A stretch of 64,000 nt of DNA from Luteolibacter ambystomatis. GTDB lineage: Bacteria > Verrucomicrobiota > Verrucomicrobiia > Verrucomicrobiales > Akkermansiaceae. The notes beneath the pieces are model-generated. The model made no database searches. It was not told the origin of the DNA and saw nothing but the letters and a program-made list of their open reading frames with translations. How positions within the stretch are numbered: position 1 is the stretch's first letter; every line of letters starts with the position of its first letter. This document shows positions 1 to 64,000 of the stretch, piece after piece. The stretch lies in assembly GCF_018137965.1 (NCBI RefSeq), contig NZ_CP073100.1:2925754-2989753 (forward strand). Reading direction: 5' to 3'. Position numbers and translations under genes: made by a program.

Positions 1-706
1 TGAAGAACGCCGCCGCGGACACCGGCGTGCCCAGGTCAACCTGCTTCACCGGCGAAGCGCCCAACTGCCACAGCGATCCATTCGCGAACCACACCCGCGT
101 GCCATTCCGGCTGGGCCAGAAATTCGCCGCGGACGCCAGCGGCAGGGTGGACTTTTCCACCACCGCGGGCTGCACGCCCACGTCCAACCGCAGCACGGTG
201 ACCGCGCCATTCTCCACCTTCACGCCCACCGCCACGCTGCCACCCTCCGTGGACTTCCACCTCGCGCCGCCGAGATCGGTGGCGAAGGCAACCTCGGAAA
301 GCAGTGTGCCGGTGAAGCGATCGTAGGCGGAAACCTTGCTGCCGGAGATCACATGCAGCGCGTTCCCGGAAAGAACCAACCCACCCGTGTTCACGCCGGG
401 CAGAAACAACGCCTCGCCGCTGCCATCCGCATTCGCCCGGTAGATGCCTCCGGGAGCTATCGCGAACTCGTGGATGCGGTCCCACACGAACGCCGTCGGC
501 GAGGCCGCCTTCGTCATCCGGATCGCCGTGCCCCAGGTACCGGCCTGGAGGTCCAACCGCGAAACCTGGCTGCCGGAAAGGAACCGGACTTCGTTGCCAA
601 GCGACTCGATGTCCGTCGAAACGGCGGAAGCCCCTCCGAGGGAAAAACCCATCCATCCGACACATGTCAAAAACCGAGCCCGAGAGATAAAACGAGGGGA
701 GCGCAT
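1..706 (-). CDS. Secreted beta-propeller-like protein (C-terminus cut by window edge)
   Basis: Reading the minus strand from an ATG at 706 gives an open frame of 235 codons to the window edge, with no stop. The N-terminus (Arg-rich start, then a hydrophobic stretch ending in GGASA) is a signal peptide, so the protein is exported. The rest is a run of short beta-strand-like units with repeated phrases such as WGTAIRM, IHEFAIAPGGIYRAN, LVLSGNALHVISGSKVSAYD and NGTRVWFANGSLWQLG. That pattern fits a beta-propeller of the PQQ/YncE type. A 209-residue frame in another register (36-665) is a shadow with poor protein character. I recognise no named family. Function unknown; the gene continues to the left of the window. 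Confidence 0.6.
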   Translation of the reverse strand, partial: MRSPRFISRARFLTCVGWMGFSLGGASAVSTDIESLGNEVRFLSGSQVSRLDLQAGTWGTAIRMTKAASPTAFVWDRIHEFAIAPGGIYRANADGSGEALFLPGVNTGGLVLSGNALHVISGSKVSAYDRFTGTLLSEVAFATDLGGARWKSTEGGSVAVGVKVENGAVTVLRLDVGVQPAVVEKSTLPLASAANFWPSRNGTRVWFANGSLWQLGASPVKQVDLGTPVSAAAFF

Positions 707-864
707 ACCAGAAAGAAAACGCCCGCTGCTAGCCCTGATTCCCTTGATTGACAAGCGATTTACAACAACACATCCACCGTGCGGAATGCATGACTCCTTC
801 AAAAGAAAACGTCCGCCATGCAGGCTTCATTTCATCCATTCTTCATGCGGAGTCCGCTATGAAT

Positions 865-1620
865 TCAAGATTCGGTGCTTCGCCGCCCGAGGCCTTCGCG
901 GCGCTCACGTTCCCGCCGGAGCTTTTCCAAGGTCACGCGCGGCCGCAGCAGCCAGCGCCCGTAGAGCCACCCGGCCAAGCCGCCGCCGAAGTGGCAGCCG
1001 TGGCTCAGCGCCCACCAGGATTCCAATCCATGTTCCGCCAAATAGCGGCCGCCATTTGAAAACAGGGGCAATCCCAACGCCGGGTCCATCAACGCGAGCA
1101 GCGCCGAAGCCGCCAACAGCCCGATACCGACCCAGCGGCCGGATACCATCAACGGCCACATGGTTGATTCCGGGGAAAGCGTGGTGACCAACAGCAGCAG
1201 TCCATAGGCCGCGCCGGAAATCCCCACCAACGTCACATCATATCGCGAGGCGAAAAGAAGATGCCCGGCAGCCCCGCCCAGAATCGCGAGGAACACCGCG
1301 CGCAACAAAATCCGCCGTCCCAATACATGCTCCACGCGCGTTCCCAACAAAAGCAGGCAGAATGCGTTCAATCCAGCATGCAGCCAGTTGCCATGGAGCA
1401 GGGCATAGGTCCCGATCTGCCACAGCCACCCCATGCCGATGGTCTCCTGGCTCAGACCCAACAGGCGGAAAAGCGGACCAAGCCGCGCGTGACCGCCGTA
1501 GGATTCAACGGCGGCCTGGATGCCAAGAATGACCAGCACGATCAGCCACGGCAGGCGCGCCCGCCCGAGCTGGCCGAAGCCCCGCCCCACCCCATGCGCA
1601 CGAGCCACCAGACGATTCAT
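865..1620 (-). CDS. Rhomboid family intramembrane serine protease
   Basis: 251 residues. The sequence has about six hydrophobic segments and the rhomboid signatures: the HGNWLHAGLN segment (residues 76-85), the catalytic serine motif GISGAAYG (Ser135) and the catalytic histidine in SHGCHFGG (His210). Rhomboids cleave transmembrane substrates inside the inner membrane. The serine motif reads GIS rather than the more usual GAS, which is tolerated in the family. A basic, Arg-rich tail (RRERERREGLGRR) follows the last membrane segment. It lies 59 bp downstream of nuoC on the same strand and may be cotranscribed, but nothing ties it to complex I. Confidence 0.88.
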   Translation of the reverse strand: MNRLVARAHGVGRGFGQLGRARLPWLIVLVILGIQAAVESYGGHARLGPLFRLLGLSQETIGMGWLWQIGTYALLHGNWLHAGLNAFCLLLLGTRVEHVLGRRILLRAVFLAILGGAAGHLLFASRYDVTLVGISGAAYGLLLLVTTLSPESTMWPLMVSGRWVGIGLLAASALLALMDPALGLPLFSNGGRYLAEHGLESWWALSHGCHFGGGLAGWLYGRWLLRPRVTLEKLRRERERREGLGRRSTES

Positions 1621-1679
1621 CGTGCAGGAGGGGTGCGGGTTCGAGGAGCGGAGAAAGGCGCGATCGTCCGGAAGAAAAA

Positions 1680-2246
1680 TCAGTCGATCACACGGGCCCG
1701 CGGTTCACGACCGATGGTGTCATCACCGCCCGCGCACGTCACGAACGGACCGCCTTCCAATGGCGCGATGCCCGTGAAAGCGACGTCCGGCATGTCCGAA
1801 GGACGTCCCTGAAGCGGGAAATCCTTCCGCAGCGGGAAGAACGGATAACCTTCCCACATCAGGATGCGGCGCAGGTCCGGATGATTGGTGAACCGGATGC
1901 CCATCATGTCATAAACCTCACGCTCATGCCAATCGGCACCGGCCCACAGGTCCGTCACGCTCGGCACGGACTCATCCTCACCCACCGGGGATTTCACCCG
2001 CAGGTGCTTCGAGTCGTCCACCGTGACGAGTTCATAAACCATCTCGAACCGCGGATCGTCGCCGAAGTGGTCGAGGCTGGCGATGTCGATGACCATGCCG
2101 TAGCCGAGCTCGTTCTTCGCGAAGGCCATCACATCGTGCAGCGCCGCCAGCTCCACCGTCACGGTGTGCTCGCCACGGAACTCATTGCCGGACTTCACCT
2201 GCGCGCCGAATTTCTCGCGCACCTTGCTCACGTCTTCCGCGGACAT
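1680..2246 (-). CDS. nuoC: NADH-quinone oxidoreductase subunit C
   Basis: 188 residues from the ATG at 2246. The open frame extends upstream to 2498, but that part lies inside nuoB in another register and has no protein character. The complex I 30 kDa subunit signature is present: GADWHEREVYDMMGIRF followed by HPDLRRILM. NuoC is a peripheral-arm subunit of the proton-pumping NADH:quinone oxidoreductase, next to the NuoB/NuoD core. It is 29 bp downstream of nuoB. It is a stand-alone NuoC, not the NuoCD fusion of enterobacteria. Confidence 0.93.
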   Translation of the reverse strand: MSAEDVSKVREKFGAQVKSGNEFRGEHTVTVELAALHDVMAFAKNELGYGMVIDIASLDHFGDDPRFEMVYELVTVDDSKHLRVKSPVGEDESVPSVTDLWAGADWHEREVYDMMGIRFTNHPDLRRILMWEGYPFFPLRKDFPLQGRPSDMPDVAFTGIAPLEGGPFVTCAGGDDTIGREPRARVID

Positions 2247-2275
2247 CGTTTCGGTAAAGGGGAAAAGGGTGCGGC

Positions 2276-2812
2276 TCAGGCCATTTCGTTGAGGAACTCC
2301 TGCTTCTGCTGCTGGAGCGCTGGCTGGGTCTCGATCTTCGCCTGGAGCTTCATGAGGCCTTCGATCAGCGCCTCGGGGCGCGGCGGGCACCCGGAAATGT
2401 ACACATCCACCGGGATCAGCTTGTCGATGCCCTGGAGCACCGCGTAGCTGCGGTACATCCCGCCGGACGAGGCACACGCGCCCATGGCGATGCACCACTT
2501 CGGCTCCGGCATCTGGTCCCAGATGCGTTTCACGGCCAGCGCCATCTTGTAGGTCACCGTGCCAGCCACGATCATCACGTCCGCCTGGCGGGGCGAAAAA
2601 CGCATCACCTCCGCACCGAAACGACTGAGGTCAAAGCGGCTGCAGGCGGCGGCCATCATTTCGATCGCGCAGCAGGCGAGGCCCATCGGCATCGGCCACA
2701 TCGAGTTCTTTCGCATCCAGTTCATCGCCGCATCGACGCGGGTGAAGATCACGTTACCCTCGATTTTCGAGTCGTAGGCGGCGTGGAGCGGCTGCTGGGA
2801 AGGACTGACCAT
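2276..2812 (-). CDS. nuoB: NADH-quinone oxidoreductase subunit B
   Basis: 178 residues from the ATG at 2812. NuoB holds the terminal [4Fe-4S] cluster N2, which passes electrons to quinone. The four expected cysteines are all there: the tandem pair in LACCAIEMM (Cys47, Cys48), Cys113 in MGACASSGG and Cys142 in [14 protein letters not shown]. The frame could start further upstream at 2902, but conservation begins near [16 protein letters not shown]. No nuoA, nuoD or other nuo gene follows or precedes. The rest of the complex must be encoded elsewhere. Confidence 0.95.
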
Positions 2813-2974
2813 GGTGGCTATACCGATACCCTGCCTCCCCACCGCCCCCGCCTCAAGCCGTTTGTGAAGGATTTCACAAGCAGGCGGCCACCGCCCGGCC
2901 ATCGCACCCCGATCAAAGTCTCCTCTCTTTGAATGGATTGCGAAACAGTCATGAACTCCCCACCGTCATCGGAA

Positions 2975-3493
2975 ATGAAACACACCATCCTCGTTTTCCT
3001 GGGCAGTTGTGCCGCTGCTTGGGCCGGAGAAGCCGCTCTTGTTCAAACCTATCAACCGCTTGACGGTCAGGGCAGTGGTGAAATCGAGATCCGGCCGGTC
3101 TCCTGTGTGGACTGGTACAGCCATTCCGGTTTCCCCAATGTCATCAATCTGATTTCAGCACCCAACAAGCCGCCCACCAACGCCCCCGAACCTGTGGGCG
3201 ATATCAATCTGGCCTCCATCTACGGCCTTTCGTTCAAGGGCGGGGACCCCGAGGGGGATCGCACCATTTTACTGGATGCGACCCGGTTCGCCGTTCCGGA
3301 AAACCACGGCCATCCCCGCGAGAAGATCCTGAGAGCCAGCCTCGAGTGCCTGCGAAAAGTCCTGCCAGAAAAATTCACCTCCGCTCCGATCAAACTGGAA
3401 TGCCATGAAAAGGATCGCGAATGGATCGGCAAAATCCTGGAGGAGTTCAAGAAGCACGACCGCAGTAAACCTTTCTTTGAGTCTCCTCGATAA
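2975..3493 (+). CDS. Secreted protein of unknown function
   Basis: 172 residues from the ATG at 2975 (MKHTILVFLGSCAAAWAGEA), chosen because it places a clean signal peptide at the N-terminus. In-frame ATGs at 2933 and 2951 would add 14 or 8 mostly polar residues. The mature part has no motif I recognise. It contains a Pro/Asn-rich stretch (PNKPPTNAPEPVGD) and an amphipathic C-terminal half (EKILRASLECLRKVL and KDREWIGKILEEFKKH). It is divergent from nuoB and convergent with the GH95 gene. Confidence 0.55.
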   Translation: MKHTILVFLGSCAAAWAGEAALVQTYQPLDGQGSGEIEIRPVSCVDWYSHSGFPNVINLISAPNKPPTNAPEPVGDINLASIYGLSFKGGDPEGDRTILLDATRFAVPENHGHPREKILRASLECLRKVLPEKFTSAPIKLECHEKDREWIGKILEEFKKHDRSKPFFESPR

Positions 3494-3531
3494 GACCTTC
3501 GGAAAAACTCTTCGAGCCTCCCGGGCTCTTT

Positions 3532-5799
3532 TCACTTCCGCTCCACCGTCACCGCCACGCCAGGCTGGAGCGGAATGGCGAGCCTGCCGTTCTCCCGCTT
3601 GGCACCGGGCGGCAGGCTGGCGATTTCCCCGCCGGGGAAGGGATCGGCCAGGATGGCAGTGGACGCCTTCGCGGCGGTGATCGTGAAGGACCGGGTGGCC
3701 CCGTCCTTCCGCGTGGCGGAGATCTTGAACCCGCCTTCGGCCCGCAGATCGGCGAAGGAAGCGTCCTTCCAAGCCTCCGGCACGGCGGGGAACAGCCGGA
3801 TCACGCCGGTGTGGCTCTGCATGAGCATTTCGTGGATGGCATCCATGAACAGGAAATTCCCCTCCAGAGTGAACGGCCGGTAGGTGAAGCCGCTGAGACC
3901 GGACTTCGTCTGATCGCCATTCACATGAAAACCATTGCGGGTGACGAAGGCGCGCTCGAAGTCCCGCAGCGGCCGCGCCGAATCCTCCGGCATCCCGGCA
4001 CGGGCGGCGAGCGCCGCTCCCCAGGTGAAGGAGTAGCCGACCCACGCTCCGGAGCCGCTGCCGATGAGCTGCTTCACCGTGCTCTTCACCGTTTTCTCCG
4101 TATCCGGCGAGCCCGCCGGATCGAGCAGGCCCAGCGGATAGATCGCCATCGCGTGGGAAAAGTGACGGTGCGAGTGCTTGAAGGGGATGCCCTCCGCCAC
4201 CAGCAGTTCACCGGTGGATGGATCGGTCTTCAATGGTGCGAGCTTCGCCTTGATCGCGGCCCACTTCGCCGCCTCGTCCTTCTTGCCAAGAGCGGCGGCC
4301 ATTTCCTCCAACGCGCCGGAAGACCACAGCAGCAGCGCCTGATCGAAATTCGAGTTCGGCTTCAGATAGGCGGCGAAACCGCCATCGTTCCACTCCGGGC
4401 TGGAGGTCACCGGCAGCACCAGCTTGCCGTCCTTCTCCGAACACAGCGAGAAAACCGAAGTGGCGACTTCCTTCAGCCACGGATAGCCCCGCTCGGCCAG
4501 GAACCGGTCGTCGCGCGTCGTCTTCCAATAGCGGTAGAACGCGTGGCCGTTCCAAAGACCGGCGGTGAGGCTCATGGCATACGGCGGCCAGCCGCCCATC
4601 GGCTGCGCGGCGCGGGTCATCACGCCGGGCACCATCGCCGTGTTCATGCCGAAGAAGTTCTTCCCATAGGCGCGGAACTCCGGCATACGGTTCCAATAGT
4701 AGTTCAGATACGACATCCCCGGATCGGTGAGTCCCGCGGTCTGCCATGCCACGTAGGTCATCTGGGTGTTGAGGTCGTTGTGGTAGTCACCCTTCCACGG
4801 CGGCAGGCCGCCGCCATCCGCGGTCCACACGCCCTGCAGGGGCATCGGATCGGACTGCGCGCGCGAGGATGCCCCGTAGTAGTACTTCACCAGGTCATAG
4901 TGGTGCTGGAGACGCGGCTCCGGCAGCGTGACCGAGGAGGTGCGGTAGAACGACTTCCACCATGCGAGATGGGCGCCCAACGGCGTGTCCCAGCCTTTTG
5001 CCAAGGCGGAGGCAGCCCCTTCCCGGGCCTTCGCCAGCGGATCGCCGCCCTGCTCGCCGGAGGTGATGGAGATCGCCGCCAGCGTCTGCCCGGCCGCCGT
5101 TTTCCAACGTACGGAGAACGCATAGCTGCCACCCGCGGCGGTCTTCTGGAGATAGGACACCTCGTTTTCACCACGGGTGAATTCCGGTGCGGGATAGCCG
5201 AGTTGATTGATCGAGGAAGGACGCACCAGATCGAACTTCGCGGTGGCGGGCAACCGCAGCAACGCCACCGGAGACGTGGCGGAGAAAAACGCCTCCGCAC
5301 GGGTCCCATCGGTGAAGACCACCGAACCGAGCGCCTTTTCGAAGTCGAGCTGGAATTCCTTCGCCTGCTTGTCCGCGGGCAACTCGATCACCAGCCGCCC
5401 TCCGGGGATCTTCGTCCACCGGCCCTTGTCGTAGATGCCGTCGAAGTATTTCCCATAGGTGCCACCGTCCTTTTTCGCGATGGCTTCCAACAGCGTCTTG
5501 TAGGTGAACTTCGGATCACGGACCTCGTCCGGAGCCCGCTCGTCCCACAGATCGCCGCGGTCGAGCGAGAGATTGAGCTTGTTTCCCGCACCCCATAGCA
5601 AGCCGCCCGTCGCACCATTGCCCAACGGGATGGCATTGTCCCACTGGTCGATGGGTGCTGGCAGCACCAGCGAATCCGGGCCGAGGACGTCATGGAGGCG
5701 TTCCGCACTGGTGGCCGTATCATCGGCACGAACGGAGGTTGCGAGGGCGATGGCGACAAAGCCGTACGAAAAGGACTGCAAGAACGGAGACATGGTCAT
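3532..5799 (-). CDS. GH95-like glycoside hydrolase (alpha-L-fucosidase/galactosidase type)
   Basis: 755 residues. ATGs at 5799 and 5793 both precede a signal peptide ending SVRAD, so the enzyme is exported; 5799 is used. The N-terminal domain has the GH95 opening motif WDNAIPLGNGATGG. The catalytic (alpha/alpha)6 part carries LQGVWTADGG (about residue 320), YHNDLNTQMTY (about 345), SSPEW (about 467; in GH95 the SPE glutamate is the general acid) and HRHFSHAMAIYPLG (about 544). GH95 enzymes remove terminal fucose or galactose by inversion. The usual N-x-N of the YHxNxNxQ motif appears as D-L-N here, so the substrate may differ from that of classical fucosidases. An esterase and a GH36 enzyme are neighbours. 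Confidence 0.82.
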   Translation of the reverse strand: MTMSPFLQSFSYGFVAIALATSVRADDTATSAERLHDVLGPDSLVLPAPIDQWDNAIPLGNGATGGLLWGAGNKLNLSLDRGDLWDERAPDEVRDPKFTYKTLLEAIAKKDGGTYGKYFDGIYDKGRWTKIPGGRLVIELPADKQAKEFQLDFEKALGSVVFTDGTRAEAFFSATSPVALLRLPATAKFDLVRPSSINQLGYPAPEFTRGENEVSYLQKTAAGGSYAFSVRWKTAAGQTLAAISITSGEQGGDPLAKAREGAASALAKGWDTPLGAHLAWWKSFYRTSSVTLPEPRLQHHYDLVKYYYGASSRAQSDPMPLQGVWTADGGGLPPWKGDYHNDLNTQMTYVAWQTAGLTDPGMSYLNYYWNRMPEFRAYGKNFFGMNTAMVPGVMTRAAQPMGGWPPYAMSLTAGLWNGHAFYRYWKTTRDDRFLAERGYPWLKEVATSVFSLCSEKDGKLVLPVTSSPEWNDGGFAAYLKPNSNFDQALLLWSSGALEEMAAALGKKDEAAKWAAIKAKLAPLKTDPSTGELLVAEGIPFKHSHRHFSHAMAIYPLGLLDPAGSPDTEKTVKSTVKQLIGSGSGAWVGYSFTWGAALAARAGMPEDSARPLRDFERAFVTRNGFHVNGDQTKSGLSGFTYRPFTLEGNFLFMDAIHEMLMQSHTGVIRLFPAVPEAWKDASFADLRAEGGFKISATRKDGATRSFTITAAKASTAILADPFPGGEIASLPPGAKRENGRLAIPLQPGVAVTVERK

Positions 5800-5955
5800 G
5801 AACAAAAGACCGCCTCCTTACGCCAACGATCCCGGAAAATTCGCAGATTTTCTCAAAAAACTCACTTCTCTCCTTCCCGCTCCATCGACCCGCGGCACAC
5901 GGAAAGGCTAACCGATAGGCCCTTGCGAAAGCGGCATTCCGGGCGAGGCTATCGT

Positions 5956-6810
5956 ATGTTCAGGGATGAAGCCGTTAGCCCCTTTGGCGGTCTGAATTCC
6001 ACCGCCTTCACCCACCTGCGGGATCTCGACTACGCGGGCCACGGCAATCCCGCCCAGACGCTGGACCTGCTGCTGCCGCCACGCGGTGACGGCCCACCCC
6101 ATCCGGTGGTCATCTACATCCACGGCGGATCCTGGGACTCCGGAGAGAAGGAAGACGGTCTCGTGCCTCTGAGCCTGCTGGCCAGCGGTGACTTCGCGCT
6201 GGTCAGCATCAACTACCGGCTCACGGGCGAGGCACGCTGGCCAGCCCCCTTGGAAGATGCCCGCGCCGCACTCGCCTTTCTCCGGGAAAACGCCGCCACC
6301 TGGCATCTCGATCCGGAGCGGATCGGCATCGTGGGCGTATCCGCGGGCGGACAGATCGCGGGCATGCTCGGCACCCATGCGCCCGGGACGACCGCCCCGG
6401 ACGGCATCCGCTGCGTGGCCAGCTTCTTCGGACCCACCGATTTCCTCTCGCTGGTGGGCCATCCCGAGTCATTGGAGCCGGAAGAGGCGGCGTTCGCGGA
6501 ACGGTTTTTCGGCATCGCGGGACCTGACCTGTTGGAAACGGCGCGGCGCGCCTCACCCGTGAACTGGGTGGGGCCGGACGCCGCCCCTTTCCTGCTGATC
6601 CATGGCACCGAGGACGAGGTCGTGCCGTTTTCCCAATCCGAGGGGATGCATGCCGCCCTGCTGCATGCCGGGGTGGAAAGTACGATGATTCCCGTAGCTG
6701 GAGCCGGCCACGGCTTTTTCGTCCCCGCCTTGCTGGAGCCGGTACGCCAGTTCCTCGGCAGGCACCTGCTGGATCGGGCCGATGCCCTGCCGCGACGGCG
6801 CGCGGGATGA
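5956..6810 (+). CDS. Alpha/beta hydrolase (HSL-type esterase/lipase)
   Basis: 284 residues from the ATG at 5956. The frame stays open upstream to 5692, but that part is antisense to the GH95 gene and not protein-like. It shows the oxyanion-hole motif HGGSW (about residue 56), the nucleophile elbow GVSAGG (Ser about 129), the acid region HGTEDEVVP (about 216) and the histidine region GAGHGFF (about 250). These are the hallmarks of the hormone-sensitive-lipase/carboxylesterase branch of the alpha/beta hydrolases. There is no signal peptide, so it is probably cytoplasmic. Placed between two glycosidase genes, it could deacetylate sugars, but that is inference. Confidence 0.85.
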   Translation: MFRDEAVSPFGGLNSTAFTHLRDLDYAGHGNPAQTLDLLLPPRGDGPPHPVVIYIHGGSWDSGEKEDGLVPLSLLASGDFALVSINYRLTGEARWPAPLEDARAALAFLRENAATWHLDPERIGIVGVSAGGQIAGMLGTHAPGTTAPDGIRCVASFFGPTDFLSLVGHPESLEPEEAAFAERFFGIAGPDLLETARRASPVNWVGPDAAPFLLIHGTEDEVVPFSQSEGMHAALLHAGVESTMIPVAGAGHGFFVPALLEPVRQFLGRHLLDRADALPRRRAG

Positions 6811-6840
6811 AACACCACCCCGCCCGGCCACGGCCGCGGT

Positions 6841-8688
6841 TCACTTCACCGGCACGATCTCCAGCAGCCGCCCGGAATGCGGTGGCATGGCGGAAAGCTT
6901 GAAGGAGCCCCCGTGTTCGCCGAGATCACCGCCGCTCCAATAGTCGGTGAGCTTCGCCTTGCCTCCGAAGGTCACCTCGCGGTCGGCGGGCTGGTCGTCC
7001 CAGTTGAAGACGGCCACCCACTCACGCCCCGCGTCCTGAAGGCGGCCGAGCGCGAAGGATTCGTCGGCGAACCGGAACGGTCGGCCGGTCGGCGGGATGG
7101 ACTTCTGCAGCAGCGCGATCCGGTCCGGCGGGAGCGATGGTAAATTGTCGCCGCTCAGCAGCATGCCACCGGTGGCGCGCAGCAGGGTCGCGTGGAAGAG
7201 AGTCTCATCCAGAGTGACTCCGCCCTTGCCGACGGGCTTGCCGTCCGGCCCCATCACGTCGGCGCTCTTGGTTCCCAGCAGCAGGCTGTCCGGGTCGTTC
7301 CACCACAGGCGGCCGTTCTGCCAGTTCCGGTAGAGGTTTTCGCGACCAGTGTCCTTGAAGGACTTCCACGAGGGAGCCACGTCCATGCTCGCGCGTGAGC
7401 CGTGGATGAGCCCGAGCGAAGGCCACAGCGGATGATTGCATCCGAGGATGAAGCTGTCCCCCGCGCCGCGCAGGATCGCCTCCATGCCGCGGCGGTAGGC
7501 TTCCACACGGGTTGCGTTCGGATCGTGGTGGTGGCCGCCGTGGATCGCGCCCCAATAGTTCGCATCCAGTTTGAAATAGGTCACCCCCCAATCGCGGTGG
7601 AGGGTGCGGAAGGTTTCCTCCAGCCACTTCAGCGCACCCGGGTGGGTGCCATCGAGCGCATACCATGGACCCATCCGCCAGCCGCCGAAGCCGATCTTGT
7701 TCGAGGGCAGCGGCTTGCCATCGTCCCCGGTCACGAACCATTCCGGATGCTCCTTGAAAAGCCTCGATTGCGGGCTGGCCACGAAGGGTGCGACCCACAG
7801 CGCGGGCTCGAGCCCATCCTTGCGGATGCCCTTCAGCACCTCCTGCACGCCGCCGCCGAAGGCCTTGCCGGTTTCCAGCCAATCCCCCATCCACGGCTGA
7901 TAGCCGTCATCGATCTGCACGTAGCGCAGGCCGGGCAGGTTCTCCTTCATCCAGCGGGAATTGTCGGACACGTTCTTCGCGGTGACACCCGGGCCGAAGC
8001 AGATCCACGAGCTCCAGCCGGTCGGCACTGGATCGTGCTTCAGACGCGGATGATTCTTCGAAATGGCCGCGGTGAACCCGTCGTAGAGCGCCTCGCGGTC
8101 CTCTCCGGCAGCGGCCATGAAGTCCTCCAGCATCCAAGTCTTGCCGGCCTCCAGCGTGAGGTTCTCCGTATCCTCGGAAACGCGGAGCCGCTTGCCATCG
8201 AAGCCGAAGCGCCCGGTGAAACGCCGGCAGGAGGAAAAGCCCAGCAACAACCGCTGCTTCCCGGCGGGAGCCAGCGTCACCACGCTGTAAACGGTGCGGA
8301 GCCGGTCCGGCTCCGGAATCTTGTAGTGGGCACGATCGGTGTAGGTATCGAGATCCACCGGTTTCTCCAGCATGCCCGCAGTCTGGGACAGCTTCGTGAA
8401 GCCCTCGCCGTGCAGCGGAGTATCCCCGGGCAAGCCGTGATCGCCGTCGTATAGCACCACCTCGCGGATCTTCACCGCGGCCTTGCCCTTGTTCACCACG
8501 GCCCACCGTGAGACGGCGCCTTCATCCTTGCGAACGAGCGCCACGTCCGCCGACGCGGAGGAACCATCCTCCAGAATTACACGACCGGGGCTGTCGCGGA
8601 GAAGTTGAAGCAACGACGGAGCTTCCACCCCAAGGGTGGAACCGGTGGCCGCCACGACGGCCAGAAGGATCAAAGGATAGCGGAGCAT
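6841..8688 (-). CDS. Secreted alpha-galactosidase, GH36/GH27 clan
   Basis: 615 residues from the ATG at 8688 (MLRYPLILLAVVAATGSTLG, a signal peptide). Longer starts up to 8775 add a basic, non-conserved leader. A beta-rich N-terminal domain is followed by a TIM barrel with the clan D motifs: TGWSSWICFGPGV, YVQIDDGYQPW, the nucleophile in YFKLDANYWGA (Asp about 371), and the acid/base in SRASMDVAPSW (about 435). A short C-terminal beta domain ends in a glycosidase-like SGRLLEIVPVK. The enzyme hydrolyses terminal alpha-galactosyl residues with retention. With the neighbouring GH95 enzyme it points to growth on plant or algal heteroglycans or host glycans. Confidence 0.85.
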   Translation of the reverse strand: MLRYPLILLAVVAATGSTLGVEAPSLLQLLRDSPGRVILEDGSSASADVALVRKDEGAVSRWAVVNKGKAAVKIREVVLYDGDHGLPGDTPLHGEGFTKLSQTAGMLEKPVDLDTYTDRAHYKIPEPDRLRTVYSVVTLAPAGKQRLLLGFSSCRRFTGRFGFDGKRLRVSEDTENLTLEAGKTWMLEDFMAAAGEDREALYDGFTAAISKNHPRLKHDPVPTGWSSWICFGPGVTAKNVSDNSRWMKENLPGLRYVQIDDGYQPWMGDWLETGKAFGGGVQEVLKGIRKDGLEPALWVAPFVASPQSRLFKEHPEWFVTGDDGKPLPSNKIGFGGWRMGPWYALDGTHPGALKWLEETFRTLHRDWGVTYFKLDANYWGAIHGGHHHDPNATRVEAYRRGMEAILRGAGDSFILGCNHPLWPSLGLIHGSRASMDVAPSWKSFKDTGRENLYRNWQNGRLWWNDPDSLLLGTKSADVMGPDGKPVGKGGVTLDETLFHATLLRATGGMLLSGDNLPSLPPDRIALLQKSIPPTGRPFRFADESFALGRLQDAGREWVAVFNWDDQPADREVTFGGKAKLTDYWSGGDLGEHGGSFKLSAMPPHSGRLLEIVPVK

Positions 8689-8796
8689 GATGAGATCGAG
8701 GCATCTACCTTGGAAATTTCTGTGAACTTTCGCAAACACCGACAGCTTTCCTTTCCCTTTTTGACGCTCCGGCACCGGCCTGTTATCAGCCGGACC

Positions 8797-9621
8797 ATGG
8801 CGACGTCCCTCAAGCGGCTTTCGATTCTCCTCGCGCTGATCGCCGTCCTGGCGTCATGCGATCACCCTGACGGAGAGAAGAAGACCGTTGATACCGGGAA
8901 CAGCTCCAATCCCTCCAGCCGTCCCTCTCGCCCTCATGATCGGACCACCCGGAGCGAATCCAGCGCGGCAACCGAAAAGCGATTGGAAGAGAAAGCCCGC
9001 GATGATGCCCGCACCCGGCCCGAAGACGGACTCCGCCGGTTGCAGAACAACGGCATGGAATCCCCCTACACGGATTTCGAGTTAAGTTGTTTCCTGGATG
9101 AACTGGTGGGGCTCGACGCCACCCGCGCCTTGGATCTCTACGGCACGCTCCATCCGAGCGCGGATGATCCATACGGGCAACTGTTCCAGTCAACCTACTC
9201 GCAGCATCTTTATTTTTCTCTCGGTCGACATGCCCCGGCCTTGGCATGGGCTTCATGGAAGGCAAACCGTGCCGTGATCGATCGTTCGGATGCGGCAGGC
9301 CTTGTCATCCGAGGCCAGAGCCTTACGAGCGTCCGTGAGACATGGAGGGACTACGTCGCTGCGGACCCCGAAGCAGATCCCGTTTTTTTCGCCCGGAGGC
9401 TGGGCAAGAAAACGGAGTATCCGGATCGAAGCTCGCGTGAGCAAACTTGGAGCACGGAAGATGTCGCCTTCGTGCTTTCGCTCCTCCGCGATGAAGAGGA
9501 CGGGGAAAGAATTCAGGCCGCAGTTTCGCACCTTTCCCTGGGCACCTTCACGGAAGACCTGCCCATGCTGGAAGCATTTCAACAAGCCAAAGCCGCCCCA
9601 TCCTCACCCGATGGAAAATAA
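8797..9621 (+). CDS. Putative lipoprotein of unknown function
   Basis: 274 residues from the ATG at 8797. The N-terminus is a lipoprotein signal with the lipobox VLAS|C (Cys21), followed by a Ser/Pro/Asp-rich linker. The remainder is alpha-helical and acidic, with repeats of short helices (FLDELVGLDATRALDLYG, VAFVLSLLRDEEDGERI) that could form a TPR- or HEAT-like solenoid. No named family recognised. It is divergent from the GH36 gene. Confidence 0.6.
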   Translation: MATSLKRLSILLALIAVLASCDHPDGEKKTVDTGNSSNPSSRPSRPHDRTTRSESSAATEKRLEEKARDDARTRPEDGLRRLQNNGMESPYTDFELSCFLDELVGLDATRALDLYGTLHPSADDPYGQLFQSTYSQHLYFSLGRHAPALAWASWKANRAVIDRSDAAGLVIRGQSLTSVRETWRDYVAADPEADPVFFARRLGKKTEYPDRSSREQTWSTEDVAFVLSLLRDEEDGERIQAAVSHLSLGTFTEDLPMLEAFQQAKAAPSSPDGK

Positions 9622-9713
9622 CAGGCCTGCCAACCGACCCCATCCCTCCCCTTCCCCACGCTTGCCACGGGCGGCGAAACCGCAAATGCTCCCGCCCCGC
9701 CTCAGGACCACCC

Positions 9714-10508
9714 ATGAACCGCATCGACGCCACTTTCGCCCGCCTCCGTTCCGAAGGGAAAAAAGCCTTCGTCGCCTACGTGGCCGCCGGTGATCCGGGA
9801 TTCGAGGCCTCGCTGGAGATCCTCAAGGACCTCGCGGCCGCTGGAGCGGACATCATCGAGCTGGGCCTGCCGTTCTCCGATCCGCTTGCGGACGGCATCG
9901 TCAACCAGATGGCCGCGGACCGCGCGCTCAAGGCGGGCATGACCACCGCGAAGTCGCTGGAACTCATCCGCCGCTTCCGCGAGACGCATGAGACGCCCAT
10001 CGTCCTCTTCACCTACCTCAATCCAATCTTCACCTACGGCTACGAGCGTTTCCACCAGGACGCCGCCGCTGCCGGGGCCGATGGCATCCTGCTGCTGGAC
10101 CTGCCGCCGGACGAAGCCGACCAGAATACCGATCTCGCCCGGGGCGAGGGCCTCAAGCACATCCGCCTGATCGCCCCCACCACCCCCGCCGACCGCGTGG
10201 GGCTGCTGGCGAAGAGCGCGGAGGGCTTCATCTACGCACTCTCCCGCACCGGCGTGACGGGTGGCCACGTGGCTCCCTCCGCGAACATCGCCGCCCAGGT
10301 CGCCGCGATCAAGGCCCACACCGATACGCCGGTGTGCGTCGGCTTCGGCATCACCACACCCGACCAGGCCAAAATGGTTGCGGAATCCGCGGATGGCGTG
10401 ATCGTCGGCTCGGCGATCGTCAAGCAGGTGGAGCTTCACCCGGACCGCGCCGCAGCAGCCGTCCGCGAGTTCACCGCCCCCCTCATCGCCGCCACCAAGT
10501 CGGCCTGA
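9714..10508 (+). CDS. trpA: Tryptophan synthase alpha subunit
   Basis: 264 residues, the normal length. TrpA cleaves indole-3-glycerol phosphate to indole and glyceraldehyde-3-phosphate in the alpha2beta2 tryptophan synthase. The catalytic acids are visible: Glu49 in ADIIELGLPFSDP and Asp60 in DPLADG. The phosphate-binding glycines are in GFGITTPDQ and IVGSAIV. No trpB lies next to it; dapF follows 28 bp downstream, so the two biosynthetic genes probably share a transcript that ends at the hairpin at 11422. Confidence 0.96.
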   Translation: MNRIDATFARLRSEGKKAFVAYVAAGDPGFEASLEILKDLAAAGADIIELGLPFSDPLADGIVNQMAADRALKAGMTTAKSLELIRRFRETHETPIVLFTYLNPIFTYGYERFHQDAAAAGADGILLLDLPPDEADQNTDLARGEGLKHIRLIAPTTPADRVGLLAKSAEGFIYALSRTGVTGGHVAPSANIAAQVAAIKAHTDTPVCVGFGITTPDQAKMVAESADGVIVGSAIVKQVELHPDRAAAAVREFTAPLIAATKSA

Positions 10509-10536
10509 TCCATCTTCCCTTCACCACTTTCTTCCC

Positions 10537-11355
10537 ATGCTCCTGCACTTCTACAAGATGAACGGTGCCGGCAACGATTTCATCGTCGTCGACAACCGCG
10601 ACCTGTCCCTCTCCGCCGAACTCGATGGCGATACCATCGCCGCGCTCTGCGACCGCCACCGCGGTGTCGGCGCGGATGGCCTGCTGGCCGTGGAACCCGC
10701 CGAAAACGGCGCGGACTACAAGTTCCGCTATTACAATGCCGACGGCGGCGAGGCCGAGATGTGCGGCAATGGCGCCCGCTGCTTCGGCCGCTTCACCGCC
10801 CACCTCGGCGAGGAGATGGCGGAACGCGTCACCTTCGAAACCATCGCCGGCACCCTCGCCGCGGACATGGTCGGTGAGAACGTCCGTATCGCCATGTCCG
10901 AGCCGAAGGATCTGAAGCTGGACACCGGCGTGAAGATCGAGGACCTCGAAGGCGACCTCCATTTCCTGAACACCGGCGTTCCACACGTGGTCGTCTTCGT
11001 GGACGATCTCGATGAAACGGACGTCGTCGAACACGGCGCGACCATCCGCTTCCACGAAGCCTTCGCCCCGGCGGGCACCAACGCGAACTTCGCCAAGGTG
11101 CTGGAGCCCGGCCATATCGCCATCCGCACCTATGAGCGCGGCGTGGAGGATGAAACGCTCGCCTGCGGCACTGGCATGGTGGCCAGCGCGCTGATCCACC
11201 ACCTCCTCACCGGTGCGCCTTCCCCGATCCAGGTGGACGTGGAAGGCGGTGACACGCTGGAAATCGGCTTCGAGAAGACCGGCGACCAGACTTTCACCAA
11301 CGTGACCCTCGCAGGTCCGGCCGATTTCGTCTTCGAAGGCGAGATCGAGATCTGA
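10537..11355 (+). CDS. dapF: Diaminopimelate epimerase
   Basis: 272 residues. DapF interconverts LL- and meso-diaminopimelate for lysine and peptidoglycan synthesis. Both catalytic cysteines are present: Cys76 in EMCGNGARC and Cys210 in ETLACGTGM. The N-terminal KMNGAGNDFIVVDN motif is also typical. It follows trpA closely and is closed by a strong intrinsic terminator. Other lysine-pathway genes (dapA, dapB) lie 5 kb further on. Confidence 0.97.
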   Translation: MLLHFYKMNGAGNDFIVVDNRDLSLSAELDGDTIAALCDRHRGVGADGLLAVEPAENGADYKFRYYNADGGEAEMCGNGARCFGRFTAHLGEEMAERVTFETIAGTLAADMVGENVRIAMSEPKDLKLDTGVKIEDLEGDLHFLNTGVPHVVVFVDDLDETDVVEHGATIRFHEAFAPAGTNANFAKVLEPGHIAIRTYERGVEDETLACGTGMVASALIHHLLTGAPSPIQVDVEGGDTLEIGFEKTGDQTFTNVTLAGPADFVFEGEIEI

Positions 11356-11421
11356 TCCAGGGTTTCCGTCCCGGTTTCTTCATCCTCCACGGAAGGGCGG
11401 AAAGATCCTTCCTCCCAAGTC

Positions 11422-11449
11422 AAAGCCCGGCTCCCGGCCGGGCTTTTTC
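11422..11449 (+). terminator. Intrinsic terminator after trpA-dapF
   Basis: A perfect 10-bp stem (AAAGCCCGGC / GCCGGGCTTT) with a 5-nt loop runs directly into a T-tract. It lies 66 bp after the dapF stop codon. Confidence 0.9.
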
Positions 11450-11888
11450 GTGCATGCACGCTCCGCCACTGGCAGCCGCACGGCACACAATAAAACGCCA
11501 TGGTTGGCAGCAGGATCGGACGAATCCGTCAACCTTCTAACAGACATCATCCGTTTTTCAAACCACATGTCCGATTTGGATGACATGTAATACGCAAGCA
11601 GATGCCGTGCCCGTGATATTTGCAATGAAGACCACCCTTGGAGCAATATTTATCAGCACAACCCCTTAACCCACACAATCTATCGCACATTGCACGACTC
11701 CACAACGCAATCGCATATCTGTCTTTTTCGTTTCCAGGGGACCAGAAACAACTTCGGCACACCCCTTCATTTGATACGAATACATATCCAGACGAGTCTC
11801 ACGGCGTGATAAACAGGAGGTCCTGCGCGCGAACGACCATCCTGGCTATCCCAACCCTGTATTCATCCATTACAAACCATTCCAACAA
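11450..11888. other. Gene-free, AT-richer upstream region of the lamin-tail gene
   Basis: About 440 bp with no credible gene. It is clearly less GC-rich than its surroundings and presumably holds the promoter of the next gene. Two things stand out. An inverted repeat with 7-bp arms ACATGTC (11565-11571) and GACATGT (11582-11588) could be an operator or hairpin. A textbook Shine-Dalgarno AGGAGGT lies at about 11816, some 65 bp ahead of the ATG at 11889 and not followed by a start codon at the usual distance. Confidence 0.5.
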
Positions 11889-12527
11889 ATGAAGAAATCC
11901 CTTGTTCTCGCGTTCGCGGCTCTTGCTGCCGGAACCCTCGCCTCCAACGCCGCCGGCCTCAAGATCACGGAAGTGATGTACACCGGCCTCTACGGTGAGT
12001 TCGTGGAAATCACCAACACCAACGCTCCTGGCGGTGCCTCCATCGACCTGACCGGCTATGTCTACTCCGACAACCACCGCGCCACCTCCGGTTCGAACGC
12101 CGTGGATCTCTCCGCGATCGGCACCCTTGCCCCGGGCAAGTCCGCCATCATCACGGAAGCCGATCCATCCGTGTTCGACACGGTGTGGTACGGCACCTTC
12201 ACCGGTGTGACGAAGCCTTCCGGTCTCGTCGTCGTCGGCAACGTCACCGTCAACCTCGGCCGCAACGACGAGGTCAACATCTATGACAGCATCGGCACGC
12301 TCGTGGATCGCCTGACCTACAACGACCAGGCCACCCCGGGCACCGACCCGGCCGGCCCCCGCACCGAGGAATTCAGCGCCGTTCCGGGACCGTCCACCGT
12401 TCTTGGTGACAACAAGTTCAAGAACTGGGTGCTCTCCGTGGTGGGCACCAACAGCGCCTGGAAGTCCGGCAACCACAACGTGAGCCCGAACGGCAACGGC
12501 ACCGTGGGCAGCCCGGGCATCTACTAA
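11889..12527 (+). CDS. Secreted lamin-tail-domain protein
   Basis: 212 residues with a clear signal peptide (MKKSLVLAFAALAAGTLASNAA). The mature protein starts with LKITEVMYTGLYGEFVEITN, the opening strand pattern of the bacterial lamin-tail (LTD) Ig-like domain, and continues with DLTGYVYSDN and LAPGKSAIIT, also typical. Such domains occur on secreted or surface proteins, usually beside enzymes; here the domain stands almost alone. The C-terminus ends GTVGSPGIY with no sorting signal. A bidirectional terminator follows. Confidence 0.8.
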   Translation: MKKSLVLAFAALAAGTLASNAAGLKITEVMYTGLYGEFVEITNTNAPGGASIDLTGYVYSDNHRATSGSNAVDLSAIGTLAPGKSAIITEADPSVFDTVWYGTFTGVTKPSGLVVVGNVTVNLGRNDEVNIYDSIGTLVDRLTYNDQATPGTDPAGPRTEEFSAVPGPSTVLGDNKFKNWVLSVVGTNSAWKSGNHNVSPNGNGTVGSPGIY

Positions 12528-12558
12528 GATCCTCGTTTCCCCGCTCATTGACTGAATC

Positions 12559-12594
12559 GAAACCGCCACTCCGGATCCCCGGGGTGGCGGTTTC
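12559..12594. terminator. Bidirectional terminator between convergent genes
   Basis: Arms GAAACCGCCACTCC and GGGGTGGCGGTTTC form a 14-bp stem with a single G-T wobble. It sits between the stop codons of two convergent genes and has A/T runs at both ends. Confidence 0.75.
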
Positions 12595-12617
12595 CATGAT
12601 TCATTCACGCTGTTTTT

Positions 12618-13718
12618 TCACGGAGTCGTCTGCCGCACACGGAAGAAACCCTTCTGGCCGGTCACCGGAGCGCTGGTGGCGGAAGTGAAAGCTCCAACCG
12701 CCGTCTGCACGCCGCTGACGGCAGCCCAGGGGCTGGAAAGATCGGGCGTGTATTCGATCACATAACTGACACCGACGCTGGAACCCCAGGTCAAAGCCGC
12801 CGTCATCTGGCTGCCGCTCCGCACGATATCGGACGTCATCACCTTCAGCGGTGCCGGAGTCAGGACGATGAGCCGGGAGCTCAGTCCCTCGCTCGGTTGT
12901 CCCGGGCTTGCAGCCGTGATTTGCTCGGAAACCAGATAGAGGACACCATCGTCATCCATCGTGAGCCCCTCGATGGTGCCACGATTGAGGAAAGCGATGT
13001 CCAGCGTGTCCACCACCGTGCCCGTGCGGGTCATCTCGACGATGCGCTTGTCGTCCCGCCCCAGGAACAGAATGTTCTGACGCCGCGGATCGGAAGCGGA
13101 AAACGTGGCGCAATTCGCGAGGACATAGACGTCGGACATGCTCGATAGCCCCGCATTGATGAACTTCGAGCCCTTGATCGGCATCGTCACCACCGGCTGG
13201 TTGGTCGTGTAGCCGGTCATCACGTAGGCCATGACGGGATCACGCTCCTTCACCCCCCATAACGAATCGGTGAGAGGATCGTAGCAGATGCCTTCCAGGC
13301 CGATGTTGTCCTGGACGCTGCCGTCACCAAGGAAGATCGGCCCGGTGTTATTGATCCGTGTGGCCTCCGCCCCCGGCACATAGTCGATGAAGTAACCGCG
13401 GCGCATGCGCTCCAGCGCGAGCATGAACCGCCCGTTTCCCAGATATGCCACGCCCTCGGGATCCGCGGAGCTGTTGAAATTGTGGAGCAGCATCGAGCTT
13501 TTCACCTGACCGGTTTTCGAAAGCTCGATGAAGTTCCCGCCTTCGTCCCCGATCACATAAAGCGAATCGGTATTCCGGCTGTAGGCCACACCGGAAGCTT
13601 CGCTGCAGATGCTGTCGAGCGCGTACACCCGCGCCGAAGTGAAGTCGTGCAAGGGAGCCGCTTGAGCCGCCACCGCCAGCGCGGGAATGGCGGCGAGGAT
13701 GGATGGATGCGCGTTCAT
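12618..13718 (-). CDS. Secreted SdiA-regulated-like beta-propeller
   Basis: 366 residues from the ATG at 13718 (MNAHPSILAAIPALAVAAQA, a signal peptide). A TTG at 13742 is in frame but less likely. The body reads like the SdiA-regulated/YjiK propeller family: SEASGVAYSRNTDSLYVIGDEGG, DPEGVAYLGNGRFMLALERM, IGLEGICYDPLTDSLWGVKE and TIEGLTMDDDGVLYLVSEQ, repeated about every 50-60 residues. A C-terminal segment (YVIEYTPDLSSPW) resembles the Ig-like end domain common in Verrucomicrobiota secreted proteins. It lies just downstream of the PEP-CTERM gene and probably shares its transcript. Family assignment is by motif recall. Confidence 0.7.
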   Translation of the reverse strand: MNAHPSILAAIPALAVAAQAAPLHDFTSARVYALDSICSEASGVAYSRNTDSLYVIGDEGGNFIELSKTGQVKSSMLLHNFNSSADPEGVAYLGNGRFMLALERMRRGYFIDYVPGAEATRINNTGPIFLGDGSVQDNIGLEGICYDPLTDSLWGVKERDPVMAYVMTGYTTNQPVVTMPIKGSKFINAGLSSMSDVYVLANCATFSASDPRRQNILFLGRDDKRIVEMTRTGTVVDTLDIAFLNRGTIEGLTMDDDGVLYLVSEQITAASPGQPSEGLSSRLIVLTPAPLKVMTSDIVRSGSQMTAALTWGSSVGVSYVIEYTPDLSSPWAAVSGVQTAVGAFTSATSAPVTGQKGFFRVRQTTP

Positions 13719-13738
13719 CAGGAATCGCTTCGAAGCAT

Positions 13739-14380
13739 TCAACGGCGGCGGCGGAAAGCACCCAAGGCCCCCAGCGACAGCAACAGCACGGACGAAGGTT
13801 CCGGCACGGCGGTGACCACGAGTCCGTTCAACTGGAGGTCATTGCGATTGGGAGCTCCCGCAGCGGGCTTCACCACGTTGGTGGTTGCGAGGGCGGTGGC
13901 GAAGAAGCCGAACTCAACGGTTCCCGTAGTGCTGAAGTCCGAGAAATCCCACGTCTTGATCGCCGTCGCGTTCGTCAGCACGGGCGAAAGCGTCCACGCT
14001 CCAAAGCCACTGCCATTGTCGATGCGGTAGCCCCACTGGTGGCTGCCCGCCGAGGCATCGTCCGCACTCACGATGTAGGCGAGGTCCGTCAGGTTCATCT
14101 GGTAGCCCGGCGTGGTCTTCACCGTGAAGCCGATGTAGTTCGACATGTTGAGCGAGGGACCGAAGCCCGCATAGAAACCCGGCGTGGTGTTGAACTGGTA
14201 CACCGCACCATGGGTGTCGAGCGTGGATGAGATCACATGATCATCCTGATCCCAGCTCTCCGGGGGATTGAGTCCGGTGGGGGCGTTGTTCATGTCCCAG
14301 GCGACCACGAGGGCTGCATGGGAGGAAATGGCAAACACGGCCTGCAGGGCGAGGCAGGCGAGAATGGCGGTCGATTTCAT
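13739..14380 (-). CDS. PEP-CTERM sorting-domain protein
   Basis: 213 residues. The N-terminus is a signal peptide (MKSTAILACLALQAVFAISSHA). The C-terminus is a textbook PEP-CTERM tripartite signal: VPEP, then the hydrophobic SSVLLLSLGALGAF, then RRRR. Such proteins are processed by exosortase and are associated with exopolysaccharide in the envelope. The region between is beta-rich and resembles the jelly-roll domains seen in this class (DDASAGSHQWGYRIDNGSGF). No exosortase gene is in this window. Confidence 0.88.
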   Translation of the reverse strand: MKSTAILACLALQAVFAISSHAALVVAWDMNNAPTGLNPPESWDQDDHVISSTLDTHGAVYQFNTTPGFYAGFGPSLNMSNYIGFTVKTTPGYQMNLTDLAYIVSADDASAGSHQWGYRIDNGSGFGAWTLSPVLTNATAIKTWDFSDFSTTGTVEFGFFATALATTNVVKPAAGAPNRNDLQLNGLVVTAVPEPSSVLLLSLGALGAFRRRR

Positions 14381-14673
14381 GGATCGGAAGAATGATTCGA
14401 TGGATTACTGCATATCCTCTTCGCGGATATGATCCCCGCATTCATTCCATTCCACATCCACCCATCTACATATCGAATCCGTGACTTGTTCGTCACCCCT
14501 TCATTGCATTATGCGAAAATATGTCATCTTCCAAGTTCGCCACATGAGCCGATTTGCATTCCCCATGAAAAACCGGAACAAGGCCCGACTTCCGGAACAC
14601 ATACATTCCCCATTCCACCGAAATCGACACATCATCCACATTGCACCAAACCCATCATCCGGCGATTCGTTCC
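14381..14673. other. Divergent intergenic region with 7-bp hairpin
   Basis: An AT-richer spacer of 293 bp between two divergent genes, which must hold both promoters. An inverted repeat CATATCC / GGATATG (14411-14417 and 14425-14431, 7-nt loop) lies about 30 bp before the PEP-CTERM start and could be an operator or a 5' UTR hairpin. No gene seen. Confidence 0.4.
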
Positions 14674-15783
14674 ATGATGAAGCTGGAGCGTTTCGCATGG
14701 ATCACCGCGTTGGCCGCGGTGGCCGCCTGGGGAACCATGCGGACACCCGCATCCCACGAACAAAACGACGATTCTTCCAATCCACTGCCATTGCAGCAAC
14801 GCACGGCTTCTCCACGGACTGCCGGAGAGAAGGATAACCGGGACTATTCCCAGGTCCATCGTTCCTCCGCTGCCCAGCGGTCCAGCCAGGCTTTGGAAAA
14901 TCCCGATCCGCTTGCCCGCATGACGGATTTTCTCGCCGTGCTCTCATCTTGCGATGCAGCCGGCCTCGACCGGATCGCTGCGGAGATGGAGGAAATGCAG
15001 GCCCGCGGAATCTCGCTCGGTCCGGAAGCGGATCTGGTGAACTACCGCGCCGGGCAGCTCAAGGGAGCGGATCTGCTGTCCTCCCGGACGGGGACAGCCG
15101 CGGATCTGTCTGTGATGGGCAGTCTGCGGAAGCAATTCGAAGGCTGGTTGCAAACGTCGCCGATGGAAGCCCGGCAGTGGCTTGATCGGCTGCCACCGGG
15201 CAAGTTCCGCGATGAGATGAGCGTCGCCAGCATCGCCAACACGGCGAAAAGCGACCCTGCCGCCGCGATCCAGCGTGCATCCATCTTGCCAGCTTCCCAA
15301 CAAACCGCCGCAGGCCGCGCCGCCGCGGAGGAACTGGCCCGCAGCACCTCCGCCGGAGAAATCTCCTCCCTCCTTCAAGGCATCCCACCCGGCACCGGGA
15401 CAGGCTATCTTACCTCGCTTGTCGATACGCTCATCAACGCTCCGGAAGGAGATGTCCTCGCGGACTCGCTGTCCGGCGATCTGCTTGCCAGCCCTGCCGT
15501 CACCAGCGCCACCTTGCTCCGCGCCTCCACCGCCCGCGCCAAACTGGATCCGATGAACGCGCTCGATTGGGCTGCCTCTGTGGAGGGCAGGAAAACCGAC
15601 CTGCCTCCCGGAGCCGTGCTTTCCGCAGCCGTCCGCGGCATGTCCTTGGCCGATCTCAGCCGCGCTGAACAATGGGCCGCCGCCCATCCTGCCGCCAGCG
15701 GCCTGCCCGCCGCCATCGCCGAACACCGTTCGCTCCTGGAAAACCGCGGGAACGACGAGAACGAGTACAATCGGGATGATTGA
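14674..15783 (+). CDS. Exported or membrane-anchored helical protein, function unknown
   Basis: 369 residues from the ATG at 14674 (a second ATG follows at once). One hydrophobic segment near the N-terminus (FAWITALAAVAAWG) anchors or exports it. A Ser/Gln-rich linker follows, then an all-helical, Ala/Leu-rich body with repeated units such as AEMEEMQARGISL, WLQTSPMEARQWLDRLPPG and WAASVEGRKTDLPPGAV, each about 35-40 residues apart, suggesting a helical repeat fold. I recognise no catalytic motif. Proteins of this layout are common in Verrucomicrobiota and unnamed. Confidence 0.6.
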   Translation: MMKLERFAWITALAAVAAWGTMRTPASHEQNDDSSNPLPLQQRTASPRTAGEKDNRDYSQVHRSSAAQRSSQALENPDPLARMTDFLAVLSSCDAAGLDRIAAEMEEMQARGISLGPEADLVNYRAGQLKGADLLSSRTGTAADLSVMGSLRKQFEGWLQTSPMEARQWLDRLPPGKFRDEMSVASIANTAKSDPAAAIQRASILPASQQTAAGRAAAEELARSTSAGEISSLLQGIPPGTGTGYLTSLVDTLINAPEGDVLADSLSGDLLASPAVTSATLLRASTARAKLDPMNALDWAASVEGRKTDLPPGAVLSAAVRGMSLADLSRAEQWAAAHPAASGLPAAIAEHRSLLENRGNDENEYNRDD

Positions 15784-15849
15784 TCGCCGCCTAGCGGCTC
15801 TCCACTTGGCAAACCGCGGGAGCGGTGCTACGGCTGTCGCGCGCTCCCG

Positions 15850-15996
15850 ATGATCGCCCCGCTCCACGACAGCCCGAAGCATCTCAAGGAAAGCGAACTC
15901 CCCGAGTTCGCGCGGCTGGCCTTACCCGCCCACAAACGGGCGGCGCGAAAACTTCGCGCGGAGCACCGCAGGCTGGGGTTGCCGATCATCGTCTGA
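15850..15996 (+). CDS. Small conserved-looking protein, 48 codons, possibly truncated by a stop
   Basis: ATG at 15850 and TGA at 15994 enclose a small protein rich in charged helix: ELPEFARLALPAHKRAARKL then RAEHRRLGLPIIV. This resembles, from memory, short bacterial proteins that continue with a Trp and a KDGRVV-like strand. The bases after the TGA encode exactly KDGRVVEKQP in the same frame, so the TGA may stand where TGG (Trp) once was. It is too short for routine ORF lists and lies in a 371-bp gap before dapA. Either the gene ends here, it is a nonsense pseudogene, or the stop is a sequencing error. Confidence 0.45.
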   Translation: MIAPLHDSPKHLKESELPEFARLALPAHKRAARKLRAEHRRLGLPIIV

Positions 15997-16154
15997 AAGG
16001 ACGGACGCGTGGTCGAAAAGCAGCCCCGAACGCCTCCGGCGCGCTCCGCACATCCTCCCGGCGGCGGATTGTTTCCCCATCGCCGACTTTTTCGCATTTT
16101 CGGACGTTCAAAGGTTGGACGTCCGCCTTCCAATCTCCACACTCCCATCCAGTC

Positions 16155-17039
16155 ATGCGTTTTTCCGGCACCTACACCGCCCTCATCACCCCCTTCCGCG
16201 ACGGCAAGGTCGACGTTCCCGCCTTCCAAGCCCTCATCGAACGGCAGATCGCCGGAAAGGTCACCGGCATCGTCCCGGTCGGCACCACCGGTGAATCCCC
16301 CACTCTCGACACCCACGAACACATCGAGGTGATCCGCCTCGCCGTGGAGTTCGCCGCCGGTCGCTGCGAAGTGGTCGCCGGCACGGGCGCGAATGCCACC
16401 CATGAGGCCATCGAACTCACGCAGGCTGCCGAGAAGGCCGGTGCCACCGGCACCCTCCAAGTCTGCCCCTACTACAACAAGCCCTCCCAGGAAGGCCTCT
16501 ACCAGCATTTCAAGAAGATCGCCACGGAGACCTCCCTGCCGGTGATGCTCTACAGCGTGCCGGGCCGCTCCGGCATCGAGATCGGCGTGGAAACCACCGC
16601 CCGCCTCGCCGCGGATTGCCCGAACATCGTCGCCATCAAGGAAGCCGGTGGTTCGGTGGAGCGTGTGAACCAGCTCGTGGCCGCGCTTCCGAAGGACTTC
16701 GCCATCCTTTCCGGTGACGATCCGCTCACGCTGCCCTTCATGGTCTGCGGTGCCGTCGGTCTCGTCTCCGTGGCCAGCAACATCATCCCGGAAACCATGA
16801 GCAATCTGGTGAACCTCTGCCTCGCCGGAGATTTCACTGCCGCCGCCGCGCTCCACAAGCAGACCTACCCGCTGCTCAAGGGCCTCATGTCGCTGGACGT
16901 CAATCCGGTGCCGATCAAGTCCGCCGCCGTGCTGCTCGGCCATTGCCTGGAGGAATTCCGCCTGCCGCTGGTCCCGCTCACCGCCGCCAACAAGGACGCT
17001 CTCACCGCGCTCCTCCGCAGCAACGGCCTGCTGGGCTGA
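16155..17039 (+). CDS. dapA: 4-hydroxy-tetrahydrodipicolinate synthase
   Basis: 294 residues from the ATG at 16155. The frame is open further upstream to 15825, but that part is not conserved. DapA condenses pyruvate with aspartate semialdehyde. The Schiff-base lysine is Lys162 in IVAIKEAGG, the catalytic tyrosine Tyr133 and carboxylate-binding Arg138 are in LYSVPGRSG, and GTTGESPTL marks the threonine relay. It opens a long + strand run; dapB follows after 20 bp. Confidence 0.97.
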   Translation: MRFSGTYTALITPFRDGKVDVPAFQALIERQIAGKVTGIVPVGTTGESPTLDTHEHIEVIRLAVEFAAGRCEVVAGTGANATHEAIELTQAAEKAGATGTLQVCPYYNKPSQEGLYQHFKKIATETSLPVMLYSVPGRSGIEIGVETTARLAADCPNIVAIKEAGGSVERVNQLVAALPKDFAILSGDDPLTLPFMVCGAVGLVSVASNIIPETMSNLVNLCLAGDFTAAAALHKQTYPLLKGLMSLDVNPVPIKSAAVLLGHCLEEFRLPLVPLTAANKDALTALLRSNGLLG

Positions 17040-17059
17040 AACCGAGACCTCCCATTGCC

Positions 17060-17797
17060 ATGATCAACCTTCTCGTCACCGGCAAGTCCGGCCGCATGGG
17101 TCAGGCCGTCCTCCAAGCCGCCGAAGCCAATCCCGCCGTCACCGTCACCGCCACCCACGATGCGGGCGAGGACCTCATCAAGGCCCTCACCGGAGTGGAC
17201 TGCGTGATCGACTTCACCATGCACAAGTTCACCCGCGAACTGGTGGAGGCCGCGCTCAAGAACGGCACGCGTCTCGTGATCGGCACCACAGGCCACACCG
17301 ATGAGGAACGCGAGATGGTGAAGGAAGCCGCGAAGACCCTGCCCATCGTGTTCGCCGCGAACTACTCCGTGGGGGTGAACACCTTGTTCTGGCTCACCAG
17401 CCGCGCCGCCCAAATCCTCACACAAGACCGTTTCGACATCGAGGTGGTGGAAATGCACCACCGCCACAAGATCGACGCGCCCTCCGGCACCGCCCGCCGG
17501 TTGCTGGAAATCCTCAATGAGGAAACCGGCACCTCCTACCAGACGGACATCGCCCATGGCCGAGTCGGCAACGTCGGTCCGCGCAAGCCGCGCGAGATCG
17601 GCATGCACACCCTGCGCGGTGGCGATGTGGTGGGCGACCACACCGTCGTCTTCGCCGCGGATGGCGAACGCGTGGAATTGACCCACAAGGCCAGCTCCCG
17701 CCTCACCTTCGCCGCCGGTGCCGTGCGCGCCGCCGCCTGGCTCGCCGACAAGCCCGCCGGACTGTATGATATGCAGGACGTGCTGGGGCTGAAGTGA
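17060..17797 (+). CDS. dapB: 4-hydroxy-tetrahydrodipicolinate reductase
   Basis: 245 residues from the ATG at 17060. DapB reduces the DapA product with NAD(P)H. The nucleotide-binding start is MINLLVTGKSGRMGQAV, a little shorter than in E. coli, and the catalytic signature EVVEMHHRHKIDAPSGTA supplies the active-site His pair and Lys. Directly downstream of dapA, it makes a lysine/peptidoglycan precursor pair. Confidence 0.96.
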   Translation: MINLLVTGKSGRMGQAVLQAAEANPAVTVTATHDAGEDLIKALTGVDCVIDFTMHKFTRELVEAALKNGTRLVIGTTGHTDEEREMVKEAAKTLPIVFAANYSVGVNTLFWLTSRAAQILTQDRFDIEVVEMHHRHKIDAPSGTARRLLEILNEETGTSYQTDIAHGRVGNVGPRKPREIGMHTLRGGDVVGDHTVVFAADGERVELTHKASSRLTFAAGAVRAAAWLADKPAGLYDMQDVLGLK

Positions 17798-17851
17798 GTT
17801 TTCCTCTATGCAGCATTCAGCTTTCGACAAGAGGCGCGCTGGGAAACCGGC

Positions 17852-18394
17852 GTGCCTTTCCCTTCCGCCGTCTTGAAGCCCTCCGTTTCCCAAAGAGTCG
17901 GCATCGCCCTCGGATCGAATCTGGGGCGTAAGCTGGCGCACCTCCAGATCGCCCGCGATCTGCTGAAAAACATCGCCGTGCCCGGTGCTCTCTTCCGCCA
18001 GGCGCCGATCTATCAGACGGAGCCGGTGCATTGCCCGGATGGCTCTCCGGATTTCTTCAACACGGTGGTGGAGTTCGCATTCACGGGGACCCCCTTCGAC
18101 CTGCTCGGGCACACCCAGGCCATCGAGTTCAAGCTGGGACGCGAGGCCACGCCGGAGCGCAACGCGCCGCGGATCATTGATGTGGACATCCTCTACTTCG
18201 GTAGCGAGGAAATCGACGCCGGACTGCTGGTGCTGCCACACCCGCGCCTCACCTCCCGCCGCTTTGTGCTGCAACCGCTGGCGGACATCCGTCCGGAACT
18301 GGTGCTGCCGGGCGATCAGGTCACCATCGCCGAGCACCTCCAGCACCTCGACTCTGCCGAAGCCCCGCTCGCCCTGGTGCAGGCGCATTGGTAA
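17852..18394 (+). CDS. folK: 2-amino-4-hydroxy-6-hydroxymethyldihydropteridine pyrophosphokinase
   Basis: 180 residues from a GTG at 17852; no ATG is available near the conserved start. HPPK transfers pyrophosphate from ATP to the pterin precursor of folate. Visible motifs are RVGIALGSNLG, YQTEPV, DFFNTVVEF and the signature RNAPRIIDVDILYFG, which holds the Mg-binding aspartates. It ends 21 bp before panB, in a run of four folate-linked genes. Confidence 0.93.
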   Translation: MPFPSAVLKPSVSQRVGIALGSNLGRKLAHLQIARDLLKNIAVPGALFRQAPIYQTEPVHCPDGSPDFFNTVVEFAFTGTPFDLLGHTQAIEFKLGREATPERNAPRIIDVDILYFGSEEIDAGLLVLPHPRLTSRRFVLQPLADIRPELVLPGDQVTIAEHLQHLDSAEAPLALVQAHW

Positions 18395-18415
18395 CAAGCC
18401 AGCCACCTTCCCATC

Positions 18416-19195
18416 ATGACCGGTTCCGAAAAGTCCGCCGCGATCACCGCCCGCAAGGGCACGCAGCGCATCGCCGCGATCACCGCCTACGACTATCCCA
18501 CCGCGCGCCTGCTGGATGAAGGCGGTGCCGATGTCCTGCTGGTGGGAGACTCCGTGGGCATGGTGGTGCTCGGCTTTCCGGACACCACCCATGTGACGCT
18601 GGATCACATGCTCCATCACATCGCCGCCGTGGCCCGGGCGAAACCCGCCGCACTGATTGTGGGCGATCTGCCGATCCACACCTACGACACCCCGGAACAA
18701 GCCGTTGCCACCGCCCGCAAACTGGTCGCCGCCGGAGCCGAGGCGGTGAAACTGGAGGGCGGCGTCTCACACCGGGAAATCATCCGCGCCATCGTGGCGG
18801 ACGGCATCCCCTTCTGCGGTCACCTCGGCATGCTGCCCCAAAGCGTGCTGGAGGAAGGCGGCTACAAGAAAAAGGGCAAGACCCCCGCCCAGCGCGAAGC
18901 CCTGCTGGCGGATGCGCATGCCGTGACCGATGCCGGTGCCTTCGCCGTCGTCTTGGAGTCCGTGGTTCCCGCCGTGGCCGCGGAAGTCACCGCCGCCATT
19001 CCCATCCCCACCATCGGCATCGGCTGTGGGGAAACCACCTGCGATGGAGAGGTCACGGTGGTCAGCGATCTTGTCGGCTCCTATCCGTGGTTCGTGCCGC
19101 CATTCGCCCGCGTGGAGGCCGATGTGGCTGGTGAAATCCGCAAGGCTGTGAAAGCCTACGTGGAACGGGTCCGTCCGTCTTCCTCTGATCACTGA
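18416..19195 (+). CDS. panB: 3-methyl-2-oxobutanoate hydroxymethyltransferase
   Basis: 259 residues. PanB uses 5,10-methylene-tetrahydrofolate to hydroxymethylate ketoisovalerate, the first step to pantothenate and CoA. Motifs: ITAYDYPTARLLDEGG, LLVGDSVGMVVLG (Mg-binding Asp), VKLEGG, GHLGMLPQSV and the catalytic Glu in FAVVLESVV. Its folate-cofactor use fits its position between folK and thyA/folA. No panC or panD is adjacent. Confidence 0.96.
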   Translation: MTGSEKSAAITARKGTQRIAAITAYDYPTARLLDEGGADVLLVGDSVGMVVLGFPDTTHVTLDHMLHHIAAVARAKPAALIVGDLPIHTYDTPEQAVATARKLVAAGAEAVKLEGGVSHREIIRAIVADGIPFCGHLGMLPQSVLEEGGYKKKGKTPAQREALLADAHAVTDAGAFAVVLESVVPAVAAEVTAAIPIPTIGIGCGETTCDGEVTVVSDLVGSYPWFVPPFARVEADVAGEIRKAVKAYVERVRPSSSDH

Positions 19196-19218
19196 TCACT
19201 GCCAACCTGGCGCTTTCC

Positions 19219-19623
19219 ATGATCTCTCCCGAAAAACAAGCCGCCCTCGATGCCCGGCTCGCCACGATCGGCGTGGAGGAAGACGACCTCGTGGAAAAGT
19301 TCATTCTCGGATCCGGTTCCGGTGGACAGAAGATCAACAAGACCTCGTCCTGCGTTTACCTGAAGCACGGCCCTACCGGCATCGAGATCAAGTGCCAGGC
19401 CCATCGTTCGCGGGAAATGAACCGCTTCCTCGCCCGCCAGGAATTGTGCGAGCGCTTGGAAAACATCCGCCGGGAGAAAGCCGCCGAGCTCCGCGACCAA
19501 ATCGAGAAATACCGCCGCCAGAACCGCCAGCGCTCGCGCGGCTCCAAGCGCCGCTCGGTCGCGGACAAGCGCAAGCTCTCGCAGAAGAAGAACCTCCGCC
19601 GCTCTCCCGGCCGGGACGATTGA
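19219..19623 (+). CDS. GGQ-domain release-factor-like protein (ribosome rescue type)
   Basis: 134 residues. The RF-1 catalytic core is present alone: FILGSGSGGQKINKTSSCVY, with the GGQ at residues 35-37, followed by a long basic tail (YRRQNRQRSRGSKRRSVADK) typical of factors that enter stalled ribosomes. It has no codon-recognition domain, so it is not PrfA or PrfB. It belongs to the small RF-1-domain group that includes ArfB/YaeJ and mitochondrial mtRF-R/C12orf65; the sequence after GGQ looks closer to the latter. It should hydrolyse peptidyl-tRNA on stalled ribosomes. It lies 23 bp after panB. Confidence 0.85.
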   Translation: MISPEKQAALDARLATIGVEEDDLVEKFILGSGSGGQKINKTSSCVYLKHGPTGIEIKCQAHRSREMNRFLARQELCERLENIRREKAAELRDQIEKYRRQNRQRSRGSKRRSVADKRKLSQKKNLRRSPGRDD

Positions 19624-19888
19624 GGAGAGCCCCAAATGCAAAGATCGCCGCTGATCGCGGGCTGCTCTCTGATATGGAGTGCGGCCAGCGATCGCCGGGA
19701 AGAGGGCCTGCTTCCGCCAACCATCTCCCGTGTTCCAAAAGCACCCTCCCCCTGGCTCAAACTCTTCCCCACCGCTCCGCACCACCCCCGTCGATCACTC
19801 TCCGGCACCGAAAGCGGCGATGACTCGCCGCACTCCGAAAGGAAGAGTCATTCTTGCGTCCAGCCCCGGAATGGCGGATTCTCTCCCC

Positions 19889-20704
19889 ATGCGCCAATAC
19901 CTCGATCTGCTCCGCGATGTGTTGGAAAACGGCGAGTCCCGCTCCGACCGGACCGGCACCGGCACGCTTTCCATCTTCGGCCACCAGAAGCGCTACGATC
20001 TCCGCCAGGGCTTCCCGTGCCTGACGACCAAGAAGCTCCACCTCCGCTCGATCATCCATGAGCTGCTGTGGTTCCTGAAGGGCGATACGAATATCTCCTA
20101 CCTGAAGGAAAACGGCGTCACCATCTGGGACGAGTGGGCGGACGAGGACGGCGATCTCGGCCCTGTGTACGGCCAGCAATGGCGCGCGTGGCAGGCGGGG
20201 GATGGACGCACCATCGACCAGATCCATCTGCTCATCGATGGACTGATCGGCAATCCGCACTCGCGCCGCCACATCGTCTCGGCCTGGAACGTCGGCGAGA
20301 TCCACCGCATGGCGCTCCCGCCCTGCCATCTGCTGTTCCAGTTCTACGTCCACGAAGCCACGGAGGAAGGCGGGAAGAAAGGCCTGTCCTGCCAGCTCTA
20401 CCAGCGCAGCGCGGATCTCTTCCTCGGCGTGCCGTTCAACATCGCCTCCTACGCCCTGCTCACGATGATGATCGCACAGGTCTGCGGTTATGAGGCGCGC
20501 GACTTCGTCCACACCTTCGGCGATCTCCATCTCTACAGCAACCATCTTGACCAGGCGAAGGAGCAACTCACCCGCGAGCCGCGAGCCCTGCCGAAGATGT
20601 GGATCAATCCGGCGGTGAAGGACATCGATGCCTTCACCTACGACGATTTCCGCCTGGAGAACTACGATCCGCATCCCGCGATCAAGGCCCCCATCGCCGT
20701 CTGA
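19889..20704 (+). CDS. thyA: Thymidylate synthase
   Basis: 271 residues from the ATG at 19889 ([15 protein letters not shown]), which aligns with the start of known ThyA; an ATG at 19871 adds six residues. ThyA methylates dUMP with methylene-THF, yielding dihydrofolate. The nucleophile is Cys146 in [13 protein letters not shown], and the substrate-binding motifs [25 protein letters not shown] and [12 protein letters not shown] are present. A short charged insert ([10 protein letters not shown]) extends the loop after the active-site strand. 265 bp without a gene precede it. Confidence 0.97.
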
Positions 20705-20710
20705 CCGGCC

Positions 20711-21073
20711 ATGTTCCGCTACGAACACCGCCGCCAGCGGCCGATTTCCCGCACGCTGTTTCTCCGGCGCATGCTGCATTCCGTGGCGTTCGCGTTCGGC
20801 AGCGTGGCCGTTGCATTGTTCGTGGGCATGCTCGGCTACCACGTGCTGGAAGGCCTGCCGTGGGTGGATTCGTTTCTCAATGCCTCGATGATCCTCGGTG
20901 GCATGGGGCCGGTCGATCCGATGAAGACGGAGGCCGGGAAAATCTTCGCAGGCCTATATGCGCTGTTTTCCGGATTGGGCTTCATCGGTCTGGCCGGTTT
21001 GCTTTTCCTCCCCGTCGCACACCGGCTGCTGCACAAGTTCCACTACGAAGACGACGAAAAATCCTCCTCCTGA
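20711..21073 (+). CDS. Small membrane protein with pore-loop-like segment
   Basis: 120 residues. Two clear membrane helices (about 23-48 and 75-104) flank the segment WVDSFLNASMILGGMGPVDPM, followed by AGKIFAGLYALFSGLGFI. This two-helix layout with a Gly-rich re-entrant stretch recalls the pore module of ion channels, although the K+ filter TVGYG is absent (LGGMGPVD instead). Similar unnamed proteins exist in other bacteria. It is 6 bp after thyA and overlaps folA by one base (TGATG), so it is cotranslated with both. Function unknown. Confidence 0.7.
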   Translation: MFRYEHRRQRPISRTLFLRRMLHSVAFAFGSVAVALFVGMLGYHVLEGLPWVDSFLNASMILGGMGPVDPMKTEAGKIFAGLYALFSGLGFIGLAGLLFLPVAHRLLHKFHYEDDEKSSS

Positions 21074-21540
21074 TGACCCGTCCCCGACTTACCGCCGTCG
21101 TGGCCATGACGCCCGACCGCATCATCGGCCGCCATGGCACCCTGCCCTGGCATCTGCCGGAGGACCTCGCCTTTTTCAAGCGCACCACCAGCGGTTATCC
21201 CATCGTGATGGGCCGGAAGACCTATGAGTCGATCGGCAGGCCGCTGCCGAAGCGGCGGAACATCGTGCTCACGCGGGACAAGACATGGAGCGCGCCAGGC
21301 GTGGAGGTGATCCATGCACCGGACGAACTACTAGGACTATCCGATCTCGGTGGCGAGGTGTTCATCATCGGCGGAGCGGAGATCTACGCGGCCTTCATGG
21401 ACATCACGGATGCGCTGCTGGTGTCCCATGTGTTCGAACGCCATGAGGGCGACACCCGCTTTCCGGAATTCGAAGAACGGTTTCCGAATGCCACCGTCGT
21501 GGAAACGCACGAAACGTTCGAGGTCAGACGTCATTTCTAA
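21073..21540 (+). CDS. folA: Dihydrofolate reductase
   Basis: 155 residues from the ATG at 21073, overlapping the previous stop as TGATG. FolA regenerates tetrahydrofolate from the dihydrofolate made by ThyA. Motifs: VVAMTPDRIIGRHGTLPWHL, the active-site acid in LPEDLAFFK, VMGRKTYESIGRPLP and the NADPH-binding VFIIGGAEIYAAF. Coupling to thyA is functionally sensible and common. Confidence 0.96.
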   Translation: MTRPRLTAVVAMTPDRIIGRHGTLPWHLPEDLAFFKRTTSGYPIVMGRKTYESIGRPLPKRRNIVLTRDKTWSAPGVEVIHAPDELLGLSDLGGEVFIIGGAEIYAAFMDITDALLVSHVFERHEGDTRFPEFEERFPNATVVETHETFEVRRHF

Positions 21541-21551
21541 CAAAACCCTTC

Positions 21552-22238
21552 ATGCGGATTCACATCGGCAAAGATGGCACCCAATCCGGGCCTTTCACCA
21601 GGGAGCAGGTCCAGGCCATGCTGGCCACCGGCGAACTCCGCGGCGATGAACTCGCATGGACGGACGGGCAGGCGGACTGGGTCCCACTTTCCACGCTCGT
21701 ACCAGTGACCCGGGCTTCTGCGGATCCCGCGCCCTACAATCCCTATGCTCCTCCGGTGATCGGCGGCGTCCCATTGACGTCCATCCATCAACCGGGTACC
21801 GGCCCATCCGGCATCGGCGGCTGGCTGTTGTTCTACTGCATCGCGCTGACCATCCTGAGCCCGTTGCTCTCGCTGGCTCAAGCGGTGGGAACGGTCGGCG
21901 TCTGGGAAAAAGTACCGGCACTCCGTAACGCCCTGCTCGTGGAAACCGGCGGCGTACTTCTGCTGGTGGCATGCGGCGTGGTCGTCGGCATCCTCCTGTG
22001 GATGCGACACCCGCATGCGCTGAAGATTGTCAAAGCCTTCCTCATCGTCCGGCTCTGCTCGTTCATCGTGATCGAAGTCGTCGCGCTGCTTCTGATGCAG
22101 GATCTGGGACCGAAGGTCTTCGAAGCCGGTATCGGCGGCGGGGTCGGAGCCACGATCCGCGAAGTAGCCTATTTCCTGATCTGGTGGTTCTACTTCAAGA
22201 AGTCGGTGCGCGTGGCGAATACGTTTCCGTCGGCATAG
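21552..22238 (+). CDS. GYF_2 plus DUF2569 membrane protein
   Basis: 228 residues in two parts. Residues 1-55 form a GYF_2-type domain (IHIGKDGTQSGPFTREQVQAML and ELAWTDGQADWVPLSTL), which binds proline-rich peptides in other systems. A Pro-rich linker follows, then four hydrophobic helices (about 88-215) starting GIGGWLLFYCIALTILSPLL, matching the DUF2569 pattern. It is an inner-membrane protein with its GYF domain presumably in the cytoplasm. It is the last gene of the folate-linked run. Confidence 0.8.
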   Translation: MRIHIGKDGTQSGPFTREQVQAMLATGELRGDELAWTDGQADWVPLSTLVPVTRASADPAPYNPYAPPVIGGVPLTSIHQPGTGPSGIGGWLLFYCIALTILSPLLSLAQAVGTVGVWEKVPALRNALLVETGGVLLLVACGVVVGILLWMRHPHALKIVKAFLIVRLCSFIVIEVVALLLMQDLGPKVFEAGIGGGVGATIREVAYFLIWWFYFKKSVRVANTFPSA

Positions 22239-22252
22239 CGGCCAATGTGGTC

Positions 22253-22378
22253 GGAAGCTCCGCTTTCCATCCGTGGACAGATGGAGAGGCGGGGTGAAAG
22301 TCGAAGGACGGACGACATCGCCCCCCCCGAAGAGGGAAAGCGGAGCTTCCCCCTACATTCTGAAAGCGAAGCTTTCAG
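22253..22378. repeat. Perfect 16-bp inverted repeat plus second hairpin between convergent genes
   Basis: Arms GGAAGCTCCGCTTTCC (22253-22268) and GGAAAGCGGAGCTTCC (22335-22350) are exact reverse complements with a 66-bp spacer. A second hairpin with arms CTGAAAGC / GCTTTCAG (22360-22378) follows at once. The element fills the gap between the DUF2569 gene and cinA, which converge. It may end transcription both ways or be a dispersed intergenic repeat. No T-tract follows the first arm pair. Confidence 0.6.
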
Positions 22379-22383
22379 CCACG

Positions 22384-23613
22384 TCACAGTGCCAGCTTCC
22401 GCACTCCGTCGAGCGCGGCCTGGCTCACGCCGAGCTTGAAGTCCTTGCGGTTCCGCAAGTGGATCTGGCGGAGCGCGATCGTGTGCCCCCCCTTGACCGC
22501 CCAAGCCAGCCAGACGGTGCCCACCGGCTTGTCCTCGCTGCCACCGCCCGGTCCGGCGATCCCGGTGACCGCCACGGCCACATCCGCGCCGCTGACACGC
22601 AACGCCCCTTCCGCCATCGCCCGAGCCACCGGTTCACTGACCGCGCCGTGGAGTTTCAGCAGCTCCTCCGGCACACCGAGCACATCCCGCTTCGCCTCAT
22701 TGGCGTAGGTCACGAAACCGTGCGTGAAAATATCGCTCGATCCCGCCACGTCCGTGATGCGGCTGGCGATGAGGCCGCCGGTACAACTCTCCGCCGTGGC
22801 CAACTTCCAACCACGTGCGCGGCACAGCTTCAAAACGGCCTCCGGCAACGACGTGCCATCATCGCTGATCAAAAACTTGTCGAACTCATCCAGCGCGATC
22901 TTCCTCCCGGCCTCACGCGCCGTTTCATCCCCGATCAAGCGCAGGTCCACCTCGCCGATATGCGCGCAGTAGCCGTATTCCAAGCCCGGCACCATGGCGA
23001 GGCGGGCATCGATCGCCTGGTTGAAATCGCTTTCGCCGACTCCGGTGAATTTCAACTCCAGCGCACCCGCTGCGGCTTCCACTCCGGCCAATGCACGCAG
23101 GCGCGGCACCACTTCCTCACGGAACATCGGATGCAGTTCGCGCGGTGGGCCGGGCAGCAGGAACACCGCGGCATTCCCCTTCCCATTCAAGCGCGGCGGC
23201 ACATACACGCCGGGCGCGGTGCCATTCGGATTCGGCAGCACATCCGCGCCCACCGGCACCAGCGCCTGCTTGCGGTTCGAGTCCGCCATCGCCTTGTTCC
23301 GTGCCGCGAAAAACGCCTCCAGCGACCGGATCGCCGCCTCATCGGTCATCAGTTCGATCCCCAGCACCCCGGCGGTGATCTCGCGCGTCAGATCATCGCT
23401 GGTGGGGCCGAGGCCGCCGGTGACGATGACCGCATCCGCACGCGAAACGGATTCCGACAACGCCTCACGAATCGCCTCGCCATCCGGCACGGTGGTTTGA
23501 CGCTCGATCCGCAAGCCCAGCTTGAAAAGTTCCCGGCCGAACCATGCACCGTGGGTATTGAGCGTGTTGCCGAGCGTCAGCTCGGTGCCGGTGTTGATGA
23601 CTTCAATGCGCAC
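22384..23613 (-). CDS. cinA: CinA-like protein (nicotinamide-nucleotide amidase with MoCF domain)
   Basis: 409 residues from a GTG at 23613 (RIEVINTGTELTLGNTLNTH follows), which fits the family start; the frame stays open to 23715. The N-terminal MoCF/COG1058 domain carries VTGGLGPTSDDLTRE and FLLPGPPRELHPMF. The C-terminal CinA domain carries TAESCTGGLIASRITDVAGSS and VAVTGIAGPGGGSEDKPVGTV. This domain deamidates nicotinamide mononucleotide in pyridine-nucleotide salvage; COG1058 is linked to ADP-ribose pyrophosphatase activity. Confidence 0.95.
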   Translation of the reverse strand: MRIEVINTGTELTLGNTLNTHGAWFGRELFKLGLRIERQTTVPDGEAIREALSESVSRADAVIVTGGLGPTSDDLTREITAGVLGIELMTDEAAIRSLEAFFAARNKAMADSNRKQALVPVGADVLPNPNGTAPGVYVPPRLNGKGNAAVFLLPGPPRELHPMFREEVVPRLRALAGVEAAAGALELKFTGVGESDFNQAIDARLAMVPGLEYGYCAHIGEVDLRLIGDETAREAGRKIALDEFDKFLISDDGTSLPEAVLKLCRARGWKLATAESCTGGLIASRITDVAGSSDIFTHGFVTYANEAKRDVLGVPEELLKLHGAVSEPVARAMAEGALRVSGADVAVAVTGIAGPGGGSEDKPVGTVWLAWAVKGGHTIALRQIHLRNRKDFKLGVSQAALDGVRKLAL

Positions 23614-23644
23614 GTGGGAACAAGAGTCCCAAAGCCCGGCGCGA

Positions 23645-24040
23645 TCAAGCCTTGGCCTCGGGACCGTCAGATGCCGGAGCTTCCGGTTCGTCCTTCCACA
23701 GCACTTCCTTCGCATCCCCCCACAGCTTTTCGAGGCCGTAGTAGTCGCGCAGTTCGTCGTGCATGATGTGAACCATCACATCGATGTAATCGAGCACCAC
23801 CCAGCGGGTGTCGGCCTTGCCCTCGGCATTCGCGGGGCGGGAGCCGGTCCATTCCTCCACATGGGCGGACACGTCGCGCAGGATCGCGCGCAGGTGCGGC
23901 ATCGAGGAGCCGGAGCAGACGATCATGAAGTCGGTGAGATTCGACACGCCGCGCATGTCCCAGACGCGGATATCCTCCGCTTGGATCTCATCCGCCGCCT
24001 TGGCGCATGCCTTGGCCAGTTCCAGTGCTTCCAGTGCCAT
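23645..24040 (-). CDS. rsfS: Ribosomal silencing factor RsfS
   Basis: 131 residues from the ATG at 24040. The DUF143/RsfS core is clear: AEDIRVWDMRGVSNLTDFMIVCSG, GKADTRWVVLDYIDVMVHIMH and RDYYGLEKLWGDA. RsfS binds ribosomal protein L14 (uL14) and blocks subunit joining when nutrients are short. It lies 31 bp upstream of cinA on the same strand. The C-terminal acidic tail (EPEAPASDGPEAKA) is not conserved. Confidence 0.94.
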   Translation of the reverse strand: MALEALELAKACAKAADEIQAEDIRVWDMRGVSNLTDFMIVCSGSSMPHLRAILRDVSAHVEEWTGSRPANAEGKADTRWVVLDYIDVMVHIMHDELRDYYGLEKLWGDAKEVLWKDEPEAPASDGPEAKA

Positions 24041-24274
24041 GAGTCGATTTCCCCGCTCGGGGGGCGGGATCCTAGGGGCGAACGGCGGATTGGCCAACCG
24101 AAATCGGAAAATGGCTCTGCGTACGTAGTTCCGCCTTCAGGCGGGCGGAGTGGAAATCCTTTTCCCGATGCGGCTTCCCGGTTCACCCGTGCCGGGAGCA
24201 TAGGCTTTTCCCAAAGGAGCAAAGGAACCGTTCGATCTTCCCCTTTCTGCAACGCCCGTCTAATCAGATGGATC

Positions 24275-27200
24275 ATGCGCCCCGCCCTCATCGCCCTGGC
24301 TCTGTCGATGCCCCTTTTCGCCGCGGATCTGGAGTTCAAGGAACGCTTCGCCGATCCCGCCACCCGGACCGAATCCCTCGGGCGGCTGGTGCCGGAGACA
24401 CGGGACTGGTATTTCTACCGGGCTCTGGACCACCAGCTCAACGGCCGGACCAAGGAATGTGAGGCCGTCCTGACGGAATGGCGCGCCGCGATCGACCGCA
24501 AGGAACGACCGGTGGAAAGTGCGGGTCTGGAGGAATTGGAAAACCGTGCCCTGCTGCTGGCGTGGCCGGCCAACCCGGACAAGGCCGCCGACGATCTGAT
24601 CCGCCATCTCGGCCTGGAATTCAATGACACCCGGCCGGATGCGAAGGCCGATGAAAAGCTCCCATCCACCCTGCCGCCGGAGTCTGTTTCCCGGGAAGTC
24701 TTTGAGAAGGAAGCCGCCGCCCAATATCCGGATCGCCCATGGGAGGGCTACAGGCAAGACCCGCTCTACGCGGAACTGGACAAAGGCCCGGGCATTCCCG
24801 AGGCGGAACGCCGCTGGTTGCTTTCGCATCTCGCCCGCGCCGACCACCCGGCCATTCCGGCGTTGATCGCTGCGGAACTCGCCCCCTCATCCCAGCGCCC
24901 GAAAGCAAACCTGCCCGAGTCCATTCCTCTCGCGGCCTACCTCACCGTTGCCCAAATGAAGGAGCTCATGCGTCTGGAGCCACGGGTGAAAGGCCACGAA
25001 AAGTTCGTCCTACGCTATCTCGCCGCAGTGGCCCCGGCGGACAATGCCGGATTGCTCACGGACGTCACCGTCCGCGCCGACTATGCGAAACGCTGCCTCG
25101 AATTCACCGCCACGCTGCCTCCCGCCCTCGCCTCCCTGCACCTCGCCGCACTGAGGGCGCATCTTTCCTACCAGCGCGATCTGGGCAACTATCCCCAGCG
25201 CGATTTCCTGGAGTATCTTGAGATGCCACGGCAGTCCCATCCGCTGCTCCGCAGCGATGCCGCCAAGGGAATTCCGGAAAACGACCGGTTCTTCGAAGCC
25301 ACCCGGCTCACTGCCACGACGAATGATTCCGAACTGATTCCCGCCTACCTCGATCACTTCCTCTCCTCGGCGGACTCCGCCGCACCATTCGCGCCGTTCA
25401 TCGAGGAAAAACGATTGGCCCTCTACCACGCGGAGGCCCGCCTGCTGGCCGGGGCCGATCCGGCGAAATGGTCCGCCGCACTCGATCCGGGGGCTTTCCG
25501 GGATCTGCGGGATCTCACCACCATCACCTTCGCCCCGGGCCAGCCGCAGCTTCTGGCAGCAGACGCCCAGGTGAAACTCAAACTGGTCCTGAAAAACACT
25601 CCGGAGTTGCTCGTCCGCATTTATCCGCTGGATCTCGCGGCCTGGTATTCCACCCATGCCGAGCAACCCTCCAGCAGTCTCGACCTGGATGGCCTGGTGC
25701 CGGAGCGGGAAATCCGCATGACCTACGCCCAGGCTCCGCTGGTGCGCCATCAGGAGACCATCGATCTGCCGGATCTGAAAGGGCGTGGCATCTGGATCGT
25801 GGAAACCGTTTCGCGTGGCGTGGCCGCCCGTGCCCTCATCAGCAAGGGCAAGCTCCTGACCACCCCCGAGCGGATCGACGGCGGGTTCGTCGTGCGCGCG
25901 TTCGATGAAACCGGGAAGCCCGCAACCGATGCCACGCTGCATGTGGACGGACAAGCGCTGAAGCCGGATGCGGACGGCCGTATGATCGTGAAGGCCGGCT
26001 TCAAGAGCGACAAGCCGCACGCCTACGTCACGGGAGCCGGTCTCGCCGCCCCGATCGCCCTCGACCTCACGCCCTCCACGCCTGTTCTGGACGCACGCTT
26101 TCACGTGGATCGCGAACAACTCATTGCGAACCAGAAGGCCACGTTGCGGATGGCGCTCGCTCTGACGGACCACGAGGTGGAGCTGCCGCTGGAACGCCTG
26201 CAGAACCTCACTCTCACCCTGGGCGCGAAACTCGGCGATGGCGTGACGACCCAGCGCGTGATCTCGGACGGGCTGAAACCCGCGACGGAGCAAACCGTGG
26301 ACTTCCTGGTCCCACCGGATGCCCGGACCATCAGCCTGCGGCTGACGGCAAAGGTCACTCCCACCACGGGTGGCGAGCCGGAGAATCTCTCCACCGAACG
26401 CGAGTTTGCGATCAACGGCGTGCTGGATACCGACAAGACCGGCGTGGCACTCCTTTCGCAAACCACCCGCGGCTATCGTCTGGATCTGCGCGGTCGCAAT
26501 GGCGAGCCGCTCGCCTCCAAGGCGGCGCAGGTGAAATTCACCCACCGCGACTACACCAAACCGGTGAGCGCCTCACTCCGCACCAACGGCGAAGGGCAGG
26601 TGGAATTGGGGTCGCTCACTGGAATCGAGACCCTGGTGGTAAGCGGAAACGAGATCGAAGATACTTCCTTGGATCTGGAGAGCCTCCGTCATTCCGGCCC
26701 CGATTTTGCGGAGGCCATCACCATGACACCTCATGACACCTGGCAGCTCCCGGTGGACACCGGTGCCGGTCCTGTGGACCGCCTTCGTTTCCGCCTCATG
26801 CGCAGGCAGGACGACAAGGTGGTGGAAAACGCATCCGATCACCTTTCTGTGGAGAAGAACCAGTTGGTGGTGCGTGCCCTCCCGGTGGGCACCTACGCTC
26901 TCTATGCGGACGACCGACGATGGACCATCACGGTACTGTCCGGTCCGCTGGTTTCCGGTCCCGGGCGCGAAGACCTGATCTTCGGGTTCACTGGTATCGA
27001 GCACCGGCAGATGCCCGTTCTCCCCTCCATCGTGAAAAGCACGCTTTCCGAAAAAGCGTTGGATCTGGAGCTCACGGGATTCACACCCGATACCCGGATC
27101 ACGCTGGTCGGAGTGAGGTTCCTGCATCCGGGGGATTCATGGAATGCGTTGATTCCCCACCAACGTCCGCGGCGCGGCTACCACGATCAGACCTTTCAGG

Positions 27201-30200
27201 GCTGCTCATATCTCACGGACCGGAAGCAGGACGATGAGATGCGCTACATCTTCGACCGCCGCAGCGCCACCGCCTATCCGGGTACGCTGCTGCCACGTCC
27301 GGGCATGCTGGTGAACCGCTGGACGGCACAGGAAACCACCACCCGTGAGAATGCCGCCAGGCTGGGGGATGAAGGCCGCATCACTTCCGACGGCGTCCTG
27401 GGTATGGCCAGCGGGAACAACAAGTTGTCGCGAGGGGCCGGCGGTAGTGCCGTTCTGTCGGACCGCGCCGCCATGGACTTCCTCGCGAGCAACTCCGTGG
27501 TCCGCTATTCCATGAAACCGGGGCTGAAAGGTTCCTTCCAAATGCCTCTGGATGACTTCCGCACCTGCCAGTCGATTCATGTCGTGGTGACGGATGGCTC
27601 GTTCATGAGCCGCACGATCATACCGCTGCCACCGTCCTCGCCTCCGCTCCGCGACCTGAGATTGAACCGGCCACTCGATCCCACGAAGCACCACACCGGC
27701 ACGCGCGGCGCGGCGTTTCTCGCCAGAGGTGAAGAAACCGCCATCGACAACATGCTGGATGCGGACTGGCGCGCCTTCACCACCTTGGAGGAGGCTTGGT
27801 CCTATCTCGCCGGTGCCACGCCACAGTCGGAGCACGGCCTCTCAGACCTCGCCTTTCTCAAGGATTGGTCGGAATTGAAGGAAACTGACAAGCTCGCCGC
27901 CCTCAATGAATCCTCCGGCCACGAGCTGCATCTGTTCCTGTTCCGCAAAGACCGCGCCTTCTTCGACAAGTTCGTGAAGCCGCGCCTCGCCGAAAAGATG
28001 GAGCCGACCTTCATCGACGACTATCTGCTGGAACGCGATCTGACTTCCTACCTCCGGCCCTATGCTTGGGAAAAACTCAATGCGGCGGAGAAAGCCCTGC
28101 TGGCCCACGCCCTGCCTGCCGCCCGCGAACGCATCGCCACGGATCTGCGCCAGCGCTGGGAACTGGACCGCCCGGATGCGGATGCGGAAAACAATCTGTT
28201 CCTCGCCACCTTGCGCGGACAGGGGCTGTCAGAGACGGATTCGCTGGGGCTCGCGAGGAACGCCCCGACGTCGGGTGCGACCGTGGATCAGGTATTGTCC
28301 GAGCCGAGGGTGACGGGAGCCTCCTACATCGGCCAGAAGCTCCGGGCCATCATCATCCCGTCGATCGATTTTGAAGATATGACCTTGGAGGAGGCGGCGG
28401 AACAGCTACGCCGAAAATCGAGGGAGTTTGACACCGTCGAAATCGACCCAAGCCGCAAGGGAGTGAACTTCGTGGTCCGTTTTCCTTCTGGAACTCCACC
28501 CGAGACGCGGGAAATGCGCATCAAAAAGCTGCAACTGCAAAATGTCCCTCTGGGAACGGTCTTGAAATACATCTGCGGTTCCTCACGCCTCTGCTACAAG
28601 GTGGAGGAATACGCCGTCGTTTTCACGGCCTTGACCGAAACCGGCGAGGACTTCTTCACGCGTTCATTCACCGTGCCTGACGGTTTCAGTGCCATGCTGG
28701 AAGGAAACGAAGCGGCGGCTCCCGCCGACCCGTTCGCCGCGGCATCCAGTTCCAGCAGCTCGCAGAACAGGCTGTCCGCCCGCCCCGCCATCTCGGAACT
28801 GCTGAAGAAAGCCGGAGTGCTGTTTCCGGATGGAGCCACCGCAACCCTGGTGGGAAACAAACTGTTGGTCACCAGCACGCCCACGGAACTCGACAAGATC
28901 GAGCAGTTGAACGAAGCACTCGGCGTCAAGGAAGCGCCGGCCGATCCCTTCGCCGCGCCGGATGCAACCACCTCCTACAAAAGCGCACTGATATTGCCTC
29001 CACCCGTCCTCAATCCGGACACCACCCGGGTGTGGCGCGAATCGAATTACTACAAATACCGTGGTTCCACGGACGAGGAATTCATCCCGCTCAACCGCTT
29101 CTGGATCGACCTCGCCTCGTGGGATGGAAAAGGCCCGTTCCTCTCGCCCCATTTCAACGAATGCATCCACAACGCGAACGAAGCCCTGATGTGCCTCGCG
29201 CTGCTGGACCTTCCGGAACACGCGGACAAGCCCGAAGTCCGAGCCGAGGCCGCGAAACTGCACGTGAAGGCCCGCGCACCGATGCTGCTGTTCTACAAGG
29301 ACACCCGCGAGACCGACAAGGTGGCGAAGGACGCGCCGGTGCTGGTGCGGGAAACCCTCCACCGCCTCGATGAAAGCCACCGCACTGTGGAAGGCCGCAG
29401 GCAGCAGGCCAGCCTCGGGGACAAGCTGGTCGCAGGCGAGCACTACGGCATCTCGCTCGTCATCACGAATCCCTCCGGCGACGAGCGCCGGGTGGACGTG
29501 CTCGCGCAGATTCCCGCCGGAGCCATGCCATTGAAGGGACTGCCGGTGACCCTCTCGAAAACCGTCACGCTGAAACCCTACGGCGTGGAGAACCTCGAAA
29601 TGGCCTTCTATTTCCCCGCCCCGGGGGCTTTCACGCTCTATCCGCTGCACGTCACGGAGGGAGACACCGTGCTCGCCCACACCGAGGCGCGGAAACTCCA
29701 GGTGGATGCGGAAGCCGCCGCGCCGGACACGGCCTCATGGCCGGTGCTCGCGCGGGATGGCACCAACGAGCAGGTGTTGGAGCGACTCCGCCGCGACAAC
29801 CTCCACACGCTGGATCTCGATGAGATCCTGTGGCGGCTCCAGGACAAGGCCTTCTTCACCACCGTCACCGCCCTGCTGCGTGAACGTCTGGTCTTCTCGA
29901 TGGGAGTTTCCGCCTACGGGTTCAAGCACCGGGATGCCATCGCCATCCGCGAATGCCTGGAGAACTCCGAGATGACTGGGAAATCCGGAGGCTGGCTGAC
30001 ATCGCCGCTGCTCGACATCCGCCCGCAGGTGCATCTCGACTTCGAGACATTGGAGTTCGATCCGCTGGTGAACCGCCGCGCACATCGCTTCGCCGAAAAT
30101 CCGAGACTGTCGAATCAGGAGGCCGCGGAGTTCCAGGAAAAGCAGCTCGACCTGCTGGCGTGGAAACCCGCGCTGGATGATGGCGACCAACTCCGCCTGG

Positions 30201-31048
30201 CTCTGATGCTCCAGCTTCAAGATCGCACCGCCGAGTCGATCGAACGCTTCAACAAGATCGACGCCGCCAAGCTGCCGGGCCGCACGGCCTACGACTATCT
30301 CCATGCGGTGCTGCTCTTCGCGATGCAGAAACCGGACGACGCCCGCGCCATCGCCCTGCGCTACGCCGATCATCCGCTGGCGCTGTGGCGCGGTCGCTTT
30401 GCCGAAGTGGTCTCACAGGCGGACGAGATCGCCACGCTGGCAAAGGGACGCCCCGCGGCCGCCACACCGGACAAAAAAGAGATGGAGCCCTCCTTGGAAA
30501 TCGCCTCCAATGCCGATGGCGCGTTGCAATTGAAACATCGCGCGCTCAAGCAGACGCGCCTCCAGCTTTTCCATGTCGATCTGGAAGTATTGTTCTCGAA
30601 GGACCCGTTCCTCAAGGGCGGCATGAACGCCCTGCCTCCGATCCGCGCGAACGAAACCCGAGAGGTGGCGCTTTCCGACAACGGCGAAACCCGCGTGGAA
30701 TTGCCGGAGTCCTTCCGCCACGGCAACGTGCTCGTCGCCGCGGACACCGGCACGAAGCAGGTGCTCCGGGTGCTGGACAGCCGCGCCATCGATCTGCTGC
30801 GCAATCCGGCGGAGCGCACGGTGCAGGCACTCGATGCCAGCGGCAAGCCGCTGGTGAAGAGCTACGTGAAGGTGTATGTCGAGAAACGCGATGGCACCAC
30901 CGCCTTCCTCAAGGACGGCTACACCGACCTGCGCGGGAAGTTCGACTACCTCACCCATTCGTTCGATCCGGAAATCCGCATCAAGCGCGTGGCCGTGCTC
31001 GTCATCCACCCGGATGCCGGGGCGAAGACGATGGTGTTCGAGCCATGA
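24275..31048 (+). CDS. Giant secreted protein (2257 aa) with embedded STN/secretin-N-like module
   Basis: The start is the ATG at 24275 (MRPALIALALSMPLFAA, a signal peptide); the frame is open back to 23522, but that part is not coding. Residues about 20-430 are helical. About 440-1000 are beta-rich and resemble macroglobulin-type Ig domains (RGIWIVETVSRGVAARALI, RAFDETGKPATDATLHVDG). About 1215-1300 carry FLFRKDRAFFDKFVKPRLA. About 1350-1550 is a module like those of PVC-phylum secretin-N/STN proteins: IDFEDMTLEEAAEQLRRKS, LQNVPLGTVLKYICG, a Ser-rich linker, then LLKKAGVLFPDGA and a DKIEQLNEALG end. The last 80 residues carry KSYVKVYVEKRDG and DGYTDLRGKFDY. No thioester CxEQ motif, transmembrane anchor or sorting signal is visible. 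Probably a periplasmic or surface scaffold; true function unknown. Confidence 0.75.
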   Translation: MRPALIALALSMPLFAADLEFKERFADPATRTESLGRLVPETRDWYFYRALDHQLNGRTKECEAVLTEWRAAIDRKERPVESAGLEELENRALLLAWPANPDKAADDLIRHLGLEFNDTRPDAKADEKLPSTLPPESVSREVFEKEAAAQYPDRPWEGYRQDPLYAELDKGPGIPEAERRWLLSHLARADHPAIPALIAAELAPSSQRPKANLPESIPLAAYLTVAQMKELMRLEPRVKGHEKFVLRYLAAVAPADNAGLLTDVTVRADYAKRCLEFTATLPPALASLHLAALRAHLSYQRDLGNYPQRDFLEYLEMPRQSHPLLRSDAAKGIPENDRFFEATRLTATTNDSELIPAYLDHFLSSADSAAPFAPFIEEKRLALYHAEARLLAGADPAKWSAALDPGAFRDLRDLTTITFAPGQPQLLAADAQVKLKLVLKNTPELLVRIYPLDLAAWYSTHAEQPSSSLDLDGLVPEREIRMTYAQAPLVRHQETIDLPDLKGRGIWIVETVSRGVAARALISKGKLLTTPERIDGGFVVRAFDETGKPATDATLHVDGQALKPDADGRMIVKAGFKSDKPHAYVTGAGLAAPIALDLTPSTPVLDARFHVDREQLIANQKATLRMALALTDHEVELPLERLQNLTLTLGAKLGDGVTTQRVISDGLKPATEQTVDFLVPPDARTISLRLTAKVTPTTGGEPENLSTEREFAINGVLDTDKTGVALLSQTTRGYRLDLRGRNGEPLASKAAQVKFTHRDYTKPVSASLRTNGEGQVELGSLTGIETLVVSGNEIEDTSLDLESLRHSGPDFAEAITMTPHDTWQLPVDTGAGPVDRLRFRLMRRQDDKVVENASDHLSVEKNQLVVRALPVGTYALYADDRRWTITVLSGPLVSGPGREDLIFGFTGIEHRQMPVLPSIVKSTLSEKALDLELTGFTPDTRITLVGVRFLHPGDSWNALIPHQRPRRGYHDQTFQGCSYLTDRKQDDEMRYIFDRRSATAYPGTLLPRPGMLVNRWTAQETTTRENAARLGDEGRITSDGVLGMASGNNKLSRGAGGSAVLSDRAAMDFLASNSVVRYSMKPGLKGSFQMPLDDFRTCQSIHVVVTDGSFMSRTIIPLPPSSPPLRDLRLNRPLDPTKHHTGTRGAAFLARGEETAIDNMLDADWRAFTTLEEAWSYLAGATPQSEHGLSDLAFLKDWSELKETDKLAALNESSGHELHLFLFRKDRAFFDKFVKPRLAEKMEPTFIDDYLLERDLTSYLRPYAWEKLNAAEKALLAHALPAARERIATDLRQRWELDRPDADAENNLFLATLRGQGLSETDSLGLARNAPTSGATVDQVLSEPRVTGASYIGQKLRAIIIPSIDFEDMTLEEAAEQLRRKSREFDTVEIDPSRKGVNFVVRFPSGTPPETREMRIKKLQLQNVPLGTVLKYICGSSRLCYKVEEYAVVFTALTETGEDFFTRSFTVPDGFSAMLEGNEAAAPADPFAAASSSSSSQNRLSARPAISELLKKAGVLFPDGATATLVGNKLLVTSTPTELDKIEQLNEALGVKEAPADPFAAPDATTSYKSALILPPPVLNPDTTRVWRESNYYKYRGSTDEEFIPLNRFWIDLASWDGKGPFLSPHFNECIHNANEALMCLALLDLPEHADKPEVRAEAAKLHVKARAPMLLFYKDTRETDKVAKDAPVLVRETLHRLDESHRTVEGRRQQASLGDKLVAGEHYGISLVITNPSGDERRVDVLAQIPAGAMPLKGLPVTLSKTVTLKPYGVENLEMAFYFPAPGAFTLYPLHVTEGDTVLAHTEARKLQVDAEAAAPDTASWPVLARDGTNEQVLERLRRDNLHTLDLDEILWRLQDKAFFTTVTALLRERLVFSMGVSAYGFKHRDAIAIRECLENSEMTGKSGGWLTSPLLDIRPQVHLDFETLEFDPLVNRRAHRFAENPRLSNQEAAEFQEKQLDLLAWKPALDDGDQLRLALMLQLQDRTAESIERFNKIDAAKLPGRTAYDYLHAVLLFAMQKPDDARAIALRYADHPLALWRGRFAEVVSQADEIATLAKGRPAAATPDKKEMEPSLEIASNADGALQLKHRALKQTRLQLFHVDLEVLFSKDPFLKGGMNALPPIRANETREVALSDNGETRVELPESFRHGNVLVAADTGTKQVLRVLDSRAIDLLRNPAERTVQALDASGKPLVKSYVKVYVEKRDGTTAFLKDGYTDLRGKFDYLTHSFDPEIRIKRVAVLVIHPDAGAKTMVFEP

Positions 31049-31051
31049 CTG

Positions 31052-31079
31052 GGAGTGGCGGTCCGAAAGCCACCACTCC
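31052..31079. terminator. Probable bidirectional terminator
   Basis: Arms GGAGTGG and CCACTCC, extended by GGT/GCC after one mismatch around a CCGAAA loop, lie exactly in the 35-bp gap between two convergent stop codons. The T-run is weak. Confidence 0.55.
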
Positions 31080-31083
31080 TTGA

Positions 31084-31677
31084 TCACACCTCCGATTGAT
31101 TCAACGAATAGCGGATCGCCAGCAGGCGGATCGTCACCACCACCACCGTCGCCAAATAGAGCCCGAAATCGGGATTGAGGCCAAGCCGGTCCAATCCCAG
31201 CAGCACCGCACCGCCGATGATCCCGGCGGTGGCGTAGATTTCCTTGCGGAAAATCAGCGGCACCTCCGCTCTCACGATGTCCCGCAACACGCCGCCGAAC
31301 GTTCCGGTGATCACGCCGAGCGCGATGCACGCCCACCAGGCGAGACCATGGCTCTGTGACACCCGCACGCCGATGGAGACGAACACGCCCAGCGACACCG
31401 CGTCCACCACCGAGACCGCGCGCCGCATGCGGCACCACAGGGGTTCCGCCAACCACGCCACGATCGAAGCAAAGGCCGCTACCCCGAGGTAAGCCGGATC
31501 CCGCAGCACCACCGGCGGCACGTCTCCGATCAAAAGGCTGCGCAAGGTGCCGCCGCCCACGCCGGTGATCACGCCGACCACAAAGGTGCCGAACCAGTCC
31601 ATGCCCTTCTGACGGCCCGCCAATCCGCCCGAGACAGCGGCGACGAAAACTCCGATGAGGTCCAGCAAATACAACAT
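31084..31677 (-). CDS. UPF0126 / Gly_transporter family membrane protein
   Basis: 197 residues with six or seven hydrophobic helices in two repeats. Each repeat carries the family signature: VVGVITGVGGGTLRSLLIGD (about 33-52) and ALGVITGTFGGVLRDIV (about 118-134). The internal duplication and length match PF03458 (YicG-like). Some members have been annotated as glycine transporters and the fold resembles TRIC channels, but the substrate here cannot be told. Confidence 0.9.
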   Translation of the reverse strand: MLYLLDLIGVFVAAVSGGLAGRQKGMDWFGTFVVGVITGVGGGTLRSLLIGDVPPVVLRDPAYLGVAAFASIVAWLAEPLWCRMRRAVSVVDAVSLGVFVSIGVRVSQSHGLAWWACIALGVITGTFGGVLRDIVRAEVPLIFRKEIYATAGIIGGAVLLGLDRLGLNPDFGLYLATVVVVTIRLLAIRYSLNQSEV

Positions 31678-31792
31678 GTCACCCTCGGCCTAACGCCCCG
31701 CGGCCTCCCGTGCAATCCTTCATCCATCATGGCCCGCGTTTGTTGGAGCCACTTGCTTTCAATCCCGGGGTGGCGTTAATTGTGGGTCATTC

Positions 31793-33517
31793 ATGGCCGT
31801 CATCACCCGCGTCTTCAAACCCGCCCTCGCCCGCTATCCGGGGCGCGCCGCCGTCTCGTTCGTCATGGCGATCGTTTGCACGTCATTGGTGCTGGTGCTG
31901 CCCGGCGTGACACAGGTGTTCATCGATGAAGTGATCGGCAACAAGCGGGGCGACCTGCTCATCCCGACAGCCCTGCTCGGGGTCGGCGCGATCATCGTGC
32001 GGCAGATTCTTTTCACCCTCCGCACCTATGCGAACAATGCGCTGGAACAAAAGCTCACCCACGATCTGCGGGTCGCGCTCTATACGAAGCTCCAGCGGCT
32101 GCCGATCAAGTGGTTCGACACCAACTCGTCCGGTGAGATCATGTCGCGCGTGGCGGATGACGTGCCAACGATGGACCGCATGATCGTGGAGGCCATCGAC
32201 CAGACCGTGCCCGCCATTCTCCAGTTCACGATGATCCTGAGCTGGATGTTCTGGAAAAGCTGGGAGCTGACCTTGGTCACTCTCGCTCCGCTTCCGATCA
32301 TCGCGGTGATCACCTCCGTGTATTCGAAGCGCGCCGAGCCACGCTGGCGGGCATCCTCCGAAGCCACCTCCGCGCTCAATTCGCTGCTGCATGACAACCT
32401 CGCCGGCATCCGCCAGATCAAGGCCTACACGGTCGAGCCGGAAGCGCTCGGCCGCTTCGATGCCGCCAGCCGCAATGTCGGTGAGAAACACATGCGCGTG
32501 ATGAAGGGCCAGGCGATGGTGTGGCCCACGGTCTCGCTGCTCGCCGAGTCCAGCATCGTCGTCATGATCGCCTACGGCGCTTGGTCGGTGCTCAACGGCC
32601 ACATGTCGGTCGGCACGCCGATGGCCTTCCTCATTTCATGGGGCTTCCTCTTCGATCCCATCTCGCGGATCAACAACCTCACGCAGACCTTCGTGCGCGG
32701 CAAGGTTTCCGCCAAGCGCGTGTTCGCGATCCAGGACATGCCGGACGAGGTGAACCTCACCGGAGGCGACCGTCCGGAGGCCTTCCACGGCGGCGTGCGC
32801 TTTGAGAACGTCGGCTTCAGCTACGATCCGGACACGCCTGCGGTGGGCGGGCTCGACATCGAGGCGAAACCCGGCCAGACCATCGCACTGGTGGGTCCCA
32901 CCGGTGCGGGCAAGTCCACCATCCTCAATCTGCTCACGCGCTTCTATGAGGCGGAAACCGGTGCCATCTATTTCGATGACAGGAACATCGAGTGCATTTC
33001 GAAGGAATGGCTGCGGGACAACACCGGCTACGTCACGCAGGAGAGTTTCCTCTTCAACACCACGCTGCGCGAGAACCTGCTGCTCGCCAAGCAGGACGCC
33101 ACCGACGAAGAGCTCTGGGAAGCACTCGATGCGGCGAACGCCGGTGCCTTCGTGCGCAAGCTGCCGGAAGGACTCGACACCGTCGCAGGCGAACGCGGCG
33201 TACGTTTCTCCGGCGGCGAGAAACAGCGGCTCTCGATCGCACGCGCGCTGCTGAAAAATCCGCCGCTGCTATTGCTCGATGAAGCAACCAGCGCGCTCGA
33301 CAACCGCACCGAACGCCTCGTGCAGGAAGCACTGGAACGTTTGCGCAGCGACCGCACCTGCTTCGTCATCGCCCACCGGCTCAGCACCGTGGAAAAGGCG
33401 GACATGATCTGCGTGCTGGAAAAAGGCCGCATCGTCGAAAAGGGCACGCATGACGAATTGCGCGCACGTGACGGACTTTACGCACGTTTGTGCGAAGCCT
33501 CTTCCATTCTGGAATGA
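31793..33517 (+). CDS. ABC transporter, fused permease-ATPase (MsbA/exporter type)
   Basis: 574 residues. A six-helix exporter domain (about 1-310, with WFDTNSSGEIMSRVADD typical of the coupling region) precedes one nucleotide-binding domain: Walker A GPTGAGKS, Q-loop VTQESFLFN, signature FSGGEKQRLSIARAL, Walker B LLLLDEATSALD and the H-loop in VIAHRLSTV. It should work as a homodimer exporting lipid, peptide or drug. No partner half-transporter is adjacent, so homodimer is the default. The signature FSGGEKQ departs slightly from LSGGQ, as in many MsbA-like proteins. Confidence 0.92.
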   Translation: MAVITRVFKPALARYPGRAAVSFVMAIVCTSLVLVLPGVTQVFIDEVIGNKRGDLLIPTALLGVGAIIVRQILFTLRTYANNALEQKLTHDLRVALYTKLQRLPIKWFDTNSSGEIMSRVADDVPTMDRMIVEAIDQTVPAILQFTMILSWMFWKSWELTLVTLAPLPIIAVITSVYSKRAEPRWRASSEATSALNSLLHDNLAGIRQIKAYTVEPEALGRFDAASRNVGEKHMRVMKGQAMVWPTVSLLAESSIVVMIAYGAWSVLNGHMSVGTPMAFLISWGFLFDPISRINNLTQTFVRGKVSAKRVFAIQDMPDEVNLTGGDRPEAFHGGVRFENVGFSYDPDTPAVGGLDIEAKPGQTIALVGPTGAGKSTILNLLTRFYEAETGAIYFDDRNIECISKEWLRDNTGYVTQESFLFNTTLRENLLLAKQDATDEELWEALDAANAGAFVRKLPEGLDTVAGERGVRFSGGEKQRLSIARALLKNPPLLLLDEATSALDNRTERLVQEALERLRSDRTCFVIAHRLSTVEKADMICVLEKGRIVEKGTHDELRARDGLYARLCEASSILE

Positions 33518-33546
33518 TTCCCGGCATACTTGCTTCCGCTCGTCCC

Positions 33547-33846
33547 ATGGAAACCGTCGTTCATCTCCCAGAGTCCGAAGATCCCTGCACCATCCGCGAT
33601 GTGCTCGACGCCCTGCGGAAGCAGAAACTGGAGCCGCGCCACGACGCGAAGAACTGGGGCGATTGGATCCATCTCGAGGGATGCCGCACGGTGATCAGCA
33701 TCGAGTCGATGCGCGGCCTCACACGCGCCGCCACCATCGAGCATGCGGAGGACGACAGCCCGGATCCCACACCTGCCATCCTCAAGGCCTTCGGCAAGCT
33801 GGGTTGGTATGGCATGGATGAGGATGGTGAGTACCAGTTGGATTGA
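33547..33846 (+). CDS. Small conserved-looking cytoplasmic protein
   Basis: 99 residues from the ATG at 33547 (METVVHLPESEDPCTIRDVL). An alternative ATG at 33514 overlaps the ABC gene stop as ATGA and would add 11 residues; translation coupling makes that possible. The protein is acidic, with CRTVISIESMRGLTRAATIEH and ILKAFGKLGWYGMDEDGEYQL. No membrane segment and no known family. Probably cotranscribed with the ABC exporter. Confidence 0.65.
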   Translation: METVVHLPESEDPCTIRDVLDALRKQKLEPRHDAKNWGDWIHLEGCRTVISIESMRGLTRAATIEHAEDDSPDPTPAILKAFGKLGWYGMDEDGEYQLD

Positions 33847-33876
33847 ACGAGGGTCCGGGAAGTCATCAGGAACTCC

Positions 33877-35025
33877 TCACGGAGATCCGGCCAGCACCCC
33901 GCTTTTCTTCAGCCGTGCGAAACGTTCCGCACCCAGATAGTTGAGCAGCTTCGCCTCATTTTCGCGCGCAAGACCGCGCAGTGAGCCTTCCACCGCTTCC
34001 TCATCCGCGGGATTTCCACCGGCCCCGCTGCTTTGCCGGAGATTCCGGACCTTCTCATCGTAGTCCCTTAGTTCGGAATACAGGTAGTCGATGTCGCCCC
34101 CGCCCAGATTCCATGCTCCGGCATACCGTTGCAGGGTCTGGTAGCGGCCATCCTGGTGCATCCGGAGATCGGCCAGAGTGTCTCCCCCGAGCATTTCCAG
34201 CAGACGCTGGTCACGCCCCGCATCCAGGGTGCGGAGCTGCTGCTCGAACTCCTCATCGGTGAGGCCGTTCAACCGCCGCTCGTCATCCGCCCGGGCCCGC
34301 GCCTCCCGCCACTGTTGCTGGATTGCCAAAGCGGCATCGACCTGATCGCCACTCGCACCGGCACGCGCAAGGTCGCGGTACAGTTCTCCGACCTCGCTGT
34401 CGCCGGGCTGCAGCGAAGCGTAGCGAGCCTGGCCGAGCAGCCCTTTCAGCTCCCGCTCATAGTCCTCATGGTTCGCTTCCGTCTGCCGTTCCAGGTCCGT
34501 CTCGTCGATCTCCCCCCGCAGCAAGGCCGCCTGCAGGTCACGGGTCTTGCAATCCAGAGTCTTCCGCAGACGGAACAAGTCATCGGTTTCCGGAGCCGAC
34601 AACTTCAAGCGCTCCATGTCAAAACCCCGCAGCACCCTCTCGCGATCCCATGCCTGGAAACCCGCATCACCGAGGCAATCGCGCATCCGGCTTTCCAGCC
34701 CGGCTTCGTGCCCGGCCACGAAGTTCTCCATATCGGCCGCGTCGATCTCCCCCCGCGAAAGCTGTTGCTGTATCTCCAGCAGACGCTTTTGCCACCGGTC
34801 TTCGTAATCGGAGGCAGCCAGCGACGCGATCAGGTGCTCCCCGATGCCTTCATCCCGCAGCCGGTCGATCCAGACGAGCCGGGGAACACTCCGCCGGAGG
34901 GATTTCGGTTCGTTCGCAGCGTCCCCGGTTGTCTCTACCTTCTTTTCTTCCGGCACGCGTACCAGCCATGCGAGCAACACGGCATTGAGTCCCAGCGACA
35001 GATAAAAGGCGCCTTTCGCTTTCAT
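33877..35025 (-). CDS. Membrane-anchored helical protein, function unknown
   Basis: 382 residues. One N-terminal membrane segment (FYLSLGLNAVLLAWLV) is followed by a very charged, helical exported region. Repeated phrases such as RLLEIQQQLSRGEIDAADMENFVAGHEAGLE and DLQAALLRGEIDETDLERQTEANHEDYERE suggest internal duplication of about 100 residues and coiled-coil character. I recognise no family. It follows the gene at 35035 by 9 bp and is likely cotranscribed with it. Confidence 0.6.
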   Translation of the reverse strand: MKAKGAFYLSLGLNAVLLAWLVRVPEEKKVETTGDAANEPKSLRRSVPRLVWIDRLRDEGIGEHLIASLAASDYEDRWQKRLLEIQQQLSRGEIDAADMENFVAGHEAGLESRMRDCLGDAGFQAWDRERVLRGFDMERLKLSAPETDDLFRLRKTLDCKTRDLQAALLRGEIDETDLERQTEANHEDYERELKGLLGQARYASLQPGDSEVGELYRDLARAGASGDQVDAALAIQQQWREARARADDERRLNGLTDEEFEQQLRTLDAGRDQRLLEMLGGDTLADLRMHQDGRYQTLQRYAGAWNLGGGDIDYLYSELRDYDEKVRNLRQSSGAGGNPADEEAVEGSLRGLARENEAKLLNYLGAERFARLKKSGVLAGSP

Positions 35026-35034
35026 GGCGTGTGG

Positions 35035-35784
35035 CTATTTCCGCTCAAGGGCGGCTGGAGGTATCCGCACTGTGGCGGGATTGGATGATTCTCCATAGAA
35101 AAACGCGCGGACGCGGAACCGGCACAAGGTCCCCGCGGGGAGCTGGATCTTGCGGAATGAGGTGGCATCCGGCGGGAGGAGAGCGCACAACTTGAACGCC
35201 CCTTCCCTGTCCTCGGCCACTTCCACCAGGTAGCCGTCCTCATCCGTGGCACGATCCTGCCAGCGCAATTCCACGTTGGTCGGAAAGGAAAGTCTCGCGG
35301 TGAGTCCATCCGGTACGGCCGCTGCGAAGCTGCCGGCGGCGCGGATGGAGGCCCTGGCAATGTCACCCGCGGCGGCGGCTCCAGGCAGCGGACCTTCCTC
35401 CTCTTTTCCCGCCACGCCTTCCGGGACGGTGCCCGTGGTGATCACCGTTTCAGCGGAAGGCTTGCCGAAGAATGGCACCAGACGGTAGCTCAATTCCGCT
35501 CCCGGCATCACCTTCCGGTGGGTCCATGTCGTCGTCTCCGGCCACGCGGCGTCGAGCTTCGTGAAATCGTCTCCCGGCGTATTGAACTCGATCCAGCACC
35601 CGCCCGGAGCGGTCGCCGCATTCCGCCAGTTCAATATGACATCACGGTCCTTCACCACCGCCGTCAGGTTCACGGGTGGCCGGAAGTCCAGAGGTTCGTT
35701 TTCGGCTGCGGACACGGAGATCCCGGCAGGGATCAAGGTCAGGAAAGTACGCGCCGCCCTACGGAAAAAGGAAATCCCGTTCAT
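35035..35784 (-). CDS. Secreted protein with fibronectin-III-like domains
   Basis: 249 residues from the ATG at 35784, which gives a signal peptide (FFRRAARTFLTLIPAGISVSAAE); an ATG at 35793 adds three residues. Two beta-sandwich units are visible: PPVNLTAVVKDRDVILNWRN...FNTPGD and FPTNVELRWQDRATDEDGYLVEVAED...RFRVRAFFYGESSNPATVRI. The strand pattern with W in strand C and the RVRAF ending is typical of fibronectin type III. The linker between them is Ala/Gly/Glu-rich. Likely an envelope adhesion or structural protein. Confidence 0.6.
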   Translation of the reverse strand: MNGISFFRRAARTFLTLIPAGISVSAAENEPLDFRPPVNLTAVVKDRDVILNWRNAATAPGGCWIEFNTPGDDFTKLDAAWPETTTWTHRKVMPGAELSYRLVPFFGKPSAETVITTGTVPEGVAGKEEEGPLPGAAAAGDIARASIRAAGSFAAAVPDGLTARLSFPTNVELRWQDRATDEDGYLVEVAEDREGAFKLCALLPPDATSFRKIQLPAGTLCRFRVRAFFYGESSNPATVRIPPAALERK

Positions 35785-35914
35785 ATCTCGCATCAGGGTT
35801 TCCGGCACCGCACGGATGATGGAAGTCCATTCCATCCGCCACGCGGCACCGGACAATCCCGGCCCCGGCATGGAATGCCGGAGCCGGAAAGGATGGTTTC
35901 AAGCGGTTCCCGGT

Positions 35915-36580
35915 TTACTTGCTATAGCAGCGCACCTGCCGCCACTGCACCGTCACCGGTCCGGTCGTCAAAGTACCATAGCAGCCGTACTTCCAGTAGT
36001 TGCTGACGTCCTCGGTATCGTTGAACTGCTTCTTCTCCGATCCGTTGATCCAGATCTCGAAGTAGTTGCCCTGGTAGTGGATCACGTTGACCCGCTTTTC
36101 CACTCCATAGCAGCTCGTGGCCAGCACCGTGCTGCCCTCCCGCAACGTACCGCCGCTGGCGGAAAAGCCGCGGATCATCATCTGCGTGGCACCGCTCGTG
36201 CTGCCCCATACCTGCATCAGGCACTCGTCGTTCAGAGGAGAGCTGAAGGTGACATAGCCTTGGAACTGCCGGCTCCCCGTGCTGTAGTCGTTGTAGATGC
36301 GGATCTCCGACCGGTTCGAACGGTTGTCCAGAATGCGGAAGGTTTCGGTGGTATCCGCCCAGGCCGAACTGCCGCCCTGGTAGTCGGCGCAGATCGTGCC
36401 GCTGCCCACCGAACGATAGGAGGCCCAACTGAAGGTCTGGAGCCCGCTTTCGTTGTCCAGATGGACCGCCTTGGTGTAGGTCTGCTGGGTCCAGCCGGAG
36501 CCGATCTGTGCATCTGCCATGGTTGCACCGCAGGCGAAAATCGCAACGGCGAACGATATCCGGATTGTTTTCTTGTACAT
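35915..36580 (-). CDS. Secreted jelly-roll protein, lyase/lectin-like
   Basis: 221 residues with a signal peptide (MYKKTIRISFAVAIFACGATMADA). The mature part is all beta: RSEIRIYNDYSTGSRQFQGY, CLMQVWGSTSGATQMMIRGF, VNVIHYQGNYFEIWINGSEKKQF and KYGCYG..VQWRQVRCY. This order (R-x-E-x-R strand, QxW strand, yIDG-like INGS loop, KxGxY strand) recalls concanavalin A-like jelly rolls of alginate/glucuronan lyase and lectin type seen in fungi and bacteria. Whether it cuts or only binds polysaccharide is not clear. Six Cys in the mature part suggest disulfides. Confidence 0.5.
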   Translation of the reverse strand: MYKKTIRISFAVAIFACGATMADAQIGSGWTQQTYTKAVHLDNESGLQTFSWASYRSVGSGTICADYQGGSSAWADTTETFRILDNRSNRSEIRIYNDYSTGSRQFQGYVTFSSPLNDECLMQVWGSTSGATQMMIRGFSASGGTLREGSTVLATSCYGVEKRVNVIHYQGNYFEIWINGSEKKQFNDTEDVSNYWKYGCYGTLTTGPVTVQWRQVRCYSK

Positions 36581-36904
36581 TATCTCAGGGTTTTTGGATG
36601 TTGTGTTTTTGTGTTTTTATCTTCGCCTCGGCATCAGGCTCCGGCGGAGAATGTCCCTCCCGCACTCACGGCGGTGAACCGGAGGCGGACGATAATGCAA
36701 ATGCTGAACAAGAAGGCGGCGATCACAGCCGATCACCGCTCTAACATGTTTGTCAGTCCCTTTGCCGGGAACCACCTACACAAACGAGTAGGATCATGTG
36801 GGCCCCGGATATGCGCATGCCCTTCGGGAAACCCGGAAGCGTGATAGCGTGGAGATTGGCAGGCCCCATCGTGATGGGACGCCGCCAACCGAAGCCCGCA
36901 GCGC
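36581..36904. other. Divergent gene-free region
   Basis: 324 bp between two divergent genes. The first 60 bp next to the jelly-roll gene are T-rich (repeats of GTTTTT) and probably hold its promoter or 5' UTR. I see no coding frame with protein character, no RNA gene and no clear repeat. Confidence 0.4.
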
Positions 36905-38239
36905 ATGACCTCCGACTCCACCACCGGACATCCCACGCCACAGCCACACGGCACCCGGCAGTCTCTCTGGCGCAAGCTCGGTGGAGGATCGCTCTCCATT
37001 TCGCTCATCGTCCACGCGATCCTGCTCTGTCTCGGAGTCTTCTGGATCTTCCAGATCATGCCGGAAGAAAAGACGGACGTGGATTTCATGCCGAAGGGCG
37101 GGGGCGGAGGCTCTCCGGGTGTGAAGGAAATCAGCAACAAGAAGCAGCGCGCCACCATGTCGGTGCCGAACGCGCCGCGCATGGTGGCAAAGGGAGCGAC
37201 CAGCAACTTCACACTGCCTGAGGCGGACCCGTCCTCCGCAATGTCTTCGGTCGGCGCGCCCGGCGGCGGCAGCTTGTCGGGAGGACTCGGCGGCAGCGGT
37301 TCCGGAGGCGGACGCGGGGATGGAAATGGCAAGGGCTTCGGCAGTGGCAAAGGTCCCGGTCTCGGTGGTGGAGCGGGAACCATGAATCCCTTCGGCATGC
37401 TCGACCCGAATGCAAACGCCCTCGTCGGCACGTTCTACGATCTCAAGCAGAATCCGAAGGGGCGTCCGAGCGAGCTGGGGGAAAAGACGAACTGGGACCA
37501 GATCATCTCCGGAACACGCGAGGTCGTTCACCACTTCGTCTCCCGCGGCTGGAACGAACGCACCCTCGCATCCACCTACTACCAAGCCCCACAGAAGGTC
37601 TATCAGACGAAGGTTTTCATTCCCTCCATGGATGCCGGGTCCGCACCGAAAGCTTTCAACTGCAATGTGCCGGGTTCGCGCTGGATGGTTGTTTACCGCG
37701 GCATGGTGCGGCCGCCTCATTCCGGAAAGTTCCGCTTCGTGGGAGCCGGAGACGACATCCTCGCGGTGCGCTTCAACCGCCGCAATGTCTTCGACTACGG
37801 CTACGAGTCAGCCACCGGGGGATTCCAAATCTTCAGCAACATGGCCAATCTGCAGGAACCGGAAAAAGCCAGGGAGTTCGCTCGCAAGGAACGCGGGTTT
37901 TCGATGCCCCTGCCCTTGCAGACCTACGGCTACCCGGGCCTGTCCTCCCACGCCCGCCAATACATCAAGGGCCTCGGAGTCGGGGAAACCTTCGAGGCGC
38001 GGGACAACACCGACTATCCGATCGAGATCCTGATCAGCGAGGTGCCGGGCGGTTTCTTTTTCGCCTACCTCCTGATCGAGGAAGTCGGAGCGAATCCGGC
38101 CAAAACCCCGGAGGGATTGCCGGTGCTGCCGCTGTTCCGGCTGGATGGAAGCGAACCCGCGGCTGGATCGGCCGGTCCTCCCTTCGACAAGCAAGCGGCG
38201 CCGTGGCGGATTTCACGGGGTTCGCAGGTGGATATTTGA
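36905..38239 (+). CDS. TonB-like membrane-anchored protein with Gly-rich linker and PA14-like domain
   Basis: 444 residues. A single N-terminal membrane helix (ISLIVHAILLCLGVFWIFQI) follows a short cytoplasmic leader, the layout of TonB-type proteins. A long Gly/Ser linker comes next (about 115-155). The C-terminal domain carries WMVVYRGMVRPPHSGKFRFV, GAGDDILAVRFNRRNVFDYG and FEARDNTDYPIEILISEVPGG, a pattern like the PA14 beta-barrel that binds sugars. This fusion is frequent in Verrucomicrobiota. It has no ExbB/ExbD beside it; those genes are at 58-59 kb. The role is probably structural or in carbohydrate sensing. Confidence 0.65.
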   Translation: MTSDSTTGHPTPQPHGTRQSLWRKLGGGSLSISLIVHAILLCLGVFWIFQIMPEEKTDVDFMPKGGGGGSPGVKEISNKKQRATMSVPNAPRMVAKGATSNFTLPEADPSSAMSSVGAPGGGSLSGGLGGSGSGGGRGDGNGKGFGSGKGPGLGGGAGTMNPFGMLDPNANALVGTFYDLKQNPKGRPSELGEKTNWDQIISGTREVVHHFVSRGWNERTLASTYYQAPQKVYQTKVFIPSMDAGSAPKAFNCNVPGSRWMVVYRGMVRPPHSGKFRFVGAGDDILAVRFNRRNVFDYGYESATGGFQIFSNMANLQEPEKAREFARKERGFSMPLPLQTYGYPGLSSHARQYIKGLGVGETFEARDNTDYPIEILISEVPGGFFFAYLLIEEVGANPAKTPEGLPVLPLFRLDGSEPAAGSAGPPFDKQAAPWRISRGSQVDI

Positions 38240-38253
38240 CTTCGGTCCGAACC

Positions 38254-38793
38254 TCACTTCCCGATCCAGAACACATCGAGGAAGAACCACAGCAGCATCA
38301 GCACGCCGACAGCGAGCTTCACTACCAGACCGGTGACGGTGCCGACCACCGAACCCACGCCAGACACGGTGGCATGCTTCAGCTCCTTTCGGGCGAAGAT
38401 CAGTTCGAACGCCAGCGCCCCGATCAAGGGCCCGAGCAGCAGTCCGAACGGCATGAAAAACATGCCGACAATACTGCCAACAAATGCGCCGAATGCGCCC
38501 CAGCGGGTCCCCCCGAACCAGCGCGTTCCCGCCGCTCCGCTGTAGAGTTCGAAAGCCTGGGACGCCGCCATCAAAACCGCCAAAACCAGAAAGGACCACC
38601 AATCCAATCCGGAGCCCTCGCGCCCGAGCATCAGCCGGTGCGCGATGGCGGCAATCAGCAAAATCAAGTGCCCCGGCAGCACCGGCAGGACGCAGCCGAT
38701 CATTCCCGCGATCAGCAGGCAGGCCGTGACGATCCAGGCGCCGACCGTTCCCACGGTCCCCCAGCCCGCCCAGCCGATGAGTGATTCCCACAT
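38254..38793 (-). CDS. DUF456 family membrane protein
   Basis: 179 residues from the ATG at 38793 (MWESLIGWAGWGTVG). Several hydrophobic helices with Gly-rich packing: MIGCVLPVLPGHLILLIAAI, the GTRWGAFGAFVGSIVGMFF unit, FGLLLGPLIGALAFELI and a final helix. The PVLPG and GxxxGxxxG patterns are characteristic of DUF456. The function of the family is unknown. The stop is 15 bp from the convergent gene at 36905-38239. Confidence 0.85.
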   Translation of the reverse strand: MWESLIGWAGWGTVGTVGAWIVTACLLIAGMIGCVLPVLPGHLILLIAAIAHRLMLGREGSGLDWWSFLVLAVLMAASQAFELYSGAAGTRWFGGTRWGAFGAFVGSIVGMFFMPFGLLLGPLIGALAFELIFARKELKHATVSGVGSVVGTVTGLVVKLAVGVLMLLWFFLDVFWIGK

Positions 38794-38942
38794 GCCGATC
38801 ACTAGAAGCGATCCGCCCGCGGTGCAACCCCGCACGCCGGAGTCCGGACGGTTCCACCGTATTGCATGGCTTTTTTTGAGACCTTGCTAGACCTGTAGCA
38901 CTGGCGTCGTAGAGTTCGCCTCTCATCATCGTGCATACCACC

Positions 38943-41529
38943 ATGTCAAAGACTGCTTCGATCATTGCCACCTTTGCCGCCAGCACGGCAGCCCTCCACG
39001 CCGCGAACTGGTACGAAGAAATGCAGATCGGCCCCGCGTGGTCGAACACCTTCGACGACACCTTCCAGGGCCAGAAACGCCTCGCCGCCGTCAAGGGCAT
39101 CCTCCTCGACCTCGGCGACGGCCAGTCCCACGCCCTCTTCGACACCGAGACCCTCGGCCTCGTCAACGCCTACTCCGGATTCGTCCACTGGGGCGGAACC
39201 CCGTGGACCGGCAAGCACGCCGTCCTCGTCGCCCTCGCCGATGAAACCCCGGTCTTCAACACCGCACGCGGCACCGCCAAGTGGGCCGATGCCAAGGGCT
39301 CCTTCGAGGACTCCCGCAAGATCCCCGGCTACGGCAATTTCGACCACGCCCGCTTCAACGGCTACTTCCGCTCCGGTTCCACCATCGTGCTGGACTACAC
39401 CGTGCTCGGCAGCCGCGTGCTCGAAACCGTCGCCGCCAGGGATGGCACCGTCACCCGCTCCTTCGACCTCGCCGAGCGCAAGAGCGACCTCACCACCGTC
39501 GCCGCCGATGAGGCCAAGCCCTTCACCGTCGCCGCCGACGGCCTCTCCGCCAAATCCGAGGACGGCCTGACTGTCACCACCAAAGGCGGCAAGCTCGCCG
39601 CCGACCCCAAGTCCCCGGGCCGCCTGCTGCTGCGCTTCGCCAAGGGTGACAAGACCACCGCCCAGGTCGCCTACGCCCGCGGCGCCGAGCCGAAGCCCGC
39701 CGCCGCACCGGACTTCGCCACCCTGCTCAAGGGCGGCGCCCCGCTGTGGAAGGACAAGATCACCACCGAAGGCAAGGTCTCCACCGACACCAGGGAGCCC
39801 TACGCCACCGACATCGCCACCCTGCCCACCGGCAACCCGTGGAAGGCCAACCTGCGCTTCGGCGGCTTCGACTTCATCGATGACGACAGCGCCGCCCTCT
39901 CCGCCTGGAACGGCGATGTCTGGGTCGTCAAGGGCCTCAAGGGCGACTGGAAGCAGCTCGTCTGGCAGCGCGTCGCCTCCGGACTCTTCGAGCCCCTCGG
40001 CGTCAAGGTCGTCAACGGCATCATCCACGTCAACGGCCGCGACCAGATCACCCAGCTCATCGACCTCAACGGCGACGGCGAGATCGACCAGTTCAAGGCC
40101 TTCAACCGCGACGTCTATGTCACCGAGAACTTCCACGAGTTCGCCTTCGACCTCCAGACCGACAAGCAGGGCAACTTCTACTTCTCCAAGGCCGGCCCGG
40201 TGAAGTCCGGCGGCCGCGGCTTCGACAAGACCCTGCCCAACAACGGCACCATCAACAAGGTCAGCGCGGACGGGAAGAAGCTCGAGGTCGTCGCCACCGG
40301 CCTGCGCGCCCCCGGCGGCGTGGGTGTCGGCCCCAACGGCGAGATCAGCGCCGGGGAGAACGAGGGATCGTGGGAGCCGGCCTGCAAGATCAACTTCGCC
40401 CGCGCTTCCGAGCTGCCGGTGTTCTTCGGCTGCGAGCCCACTCGCCAGGAGCTCGGCAAGGGCAAGCCCTACACCGAGCCGCTGTGCTACCTGCCGATGG
40501 ACATGGACAACTCCGGCGCCTCCCAGGTGTGGGTGCCGGAAGGCGCGAAGTTCGGGGTCAATCCCGGCGAGATGCTGCACCTCTCCTACGGCCAGTCCTC
40601 GATCTACCGGGTGCTGCCGCAGCGGGCGGGCGACCGCCTGCAGGCCGGAGTCTCAAGCTGCCAATCAAGCTCCAGTCCTCGGCGATGCGCGCGCGCTTCG
40701 CCACGGACGGCTCGATGTACGTGCTGGGCTTCCGCGGCTGGCAGACCAATGCGGCCACCGAGTGCGCGTTCCAGCGCGTGCGCTACACCGGCAAGCCGCT
40801 CCCGGCACCGGACAAGTATGAAGTGAGCAGGACCGGCGTGAAGCTGCACTTCGCCCAGCCGCTGGACGCGGAGCTGGCGAAGGACCCGGCGAGCTACGCG
40901 GTGCTGCGGTGGAACTACGTGCGCTCCAGCCAGTATGGCTCGGGCGAGTTCTCGGTGGACCACCGCGACGCGGCGGCCGAGGAAGCGGCGATGACCAAGG
41001 AGTCGCACAACGTCAAGCAGCGCGACAAGGTGACGGTGACCTCCGCCACGCTGTCGTCGGATGGCAGGACGGTGGAGCTGGCGTTGGAAGGCATGAAGCC
41101 CTCGATGCAGCTCCAGGTCGGCTACGACCTGGAGGACAAGGACGGCAACCCGGTCAAGAGCAACGTCACCGGCACCAGCTGCACTTCGCCCAGCCGCTGG
41201 ACGCGGAGCTGGCGAAGGACCCGGCGAGCTACGCGGTGCTGCGGTGGAACTACGTGCGCTCCAGCCAGTATGGCTCGGGCGAGTTCTCGGTGGACCACCG
41301 CGACGCGGCGGCCGAGGAAGCGGCGATGACCAAGGAGTCGCACAACGTCAAGCAGCGCGACAAGGTGACGGTGACCTCCGCCACGCTGTCGTCGGATGGC
41401 AGGACGGTGGAGCTGGCGTTGGAAGGCATGAAGCCCTCGATGCAGCTCCAGGTCGGCTACGACCTGGAGGACAAGGACGGCAACCCGGTCAAGAGCAACG
41501 TCACCGGCACCGTGTACGTCGTTCCCTGA
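38943..41529 (+). pseudogene. DUF6797-type secreted protein gene, broken by frameshift and 335-bp tandem duplication
   Basis: Reading starts at the ATG at 38943 with a signal peptide (SIIATFAASTAALHAA) and NWYEEMQIGPAWSNTF. The body contains propeller-like repeats (DLNGDGEIDQF, ATGLRAPGGVGVGPNGEI). At about 40650 the frame breaks: GDRLQAGV is followed out of frame, while KLPIKLQSSAMRARF continues one register over, consistent with loss of one base. From 40842 a 335-bp segment is repeated exactly at 41177-41511, shifting the frame again. Removing one copy and restoring one base gives a single 750-codon gene ending YVVP. The family is recalled from Verrucomicrobiota genomes, where it sits next to multi-haem cytochromes as here. 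As written the product ends in 57 wrong residues. Confidence 0.75.
40842..41511 (+). repeat. Exact 335-bp tandem direct duplication
   Basis: Copy 1 is 40842-41176 and copy 2 is 41177-41511. I compared the two copies by eye and found no difference. Both begin AGCTGCACTTCGCCCAGC and end AACGTCACCGGCACC. The unit is not a multiple of three. The sequence ahead of copy 1 (GACCGGCGTGA) and the end of each copy (CACCGGCACC) share ACCGGC, a possible slippage microhomology. Either a very recent duplication or an assembly artefact. Confidence 0.9.
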
Positions 41530-41587
41530 TACGGATCATCGACGGGGCATCGCCGGTTTTTACCGGGGATGCCCGTTTTTCCGTATC
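41528..41587 (+). terminator. Intrinsic terminator with extended stem
   Basis: A core stem GGGGCATC..GCCGG / CCGGG.GATGCCC at 41543-41575 with a TTTTT at 41576-41580 forms a standard terminator right after the broken gene. Outer arms GATACGG (41528-41534) and CCGTATC (41581-41587) can extend the pairing. Confidence 0.8.
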
Positions 41588-41652
41588 CGGATTTTTCTCC
41601 AATTTTCATGCTAACCGGCGCGCTATCCGCTAGTATGCCGGGCCAGTCCGTC

Positions 41653-43653
41653 ATGATCCGAATTTCGATTCTTTCCTGTCTCGCGCTCGCAACCGCGCAG
41701 GCCGAACTCAGCGCGACCTTCAAGGCTGGAGACGCCACCGACTCCCGCCTCGACCGGCTGCCCGCCCTGCTGGTAAAAGCCGGCGAACCGGCCACGCCGT
41801 TCCTCGCTCCCGGTGCTTTCGAGGTCACCTGGACCGGCAAGCTGGTTCTGCCCGAACGCCAGCGCCTGTCCTTCTCCTTCGAGGGCACCGGCTCCGCCTC
41901 CGTTTCCGTCGATGGCAAGAGTCTGCTGGAAGAGAGCGGCACGCTCGGAGCCAAGGCTTCCGAAAGCACCCGCCTCAATCCCGGCGACCACGACATCACC
42001 ATCACCTACAAGAGCCAGCCGGATGGCTCCGGACGCTTCCGCCTGTTCTGGGAGGAACGTGCGTTTCCGAAGCAATCGGTGCCACCCGGTGCCTTCAAAA
42101 CGGAAGCCGCGGAACCGGTGAAACTCGGCGAGCTCCAGCGCCAGGGCCGCGCGCTCTTCGCGTCCAACCATTGCGCGAAGTGCCACGTGCCCGCCAGCGG
42201 ACTCGGTGCCACGCCGATGCCGGAAACCAACGAATTCGCACCGCTGCTTGCGGGTGAAGGCGACCGCGTGACCGGCGAATGGTTGGAGCGCTGGATCGCC
42301 GCGCCGCACACGCTGCGCCCTTCCACCCGCATGCCCGCGCTGGTCGACGCCTCCACCGAAGCCGGCCGCCAGCAATCCGCGGACATCGCGGCCTTCATCA
42401 CCGAGTCCCAAAAGCTCGGCGGCGAACCCGGCAAGCCGGTGGACAAGGCGCTGGCGCAGAAAGGTGGCGAAACCTTCCATACCCTCGGCTGCGTGGCCTG
42501 CCACACCCTCCCCTCACAAGCGGAACCGGACAAGGACCACAAGCGCATCCCGCTCAACAACGTCGCCTCGAAGTTCCAGCCCGGAGCACTAGCCGTCTTC
42601 CTCAAGAAGCCGGACGCCTTCCACTCTTCCAGCAGCATGCCGGACTTCCGCCTCAGCGATGACGAAGCCGCGGGACTCGCCTCGTTCCTGACCACCGCCT
42701 CCACGGGCAAGGAAACCAAGCTCCCCGGCACCGCGCCGAAGGGAGACAGCAAGCGGGGTGAAGAATTCGTCAAAGCGCTGAACTGCGGCTCCTGCCATCC
42801 CGGTCTGCCGATGGCGGAAAAGGCCGTGGCACCGGCACTCGACACGATCTTCGCCAAGGACTGGTCGGCTTCCGGCTGCGTCGCTCCCGCACCGAAGCGC
42901 GGCAAGGCCCCGGTGCTCAACCTCGATGACAACGAGCGCCTCGCCCTCGTTGCCTTCTCGAAGACCGGCAGCAAGCCGCTGACCCGCGACACCCCCGCCG
43001 AGTATGTACGCCGCGAGATCACCTCGCAGCGTTGCGTGTCCTGCCACTCCATCGATGGCAAGGCCTCGCTGCTCGATGAGGTTCACAACGAAAGCCGCTC
43101 GCTGGTGGCCGATCTGAAGCACCTCGATGAACGCGTCGCCCAGAACCGCCCGCACTTCACCTTCCTCGGTGAAATGCTGCATGCCTCGTACGTCGAAGCA
43201 ATGATCCAGGGCACCGCCAAACCGGAGCCACGTCCGTGGCTGCTGATGCGCATGCCAGCCTTCCACTCGAGGGCCCAGGCGCTTGCAGAAGGCTTCGCGC
43301 GCCTGCACGGCATCGAGCCCGGCAAGCCGGGTGAAGTGAAGGTGGATCCGGCTCACGCGGAGATCGGCAAGAAACTCTTCAGCGCGGAAGGCTTCGGCTG
43401 CATCACCTGCCACGCCATGGGGGATCTCAAGCCCACCGCCGCCTTCGAGGTGGAGGGCGTGAACCTCAAACTGGCCCACGACCGCCTGCGCGACGAGTAC
43501 TTCTACCGCTGGATGGACAACCCGCCGTCCGTCACGCCCGGCACCAAGATGCCGCGCTACTCCGAGGGCAACCAGTCGCAACGCACCGACGTGCTCGAGG
43601 GTGACGCCCGCAAGCAATACGAGGCGATCTGGGAGTATCTGAACCAGAAGTGA
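41653..43653 (+). CDS. Secreted PA14-like / five-haem cytochrome c protein
   Basis: 666 residues from the ATG at 41653 (MIRISILSCLALATAQA, a signal peptide). An N-terminal PA14-like beta domain (about 18-140: FEVTWTGKLVLPERQRLSFSF, GDHDITITYK, LFWEE) is followed by five c-type haem motifs: CAKCH (174), CVACH (280), CGSCH (378), CVSCH (461) and CITCH (583). Methionines in short MPxx phrases (STRMPALVD, SSMPDFRL, RMPAFHS, GTKMPRYS) are plausible axial ligands. It is a periplasmic electron carrier or the cytochrome arm of a dehydrogenase, as is common in this phylum. The broken gene upstream is the usual partner. Confidence 0.88.
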   Translation: MIRISILSCLALATAQAELSATFKAGDATDSRLDRLPALLVKAGEPATPFLAPGAFEVTWTGKLVLPERQRLSFSFEGTGSASVSVDGKSLLEESGTLGAKASESTRLNPGDHDITITYKSQPDGSGRFRLFWEERAFPKQSVPPGAFKTEAAEPVKLGELQRQGRALFASNHCAKCHVPASGLGATPMPETNEFAPLLAGEGDRVTGEWLERWIAAPHTLRPSTRMPALVDASTEAGRQQSADIAAFITESQKLGGEPGKPVDKALAQKGGETFHTLGCVACHTLPSQAEPDKDHKRIPLNNVASKFQPGALAVFLKKPDAFHSSSSMPDFRLSDDEAAGLASFLTTASTGKETKLPGTAPKGDSKRGEEFVKALNCGSCHPGLPMAEKAVAPALDTIFAKDWSASGCVAPAPKRGKAPVLNLDDNERLALVAFSKTGSKPLTRDTPAEYVRREITSQRCVSCHSIDGKASLLDEVHNESRSLVADLKHLDERVAQNRPHFTFLGEMLHASYVEAMIQGTAKPEPRPWLLMRMPAFHSRAQALAEGFARLHGIEPGKPGEVKVDPAHAEIGKKLFSAEGFGCITCHAMGDLKPTAAFEVEGVNLKLAHDRLRDEYFYRWMDNPPSVTPGTKMPRYSEGNQSQRTDVLEGDARKQYEAIWEYLNQK

Positions 43654-43679
43654 AGCATCCGTCTTGCACATGAATTCAA

Positions 43680-43709
43680 AAAGGCCGCGGGAGTGATCCC
43701 GCGGCCTTT
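43680..43709. terminator. Strong bidirectional terminator
   Basis: A perfect 13-bp stem (AAAGGCCGCGGGA / TCCCGCGGCCTTT) with a GTGA tetraloop lies between the stops of two convergent genes, with A/T runs on both flanks. Confidence 0.9.
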
Positions 43710-43737
43710 CTTGTCATTGAGGATACCCACCAAAAAC

Positions 43738-44634
43738 TTACGGAGCCTTCGCAAACGGGCTGGCCGTTTCACGCTGTTTGATCTCCTTCGGCATCCACGT
43801 CCACGGGTCCTGGCCCTTCGGCGTATAGACCGCCAGGCCGATTACGCCGACATTACGAGTATCCCCTTTGGAAAGGTTCGCATACGAATTGTTCACCGTG
43901 GAGAATTGGAACGCCGCCACCGAGTTGTAGCCGGTGCGGTAGCCTTCCACTTCCAACGTCTCACCCGCGGGCACCACATAGCCACGCTTCGTCACGCTCG
44001 CGGTTTTGCCGTCGATCACATCGAGACCATCGACGCTGAGCACCACCTGCAGGTCGCACTTGCAGCGGTTGTGGAGGACGATCGAGTAAGTGCCACCGTG
44101 CGTGCCCTCGACGAAACGACGATAGCCGCGTCCGTGGGAATAGGAGCGGTAGCTGGTCAGGAAACCAAAGTTCCCCTTGATCCCCCACTCCAGCATGTCA
44201 CCTGCGACCGTCTGAAAACCCTCGGTTGTCTCATCGCTGGTCACGTTCATCGCCTTCAAACCCTCCCTGTCATTGTAGTAAATCGCATCAATGCCCGCTG
44301 GTCGTGAAGATGCGCGATCAAACGACGTGGAGGTCATCGCCGACTTGATGCTACGCCCGAACGTGGTGGCCAATCCCGGGCGCTCCTTCTTCGGTGCGGC
44401 GAAGGCATCCGAGGCGGATGCACTGCTCCCGCTCCTCTTGGGATTGCTCAGGATGGCATCAATACGGTTGCGTGAAATCACCCCATCACCAGGACTGCGC
44501 CCTCCGGTGACAGCATTCGAAGCACTCTCACCATAGGGACTCTTGAATGCGCCCCCGCCAGCGCTTGTCGTTGAACAGGAATTCAGCATCCACACCAACA
44601 GGCCCGTCGCGGGGATCAACCATCGAAGTTTCAT
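43738..44634 (-). CDS. Lipoprotein 1 of the GDTRNVGVIG family
   Basis: 298 residues. The N-terminus is a lipoprotein signal with lipobox MLNS|C at Cys20. A low-complexity Ser/Ala/Lys linker follows. The conserved domain starts near IDAIYYNDREGLKAMNV and contains LHNRCKCDLQVVLSVDGLDVIDG, KRGYVVPAGETLEVEGYRTG, AFQFSTVNNSYANLSKGDTRNVGVIG and DPWTWMP. The same phrases occur in lipoprotein 2 (44714-45496), so the two are paralogs. Comparable domains occur in periplasmic proteins of proteobacteria, with no function known to me. Two TGCTG-N6-CAGCA dyads lie upstream, one ending 2 bp before the ATG, so the BlaI-like repressor probably controls it. Confidence 0.75.
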   Translation of the reverse strand: MKLRWLIPATGLLVWMLNSCSTTSAGGGAFKSPYGESASNAVTGGRSPGDGVISRNRIDAILSNPKRSGSSASASDAFAAPKKERPGLATTFGRSIKSAMTSTSFDRASSRPAGIDAIYYNDREGLKAMNVTSDETTEGFQTVAGDMLEWGIKGNFGFLTSYRSYSHGRGYRRFVEGTHGGTYSIVLHNRCKCDLQVVLSVDGLDVIDGKTASVTKRGYVVPAGETLEVEGYRTGYNSVAAFQFSTVNNSYANLSKGDTRNVGVIGLAVYTPKGQDPWTWMPKEIKQRETASPFAKAP

Positions 44635-44636
44635 AG

Positions 44637-44652
44637 TGCTGAAAAAACAGCA
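44637..44652. promoter_or_regulatory. Putative BlaI-like operator, site C
   Basis: TGCTGAAAAAACAGCA, a 16-bp dyad with 5-bp arms TGCTG/CAGCA, ends 2 bp before the lipoprotein 1 start codon. Binding here would block the start region. Confidence 0.6.
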
Positions 44653-44666
44653 TTTTCAAGCCCACA

Positions 44667-44672
44667 CGTCAA
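44667..44672 (-). promoter_or_regulatory. Candidate -35 element of lipoprotein 1
   Basis: TTGACG on the minus strand, 8 bp downstream of operator D. The same hexamer lies 6 bp downstream of operator A ahead of lipoprotein 2 (45529-45534), a conserved arrangement. No convincing -10 could be fixed. Confidence 0.35.
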
Positions 44673-44680
44673 TCAAATAA

Positions 44681-44696
44681 TGCTACATTTCCAGCA
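44681..44696. promoter_or_regulatory. Putative BlaI-like operator, site D
   Basis: TGCTACATTTCCAGCA, a 16-bp dyad differing from site A at few positions, lies 44 bp from site C (centre to centre), about four helical turns. Confidence 0.5.
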
Positions 44697-44713
44697 TTTA
44701 AAAATCCACCACC

Positions 44714-45496
44714 TTAAAACTCCATCCCGCCGCGCGGAGTCTCCGTCTTAGCCCACTTCCATGGATCTACGCCCTGCGGCTTGAAAACCGCGATGCCAAT
44801 GACGCCTACATTGCGGGTGTCTCCGGTCGAATACCGGACCTTCGAGTTCGCCACGGAGGTGAACCGGAAGGCCTTGCCGTCATAACGGTCGGTGGGATAG
44901 CCCCTCACCTCATCCATCGCCCCGGCCTTGATCACGAACCCCGCCTGATTGACACCCGCAGGACGGCCATCCTTCACATTCACGCCATCGATGCTCAGCA
45001 CCACCAGCAGGTCGCTGTTGCAGCGGTTGTAGAATACCACGGAATATTCATCCCCACTCTTCCCCTCCACGAAGTGCAGGCCTTTTCCTCCAGTGTTACC
45101 AGGTCTGTAGTAGCTCGGCAGGAAGTCCGACCTGCCCTTGATACCCCAGTCGAGCACGCCGCCCGCCACCGGAAAGATCCCGTTGATCGGTGTGTCCGGC
45201 ACGCCCATGGCCGTCAGTCCCGCCCGGTCGTTGTAGTGGATGGAGTCGATGCCATACGGACCGGCGCCTCCGCCATTCGCGCCGCTGGCGGAGGCGCCGA
45301 TGCTGACCGTCGATCCCGCAGTAGTCGCCAGTCCCTTCCTTTCGGCGGATGCACCCTGGCTCGCCGCGGCATCCGCGGTTCGGCGCGCTGCGACCACATT
45401 CGGCGCGATGTCCGCGTTGCCGTTGTCATAGGAAACACAGGAATTCAGTCCACAGGCCATCAGAGCCGATGCCAGCCACTTCCAAGTCGTTTTCAT
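44714..45496 (-). CDS. Lipoprotein 2 of the GDTRNVGVIG family
   Basis: 260 residues from the ATG at 45496 (MKTTWKWLASALMACG); the frame is open 15 bp further. Lipobox GLNS|C. An Ala/Gly-rich linker precedes the conserved domain: YGIDSIHYNDRAGLTAMGV, FYNRCNSDLLVVLSIDGVNV, GFVIKAGAMDEVRGYPTDRY, FRFTSVANSKVRYSTGDTRNVGVIG and DPWKWAK. It is a paralog of lipoprotein 1, which lies downstream on the same strand with its own operators. It is divergent from the BlaI-like gene, and operator A lies in the shared 100-bp promoter region. Probable periplasm-facing lipoprotein induced when the repressor is cleaved. Confidence 0.75.
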   Translation of the reverse strand: MKTTWKWLASALMACGLNSCVSYDNGNADIAPNVVAARRTADAAASQGASAERKGLATTAGSTVSIGASASGANGGGAGPYGIDSIHYNDRAGLTAMGVPDTPINGIFPVAGGVLDWGIKGRSDFLPSYYRPGNTGGKGLHFVEGKSGDEYSVVFYNRCNSDLLVVLSIDGVNVKDGRPAGVNQAGFVIKAGAMDEVRGYPTDRYDGKAFRFTSVANSKVRYSTGDTRNVGVIGIAVFKPQGVDPWKWAKTETPRGGMEF

Positions 45497-45540
45497 CGGC
45501 TGCCATGACACCCCGCGCCCGCCTTTCCCGTCAACACCAA

Positions 45541-45556
45541 TGCTGAATTTTCAGCA
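45541..45556. promoter_or_regulatory. Putative BlaI-like operator, site A
   Basis: TGCTGAATTTTCAGCA is a palindrome that extends to a perfect 9+2+9 bp dyad at 45539-45558. It lies between divergent lipoprotein 2 and blaI-like genes, so one repressor could control both. Confidence 0.7.
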
Positions 45557-45563
45557 TTTTAAT

Positions 45564-45579
45564 TGCGGAATTTTTAGCA
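45564..45579. promoter_or_regulatory. Putative BlaI-like operator, site B
   Basis: TGCGGAATTTTTAGCA matches site A at 14 of 16 positions. Its start is 23 bp from that of site A, about two helical turns, which favours cooperative binding. It is 17 bp before the blaI-like ATG; TTTAAT between the two sites is a possible -10. Confidence 0.6.
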
Positions 45580-45596
45580 CGTGCCAGACTGGCCGC

Positions 45597-45974
45597 ATGA
45601 AGCCTTTGGAAAGCCAGCTCTCGCGCCGCGAGCGGCAGGTCATGGACATCCTCTTCCGCCTCGGCAAGGCCACGGCGCAGGAAGTGATGGACGAAATGAG
45701 CGACCCGCCCAGCTACTCCGCCGTGCGCGCGCTGATGGTGACGCTGGAAACGAAGGGCCACGTGAAGCACGGCAAGGAATCCCGCCGCTACGTGTACAGC
45801 CCTGCCGTCCCGGAAAAGAAGGCGAAGCGTTCCGCTCTGAAACAGTTGCTCGCGACGTTTTTCGAGGGACGTCCGGAGAATCTCGTGGCATCCTTGCTGG
45901 ACCCGGAGGACCAACAGCTCAGCGGCGAGGAGATCGAACGCATCCGCAGCCTGATCGGGCCGAAGGAAAAATAA
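45597..45974 (+). CDS. BlaI/MecI/CopY-family winged-helix repressor
   Basis: 125 residues from the ATG at 45597; upstream codons to 45540 overlap the operators and are not part of the protein. The penicillinase-repressor fold is clear: LSRRERQVMDILFRLGKATAQEVMD (helices 1-2), SYSAVRALMVTLETKGHVKH (recognition helix and turn) and GKESRRYVYSP (wing). The C-terminal dimerisation helix carries LKQLLATFFEGRPENLVASLL. In BlaR1/BlaI systems the M56 protease partner cleaves the repressor. The M56 gene follows 9 bp downstream. Operators A and B precede it, so it is likely autoregulated. Confidence 0.9.
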   Translation: MKPLESQLSRRERQVMDILFRLGKATAQEVMDEMSDPPSYSAVRALMVTLETKGHVKHGKESRRYVYSPAVPEKKAKRSALKQLLATFFEGRPENLVASLLDPEDQQLSGEEIERIRSLIGPKEK

Positions 45975-45983
45975 CCCGCCGCC

Positions 45984-46889
45984 ATGAACGCGCTGATCGT
46001 CTTCCCCTTGCTCGCCGCGGCCGCCGTCTGGTTGGCCGGACGCCGCGATGCCTCGCGCGATCCGCGCCTCACCACGCTCGCGCTGGCATTGCTGGCGATC
46101 GCGCCGTTGTTCCTGTTTCTGCCGAAGATCCCGCTGCTGCCCGCGCCAGTGCTGGCGGAGGCACCCGCGGCTGCGCCGATATTTCCCTTTTGGGTCCTGA
46201 CCGCGCTCTGGCTGGCAGGATTCCTGTTTTGTGCCACCCGGCTCATGCTCTCCGCCATCGGTCTCACCCGCTGGCATCGGCGTTCCACGTTCATTGAGAC
46301 CACTTCCGATGGCGTGGAGATCCGCGAGTTGGATGGCCTTCGTGGTCCGGTGGCTGCGGGCGTGTTCCGCAAAACGATCTTTGTTCCGACAGGCTGGGCG
46401 ACTTGGGACGACTCCACGCGTGAAACGGTGCTGCTCCACGAGCTGGCCCATCACCGCCGCCACGATCCGCTTGTCCGCTGGATCGCCGCTATGGCGGTGG
46501 CCGTGCATTGGTTCAACCCGCTGGTGCATTGGATGAACCGTCGCCTTGCTCTCCAATGCGAGCACGCCTGCGACCGCCGCGTGATCGACACCGGCGTCCG
46601 TGCCGACCGCTACGCGGAAATGCTCTGCCGCTTCGCCGCGCGCGGACGCATGGATGCCGCCGGTCTGGCGATAGCGGAGATGTCTTCACTGGAGGCACGT
46701 GTGCGTCACCTCATGACCCCGCGTGCCTCGCGTGGCTTCTTCACCCTCGCCGCTCTCGCCAGCCTGGTGATCTGGGGCGGCTTCCTGCTGCCTTTGCTCG
46801 GTCGCAAAGCCACTCCCGTGAATGCTCCGGATCAAGCGGAGGTGGAAATGCGCCTCAGCGCGAATCCCTTTCCGGCCGATTCGCCATAA
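45984..46889 (+). CDS. M56-family membrane metalloprotease (BlaR1/MecR1-like, no sensor domain)
   Basis: 301 residues. Hydrophobic helices at about 1-20, 30-50 and 68-92 and a last one at about 248-270 surround the zinc protease: HELAH at 152-156 and the third ligand Glu193 in LQCEHACDRRV. These are the M56 signatures. Unlike BlaR1 (about 600 residues) it ends soon after the last helix, with only about 30 residues outside, and has no penicillin-binding domain. The signal it senses cannot be beta-lactam acylation of its own domain. It should cut the BlaI-like repressor encoded next to it. Confidence 0.88.
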   Translation: MNALIVFPLLAAAAVWLAGRRDASRDPRLTTLALALLAIAPLFLFLPKIPLLPAPVLAEAPAAAPIFPFWVLTALWLAGFLFCATRLMLSAIGLTRWHRRSTFIETTSDGVEIRELDGLRGPVAAGVFRKTIFVPTGWATWDDSTRETVLLHELAHHRRHDPLVRWIAAMAVAVHWFNPLVHWMNRRLALQCEHACDRRVIDTGVRADRYAEMLCRFAARGRMDAAGLAIAEMSSLEARVRHLMTPRASRGFFTLAALASLVIWGGFLLPLLGRKATPVNAPDQAEVEMRLSANPFPADSP

Positions 46890-46892
46890 GCC

Positions 46893-47792
46893 ATGAAGCG
46901 CCGCACGGTCCCGGAGATCGAGATGATCGACTACGGGCAGGAACACCTGCGCCGCCAAGGCTTCGTGGCGATGCCGCTGATGGATTCCATGCGGAAGGAT
47001 CCGCAACGCGGCCATCCGCATCTCCATGACTTCTACCAAGTCACCTTGCTCAACGGCCATGGCAAGCTGATGCATGACTTCCGGGAAACCACCTTCTCCG
47101 GTCCCATCCTGTTCTTCGTCAGCCCCGGCCAGGTCCACACCGCCACGCCCGATCCAGGAGCCAAAGCCACGGTGGTATCCTTCACCCGGGAGTTCTTCAA
47201 CGCCCACACCGGGGATGCCGGATTGCTCGCGGAACTGCCGTTCTACTACACCGCCTACGCTCCACCGTGGCTGCCGCTTTCCGAGGATGAGGCCACCATC
47301 GCCCGCAGCCTCCTCAACGAGATCCAGCAGGAATACGATGCCGCCCAACCGGGTGCGGCGGAGATCCTGCAAGCCCTGCTGCGAATCCTCTTCGTCCGCG
47401 CCAGCCGCTGGTATGGCCATGCTCATCCGGTCGGCAGTACCACCCGCGGCCCGCGGTTGGTGCGCGAGTACCAGTTGCTGGTGGAACATCACTTTCACCA
47501 CTGGCAGACTCTGGAGTCCTATGCGCGGCAACTCGGCGTGACCGTGAACCACCTCAACGACGTGGTCCGCGAGGAAACCGGCCGGGCCGCGGGCGAGCAC
47601 ATCCGGCAGCGTCGTCTGCTGGATGCGAAGCGCCTGCTGCTCCACTCCGATCTCACCATCTCGGAAATCGGCTACCGCCTCGGCTTCGACGATCCCTCCT
47701 ATTTCAGCCGCTTCTTCCGCCGCTACGAAAAAACCACCCCGGCCGACTTCCGGGAGAATATCCGAGAAAAATACCATTCTTCTGGAGATTGA
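46893..47792 (+). CDS. AraC-family transcriptional regulator
   Basis: 299 residues, starting 3 bp after the M56 stop, so probably on the same transcript. The N-terminal half is a cupin-like effector domain (HPHLHDFYQVTLLNGHGKL and FFVSPGQVHTA). The C-terminal pair of helix-turn-helix motifs spans about 190-295: YARQLGVTVNHLNDVVREETG and ISEIGYRLGFDDPSYFSRFFRRYEKTTPADF. It is an activator type that answers a small ligand. Its likely target is the pump gene that starts 53 bp downstream. Confidence 0.92.
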   Translation: MKRRTVPEIEMIDYGQEHLRRQGFVAMPLMDSMRKDPQRGHPHLHDFYQVTLLNGHGKLMHDFRETTFSGPILFFVSPGQVHTATPDPGAKATVVSFTREFFNAHTGDAGLLAELPFYYTAYAPPWLPLSEDEATIARSLLNEIQQEYDAAQPGAAEILQALLRILFVRASRWYGHAHPVGSTTRGPRLVREYQLLVEHHFHHWQTLESYARQLGVTVNHLNDVVREETGRAAGEHIRQRRLLDAKRLLLHSDLTISEIGYRLGFDDPSYFSRFFRRYEKTTPADFRENIREKYHSSGD

Positions 47793-47845
47793 TCCCGGTC
47801 GGGCGCGTTGTCCGCAAGCGGCGTTGGACGCACCTTGTGGTCCTC

Positions 47846-49087
47846 ATGCAAGAGTCCTTCGCTCAATCCGACGAAGCGGCAGCCGTCGCCACGGCTACAG
47901 AACGTCCGGTGCACAACACGGTCTTCGCGCTGTTGTTCGCCATCAGCTTCTCGCACATGCTGAATGACACCATCCAGGCGCTGCTTCCGTCCATCTATCC
48001 CATCCTTACCACCTCCTACGGGCTGAACTTCACCCAGCTCGGCCTCATCACCTTCACCTTCCAGCTCACCGCCTCGCTGCTGCAACCGGTGGTCGGTTTC
48101 CTCACCGATCGCAAGCCGATGCCCTACTCGCTGCCGGTTGGCATGGGGCTGACGCTCGCCGGGCTGATCTCGCTGTCACACGCATCCAGCTTCCCGATGA
48201 TCCTCGCCTCGGCCGCGATGGTCGGCAGCGGTTCCGCGATCTTCCACCCGGAGGCCTCGCGCATCGCGCACATGGCGGCGGGCAAGCGCCGCGGTCTCGC
48301 CCAATCGCTGTTCCAGGTAGGTGGCAACATGGGCAGCTCTTTCGGCCCGCTGTTGGCCGCGCTGATCATCGTGCCACACGGCCAAGGCTCCATCGCGTGG
48401 TTCTCCGTCGTCGCGCTGCTGGGCGTGGTGGTGCTCTATCAGGTAGGCCGCTGGCAGGCGGGAAACCTGCACCGCATCCAGCGCAGGCCGAAACGCACCG
48501 AAGCCATTACCAAAGATCAGCCTTCGCGCCGCACAGTGGTAACCGCGCTGCTGGTGCTGGTGGTGCTGACGTTCTCGAAGTACGTGTACCTGTCCTCGCT
48601 GACGAGCTACTACACCTTCTACCTGATGGACCGCTTCCACGTGTCCGTGCAAAGCGCGCAGTATCACCTGTTCCTGCTGCTGTTCGCGGTGGCGGCCGGC
48701 ACCATCCTCGGCGGACCGGTGGGCGACCGCTTCGGGCGAAAGCGCGTGATCTGGGGCTCGATCCTCGGCGTGGCTCCGTTCTCGCTGTGGCTGCCGCACG
48801 CCGGTCTCGGCATGACGGCGGTGCTCAGCGTGATCATCGGCTTGATCCTGGCCTCGGCGTTCTCCGCCATCCTCGTCTACGCGCAGGAACTGCTGCCGGG
48901 CAAGGTGGGTATGATCGCCGGACTGTTCTTCGGACTGGCCTTCGGCATCGCGGGTATCGGCGCGGCGGTGCTCGGCAAGATCGCGGACCACACCGGCATC
49001 AACCACGTCTTCCAAATCTGCGCCTACCTGCCGCTGCTGGGCCTGCTGACAGTGTTCCTGCCGGACGTGGAGACGAAGGAGAAGTAA
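47846..49087 (+). CDS. fsr: MFS transporter, fosmidomycin-resistance (Fsr) type
   Basis: 413 residues from the ATG at 47846. Twelve hydrophobic segments. The sequence has the Fsr-family phrases NDTIQALLPSIYPILTTSYGL, FTFQLTASLLQPVVGFLTDR, MPYSLPVGMG and GLAQSLFQVGGNMGSSFGPLL, plus the MFS loop GDRFGRKRVIWG. Fsr of E. coli exports fosmidomycin, and related proteins give resistance to several compounds. The natural substrate here is unknown. The upstream AraC gene is a probable regulator. Confidence 0.88.
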   Translation: MQESFAQSDEAAAVATATERPVHNTVFALLFAISFSHMLNDTIQALLPSIYPILTTSYGLNFTQLGLITFTFQLTASLLQPVVGFLTDRKPMPYSLPVGMGLTLAGLISLSHASSFPMILASAAMVGSGSAIFHPEASRIAHMAAGKRRGLAQSLFQVGGNMGSSFGPLLAALIIVPHGQGSIAWFSVVALLGVVVLYQVGRWQAGNLHRIQRRPKRTEAITKDQPSRRTVVTALLVLVVLTFSKYVYLSSLTSYYTFYLMDRFHVSVQSAQYHLFLLLFAVAAGTILGGPVGDRFGRKRVIWGSILGVAPFSLWLPHAGLGMTAVLSVIIGLILASAFSAILVYAQELLPGKVGMIAGLFFGLAFGIAGIGAAVLGKIADHTGINHVFQICAYLPLLGLLTVFLPDVETKEK

Positions 49088-49118
49088 TCCACCACGCGCC
49101 AGTTTTTCCTCGCGGACC

Positions 49119-49149
49119 CGCACCCCATCGCCTCAGGTGATGGGGTGCG
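49119..49149 (+). terminator. Hairpin after fsr that includes the start of the next gene
   Basis: Arms CGCACCCCATC (49119-49129) and GATGGGGTGCG (49139-49149) pair perfectly, followed by a T-rich CTTTGTTT. The GTG start of the M60 gene (49145) lies inside the 3' arm, so the hairpin may both end the fsr transcript and hide a start codon. Confidence 0.6.
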
Positions 49150-51655
49150 CTTTGTTTCCCGTCTTGCCTTTGCGGCCGTCACCATTGGCAGCCTTGTGAC
49201 CGTTCATGCCGAGCCTTCGTTGGAAGGAGGCGGACGGACACAGGTGATTGCGGGACTCGATGGCTTTCCGTTCAAAGGCACCTCGGGCCGGCTCATTCTG
49301 GCGGGGGAAAAGACCTTCGCCCTCGCCGCCGACAAGCAAGGCCGCATTCCCGCCGCGGGCGGCTTCTATCATGACGATGCCTCGAAGGGCCGCATGATTG
49401 TGTTCGCGCATGACGGCATGCCGACCGATGGCAAGCTGCTTGCGAACGCCGCAGCCTGGGTTGCTGGAAAGGAGAGGAAAGCGGTGGTTCTGTCCGATGA
49501 CCCATCATGGACCGACCGTTTGCAAAAGGCGGGATTCAAGACGCAGGTGGCGTCCTCTCCGACCTCACTGGCGGGCGCCTCCCTGATCCTCGTCCACGGC
49601 GCAAAGCACCTGGATGCCGCTCCGTGGCAAAAGGCCATCGCCGATCACCTCGAGCACGGTGGTGGAGTCATCGTAGCAGCCACGACATGGGCACAGGATG
49701 AAAATGAACTTTCCCAACTCTCCAAACTGACCGGCTCGGCGGGCATCTATCCCGCCGGTGGGGATTCCTTCGAGATCGAGAACCCGATGGCACTGGATGA
49801 GCCATCGGCGTTGCTTTCGATTTCGAAAGCGGCGGCCGCCATTGCAGATCCCAAGCTGTCCGCAGGTGATCGCAAGCTCGCCTGCCGCACCTTGGAAGGC
49901 GCCATTCCCCTACCACAGCATCCGCCCGCGCTCGACAAACTGCTGGCGGAACTCGCCACGAAATACGGCCACCTCGCGCCCACCGTGGCCAAGCCCTATC
50001 GCATGGGCCGCGATCCCCTTTCCGACCTGCGCCTGGCGGCGGAGATCGAAGAGATGAAGCACCTGCCCGTGGACAAACTCTTCGTCCACCCTTCCGCCGC
50101 GGCGTTTCCCGGTGCCGGGCCGGCGGGCACGCGTGTCAGCCGTGAACTTTCATTTCCAGCCTCATCGCCCGCCGCGGAGGCTTTCGTCAATGAGGCGGGA
50201 CACGGGACATGGAGGGAAACCGGCCTCTACGCCGAGGCCGGACAAGCCATCACCGTGCGTATTCCCGCCGCGCTCGCTGGCAAGGGCCTGAAGGTCGTGA
50301 TCGGACTTCATGAGGACGAACTGTGGCGCAGCGAGAACGCGGAGAAGGAACTACTACGTTTCCCGTCGATCTGCCGGACCTTCGATCTCGACAAACCGGA
50401 GACGAAGATCGGCTCCCCCTTCGGCGGACTCATCCGTTTCCTCGTCGATCCCGGAGTGAATCTGGGTGAAGCCAAGGTACGCGTCGAAGGTGCGGTCGAA
50501 GCTCCGGTTTACGTCCTCGGCAAGACCACGCCGGCCGAATGGAGCAAGGAGCGCGCGAAGCCCGGCGAGTGGGGCTATCTGGCCACGCCCCGCGTCACCC
50601 TCTACGTGCAGCGTGAGGCCTTGGTCGCGGTCAACGATCCGGCGCCCTACGCGAAACACTGGGATGAGGTGATGCGCCTTGCCGATGAATGGCTCGGCTA
50701 CGCGAAGTGGCGGCTGCGGCCGGACTGCGCGGTGCAGGATGCGCAGGTGGGAGGAGGCCTTCACCATTCGGGCTATCCTCTGATGCTGGGACCGGGCGAT
50801 GGCGATCATCTCATCGTGAAAGCCGATCTCGTCGCCAATGGAGACTGGGGCATCTATCACGAACTCGGCCACGGCTTCCAAAGCTGCTTCCACGACCAAT
50901 ACACCCTCGCCACCCACGCGGAGGTGGACGTGAACCTGATGCCGGGCATCGTCTATTCCTATCTCCATCACCGCACGGCGTGGGATGGACCGACACACGA
51001 TACCTACGATGGCCCTTCGCGCATGAAAGGCATGAAGGAATTCCTCGAACTGCCGGAGGCCGAACGCTCCTGGGAAAGCGCCTGCGAAGGTGTGGCGGCG
51101 TATGACTTCCAATTCGGCCTCGCGGAGGCATTCGGCTGGCAGGTATGGAAGGATGCGTTGTCGAGGCTGATGGGATTCCTGCAGAAACCCGCGTCCGACA
51201 CGGAACTCGCTTCTCTGAACGATGGCGACAAGGAGCAGCAGAAACGCGACCGATTGTTCGTGTGTCTGTGCGCCGCCTCGAAAAGCAACCTCACGCCGTG
51301 GTTCAACCGCTACGGATTGGGCAAAGGGAATTTCCCTCTCGGATCCAAGGCGCTGGCGATCGCGGCGAAATTCCCGGAATGGTCCGGAAACCGTCCCATC
51401 AGCGGGATTCAGGGACCACCCTCCATCGGTGCGAATGACACGGCCACCTATAAGGCGATCGATCCCGATCCGGGCCAGATCTTCGAATGGGACATTGTTT
51501 CCGGAAATCCGGATCAGTCGTTCTCCATCGACAAGCGTTCCGGTGAACTGAAGACGCTGAAGAAACCGGCGGCACCCGCGACCCTCCTGATCCGCGTGCA
51601 AGACTGCGGCGTGCCACGGACGGAAAAGACGATGCAGGTGACAGTGAAGCCGTAG
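49145..51655 (+). CDS. Secreted M60-family (enhancin-like) metallopeptidase
   Basis: 836 residues from a GTG at 49145, the only possible start between the previous stop and the conserved region; it yields a good signal peptide (MRFVSRLAFAAVTIGSLVTVHA). The zinc motif HELGH (572-576) lies in NGDWGIYHELGHGFQ, and the substrate-side GGGLHHSGYPLML is typical of PF13402. Upstream is a domain with a glutamine-amidotransferase-like fold pattern (VVLSDDPSW, LILVHGAKH, HLEHGGGVIVAATTW). The C-terminus ends in a cadherin-like beta domain (FSIDKRSGELKTL). M60 enzymes cut mucin-type glycoproteins; the exported glycosidases of this window could act on the same polymers, but that is inference. Confidence 0.88.
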   Translation: MRFVSRLAFAAVTIGSLVTVHAEPSLEGGGRTQVIAGLDGFPFKGTSGRLILAGEKTFALAADKQGRIPAAGGFYHDDASKGRMIVFAHDGMPTDGKLLANAAAWVAGKERKAVVLSDDPSWTDRLQKAGFKTQVASSPTSLAGASLILVHGAKHLDAAPWQKAIADHLEHGGGVIVAATTWAQDENELSQLSKLTGSAGIYPAGGDSFEIENPMALDEPSALLSISKAAAAIADPKLSAGDRKLACRTLEGAIPLPQHPPALDKLLAELATKYGHLAPTVAKPYRMGRDPLSDLRLAAEIEEMKHLPVDKLFVHPSAAAFPGAGPAGTRVSRELSFPASSPAAEAFVNEAGHGTWRETGLYAEAGQAITVRIPAALAGKGLKVVIGLHEDELWRSENAEKELLRFPSICRTFDLDKPETKIGSPFGGLIRFLVDPGVNLGEAKVRVEGAVEAPVYVLGKTTPAEWSKERAKPGEWGYLATPRVTLYVQREALVAVNDPAPYAKHWDEVMRLADEWLGYAKWRLRPDCAVQDAQVGGGLHHSGYPLMLGPGDGDHLIVKADLVANGDWGIYHELGHGFQSCFHDQYTLATHAEVDVNLMPGIVYSYLHHRTAWDGPTHDTYDGPSRMKGMKEFLELPEAERSWESACEGVAAYDFQFGLAEAFGWQVWKDALSRLMGFLQKPASDTELASLNDGDKEQQKRDRLFVCLCAASKSNLTPWFNRYGLGKGNFPLGSKALAIAAKFPEWSGNRPISGIQGPPSIGANDTATYKAIDPDPGQIFEWDIVSGNPDQSFSIDKRSGELKTLKKPAAPATLLIRVQDCGVPRTEKTMQVTVKP

Positions 51656-51684
51656 CTGCACGCGACCCCGTCGCTCTCCCCACT

Positions 51685-51703
51685 CGCAAGTTGAAAACTT
51701 GCG
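51685..51703. repeat. Short intergenic hairpin, possible bidirectional terminator
   Basis: Arms CGCAAGTT / AACTTGCG with a GAA loop lie 30 bp after the M60 stop and just before the convergent fumC stop. The 14-mer AAACTTGCGCTGCT spanning its 3' arm reappears near 55877, suggesting a dispersed element. Confidence 0.5.
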
Positions 51704-51706
51704 CTG

Positions 51707-53089
<1,383 letters not shown>

Positions 53090-53146
53090 CGCCGGGATTC
53101 TAGCCCGATTCCCGAAAAGCCACATCAAGAATCGCGTGGCCGCGCT

Positions 53147-54259
53147 TCAGTCACCGAAGGTGTTCATGCTGGCATTGACCTGGATGGTCCGGTCCAGCTT
53201 GAAGGTCGTATAAGCCAGCCGCTCCGGAGCGCCGCTGTTGAAGGGAGTGATGGTCAGCACCTCGAGGGTGTAGGTGCCATCTTCCTTCGCCACATCCTCC
53301 AGACCAGTGATCGCAAGCATCGCGTTCTGCGGTACCGTGGAATCATACGAAACCACGGTCGCTCCCAATGGTGTCCCGGTGGTACCGAGAGCGGGATTGC
53401 CCTTGTAGACCTGCACGTAGGTCACGCTCTTCGGATAGGCGTCGCTGAGTTGCACGCTGCCGGTGGTCGGAGGAGCCTGATACGTGCGGGTGGTGTCGAT
53501 ACCCGTGATCTGGGAAGTCGCCACCGGCCAGATCTGCACGGTCGCGGCGGCGTATTGGGTCTGCACACCGCCCGCATCCGGATGAGTGTAGACGGTGAAT
53601 GTCTCCTGACCGGTGGCCTTGGTCGGCGTGCTGGTGGGCAGGCGCTGGAGAATGGCATTGTCCACGAAGGTGCCGTTCTGCTGGAGCGTGGTCGCGTCCG
53701 TGTATTCGCCACTGGCCGAGGCGGCGGTGTAGGCGTAGATGAGCGGATCGTAGGTCTTGTAGCTGCGGCGTACCTGCATCTTGCGCGCATACTCCGGCAC
53801 GGTCGGATCGCTCTGCAGGCCTGATACCTGGATGCGCATGCCATACGGACGGTCGGCGCGGGTGCGGGCGGGCACGGAGGAATCCTCGGACAGCGCCTGG
53901 ATCGTCACGCTCGGCAGATAGGTGCCCAGCGTGGTTTCATCCACCTTCACGAAGGAAAGCGAGGACGCCTTGCCGAACAAGGAAAGCGAAAGCTGGAGGC
54001 CGAGATCGAGCACCGTGGTGCCGAGGAATAGTCCAAGGCCTCCCGAGGGCGGGATATAGACCTGGCTGTAGAGTTGGAAGACCGTGTTGTTGGTGATCGG
54101 CTGGGACATGATGGTCCCGTCCGTGCTGGTCAGCGGCGTGTCGTAGATCACCGTCTGGCCGTTGACGACCTGGATCTGGCGGAGAAGGTCCTGATCCTGC
54201 CCCCGGGCCATTGTTCCCGCGGCCAGAAACAACGCCACGATCTGGAAGCGGAGTCTCAT
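53147..54259 (-). CDS. Secreted protein of unknown function (operon gene 3)
   Basis: 370 residues with a signal peptide (MRLRFQIVALFLAAGTMARG). The mature part is beta-rich with many Thr/Ser and ends TIQVNASMNTFGD. Phrases such as NGQTVIYDTPLTSTDGT and AMLAITGLEDVAKEDGTYTLEVL suggest Ig-like domains. Its ATG overlaps the stop of the upstream gene as ATGA, so translation is coupled. No family recognised. Confidence 0.6.
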   Translation of the reverse strand: MRLRFQIVALFLAAGTMARGQDQDLLRQIQVVNGQTVIYDTPLTSTDGTIMSQPITNNTVFQLYSQVYIPPSGGLGLFLGTTVLDLGLQLSLSLFGKASSLSFVKVDETTLGTYLPSVTIQALSEDSSVPARTRADRPYGMRIQVSGLQSDPTVPEYARKMQVRRSYKTYDPLIYAYTAASASGEYTDATTLQQNGTFVDNAILQRLPTSTPTKATGQETFTVYTHPDAGGVQTQYAAATVQIWPVATSQITGIDTTRTYQAPPTTGSVQLSDAYPKSVTYVQVYKGNPALGTTGTPLGATVVSYDSTVPQNAMLAITGLEDVAKEDGTYTLEVLTITPFNSGAPERLAYTTFKLDRTIQVNASMNTFGD

Positions 54260-54834
54260 GGCGATGGCTTGGCGGTTTCACCCGCGGCAGCAACGGTGGC
54301 GGGCTTTTGGGAAGGACAGGAAATCGCTCCGCCGCGGCAAACGGCCACGATCAGAAAGTCCGACCTGCGGAGCGCCTCCAGTTTGTCTCCATCGACGGGC
54401 GCTTTGCCGGCAGCTTGATCGAACGTGATCTCAAAGGCGGAGATGCGGCCCCGGTTCGCCACTTGGAATTCCTGCCAGGATTGGAACTTCGATCCGACCG
54501 ACGGTGTCTCAACCACCAGTGACTTCAGTTTCTCCGGCACGTGGATGACCGAGCCCTTCGGCACGATGGTGAACAAACCGCTGTTTTCCAGAAATGTGGA
54601 CGTCTCCTGAAGGTCCAGGCCCTTCACCTGCTGCTCCTTCGGCATCAATTTGCCCGCGTTCTCGCGATGCTGGCGGGCGAGAAGCTGCGCGTCCGTCATC
54701 ACGTCCGTGGCCGGAGGTGGAATGCGCTTTGGAAGGAACTCGAGGCCCATGCCCCCGCCCTTCTTTTGCGCGCACGCGGTCCCCGCCCCCATCAGGGTCA
54801 GGCAGGCGGCGGCGGTGAAGGTGCGGCGGTTCAT
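54256..54834 (-). CDS. Exported protein of unknown function (operon gene 2)
   Basis: 192 residues. The N-terminus MNRRTFTAAACLTLMGAGTACA is a signal peptide; the twin Arg is weak for Tat, and a lipobox at GTAC is possible. The mature part is amphipathic with TSTFLENSGLFTIVPKGSVIHVP and ISAFEITFDQAAGKAP. The VPKGSVIHVP phrase recalls C-terminal parts of unnamed Verrucomicrobiota secreted proteins. It is the middle gene of a three-gene run of exported proteins. Confidence 0.55.
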   Translation of the reverse strand: MNRRTFTAAACLTLMGAGTACAQKKGGGMGLEFLPKRIPPPATDVMTDAQLLARQHRENAGKLMPKEQQVKGLDLQETSTFLENSGLFTIVPKGSVIHVPEKLKSLVVETPSVGSKFQSWQEFQVANRGRISAFEITFDQAAGKAPVDGDKLEALRRSDFLIVAVCRGGAISCPSQKPATVAAAGETAKPSP

Positions 54835-54843
54835 GAATTCAGG

Positions 54844-55578
54844 TCAGTTTCCCGCCACGAATCGCACCTCGCCGCTGGGATCGTAGCCGCTGAATGGCGG
54901 AGTCTCGCCATTGAGATTGAAGCCATGGTCGATGTGATAGGTCACGGGAATCGACGCGTTGTTGAGCACGTAGTTCTTCGAAACCGTAATCTTGCCGGTG
55001 GGCGTCGGCGGCGTGGCCAGATACTCACCGACCACGTAGAAATAGCCGCTGGGATTGAGATTATAGTAGGGAGGATCGAAGCCCAGCAGGCTGCCCAGGC
55101 CGAGGCCTGCGAGGTAGAAATCGAGGCGGGTGTCCGGCGTGCCAAACTCCTTCTGGACGATCCATGTGTCCCCCATGTAGCGGACGGGAGCCAATGTGAC
55201 ATTCGGCCGGTCGCCGGAAACTTCCAGCCACTTGTCATAGAAGCGCGTGTCATTCACCTTCAGCTTCACGTAGCTGTAGGAGTTCACGTAGGAGCCGAGG
55301 CTGAGGAGCTGGTTCTTGCGAAACCGGCGCTGGGAATCCGAAGGATCGGCCGTGGCACCGGAGGCCTGGTCGCCCAATGTCAGGGTGCCCGCCACTCCAT
55401 AGATCCGATAGTAGTAAGGCCGTCCCAGGCTGAGACCGAGCCCGAGGTTGAGTGAATTCATCCGCACCGGATACTGCATGCCCGGCGCCCAGCACCATAC
55501 GCTCGGCGCCGCGCGCAGGGGCGCCGGGCACAGGGCGATGATGAGGCATGCGAGGAGGCTCGCTGCTGAGGTTTTCAT
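54844..55578 (-). CDS. Secreted protein of unknown function (operon gene 1)
   Basis: 244 residues with a signal peptide (LLACLIIALCPAPLRAAPS). Beta-rich, aromatic mature part (YYYRIYGVAGTLTLGD, SYVNSYSYVKLKVNDTRFYDKWLEV). It ends GEVRFVAGN. Nine bp separate it from gene 2. The three proteins may form one envelope assembly; none has a sorting signal. Confidence 0.55.
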   Translation of the reverse strand: MKTSAASLLACLIIALCPAPLRAAPSVWCWAPGMQYPVRMNSLNLGLGLSLGRPYYYRIYGVAGTLTLGDQASGATADPSDSQRRFRKNQLLSLGSYVNSYSYVKLKVNDTRFYDKWLEVSGDRPNVTLAPVRYMGDTWIVQKEFGTPDTRLDFYLAGLGLGSLLGFDPPYYNLNPSGYFYVVGEYLATPPTPTGKITVSKNYVLNNASIPVTYHIDHGFNLNGETPPFSGYDPSGEVRFVAGN

Positions 55579-55919
55579 GGCAGGGATGTAAGGGGTGGAC
55601 AGAAGACTCCGCTCCCGGAGAACCGGTCCGTGCGGTGGGTGCCGTCACGGGTCAATCAAGGAGGGGGCTAGAGGATGAACTAACGACGCATGTGATATCA
55701 TATGCGACGCCGGGAAATTTTTTATCATCCCCACCCCCTTATCTCGACCATAATGTTAAAAACTATTAGACTATTCACTTATGGGAACGAGGGTGGCCCT
55801 TCCCACCACGACATGGGGCGATCGTCGCCAGGACCGCCCCACCTGATGGGCTTCACCACAGGCTGCCGTGCGTTGGAAACTTGCGCTGCTTCCAACCCAA
55901 CCGCTAGCATTCCGGCCAC
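55579..55919. other. Divergent gene-free region with palindrome and AT-rich core
   Basis: 341 bp between the secreted-protein operon and mntR. It holds an imperfect 26-bp palindrome at 55684-55709 (core GTGATATCA, arms CGACGCAT and ATGCGACG) and, at about 55715-55790, an unusually AT-rich stretch (ATAATGTTAAAAACTATTAG) likely to be promoter. No gene seen. Confidence 0.5.
55684..55709. promoter_or_regulatory. Imperfect 26-bp palindrome, candidate operator
   Basis: CGACGCAT-N10-ATGCGACG with 22 of 26 positions symmetric, about 105 bp before the secreted-protein operon start and 210 bp before mntR. Confidence 0.4.
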
Positions 55920-56351
55920 ATGCCTTCCCGTTCCCAACGCACCAGCGGCTCCGTCGCCATGGACGACTACCTCGAGCAGATCCTCCACCTGATCGAGGAT
56001 AAGGGTTACGCGCGGGCGGTGGACATCTCGAAGAACCTCGGCATCTCCCAAGCCAGCGTGACGAACATGCTGCAGCGCCTCGATGCCGAAGGGCTGGTCA
56101 AACACGAGAAGTACCGTGGCACCGTATTGACGGACGAGGGACAGCGGATCGCCCGGGCGATCATCGAGCGCCATGAAACGCTGACCCGCTTCCTGCGGTT
56201 GTTCGGCATCGATGAGGAAACCATCTACCGTGACGTGGAGGGCATGGAGCACCACGTCTCCCGCCCGACGCTGGAGGTGATCCGCGCCGTGGCCGATGCC
56301 CTGGAGGCCGATGCGGCACTCCTCGAACGTGTCCGGAAGCTCTGCCCCTGA
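55920..56351 (+). CDS. mntR: Manganese-type DtxR-family regulator
   Basis: 143 residues. It follows MntR closely: AMDDYLEQILHLIEDKGYARAVDI (metal ligands Asp16 and Glu19), SQASVTNMLQRLDAEGLVKHEKYRG (winged helix), RHETLTRFLRLFGIDEETIY and DVEGMEHH (further ligands). It lacks the SH3-like FeoA domain of DtxR, as MntR does. MntR represses manganese uptake when Mn is sufficient. No mntH or mntABC gene is adjacent, so its targets are elsewhere. Confidence 0.88.
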   Translation: MPSRSQRTSGSVAMDDYLEQILHLIEDKGYARAVDISKNLGISQASVTNMLQRLDAEGLVKHEKYRGTVLTDEGQRIARAIIERHETLTRFLRLFGIDEETIYRDVEGMEHHVSRPTLEVIRAVADALEADAALLERVRKLCP

Positions 56352-56384
56352 TCTTTCCCAGCGGCAGAGCCCGGTAAAAACGAA

Positions 56385-57407
56385 TCAGGCGGAACGACCG
56401 AGTTCGCGACCGACAATCATCAGCGTTTCGCGCACACCAGGAGCGAAACCGCCGTCGGTCTGCACGGCGAGCATCACATTGCCCTCGCGGATGAACTCAA
56501 CCGGCACGCTGCCGGCGAAAAGGCGCAGGCCACCCCCACCGAAGCCGAGGTTCGCTACCACATGCTTGAGCGCATCAATGGTGGCGATGTCCTGGGTGGC
56601 GACACGGGCGATGTGCCGGATACCCGGCAGGGCACGGGAGCGCTGGAGGATCTCCTCCGGGCTCATCTCGCGATCCACGCCAAAGATGGCGCGCAGTTCG
56701 AGCTGGCGGATGCTGGACGAATCGGACTCGGTGGCCGGAGCAGGAGCAGCGGCGGCAGGCGCAGGGGCCGGAGGCGGTGGAGCGACCTGCACGGGAGCGG
56801 CGGCAGCCGGAGCAGGAGTCGCCTGTGGCTGCCAACTCACCGGGGGTGCGGGAACTGCAGCGGGAGCCGGTGCCGGAACGGATGCCGGTGCCGCTTCGAA
56901 AGCGAAAGGAGACGCAGCAGGAGCCGGAGCCGCCTGTTGCTGGGGCGGAGCCACCGCGAACGGCGAGGTGGCGGGAGCGACTTCAAAAGGCGAGGGGGTG
57001 AACACCGGGGCGGCTGCCGCAGCAGGAGCGGGAGCCGGAGCTTCGAAACCAAAGCCTTCCTTGGCATCCGCAGCTTGGAACGGGCTCTCCCCTCCCTTGC
57101 GTTTTTCGGGCAGGCGGGCCGGTTTGCCGGGCTCCAGCGGGCGCGCGCCATTGACATCATCGGCCGCGGCGAAAGGAGAATCCGCACGCGAGACGGCGGC
57201 AAAGGGGCTCACCGGCGGAGCTTCCGAGACGGCCGCAAACGGGTTCACCGGCGGAGCCGCATCATGAACCGCGGCGAAAGGGCTGGCGGGCGGAGTCGCG
57301 GCGGCGGCAAACGGACTCGCCGGAGGCGCGTCCGGCACCACGGCGAAGGGGCTCGGTGCCGGGGCTTGGCCGGGGAACGAGTCGAAAATGCCTCGGGGAT
57401 TGCTCAT
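56385..57407 (-). CDS. Disordered [S/N]PF-repeat protein with small C-terminal domain
   Basis: 340 residues. Residues 1-230 are Ala/Pro-rich and hold ten copies of a short motif, (S/N)PF, mostly SPFAAV-like: APSPFAVV, PASPFAAA, PASPFAAV, PVNPFAAV, PVSPFAAV, ADSPFAAA, GESPFQAA, TPSPFEVA, ATSPFAVA and AASPFAFE. The last 105 residues are ordered: IRQLELRAIFGVDREMSPEEILQRSRALPGIRHIARV, then LKHVVANLGFG and FAPGVRETLMIVGRELG, which could be a roadblock/LC7-like alpha/beta fold. No signal peptide, so it is cytoplasmic. It lies 93 bp downstream of def. NPF/SPF-type motifs are peptide ligands in other systems. Function unknown. Confidence 0.65.
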   Translation of the reverse strand: MSNPRGIFDSFPGQAPAPSPFAVVPDAPPASPFAAAATPPASPFAAVHDAAPPVNPFAAVSEAPPVSPFAAVSRADSPFAAADDVNGARPLEPGKPARLPEKRKGGESPFQAADAKEGFGFEAPAPAPAAAAAPVFTPSPFEVAPATSPFAVAPPQQQAAPAPAASPFAFEAAPASVPAPAPAAVPAPPVSWQPQATPAPAAAAPVQVAPPPPAPAPAAAAPAPATESDSSSIRQLELRAIFGVDREMSPEEILQRSRALPGIRHIARVATQDIATIDALKHVVANLGFGGGGLRLFAGSVPVEFIREGNVMLAVQTDGGFAPGVRETLMIVGRELGRSA

Positions 57408-57500
57408 GAGTCTGGAGGGGATATTGGGGTCTGCAAAGATTAGTTCGCCCCCATGTCATATTCCATTGATGACACGAAGTCGAGCCCCCTTCGCAGAAAA

Positions 57501-58058
57501 TCAACTTTCCCCAAATTCTTGAGCGAGCTTTTTCAATCGGTTACGCATCGCCACCTTGATGGCGGCGGGCAGACGATCGGTGAATAGCACGCCATTGAGG
57601 TGATCGGTCTCGTGCTGGATCGCACGGGCCAGCAAGCCGTCCGTCTCGACCACCAGCGTGGAGCCATCGAGTTGAGGGAGGGTAGCCTTGACGTCCAGCG
57701 GACGCCGCACCTCGGACCGGATGCCGCGGATGCTCAGGCAGCCCTCCGGTCCGGATTCCTTTTCCTCGCCGAATTCCAACTCCGGATTGATGAAGATCAG
57801 CGGCATGATCGAGTCGAGATCCGCATCCTCGCCATTCACGCGCAGGTAGGAAATGCACTCGGGATCGTGGGAGACATCGACCACGGCCAGACGCAGATCC
57901 ACGCCCACCTGCGGGGCGGCGAGGCCCACGCCATTCGCGTCCACCATCGTCTCCAGCATGTCGCCCACCAGTTGCTGCAGCGAGTCATCAATCTCCGTGA
58001 CGGGCTTGCAACGCTGGCGGAGGATCGGATGGCCGTATTGGACGATGGGGAGGATCAT
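57501..58058 (-). CDS. def: Peptide deformylase
   Basis: 185 residues. All three PDF motifs are present: GVGLAAPQVG, EGCLSIRG (metal-binding Cys) and QHETDHLNG (HExxH with both His). It removes the formyl group from nascent proteins. A slightly long loop (VNGEDADLDSIM) lies between motifs. It is 17 bp downstream of exbD, so the tonB-exbB-exbD transcript may run into it. Confidence 0.96.
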   Translation of the reverse strand: MILPIVQYGHPILRQRCKPVTEIDDSLQQLVGDMLETMVDANGVGLAAPQVGVDLRLAVVDVSHDPECISYLRVNGEDADLDSIMPLIFINPELEFGEEKESGPEGCLSIRGIRSEVRRPLDVKATLPQLDGSTLVVETDGLLARAIQHETDHLNGVLFTDRLPAAIKVAMRNRLKKLAQEFGES

Positions 58059-58075
58059 GGCTGAAAAGGGCTGGC

Positions 58076-58495
58076 TTATTGGTCCGGCCGGCGGATGCGG
58101 GCGGGCACGTCCTTAATCTGGATGCCCGCCTTGGTCAACGCATCCCAAACCCCCAGCAGGCGTTCGATCGGCATGCCCTTGTCCGCCTCCAATTCCAGCT
58201 TGCGGCCGGGGTTCTGTTTCATGAACGCCTGGAGGTAGGAATCGAGCAGGCCGTCCGGCACCGCCATCGAGTCCAACATCACCTTTCCGGAGGCATCCAT
58301 GCGGATCACGGAACGCGTGGCCATCTCCTTGTCGGAGGGCATCTCATGCACTGTCGGCAATTCGATCCGCATCACGTCGCGCGGCTTCTTGGTCTGGGTG
58401 GTGACGATGAAATAGATCAGCAGCACCAGCAGGATATCGATCAACGGCACGATCTGCGCCGTCTTCTGGATCTTGGGAGGACGCTGGAACCTCAC
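58076..58495 (-). CDS. exbD: ExbD/TolR-type biopolymer transport protein
   Basis: 139 residues from a GTG at 58495. A single helix holds the conserved proton-path aspartate in IVPLIDILLVLLIYFIV (Asp20), preceded by QRPPKIQKTAQ, and is followed by a periplasmic domain (RKLELEADKGMPIERLLGVWDAL). It works with the ExbB upstream (6 bp gap) and the TonB-like protein. Confidence 0.93.
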   Translation of the reverse strand: MRFQRPPKIQKTAQIVPLIDILLVLLIYFIVTTQTKKPRDVMRIELPTVHEMPSDKEMATRSVIRMDASGKVMLDSMAVPDGLLDSYLQAFMKQNPGRKLELEADKGMPIERLLGVWDALTKAGIQIKDVPARIRRPDQ

Positions 58496-58501
58496 GGCGG
58501 A

Positions 58502-59179
58502 TCAGGAGTTCGAGGGCTTGGCGCACAAGCGGGCCAGATCCGCCAGCACGCCTTCCAAGCGCGCGGTCATCAGTTCGATGCGGCGTGCGAACCACGCGTG
58601 GGCCACCAGCGCCACCACCGCGATCGAGATGCCGAAGATGGTGGTATGCAGTGCCTCCGCAATACCTCTGGCGATCGCAATGTTGTCATTCGAATCGCCG
58701 AGTCCTTGGAACACCGATACCAGACCACTGACGGTGCCGAGCAACCCGAGCAACGGAGCAGCGGCGATGAGCACATCCAGCGTCTGGATGCCGGAGTGGA
58801 GGTTCACCATCTCACCCCGGGCGGCGGCTTCCACCGCGTGGGTGATCTCGGTCTGGCCCTTGCCGGAATGGCGGACCGTCACCGCGCCGAGACGGCCCAG
58901 GACGCTCTGACCGCGCTGGAATTCCCCCTCCACCACACGCCAGCCATCGTGATCGAAATTCGCATCCAGCGCCTCGATCTTCCGCGCCAGCGTTTCCGGC
59001 ACCACGGTCGAGCGGCGCAGCGAGAGCGCCTTGAAGACGATCACCGTCACCCCCACCACCGAGGCGAGAACCAGCGGGTAGATGAAGAAGCCGCCTTCGC
59101 TGAAAAACTTTCGGAGGGCGTCCAACCCTCCCGGTGCGTTGTCTGGAATCCCTGCCAGCAGGGTCTGGGCGATGGTCAT
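58502..59179 (-). CDS. exbB: ExbB/TolQ/MotA-type proton channel
   Basis: 225 residues from the ATG at 59179 (MTIAQTLLAGIPDNAPG). Three membrane helices with the family core LDVLIAAAPLLGLLGTVSGLVSVFQ and TTIFGISIAVVALVAHAW. The long cytoplasmic loop lies between helices 1 and 2. It is the middle gene of a tonB-exbB-exbD operon (2 bp after tonB, 6 bp before exbD), which converts proton motive force into force on outer-membrane receptors. Confidence 0.94.
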   Translation of the reverse strand: MTIAQTLLAGIPDNAPGGLDALRKFFSEGGFFIYPLVLASVVGVTVIVFKALSLRRSTVVPETLARKIEALDANFDHDGWRVVEGEFQRGQSVLGRLGAVTVRHSGKGQTEITHAVEAAARGEMVNLHSGIQTLDVLIAAAPLLGLLGTVSGLVSVFQGLGDSNDNIAIARGIAEALHTTIFGISIAVVALVAHAWFARRIELMTARLEGVLADLARLCAKPSNS

Positions 59180-59181
59180 GG

Positions 59182-60333
59182 TTAGAAATTGAACGTGATC
59201 GTCAGATCGAGGGGTTCGCGGCCGAGCTTCTTCCGCAGTTCCGGCGGCAGCGGCGGGAACTTGGCGCTGCGGATCGCCTGCAGGGTGAAGCCTTTCTGCT
59301 GGATGGTGCAATCCACCTCTTCCGTCACCGTCAGCTCCTTGCCCAGCTTGCCATCCTGACCGATGACGAAATGAACGGTCATGAAGCCGGAGGTGATGAG
59401 GTTCTGATAGCGCTCGCAGTTCCGCATGAACTCGTCCCCGACAAGGCGGTTCACCGTCGCCTGATAGCGGCCCAAGGGAGTGTCCACCACATCGACGGCG
59501 CTCTTGCCATCACGGGAGATCGAGCCACTGATCCGGGTCTTTCCGGCGGAAGGCTCGGATTGGGAAGCCGGCTTGGACGGAGGCGTTTGCTCGGGCTCGG
59601 CGGATTTCCGAGGCTCGGGAGCGGGCACGGGTTCAGGAGGAGGCTGCGGCTTGGGCACCGCGATCGGATCCGGTCCCTGCATCAAAGGGCCGGGCTCCAC
59701 CGTCACAGCGGGTTCGACGGTGACCGGGGGTCCAGGTGGAAGCTGTTCAATGGTCACCCCATCATGCGGCTTTGACGGCGCGGGAGGAGTCGCATCAGGC
59801 TGCGGGTCCGGCGGCTTCTGCCGGTCCAGCGTTTCGACATGGTCGGCGGGCATGCCGTTCTGTGACGGCAAAGGCGAGGCTTGATCCGGAGTTGGAGGCT
59901 GGTCACTGGTGGCGCGGGTATTGCGCTCGCCGATGAACATCGCCTTCACCGGCGCCTCGGTGGAGGTTTGTTCGCCGGTGGTCTGGGAAAAAGTCGGTTT
60001 CAATACCGGGATGGCGGCCGCTGGTTCAACAGGCGCCGGCGCCGGTTCAACCGCCTTGTCCGTGACAGGCGGTGGCTCGGGAGTTGGCTCGCTCACCGCC
60101 GCCACCGGCTCCGCCATGACCTGCGGCATGACCAGTTCGATGACCGCCACCTGTTCCTGGGATGAGCCGGTCGTAGAAGCCGCGCTTCGCTCTGGTGGCG
60201 GGATCATGGCGATGGCCAGGAACACGAGCGCGTTCAGTACGAGCGACGCCACCAGCGAGAGCATCCACAAGGAACCCTCCCCGCTTGATCGGGCGGAACG
60301 CGCGGCGGTCATCGGTCGAAGTGAGGGGAACAT
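59182..60333 (-). CDS. TonB-like energy transducer
   Basis: 383 residues from the ATG at 60333; an ATG at 60312 is also possible. The N-terminal helix is LWMLSLVASLVLNALVFLAIAM. A long Pro/Glu/Lys-rich linker (PEPTPEPPPVTD, PPPEPVPAPEPRKSAEPEQ) spans the periplasm. The C-terminus is TonB-like: GFMTVHFVIGQDGKLGKELTVTEEV, FTLQAIRSAKFPPLP and LTITFNF. Its position ahead of exbB and exbD makes the role firm though the C-terminal sequence is divergent. Confidence 0.88.
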   Translation of the reverse strand: MFPSLRPMTAARSARSSGEGSLWMLSLVASLVLNALVFLAIAMIPPPERSAASTTGSSQEQVAVIELVMPQVMAEPVAAVSEPTPEPPPVTDKAVEPAPAPVEPAAAIPVLKPTFSQTTGEQTSTEAPVKAMFIGERNTRATSDQPPTPDQASPLPSQNGMPADHVETLDRQKPPDPQPDATPPAPSKPHDGVTIEQLPPGPPVTVEPAVTVEPGPLMQGPDPIAVPKPQPPPEPVPAPEPRKSAEPEQTPPSKPASQSEPSAGKTRISGSISRDGKSAVDVVDTPLGRYQATVNRLVGDEFMRNCERYQNLITSGFMTVHFVIGQDGKLGKELTVTEEVDCTIQQKGFTLQAIRSAKFPPLPPELRKKLGREPLDLTITFNF

Positions 60334-60403
60334 GCCCGAGGGGTCGGACGGGTGCAATTCAGGAATCCCTCCCTCTCTGTGGTCTCCGAAGGAAGTTGAG
60401 CTT

Positions 60404-61738
60404 TCACCCCAACTTCACCACCGCCTCCCAGCACGCCAGGAACCCGGAGGCGAAGTCGCTGGGACGCGAATCGATCCACGCCTGGACCTCGCGCGGCGCG
60501 AACCATTGGGCGGCATCGATCTCCGCACAGGGAAAACGCACCGGGCCATCGTAGCGGCAGCGGTAGAGCCGGACATGTTCCCAGCCTGTCGCCGGACACG
60601 CCTGGATGCGGGCGATTTCCTCCGGTTCCACACCAGTGATGCCCATTTCCTCCTCCAACTCGCGAACGACCGCGGTTTCGTAATCCTCTCCGGCATCGAG
60701 GTGGCCGGAGACACTGGAGTCCCACACACCGGGGTGGGAATCCTTCAACAGGGAACGCCGCTGGAGCAGCACTTCGCCACGACGGTTCACTGCGAAGACA
60801 TGGATCGCACGATGGAGCAGTCCCTTCGCATGCACTTCGCCGCGGGTGGCTTGGCCGGTGACCACGTCGTTCTCATCGACCACGTCGAAGACCTCCGCGT
60901 CCTTCTGTGGGATGTCCATCAGCGGATGCGGATCGTAGGCGCGTGCGAGGGACACCCATTGGTCGAGGGAAAGCTCCTCGGCACGGGCGGTGGACAGAAA
61001 GCCGACGAATGCCGCAAGCGACTCCCAATCGGCGGACTCGGGCAGGTTTTTCTTCAACTGCTTCCGGCGCTGGGAGAATCCGCAGCGCACCAGTTCGTCA
61101 AACAGACGTGCATCGAATGGCGGCAGTCCGCCAGTCCTCGGGGTGAGCACGGCCACACTGGAATCGATCTGCGGGCGCGGGAAAAACGCCTCCGGTGGCA
61201 CCGTCCGCAGCGGCTTCACCTCCCAGCCGCTCTGAACCCGCAGGGTCAGCACGCCGTAATCCTTGGTGCGAGGTGCCGCGGCCAACCGGTCGATCACTTC
61301 TTTTTGAAGCATGATGACCGCCCGCTCGAAAGGATGCGGCCGGCTGAGGAAGTTTTTCAAAATGGCCCCGCCGCAGGAATAAGGCAGATTGCCGAGAAAT
61401 TTGGCCGGGCGATGTTTGAAAATCTGCCGCACGTCGAACTTCACGCCGTCTTCATGATGGACCTCCACGCTGGGTTCGTCCTTGAAGCGCTCCTTGAGCA
61501 TCGCCGCCAACCGCGCATCAAACTCCACGAGGATCAACCGGCGCACCTGGCCGACGAGATGCTCGCTGAGCGCACCGGTTCCGGGGCCCACTTCCACCAC
61601 CGCATCATCCGGACCCGCCTCAAGCTGGGACACGATCCAGCGCGCGCAGTTCGGATCGATCAGGAAGTTCTGACCCAATTGCCGGCTGGGCGTCACGCCG
61701 GACTGCTCCAGCACCTCACGGATTTCGCGTCCCGTCAT
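60404..61738 (-). CDS. rsmA: RsmA (KsgA) 16S rRNA dimethyltransferase fused to a Nudix hydrolase
   Basis: 444 residues in one frame. Residues 1-272 are RsmA: GQNFL (22-26), SAM-binding EVGPGTG (49-55), the NLPY motif (117-120) and FSQRRKQL (221-228). Residues 275-444 are a Nudix domain of the YfcD/IPP-isomerase-like type: MDIPQKDAEVFDVVDENDVV, then the full Nudix box starting at Gly345 (GHLDAGE...RELEEEMGI). RsmA is normally about 270 residues and alone. The methyltransferase dimethylates two adenines in helix 45 of 16S rRNA; the Nudix half would hydrolyse a nucleoside diphosphate derivative. No stop or start separates them. Confidence 0.93.
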   Translation of the reverse strand: MTGREIREVLEQSGVTPSRQLGQNFLIDPNCARWIVSQLEAGPDDAVVEVGPGTGALSEHLVGQVRRLILVEFDARLAAMLKERFKDEPSVEVHHEDGVKFDVRQIFKHRPAKFLGNLPYSCGGAILKNFLSRPHPFERAVIMLQKEVIDRLAAAPRTKDYGVLTLRVQSGWEVKPLRTVPPEAFFPRPQIDSSVAVLTPRTGGLPPFDARLFDELVRCGFSQRRKQLKKNLPESADWESLAAFVGFLSTARAEELSLDQWVSLARAYDPHPLMDIPQKDAEVFDVVDENDVVTGQATRGEVHAKGLLHRAIHVFAVNRRGEVLLQRRSLLKDSHPGVWDSSVSGHLDAGEDYETAVVRELEEEMGITGVEPEEIARIQACPATGWEHVRLYRCRYDGPVRFPCAEIDAAQWFAPREVQAWIDSRPSDFASGFLACWEAVVKLG

Positions 61739-61840
61739 TCCGCCGCTTCTTGATCCATCAAGGCTTCCAGCGCAACCCCAAGCATCATCGGAGAAGCTTC
61801 GAATTTATTTTTAGATTTTTTGAACATCTCCCCAAGTGGA

Positions 61841-61983
61841 CGGTCTGACTCCTATGAAGACCGCAATTGCGCGTTTTCATGTTAGGGTGAACAGCAGTTG
61901 TCAGCCCCCGTCGATCCCCCCGGAGACGATGGGTTGATGATCTCGGCCGCCGGGGGTGGGGACCTCCGGCGGCCACTTTTTTT
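61841..61983 (+). ncRNA. Candidate small RNA ending in an intrinsic terminator
   Basis: Three hairpins follow each other on the + strand: CGGTCT/AGACCG (61841-61863), CCCGTCG/CGATGGG (61907-61933) and GGCCGCCGG/CCGGCGGCC (61945-61974) with a 7-T tract after it. No protein gene precedes this terminator on the + strand, because rsmA reads the other way. So the terminator must end an untranslated transcript or act on a 5' leader. No known RNA family recognised; the 5' end is a guess. Confidence 0.4.
61945..61983 (+). terminator. Intrinsic terminator without an upstream gene
   Basis: A 9-bp GC-only stem and a T7 tract. It may close the candidate small RNA or attenuate transcription into the gene at 62145. 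Confidence 0.65.
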
Positions 61984-62144
61984 GCCTGATTTCAGAGACA
62001 ATTCCGCGAATTGGGAATTCCACGCCCGGGTTTCCACGTTTCAACGTCCGGGATTGAACCCTTGCAGCGGATCGTGCTAAAAAATAGGGTCGCTTTTCCG
62101 AAAGCTATTTCTTACGGATCTGTGAAGTAAACGTACTCCCCTTC

Positions 62145-63245
62145 ATGGCTGATCATCCCCCAACCGAGTCGAAAATGAAAGACCCGATCCGTCCTTGGTT
62201 CAAAGCCTTGGAAGGCTTGGGCGAATACATCGGCATCCGGTTCGGCAAGGTGAATCCGGAAACCAACGAGGTGGAGTGGATTTTCCTGCCTCATACGGAA
62301 TACGACGGCATCGGTGCCTTCGCGCACCTGATGCGCGAGGGCGGGGTGAAAATGAACCAACTCCCGCAGATCACTCATCCGGCTCCGTTGAACTGGACTT
62401 CCTTCCTGCGGCTGGTGCCGAGGATGATGGGTCCGCGGCGGCGCCTGAAATGGAAGCCGCTGCCACAGGGACCGGCGCTGGACAATGCCCAGCAACCGCC
62501 GCCCGCCGTGGCGTGGCACGTTTTCACCGAGGAGGATTCCGCCAAGCTGCGCCGCGCCAGCCGCTTGGCGAACGTTTCGGTCAATTCGCTGCTGCTGAAG
62601 TACCTCGACCGCGCCGTCCGCGCGGATCTGGAGAATCCTTCGTCCGCCATCCCGTGGATGATCCCGGTGAACATGCGCGGCAAAGTCACCCAGGACAGCG
62701 ATGTCGCGAACCACGCCAGCTACATCGGCATCCGCATCTTCGCCTCGGAGAGCGTGAAGGACGTCCATCGCCACATTTACGATGCTCTCGGAAAAGGTCA
62801 GCACTGTGGCAACTGGAAGGCACTCAATGCCACCGGCTGGACCTCCGAAGCCACGAAGCAGAAGATGCTCAACATGGACCGGGCCACCCTCCAGTGGAGC
62901 CTCGGCGGCTTCTCGAACCTCGGCGTCTGGGATCGGGAAAAAGCCATCACCGCCGAAACCTGCCAAGGTCCTTGGCTGTTTTCGCCGCCGGTACTGAGCA
63001 GCCAGTTGGTCGGCGCAGGTTGTATCACCTTCCAAGGCCGTCTCAGCCTCACCCTGCAGATCCATCCGGATCTCACCACCTCTCCCGAGGTGGCGGCGAA
63101 GTGGATGCGTACCTGGGTCCGCGAGATCGAGTTCGATTTTCCCGCCTTCTGGCCTGCAGAAAACGCGACTGCCGTTCCGACCCAGGGCCACATCCACAGC
63201 TTTCCCGGCGCGCTGCCCGCAAGCTCCGCACGCACCGGCTCCTGA
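62145..63245 (+). CDS. Condensation-like acyltransferase (CAT superfamily), function unknown
   Basis: 366 residues from the ATG at 62145; an in-frame ATG lies at 62175. The motif HTEYDGIGAF (about 50-59) matches the H-x3-DG active-site pattern of the chloramphenicol acetyltransferase/condensation superfamily, with the first His of HHxxxDG replaced by Pro. NVSVNSLLLKYLDRAVRADL, IPWMIPVNMRGKV and LGGFSNLGVWD fit later strands of the same fold (AATase and WS/DGAT-like enzymes). Active-site His and Asp are present, so it may transfer an acyl group to an alcohol or amine. It lies 35 bp before a FadL-like porin, which imports fatty acids. Named assignment is uncertain. Confidence 0.55.
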   Translation: MADHPPTESKMKDPIRPWFKALEGLGEYIGIRFGKVNPETNEVEWIFLPHTEYDGIGAFAHLMREGGVKMNQLPQITHPAPLNWTSFLRLVPRMMGPRRRLKWKPLPQGPALDNAQQPPPAVAWHVFTEEDSAKLRRASRLANVSVNSLLLKYLDRAVRADLENPSSAIPWMIPVNMRGKVTQDSDVANHASYIGIRIFASESVKDVHRHIYDALGKGQHCGNWKALNATGWTSEATKQKMLNMDRATLQWSLGGFSNLGVWDREKAITAETCQGPWLFSPPVLSSQLVGAGCITFQGRLSLTLQIHPDLTTSPEVAAKWMRTWVREIEFDFPAFWPAENATAVPTQGHIHSFPGALPASSARTGS

Positions 63246-63280
63246 TTCTCCTCCCTTGCCGAAAAACCCACGACATCCCA

Positions 63281-64000
63281 TGCAGCCAGCCCGCGTCCGC
63301 GATTCCCGTCTCGCCATACTTGCCGTGGCGTTCCTCTCCTTCCAACAGGCACATGCCGTCGGCTTCCGCCTGCCGAACCAAGACCCCGAAGCCATCGCCC
63401 GCGGCAATGCCTTCGCCGCCACCGCGGACAACCCCTCCGCGATCTACTACAATCCGGCCGGCATCACCCAGTTGGAGGGCCAACAGCTCAGCGTCGGCAT
63501 ATACGCCATCTCTGCCGACCTCCACTACACCTCTTTCACCGGCGCGACGGCCAGCAGCGATCCCACGGTCCAGTTCGTTCCGCAGATCTACTACACCTAT
63601 TCGCCCAAGGAGTCTCCATGGTCCTTCGGCCTCGGCGTTTACGCGCCGTATGGCCTCGGCGTGGACTACGGCACCCGGAGCCCGATCTCCACGATCGCCC
63701 AGGAAGCGAAGCTTCTCTACGCCACCGCCAATCCGGTGGTCGCCTACCAGATCAGCCCCACCCTCTCCATCGGCGGCGGCATCACCCTCAACTACTCGGA
63801 CGTCAATCTGGAACGCCAGATCGGCTTCGGTCCTGCGGATGGATTCCGCTTCAAGGGTGACGGCTTCGACACCGGCTTCAACCTGGGCCTGCTGTGGCAG
63901 CCCGTGACCGAGTGGTCCTTCGGCCTCAACTACCGCTCCGCCACCGAGATCGGCTACGATGGCAAATCGATCGCCTTCCCTTACGCCGGGTACAGCCCCA
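63281..64000 (+). CDS. OmpP1/FadL-family outer-membrane porin (C-terminus cut by window edge)
   Basis: The ATG at 63281 gives 240 codons to the edge. The signal peptide ends AFLSFQQAHA, and the mature N-terminus VGFRLPNQDPEAIARGNAFAATADNPSAIYYNPAG is the plug signature of FadL, with the conserved NPAG. Alternating beta-strands follow (FGLGVYAPYGLGVDYG, LLYATANPVVAYQISPTLSIGGGI). FadL proteins take up hydrophobic compounds such as long-chain fatty acids. Confidence 0.9.

Follow-up and report, generated by a model that had tools for sequence, protein, structure and literature searches.

A candidate sensor-less BlaI/M56 repressor–protease switch with an envelope lipoprotein as its predicted main output

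The stretch of 64,000 nucleotides from Luteolibacter ambystomatis analysed in this study (the window) carries a small gene cassette that we interpret, with a probability of about 0.8, as an autoregulated BlaI/M56 repressor–protease switch that has no sensor domain and whose main output would be an envelope lipoprotein. To an earlier, sequence-only reading, the comparisons made here add a local duplication of the lipoprotein, an operator that appears to track the BlaI subfamily, and a C-terminal peptide common to the protease and the lipoprotein.

Gene Organization

The genes and predicted sites of the cassette are given in Table 1. Both lipoprotein genes have the hexamer TTGACG on the minus strand, 8 bp after site D (lipoprotein 1) and 6 bp after site A (lipoprotein 2), in agreement with the spacing of 6 or 8 bp described earlier, and TTGAC is kept at the equivalent promoter place in relatives of the lipoprotein gene. 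In the lipoprotein promoter, the -10 element TGTTTT matches the consensus poorly. Lipoproteins 1 and 2 arose by local duplication of one ancestral lipoprotein, leaving copy 1 with O1 and O2, copy 2 with O2 only, and blaI with O3.

Table 1. Genes, predicted operators and sequence motifs of the cassette (positions in the window).
Feature	Position	Strand	Location	Basis or score
Lipoprotein 1, 298 aa, lipobox LNSC, ancestral type	43738..44634	-		ORF; relatives adjoin blaI
C-terminal motif of lipoprotein 1, EIKQRETASPFA, common to M56 tail	43750..43785	-		
Predicted operator O1 (site C; 16-bp dyad 44637-44652)	44634..44655		over presumed -10, directly 5' of lipoprotein 1 ATG	score 30.7; position conserved
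TTGACG, -35-like, lipoprotein 1	44667..44672	-	17 bp ahead of TGTTTT within O1	
Predicted operator O2 (site D; 16-bp dyad 44681-44696)	44678..44699		5' of lipoprotein 1 -35	score 28.9
Lipoprotein 2, 260 aa, diverged tandem duplicate, without O1 and C-terminal motif	44714..45496	-		
TTGACG, -35-like, lipoprotein 2	45529..45534	-		sequence
Predicted operator O2 (site A; 16-bp dyad 45541-45556)	45538..45559		lipoprotein 2/blaI intergenic region	score 29.4
Predicted operator O3 (site B; 16-bp dyad 45564-45579)	45561..45582		over presumed blaI promoter	score 19.0; position conserved
BlaI-family repressor, 125 aa, recognition helix PPSYSAVRALM	45597..45974	+		PF03965, 6.3e-28; subfamily and MecI alignments
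M56 (BlaR1-like) membrane metalloprotease, 301 aa, HELAH	45984..46889	+		PF05569, 6.1e-27
Periplasmic C-terminal motif of M56, EVEMRLSANPFP, common to lipoprotein C-terminus	46839..46874	+		

Predicted Operators in the Window and Host Genome

To build a 22-bp matrix (consensus AAATGCTGGAAAAACAGCATTT), 38 distinct operators were taken from genomes other than that of the window; G050, the nearest relative of the host, was likewise excluded from training, as were L057 and L060. This held-out matrix recovered exactly the four dyads of the sequence-only reading, at the places where that reading had put them (30.7, 29.4, 28.9 and 19.0), the next best score in the window being 8.4; in 20 first-order Markov sequences the best scores were at most 17.0. 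The pattern TGCTG-N6-CAGCA, which had been recommended for genome searches, turned out to be too loose, with 344 matches genome-wide at up to one mismatch vs. 300 for the reversed control, and the 22-bp model took its place. With up to two mismatches it gave 53 matches in the window where 33 were expected, more than in any of 100 shuffles yet scattered, and one perfect match (34766-34781) reached a matrix score of just 8.4. It is the A/T-rich centre and the flanks that give the site its specificity.

The earlier statement that the dyads occur only in these promoters holds within the window but not in the genome. Outside the window there is a single strong site (29.2), ahead of a third lipoprotein gene (C1:3770572-3771066), and two weaker ones, at 1913628 (20.3, above the score of site B) and 913274 (17.7), which lie between, or directly ahead of, open frames and may be further targets, so that the lipoproteins may not be the sole targets. 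No match of at least 14 was found in a 1.2 Mb sample of the host genome (22.5%). Site B, an imperfect dyad, escaped both genome-wide searches, and further weak sites could therefore have escaped as well.

Conservation among Relatives

Sixty-five sites were found in 30 of 31 intergenic regions, and the spacing is 42–45 bp for O1-O2 and 23 bp for O2-O3, these regions being the ones from which the matrix was built. Near lipoprotein starts there were 140 sites in 45,436 bases vs. three in 822,269 bases elsewhere, and column-shuffled matrices gave 0–4 matches vs. 35 for the real matrix. A search for the cassette in related genomes, suggested earlier, located the lipoprotein gene divergent from and adjoining blaI at 26 of 30 loci (host genome included). 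Luteolibacter pohnpeiensis is among the carriers of the cassette (L193). Where the two genes are apart, a close blaI was present elsewhere in 13 of the 15 genomes tested (19 available), and all 13 of these unlinked blaI genes have an upstream operator match of at least 12, two of them weak. The predicted operator is, by these comparisons, conserved in sequence and position and accompanies the lipoprotein even when the latter is unlinked from blaI, which lends support to the earlier proposal that the BlaI/M56 module acts on the dyads and controls the lipoproteins.

At 14 loci homologous to the distal host target (the third lipoprotein gene), in 13 genomes, no site reached 14 (best 13.3), and a wider conserved regulon is therefore not supported. 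A scan of 73 genomes of the genus with the O1 core (exact or with one mismatch) was also set aside. It matched 39, with stray matches among them such as L101 of G058, which falls inside an open frame (matrix score 12.3); in some genomes (G026, G038) the reversed control exceeded the pattern matches. The lipoproteins of G098 and G077 (L058, L063) have no blaI or operator within about 7–8 kb, and G271 has the lipoprotein with no operator beside its gene. A class of family f4 lipoproteins without operator, considered from L058 and L063, was ruled out by the operators of other f4 genomes.

Additional sites were observed in two relatives only. In G018 they lie ahead of a VWA-like lipoprotein, ahead of a secreted protein and at L094, where no gene is clearly evident; in G050 one lies ahead of a long secreted protein. 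PEGA, VWA and DUF3160 were considered as possible names for the proteins concerned.

Repressor and Operator Class

The PF03965 match of the repressor spans residues 8-120, and it also matches MecI (8.3e-08). Dyads lie on its own and on the target promoters, as is characteristic of the BlaI/MecI/CopY group and as judged here by sequence comparison. As the sequence-only reading had pointed out, the predicted operators do not conform to the classical BlaI/MecI type TACA-N2-TGTA; they have the form TGC-N10-GCA. Another BlaI of the host genome has a different operator, ACTACAAATGTAGT, and since two BlaIs of one genome differ in this way, a dependence of operator class on the recognition helix is suggested for the BlaI family. 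In other classes of the phylum, TGCTG or TGCTA dyads accompany the BlaIs whose helix is of the YSAVRA type, with a matrix score of at least 12 in only two of four. The staphylococcal cleavage site N101-F102 aligns to S99-L100 in the window's BlaI and is not preserved; BlaI may be cut at another position. A plasmid search with BlaI gave 14 distant matches (22.8–32.2% identical).

Lipoproteins and M56 Protease

The lipobox LNSC ends at residue 20 in both lipoproteins, and C20 is invariant in 19 of 19 aligned lipoproteins, so by motif they qualify as bacterial lipoproteins. Neither lipoprotein of the window matches a Pfam family, in a larger set 53 of 53 lipoproteins were without a Pfam match, and a PDB sequence search gave none for the lipoprotein. 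Residues 75-298 of lipoprotein 1 are modelled as beta-rich (pLDDT 89.7), with weak fold matches: a best Foldseek E value of 0.024, and a best VIA Z score of 5.3 (rmsd 3.6 over 97 residues) among Ig/MATH-like rows.

The M56 protein (model pLDDT 90.2) has a BlaR1-like fold and, as is typical of the PF05569 family, the HExxH motif followed further on by a Glu. Its residues 1-233 superpose on S. aureus BlaR1 (8exs) with a Z score of 17.0 and an rmsd of 3.2 over 222 residues; HExxH is found in 42 of 42 M56 proteins, and H152, E153, H156 and E193 are invariant in the 35 aligned. Only about 28 residues follow the last membrane helix, and a Pfam search detected no penicillin-binding domain, the sensor of BlaR1/MecR1, in its 301 residues, which, with the comparison to the BlaR1 structure, bears out what had been said of this protein earlier.

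The Common C-Terminal Peptide

The tail of M56 ends in EVEMRLSANPFP and lipoprotein 1 in EIKQRETASPFA, with the common form E[VI]xxRxxAxPF. The core RxxAx[PA]F is found at the end of 41 of 42 M56 proteins; among the lipoproteins the count is 76 of 80. A longer form, in which the core has in addition an acidic residue four positions ahead of the Arg and [PAS] following the Phe, is found in 40 of 42 and 68 of 80, respectively. In the window, two of 301 frames carry the longer form, and by the strict core the two frames are M56 and lipoprotein 1. A further set of short M56 proteins had the motif in 19 of 19, most of these loci having been selected for an M56 match that extended to the C-terminus. 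In all five M56 proteins of the same BlaI type that have no adjoining lipoprotein gene the motif is absent, and in four of these five genomes no lipoprotein was found anywhere. The lipoproteins of G098 and G077 bear the peptide, and as these and that of G271 occur with no operator nearby (in G098 and G077 also with no blaI), the peptide has a role beyond the BlaI/M56 switch.

The common peptide suggests that the switch reads a protein under its own control. The protease lacks a sensor domain and has only a short tail in the periplasm, which closes with the lipoprotein's own peptide. Rather tentatively, the most economical view is that M56 tail and lipoprotein C-terminus compete for one surface, the protease thereby monitoring how much lipoprotein there is, where it is placed or whether it is occupied. 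It is a similarly tentative idea that the tail is a molecular mimic of the lipoprotein peptide and that this competition sets protease activity, amounting to a proteolytic homeostasis of an outer-envelope lipoprotein.

A plausible alternative, to which we give somewhat less than even odds, is that the lipoprotein is output only, that M56 senses something else through its short loop, for instance a membrane, metal or peptidoglycan signal, and that the peptide binds an unrelated third partner in the periplasm or outer membrane. In Myxococcota and Chthoniobacterales, lipoproteins bear the peptide without a blaI/M56 match or an operator in their vicinity, so that the peptide would have an older partner, and a cyanobacterial BlaI/BlaR1-like pair is reported to respond to copper (PMC7896320). 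Against this, M56 of the same BlaI type is without the motif in four of four lipoprotein-free genomes. Because the motif is missing where the lipoprotein is missing, a functional link between protease and lipoprotein is favoured, and a common third partner would fit this too. It is very improbable that the peptide is a general C-terminal tag for export, sorting or degradation of envelope proteins, as its place at the very end of both M56 and lipoprotein, beyond a variable linker, might indicate: among 5,151 host frames (1.2 Mb, 22.5% of the genome) the longer form did not occur, and the looser core was found in four within the last 25 residues and in 11 within the last 45.

Discussion

In the mechanism we propose, a dimer of the YSAVRA-helix BlaI would bind the 22-bp dyad. 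The ancestral layout would have had a single lipoprotein and up to three sites, with O1 over the -10 and start, O2 5' of the -35, and O3 covering the promoter of blaI; since the sites cover both promoters, lipoprotein and blaI would be repressed together through O1-O3, a view for which comparison among relatives provides support. By analogy with BlaR1/BlaI, an envelope signal would activate M56, BlaI would be cut, and the promoters would be freed.

Homology to BlaI and BlaR1 could also be taken to indicate a beta-lactam response module from which the sensor has been lost and in which the lipoproteins act as resistance factors. We consider this very improbable, given an M56 without penicillin-binding domain, the different operator class, and targets in the window that are lipoproteins; in the scan of ten proteins from the region 38.3–51.7 kb, none matched a beta-lactamase or PBP family, the matches being to other families or none. 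That the dyads are due to chance or belong to another regulator, with BlaI/M56 a mere neighbour, would suit the many scattered matches of the 16-bp pattern alone but is hardly credible in view of the conservation of position and sequence, the held-out test, and the co-occurrence with YSAVRA-type BlaI even when unlinked.

As an autoregulated switch acting on an envelope lipoprotein, the cassette would be a compact, conserved system with a defined operator, a target and a specific idea of its input, namely the common tail. A helix-linked operator class would help in predicting BlaI regulons in poorly studied phyla. The signals of BlaR1-type proteases without a penicillin-binding domain are, to our knowledge, mostly unknown, and sensing of its own output, if true, would explain the input of a sensor-less M56 and give the BlaR1 class a mode of input that is new to it.

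The cassette resembles BlaI/BlaR1 and MecI/MecR1 of Staphylococcus and Bacillus in having an adjacent repressor and M56 protease, dyads on divergent promoters and a BlaR1 fold, but differs in the missing penicillin-binding sensor, the lipoprotein outputs, S-L in place of the N-F cleavage site, and the A/T centre of an operator that is TGC-N10-GCA rather than TACA-N2-TGTA. In RseA/DegS and RcsF-type surveillance an envelope protein is sensed by its C-terminal peptide or by its misplacement, as proposed here; the proteins are unrelated to those of the window, and in the window the peptide motif sits in the protease itself. In the portion of the literature accessible to our search, no report on the cassette, its operator or the common C-terminal peptide was found. 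The copper repressors CopY/CopR belong to the same repressor family and often have two operators per promoter, but their operator is RNYKACANNYGTMRNY and they are under the control of metal rather than of a protease (PMC7253601). PetR/PetP of cyanobacteria are likewise BlaI-like and BlaR1-like, by gene neighbourhood, with a small non-beta-lactam regulon, but govern plastocyanin and cytochrome c6 in response to copper (PMC7896320). BlaI_0696 and BlaI_1845 of Clostridium thermocellum share a non-classical operator, paired sites, autoregulation and very small regulons with the window's predicted BlaI switch, but recognize GTCTAT or GACTAT repeats and have no lipoprotein partner described in the available part of PMC8457756.

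The cassette operator and its relatives

The window carries genes for a BlaI-family repressor, an M56 protease and two lipoproteins, and a Pfam scan assigned neither lipoprotein to a family. The sequence-only reading had placed four 16-bp dyads in the promoters of this cassette (C and D before lipoprotein 1, A and B between the divergent lipoprotein 2 and blaI), and all four lie where it put them, with TTGACG 8 bp past site D and 6 bp past site A. A 22-bp operator matrix was built from 38 distinct sites of the same bacterial order, leaving out the host genome, its nearest relative G050 and loci L057 and L060. It finds exactly these four dyads in the window (scores 30.7, 29.4, 28.9 and 19.0), the next best score being 8.4 and the best in Markov control sequences no higher than 17.0. 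The claim that the dyads are confined to cassette promoters stands within the window but not genome-wide; further sites occur elsewhere in the host. The search pattern proposed with it, TGCTG-N6-CAGCA, proved unselective on its own, giving 53 scattered matches in the window (33 expected) and 344 in the host against 300 for the reversed control.

A lipoprotein 2 query had matches in 37 of 99 genomes (host and relatives), and the suggested search for the cassette in related genomes was productive: blaI adjoins the lipoprotein gene, divergently, in 26 of 30 loci (L034-L063, own genome counted). The region between the two genes holds up to three operators: O1 immediately before the lipoprotein ATG, O2 42-45 bp further, and O3 23 bp past O2, near blaI and in its presumed promoter. 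Altogether, 65 sites were found over 30 of 31 intergenic regions, the sole region without one being that of a broken cassette, L053. Degenerate cassettes are represented by L053/L189, where L189 has cut frames for lipoprotein and blaI alike and yielded no operator, and by L201 (Rubritalea profundi), in which the lipoprotein frame stops early and the M56 end is divergent. A TTGAC between O1 and O2 is conserved in relatives, which would place the -10 region inside O1. Within about 1.5 kb each side of the loci, a tandem lipoprotein pair occurs only in the host and G050, and a single lipoprotein is probably the ancestral state. Lipoprotein 2 lacks both O1 and the C-terminal motif described below, as does its G050 counterpart, and is probably a diverged copy with another expression pattern or role.

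The cassette BlaIs have a YSAVRA-type recognition helix in common (YSAVRA, YSAIRA; YSATRA in L253). Four distant BlaIs of this type without an adjoining lipoprotein (L241-L244) have TGCTG/TGCTA...CAGCA/TAGCA dyads, two from a dyad scan and two found by eye, with matrix scores of at least 12 in two of the four; at a fifth (L257), TGCTA-N6-TAGCA was seen by eye, with an asymmetric centre and no matrix match. The 22-bp operator is absent from both loci of the host's two other BlaIs, one of which, with a GWATVRTLL helix, carries the classical ACTACAAATGTAGT, bearing out the view that the cassette operator differs from the BlaI/MecI type. Operator class thus seems, from these sequences, to track the recognition helix. 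One host BlaI/M56 pair with a classical operator (L112, see table) is a natural control for operator specificity.

Operators beyond the cassette

Two host searches, one scoring 150 of 1171 candidates and the other using a loose pattern with at most one mismatch, gave one further strong site and two weaker ones, the latter being possible further targets. Site B (19.0) was recovered by neither, so further weak sites may exist. No site scoring at least 14 was found in a 1.2-Mb host sample (60 stretches, 22.5%), which omits about 2.61-3.06 and 4.34-5.32 Mb and was scanned by discarding windows below -4 after six bases; nor was any found in 14 loci, from 13 genomes, homologous to the 164-aa lipoprotein target (best 13.3). 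The regulon is probably small. Of the extra operators in genome G018, one precedes what we take to be a VWA-like lipoprotein, one precedes a presumably secreted protein and one is at an unclear place; the protein downstream of those in G050 is presumably secreted. The window dyad TGCTAGACCTGTAGCA is probably unrelated to BlaI operators.

Features outside the cassette
Feature	Location	Matrix score	Context
Strong host site	C1	29.2	upstream of a TTGAC before 164-aa lipoprotein gene C1:3770572-3771066
Weaker host site	1913628 (L278 near 2628)	20.3	between divergent open frames
Weaker host site	913274 (L279 near 2274)	17.7	~20 bp before open frame
Extra operators, G018	L096 5042; L095 5037; L094 4994		
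Extra operators, G050	L100 5031 and 5071		O1-TTGAC-O2 set before ~690-aa protein
Host BlaI/M56 pair	L112 (G000 C1:1090000-1103000), blaI near 6287		M56 of 535 aa; classical ACTACAAATGTAGT operator
Dyad TGCTAGACCTGTAGCA	window 38885-38900	<6	intergenic, before gene 38931
DUF6797-containing gene	window 38931-41529		apparently frameshifted
Repeat FAQPLDAELAKDPASYAVLRWNYVRSSQYGSGEF	window ORFs 40370-41329 and 40909-41529		in both ORFs of the DUF6797 gene region; apparently duplicated in tandem or misassembled

Profile searching of species genomes confirmed at least 518 relatives; the 80 best, which were retained, fall in Luteolibacter, Haloferula, Rubritalea, Roseibacillus, Persicirhabdus, other Verrucomicrobiales, Chthoniobacterales and Myxococcota. 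Among these best 80, 61 of 64 loci that we labelled Verrucomicrobiales-type by their record titles have an operator of at least 14 close to the start of the lipoprotein, versus 0 of 16 labelled distant, and sites number 140 per 45,436 bases near lipoprotein starts versus 3 per 822,269 elsewhere. No sampled 40-mer is shared with the training loci by 59 of the 80, and by our own count 40 of the 43 Verrucomicrobiales-type loci among them have the operator.

Nineteen Verrucomicrobiales-type loci, some at contig ends, have an operator at the lipoprotein and no blaI found adjoining. Of 15 of their genomes tested, 13 have a close blaI elsewhere, at 66-76% identity (one of them partial), each with an operator match of at least 12 upstream (two weak, 12.3 and 13.8); the remaining two, both MAGs of unstated completeness, have a 35% relative and none. 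In three genomes with a lipoprotein but no operator, from the 16 distant loci, two have no such blaI at E 1e-10, and the third has a 43% relative. At the level of genome comparison, these counts show that the YSAVRA-type BlaI and the operator co-occur, and that they co-locate both with the lipoprotein and with the blaI gene. In genus g21, of the same family as the window, the listed genomes had no such BlaI or M56 match, and the cassette may have been lost or be absent in that lineage.

The M56 protease and a shared C-terminal peptide

The M56 protein has 301 aa and, as first described from the sequence, no penicillin-binding domain. It lacks a sensor domain and has only about 28 residues following the last predicted membrane helix. 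Residues 1-233 of its AlphaFold2 model (mean pLDDT 90.2) match S. aureus BlaR1 (Z 17.0, rmsd 3.2, 222 residues), the best non-BlaR1 row being 8.4.

Aligned for the window and 34 of 41 complete loci, the M56 tail is variable apart from its end, which in the window is EVEMRLSANPFPADSP; lipoprotein 1 ends in KEIKQRETASPFAKAP. The patterns used for counting were picked after the tails had been inspected, and the host frames are a sample of the genome. The loose core RxxAx[PA]F, counted in the last 25 residues, gives 41/42 for complete M56 proteins, 76/80 for lipoproteins, 4/5151 for host-sample frames and 3/301 for window frames (41, 76, 11 and 4 in the last 45). A stricter RxxAxPF[PA] gives 37/42, 60/80, 0/5151 (1 in the last 45) and 2/301, the two window frames being M56 and lipoprotein 1, and a longer form including an acidic residue gives 40/42, 68/80, 0/5151 and 2/301. 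The loose core is missing from the M56 of L201, the lipoproteins of L189, L201 and L239 (short frames) and window lipoprotein 2. Across the 80 loci, the background amounts to 4 of 1671 frames when the last 25 residues are considered; two of these four resemble further M56/lipoprotein copies.

The same end was seen by eye in 11 of 11 M56 proteins shown from genomes with an unlinked lipoprotein. Twenty further stretches of the order, mostly chosen for an M56 match extending to the C-terminus, with two repeating loci already counted, have RxxAx[PA]F[PA] in 19 of 19 short M56 proteins adjoining a YSAVRA-type BlaI (helix seen for all but three); L378, L388 and L389, chosen for the lipoprotein instead, also carry it. 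In the remaining stretch, the BlaI is a different one and the M56 frame has 1097 aa. Their lipoproteins have the core in 15 of 18, other ends being RSFANPFG, REGARAFG and RQGASAFG.

The motif is missing from all five M56 proteins (567-1155 aa) paired with YSAVRA-type BlaIs without an adjoining lipoprotein. Only one of their genomes, G271, has a lipoprotein at E 1e-3 (L232), with no operator near its start; the other four have none. At L267-L271, where YSAVR-type BlaIs lack an adjoining lipoprotein, the M56 partners (567-1155 aa) have varied large C-terminal parts, suggesting that they respond to different signals on one operator class.

In both predicted models, of M56 and of the lipoprotein, nine residues form a helix ahead of the PF turn. 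The pLDDT of the M56 tail helix (~87-88, versus ~73 for the linker) hints that it may be docked.

Proposed mechanism and comparison with known systems

From what is known of the family, the BlaI dimer would bind the operators and repress, and M56 would cleave BlaI. We infer that the M56 tail and the lipoprotein C-terminus may bind one same surface, through which the lipoprotein would feed back on the protease. Since Myxococcota lipoproteins have the peptide with no cassette nearby, it probably arose first in the lipoprotein and was later acquired by the protease.

BlaR1 is described as cutting BlaI directly, at N101/F102 (PMC9834060); the aligned position in the window BlaI is S99-L100, which makes the same cleavage step by M56 likely. 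A precedent in the family for non-classical operators is the C. thermocellum BlaI, described as binding inverted repeats of GTCTAT, its sites being paired and its regulons tiny (PMC8457756). Finally, the cyanobacterial PetR/PetP is described as a BlaI/BlaR1-like pair outside the beta-lactam response, for which the signal is copper (PMC7896320).
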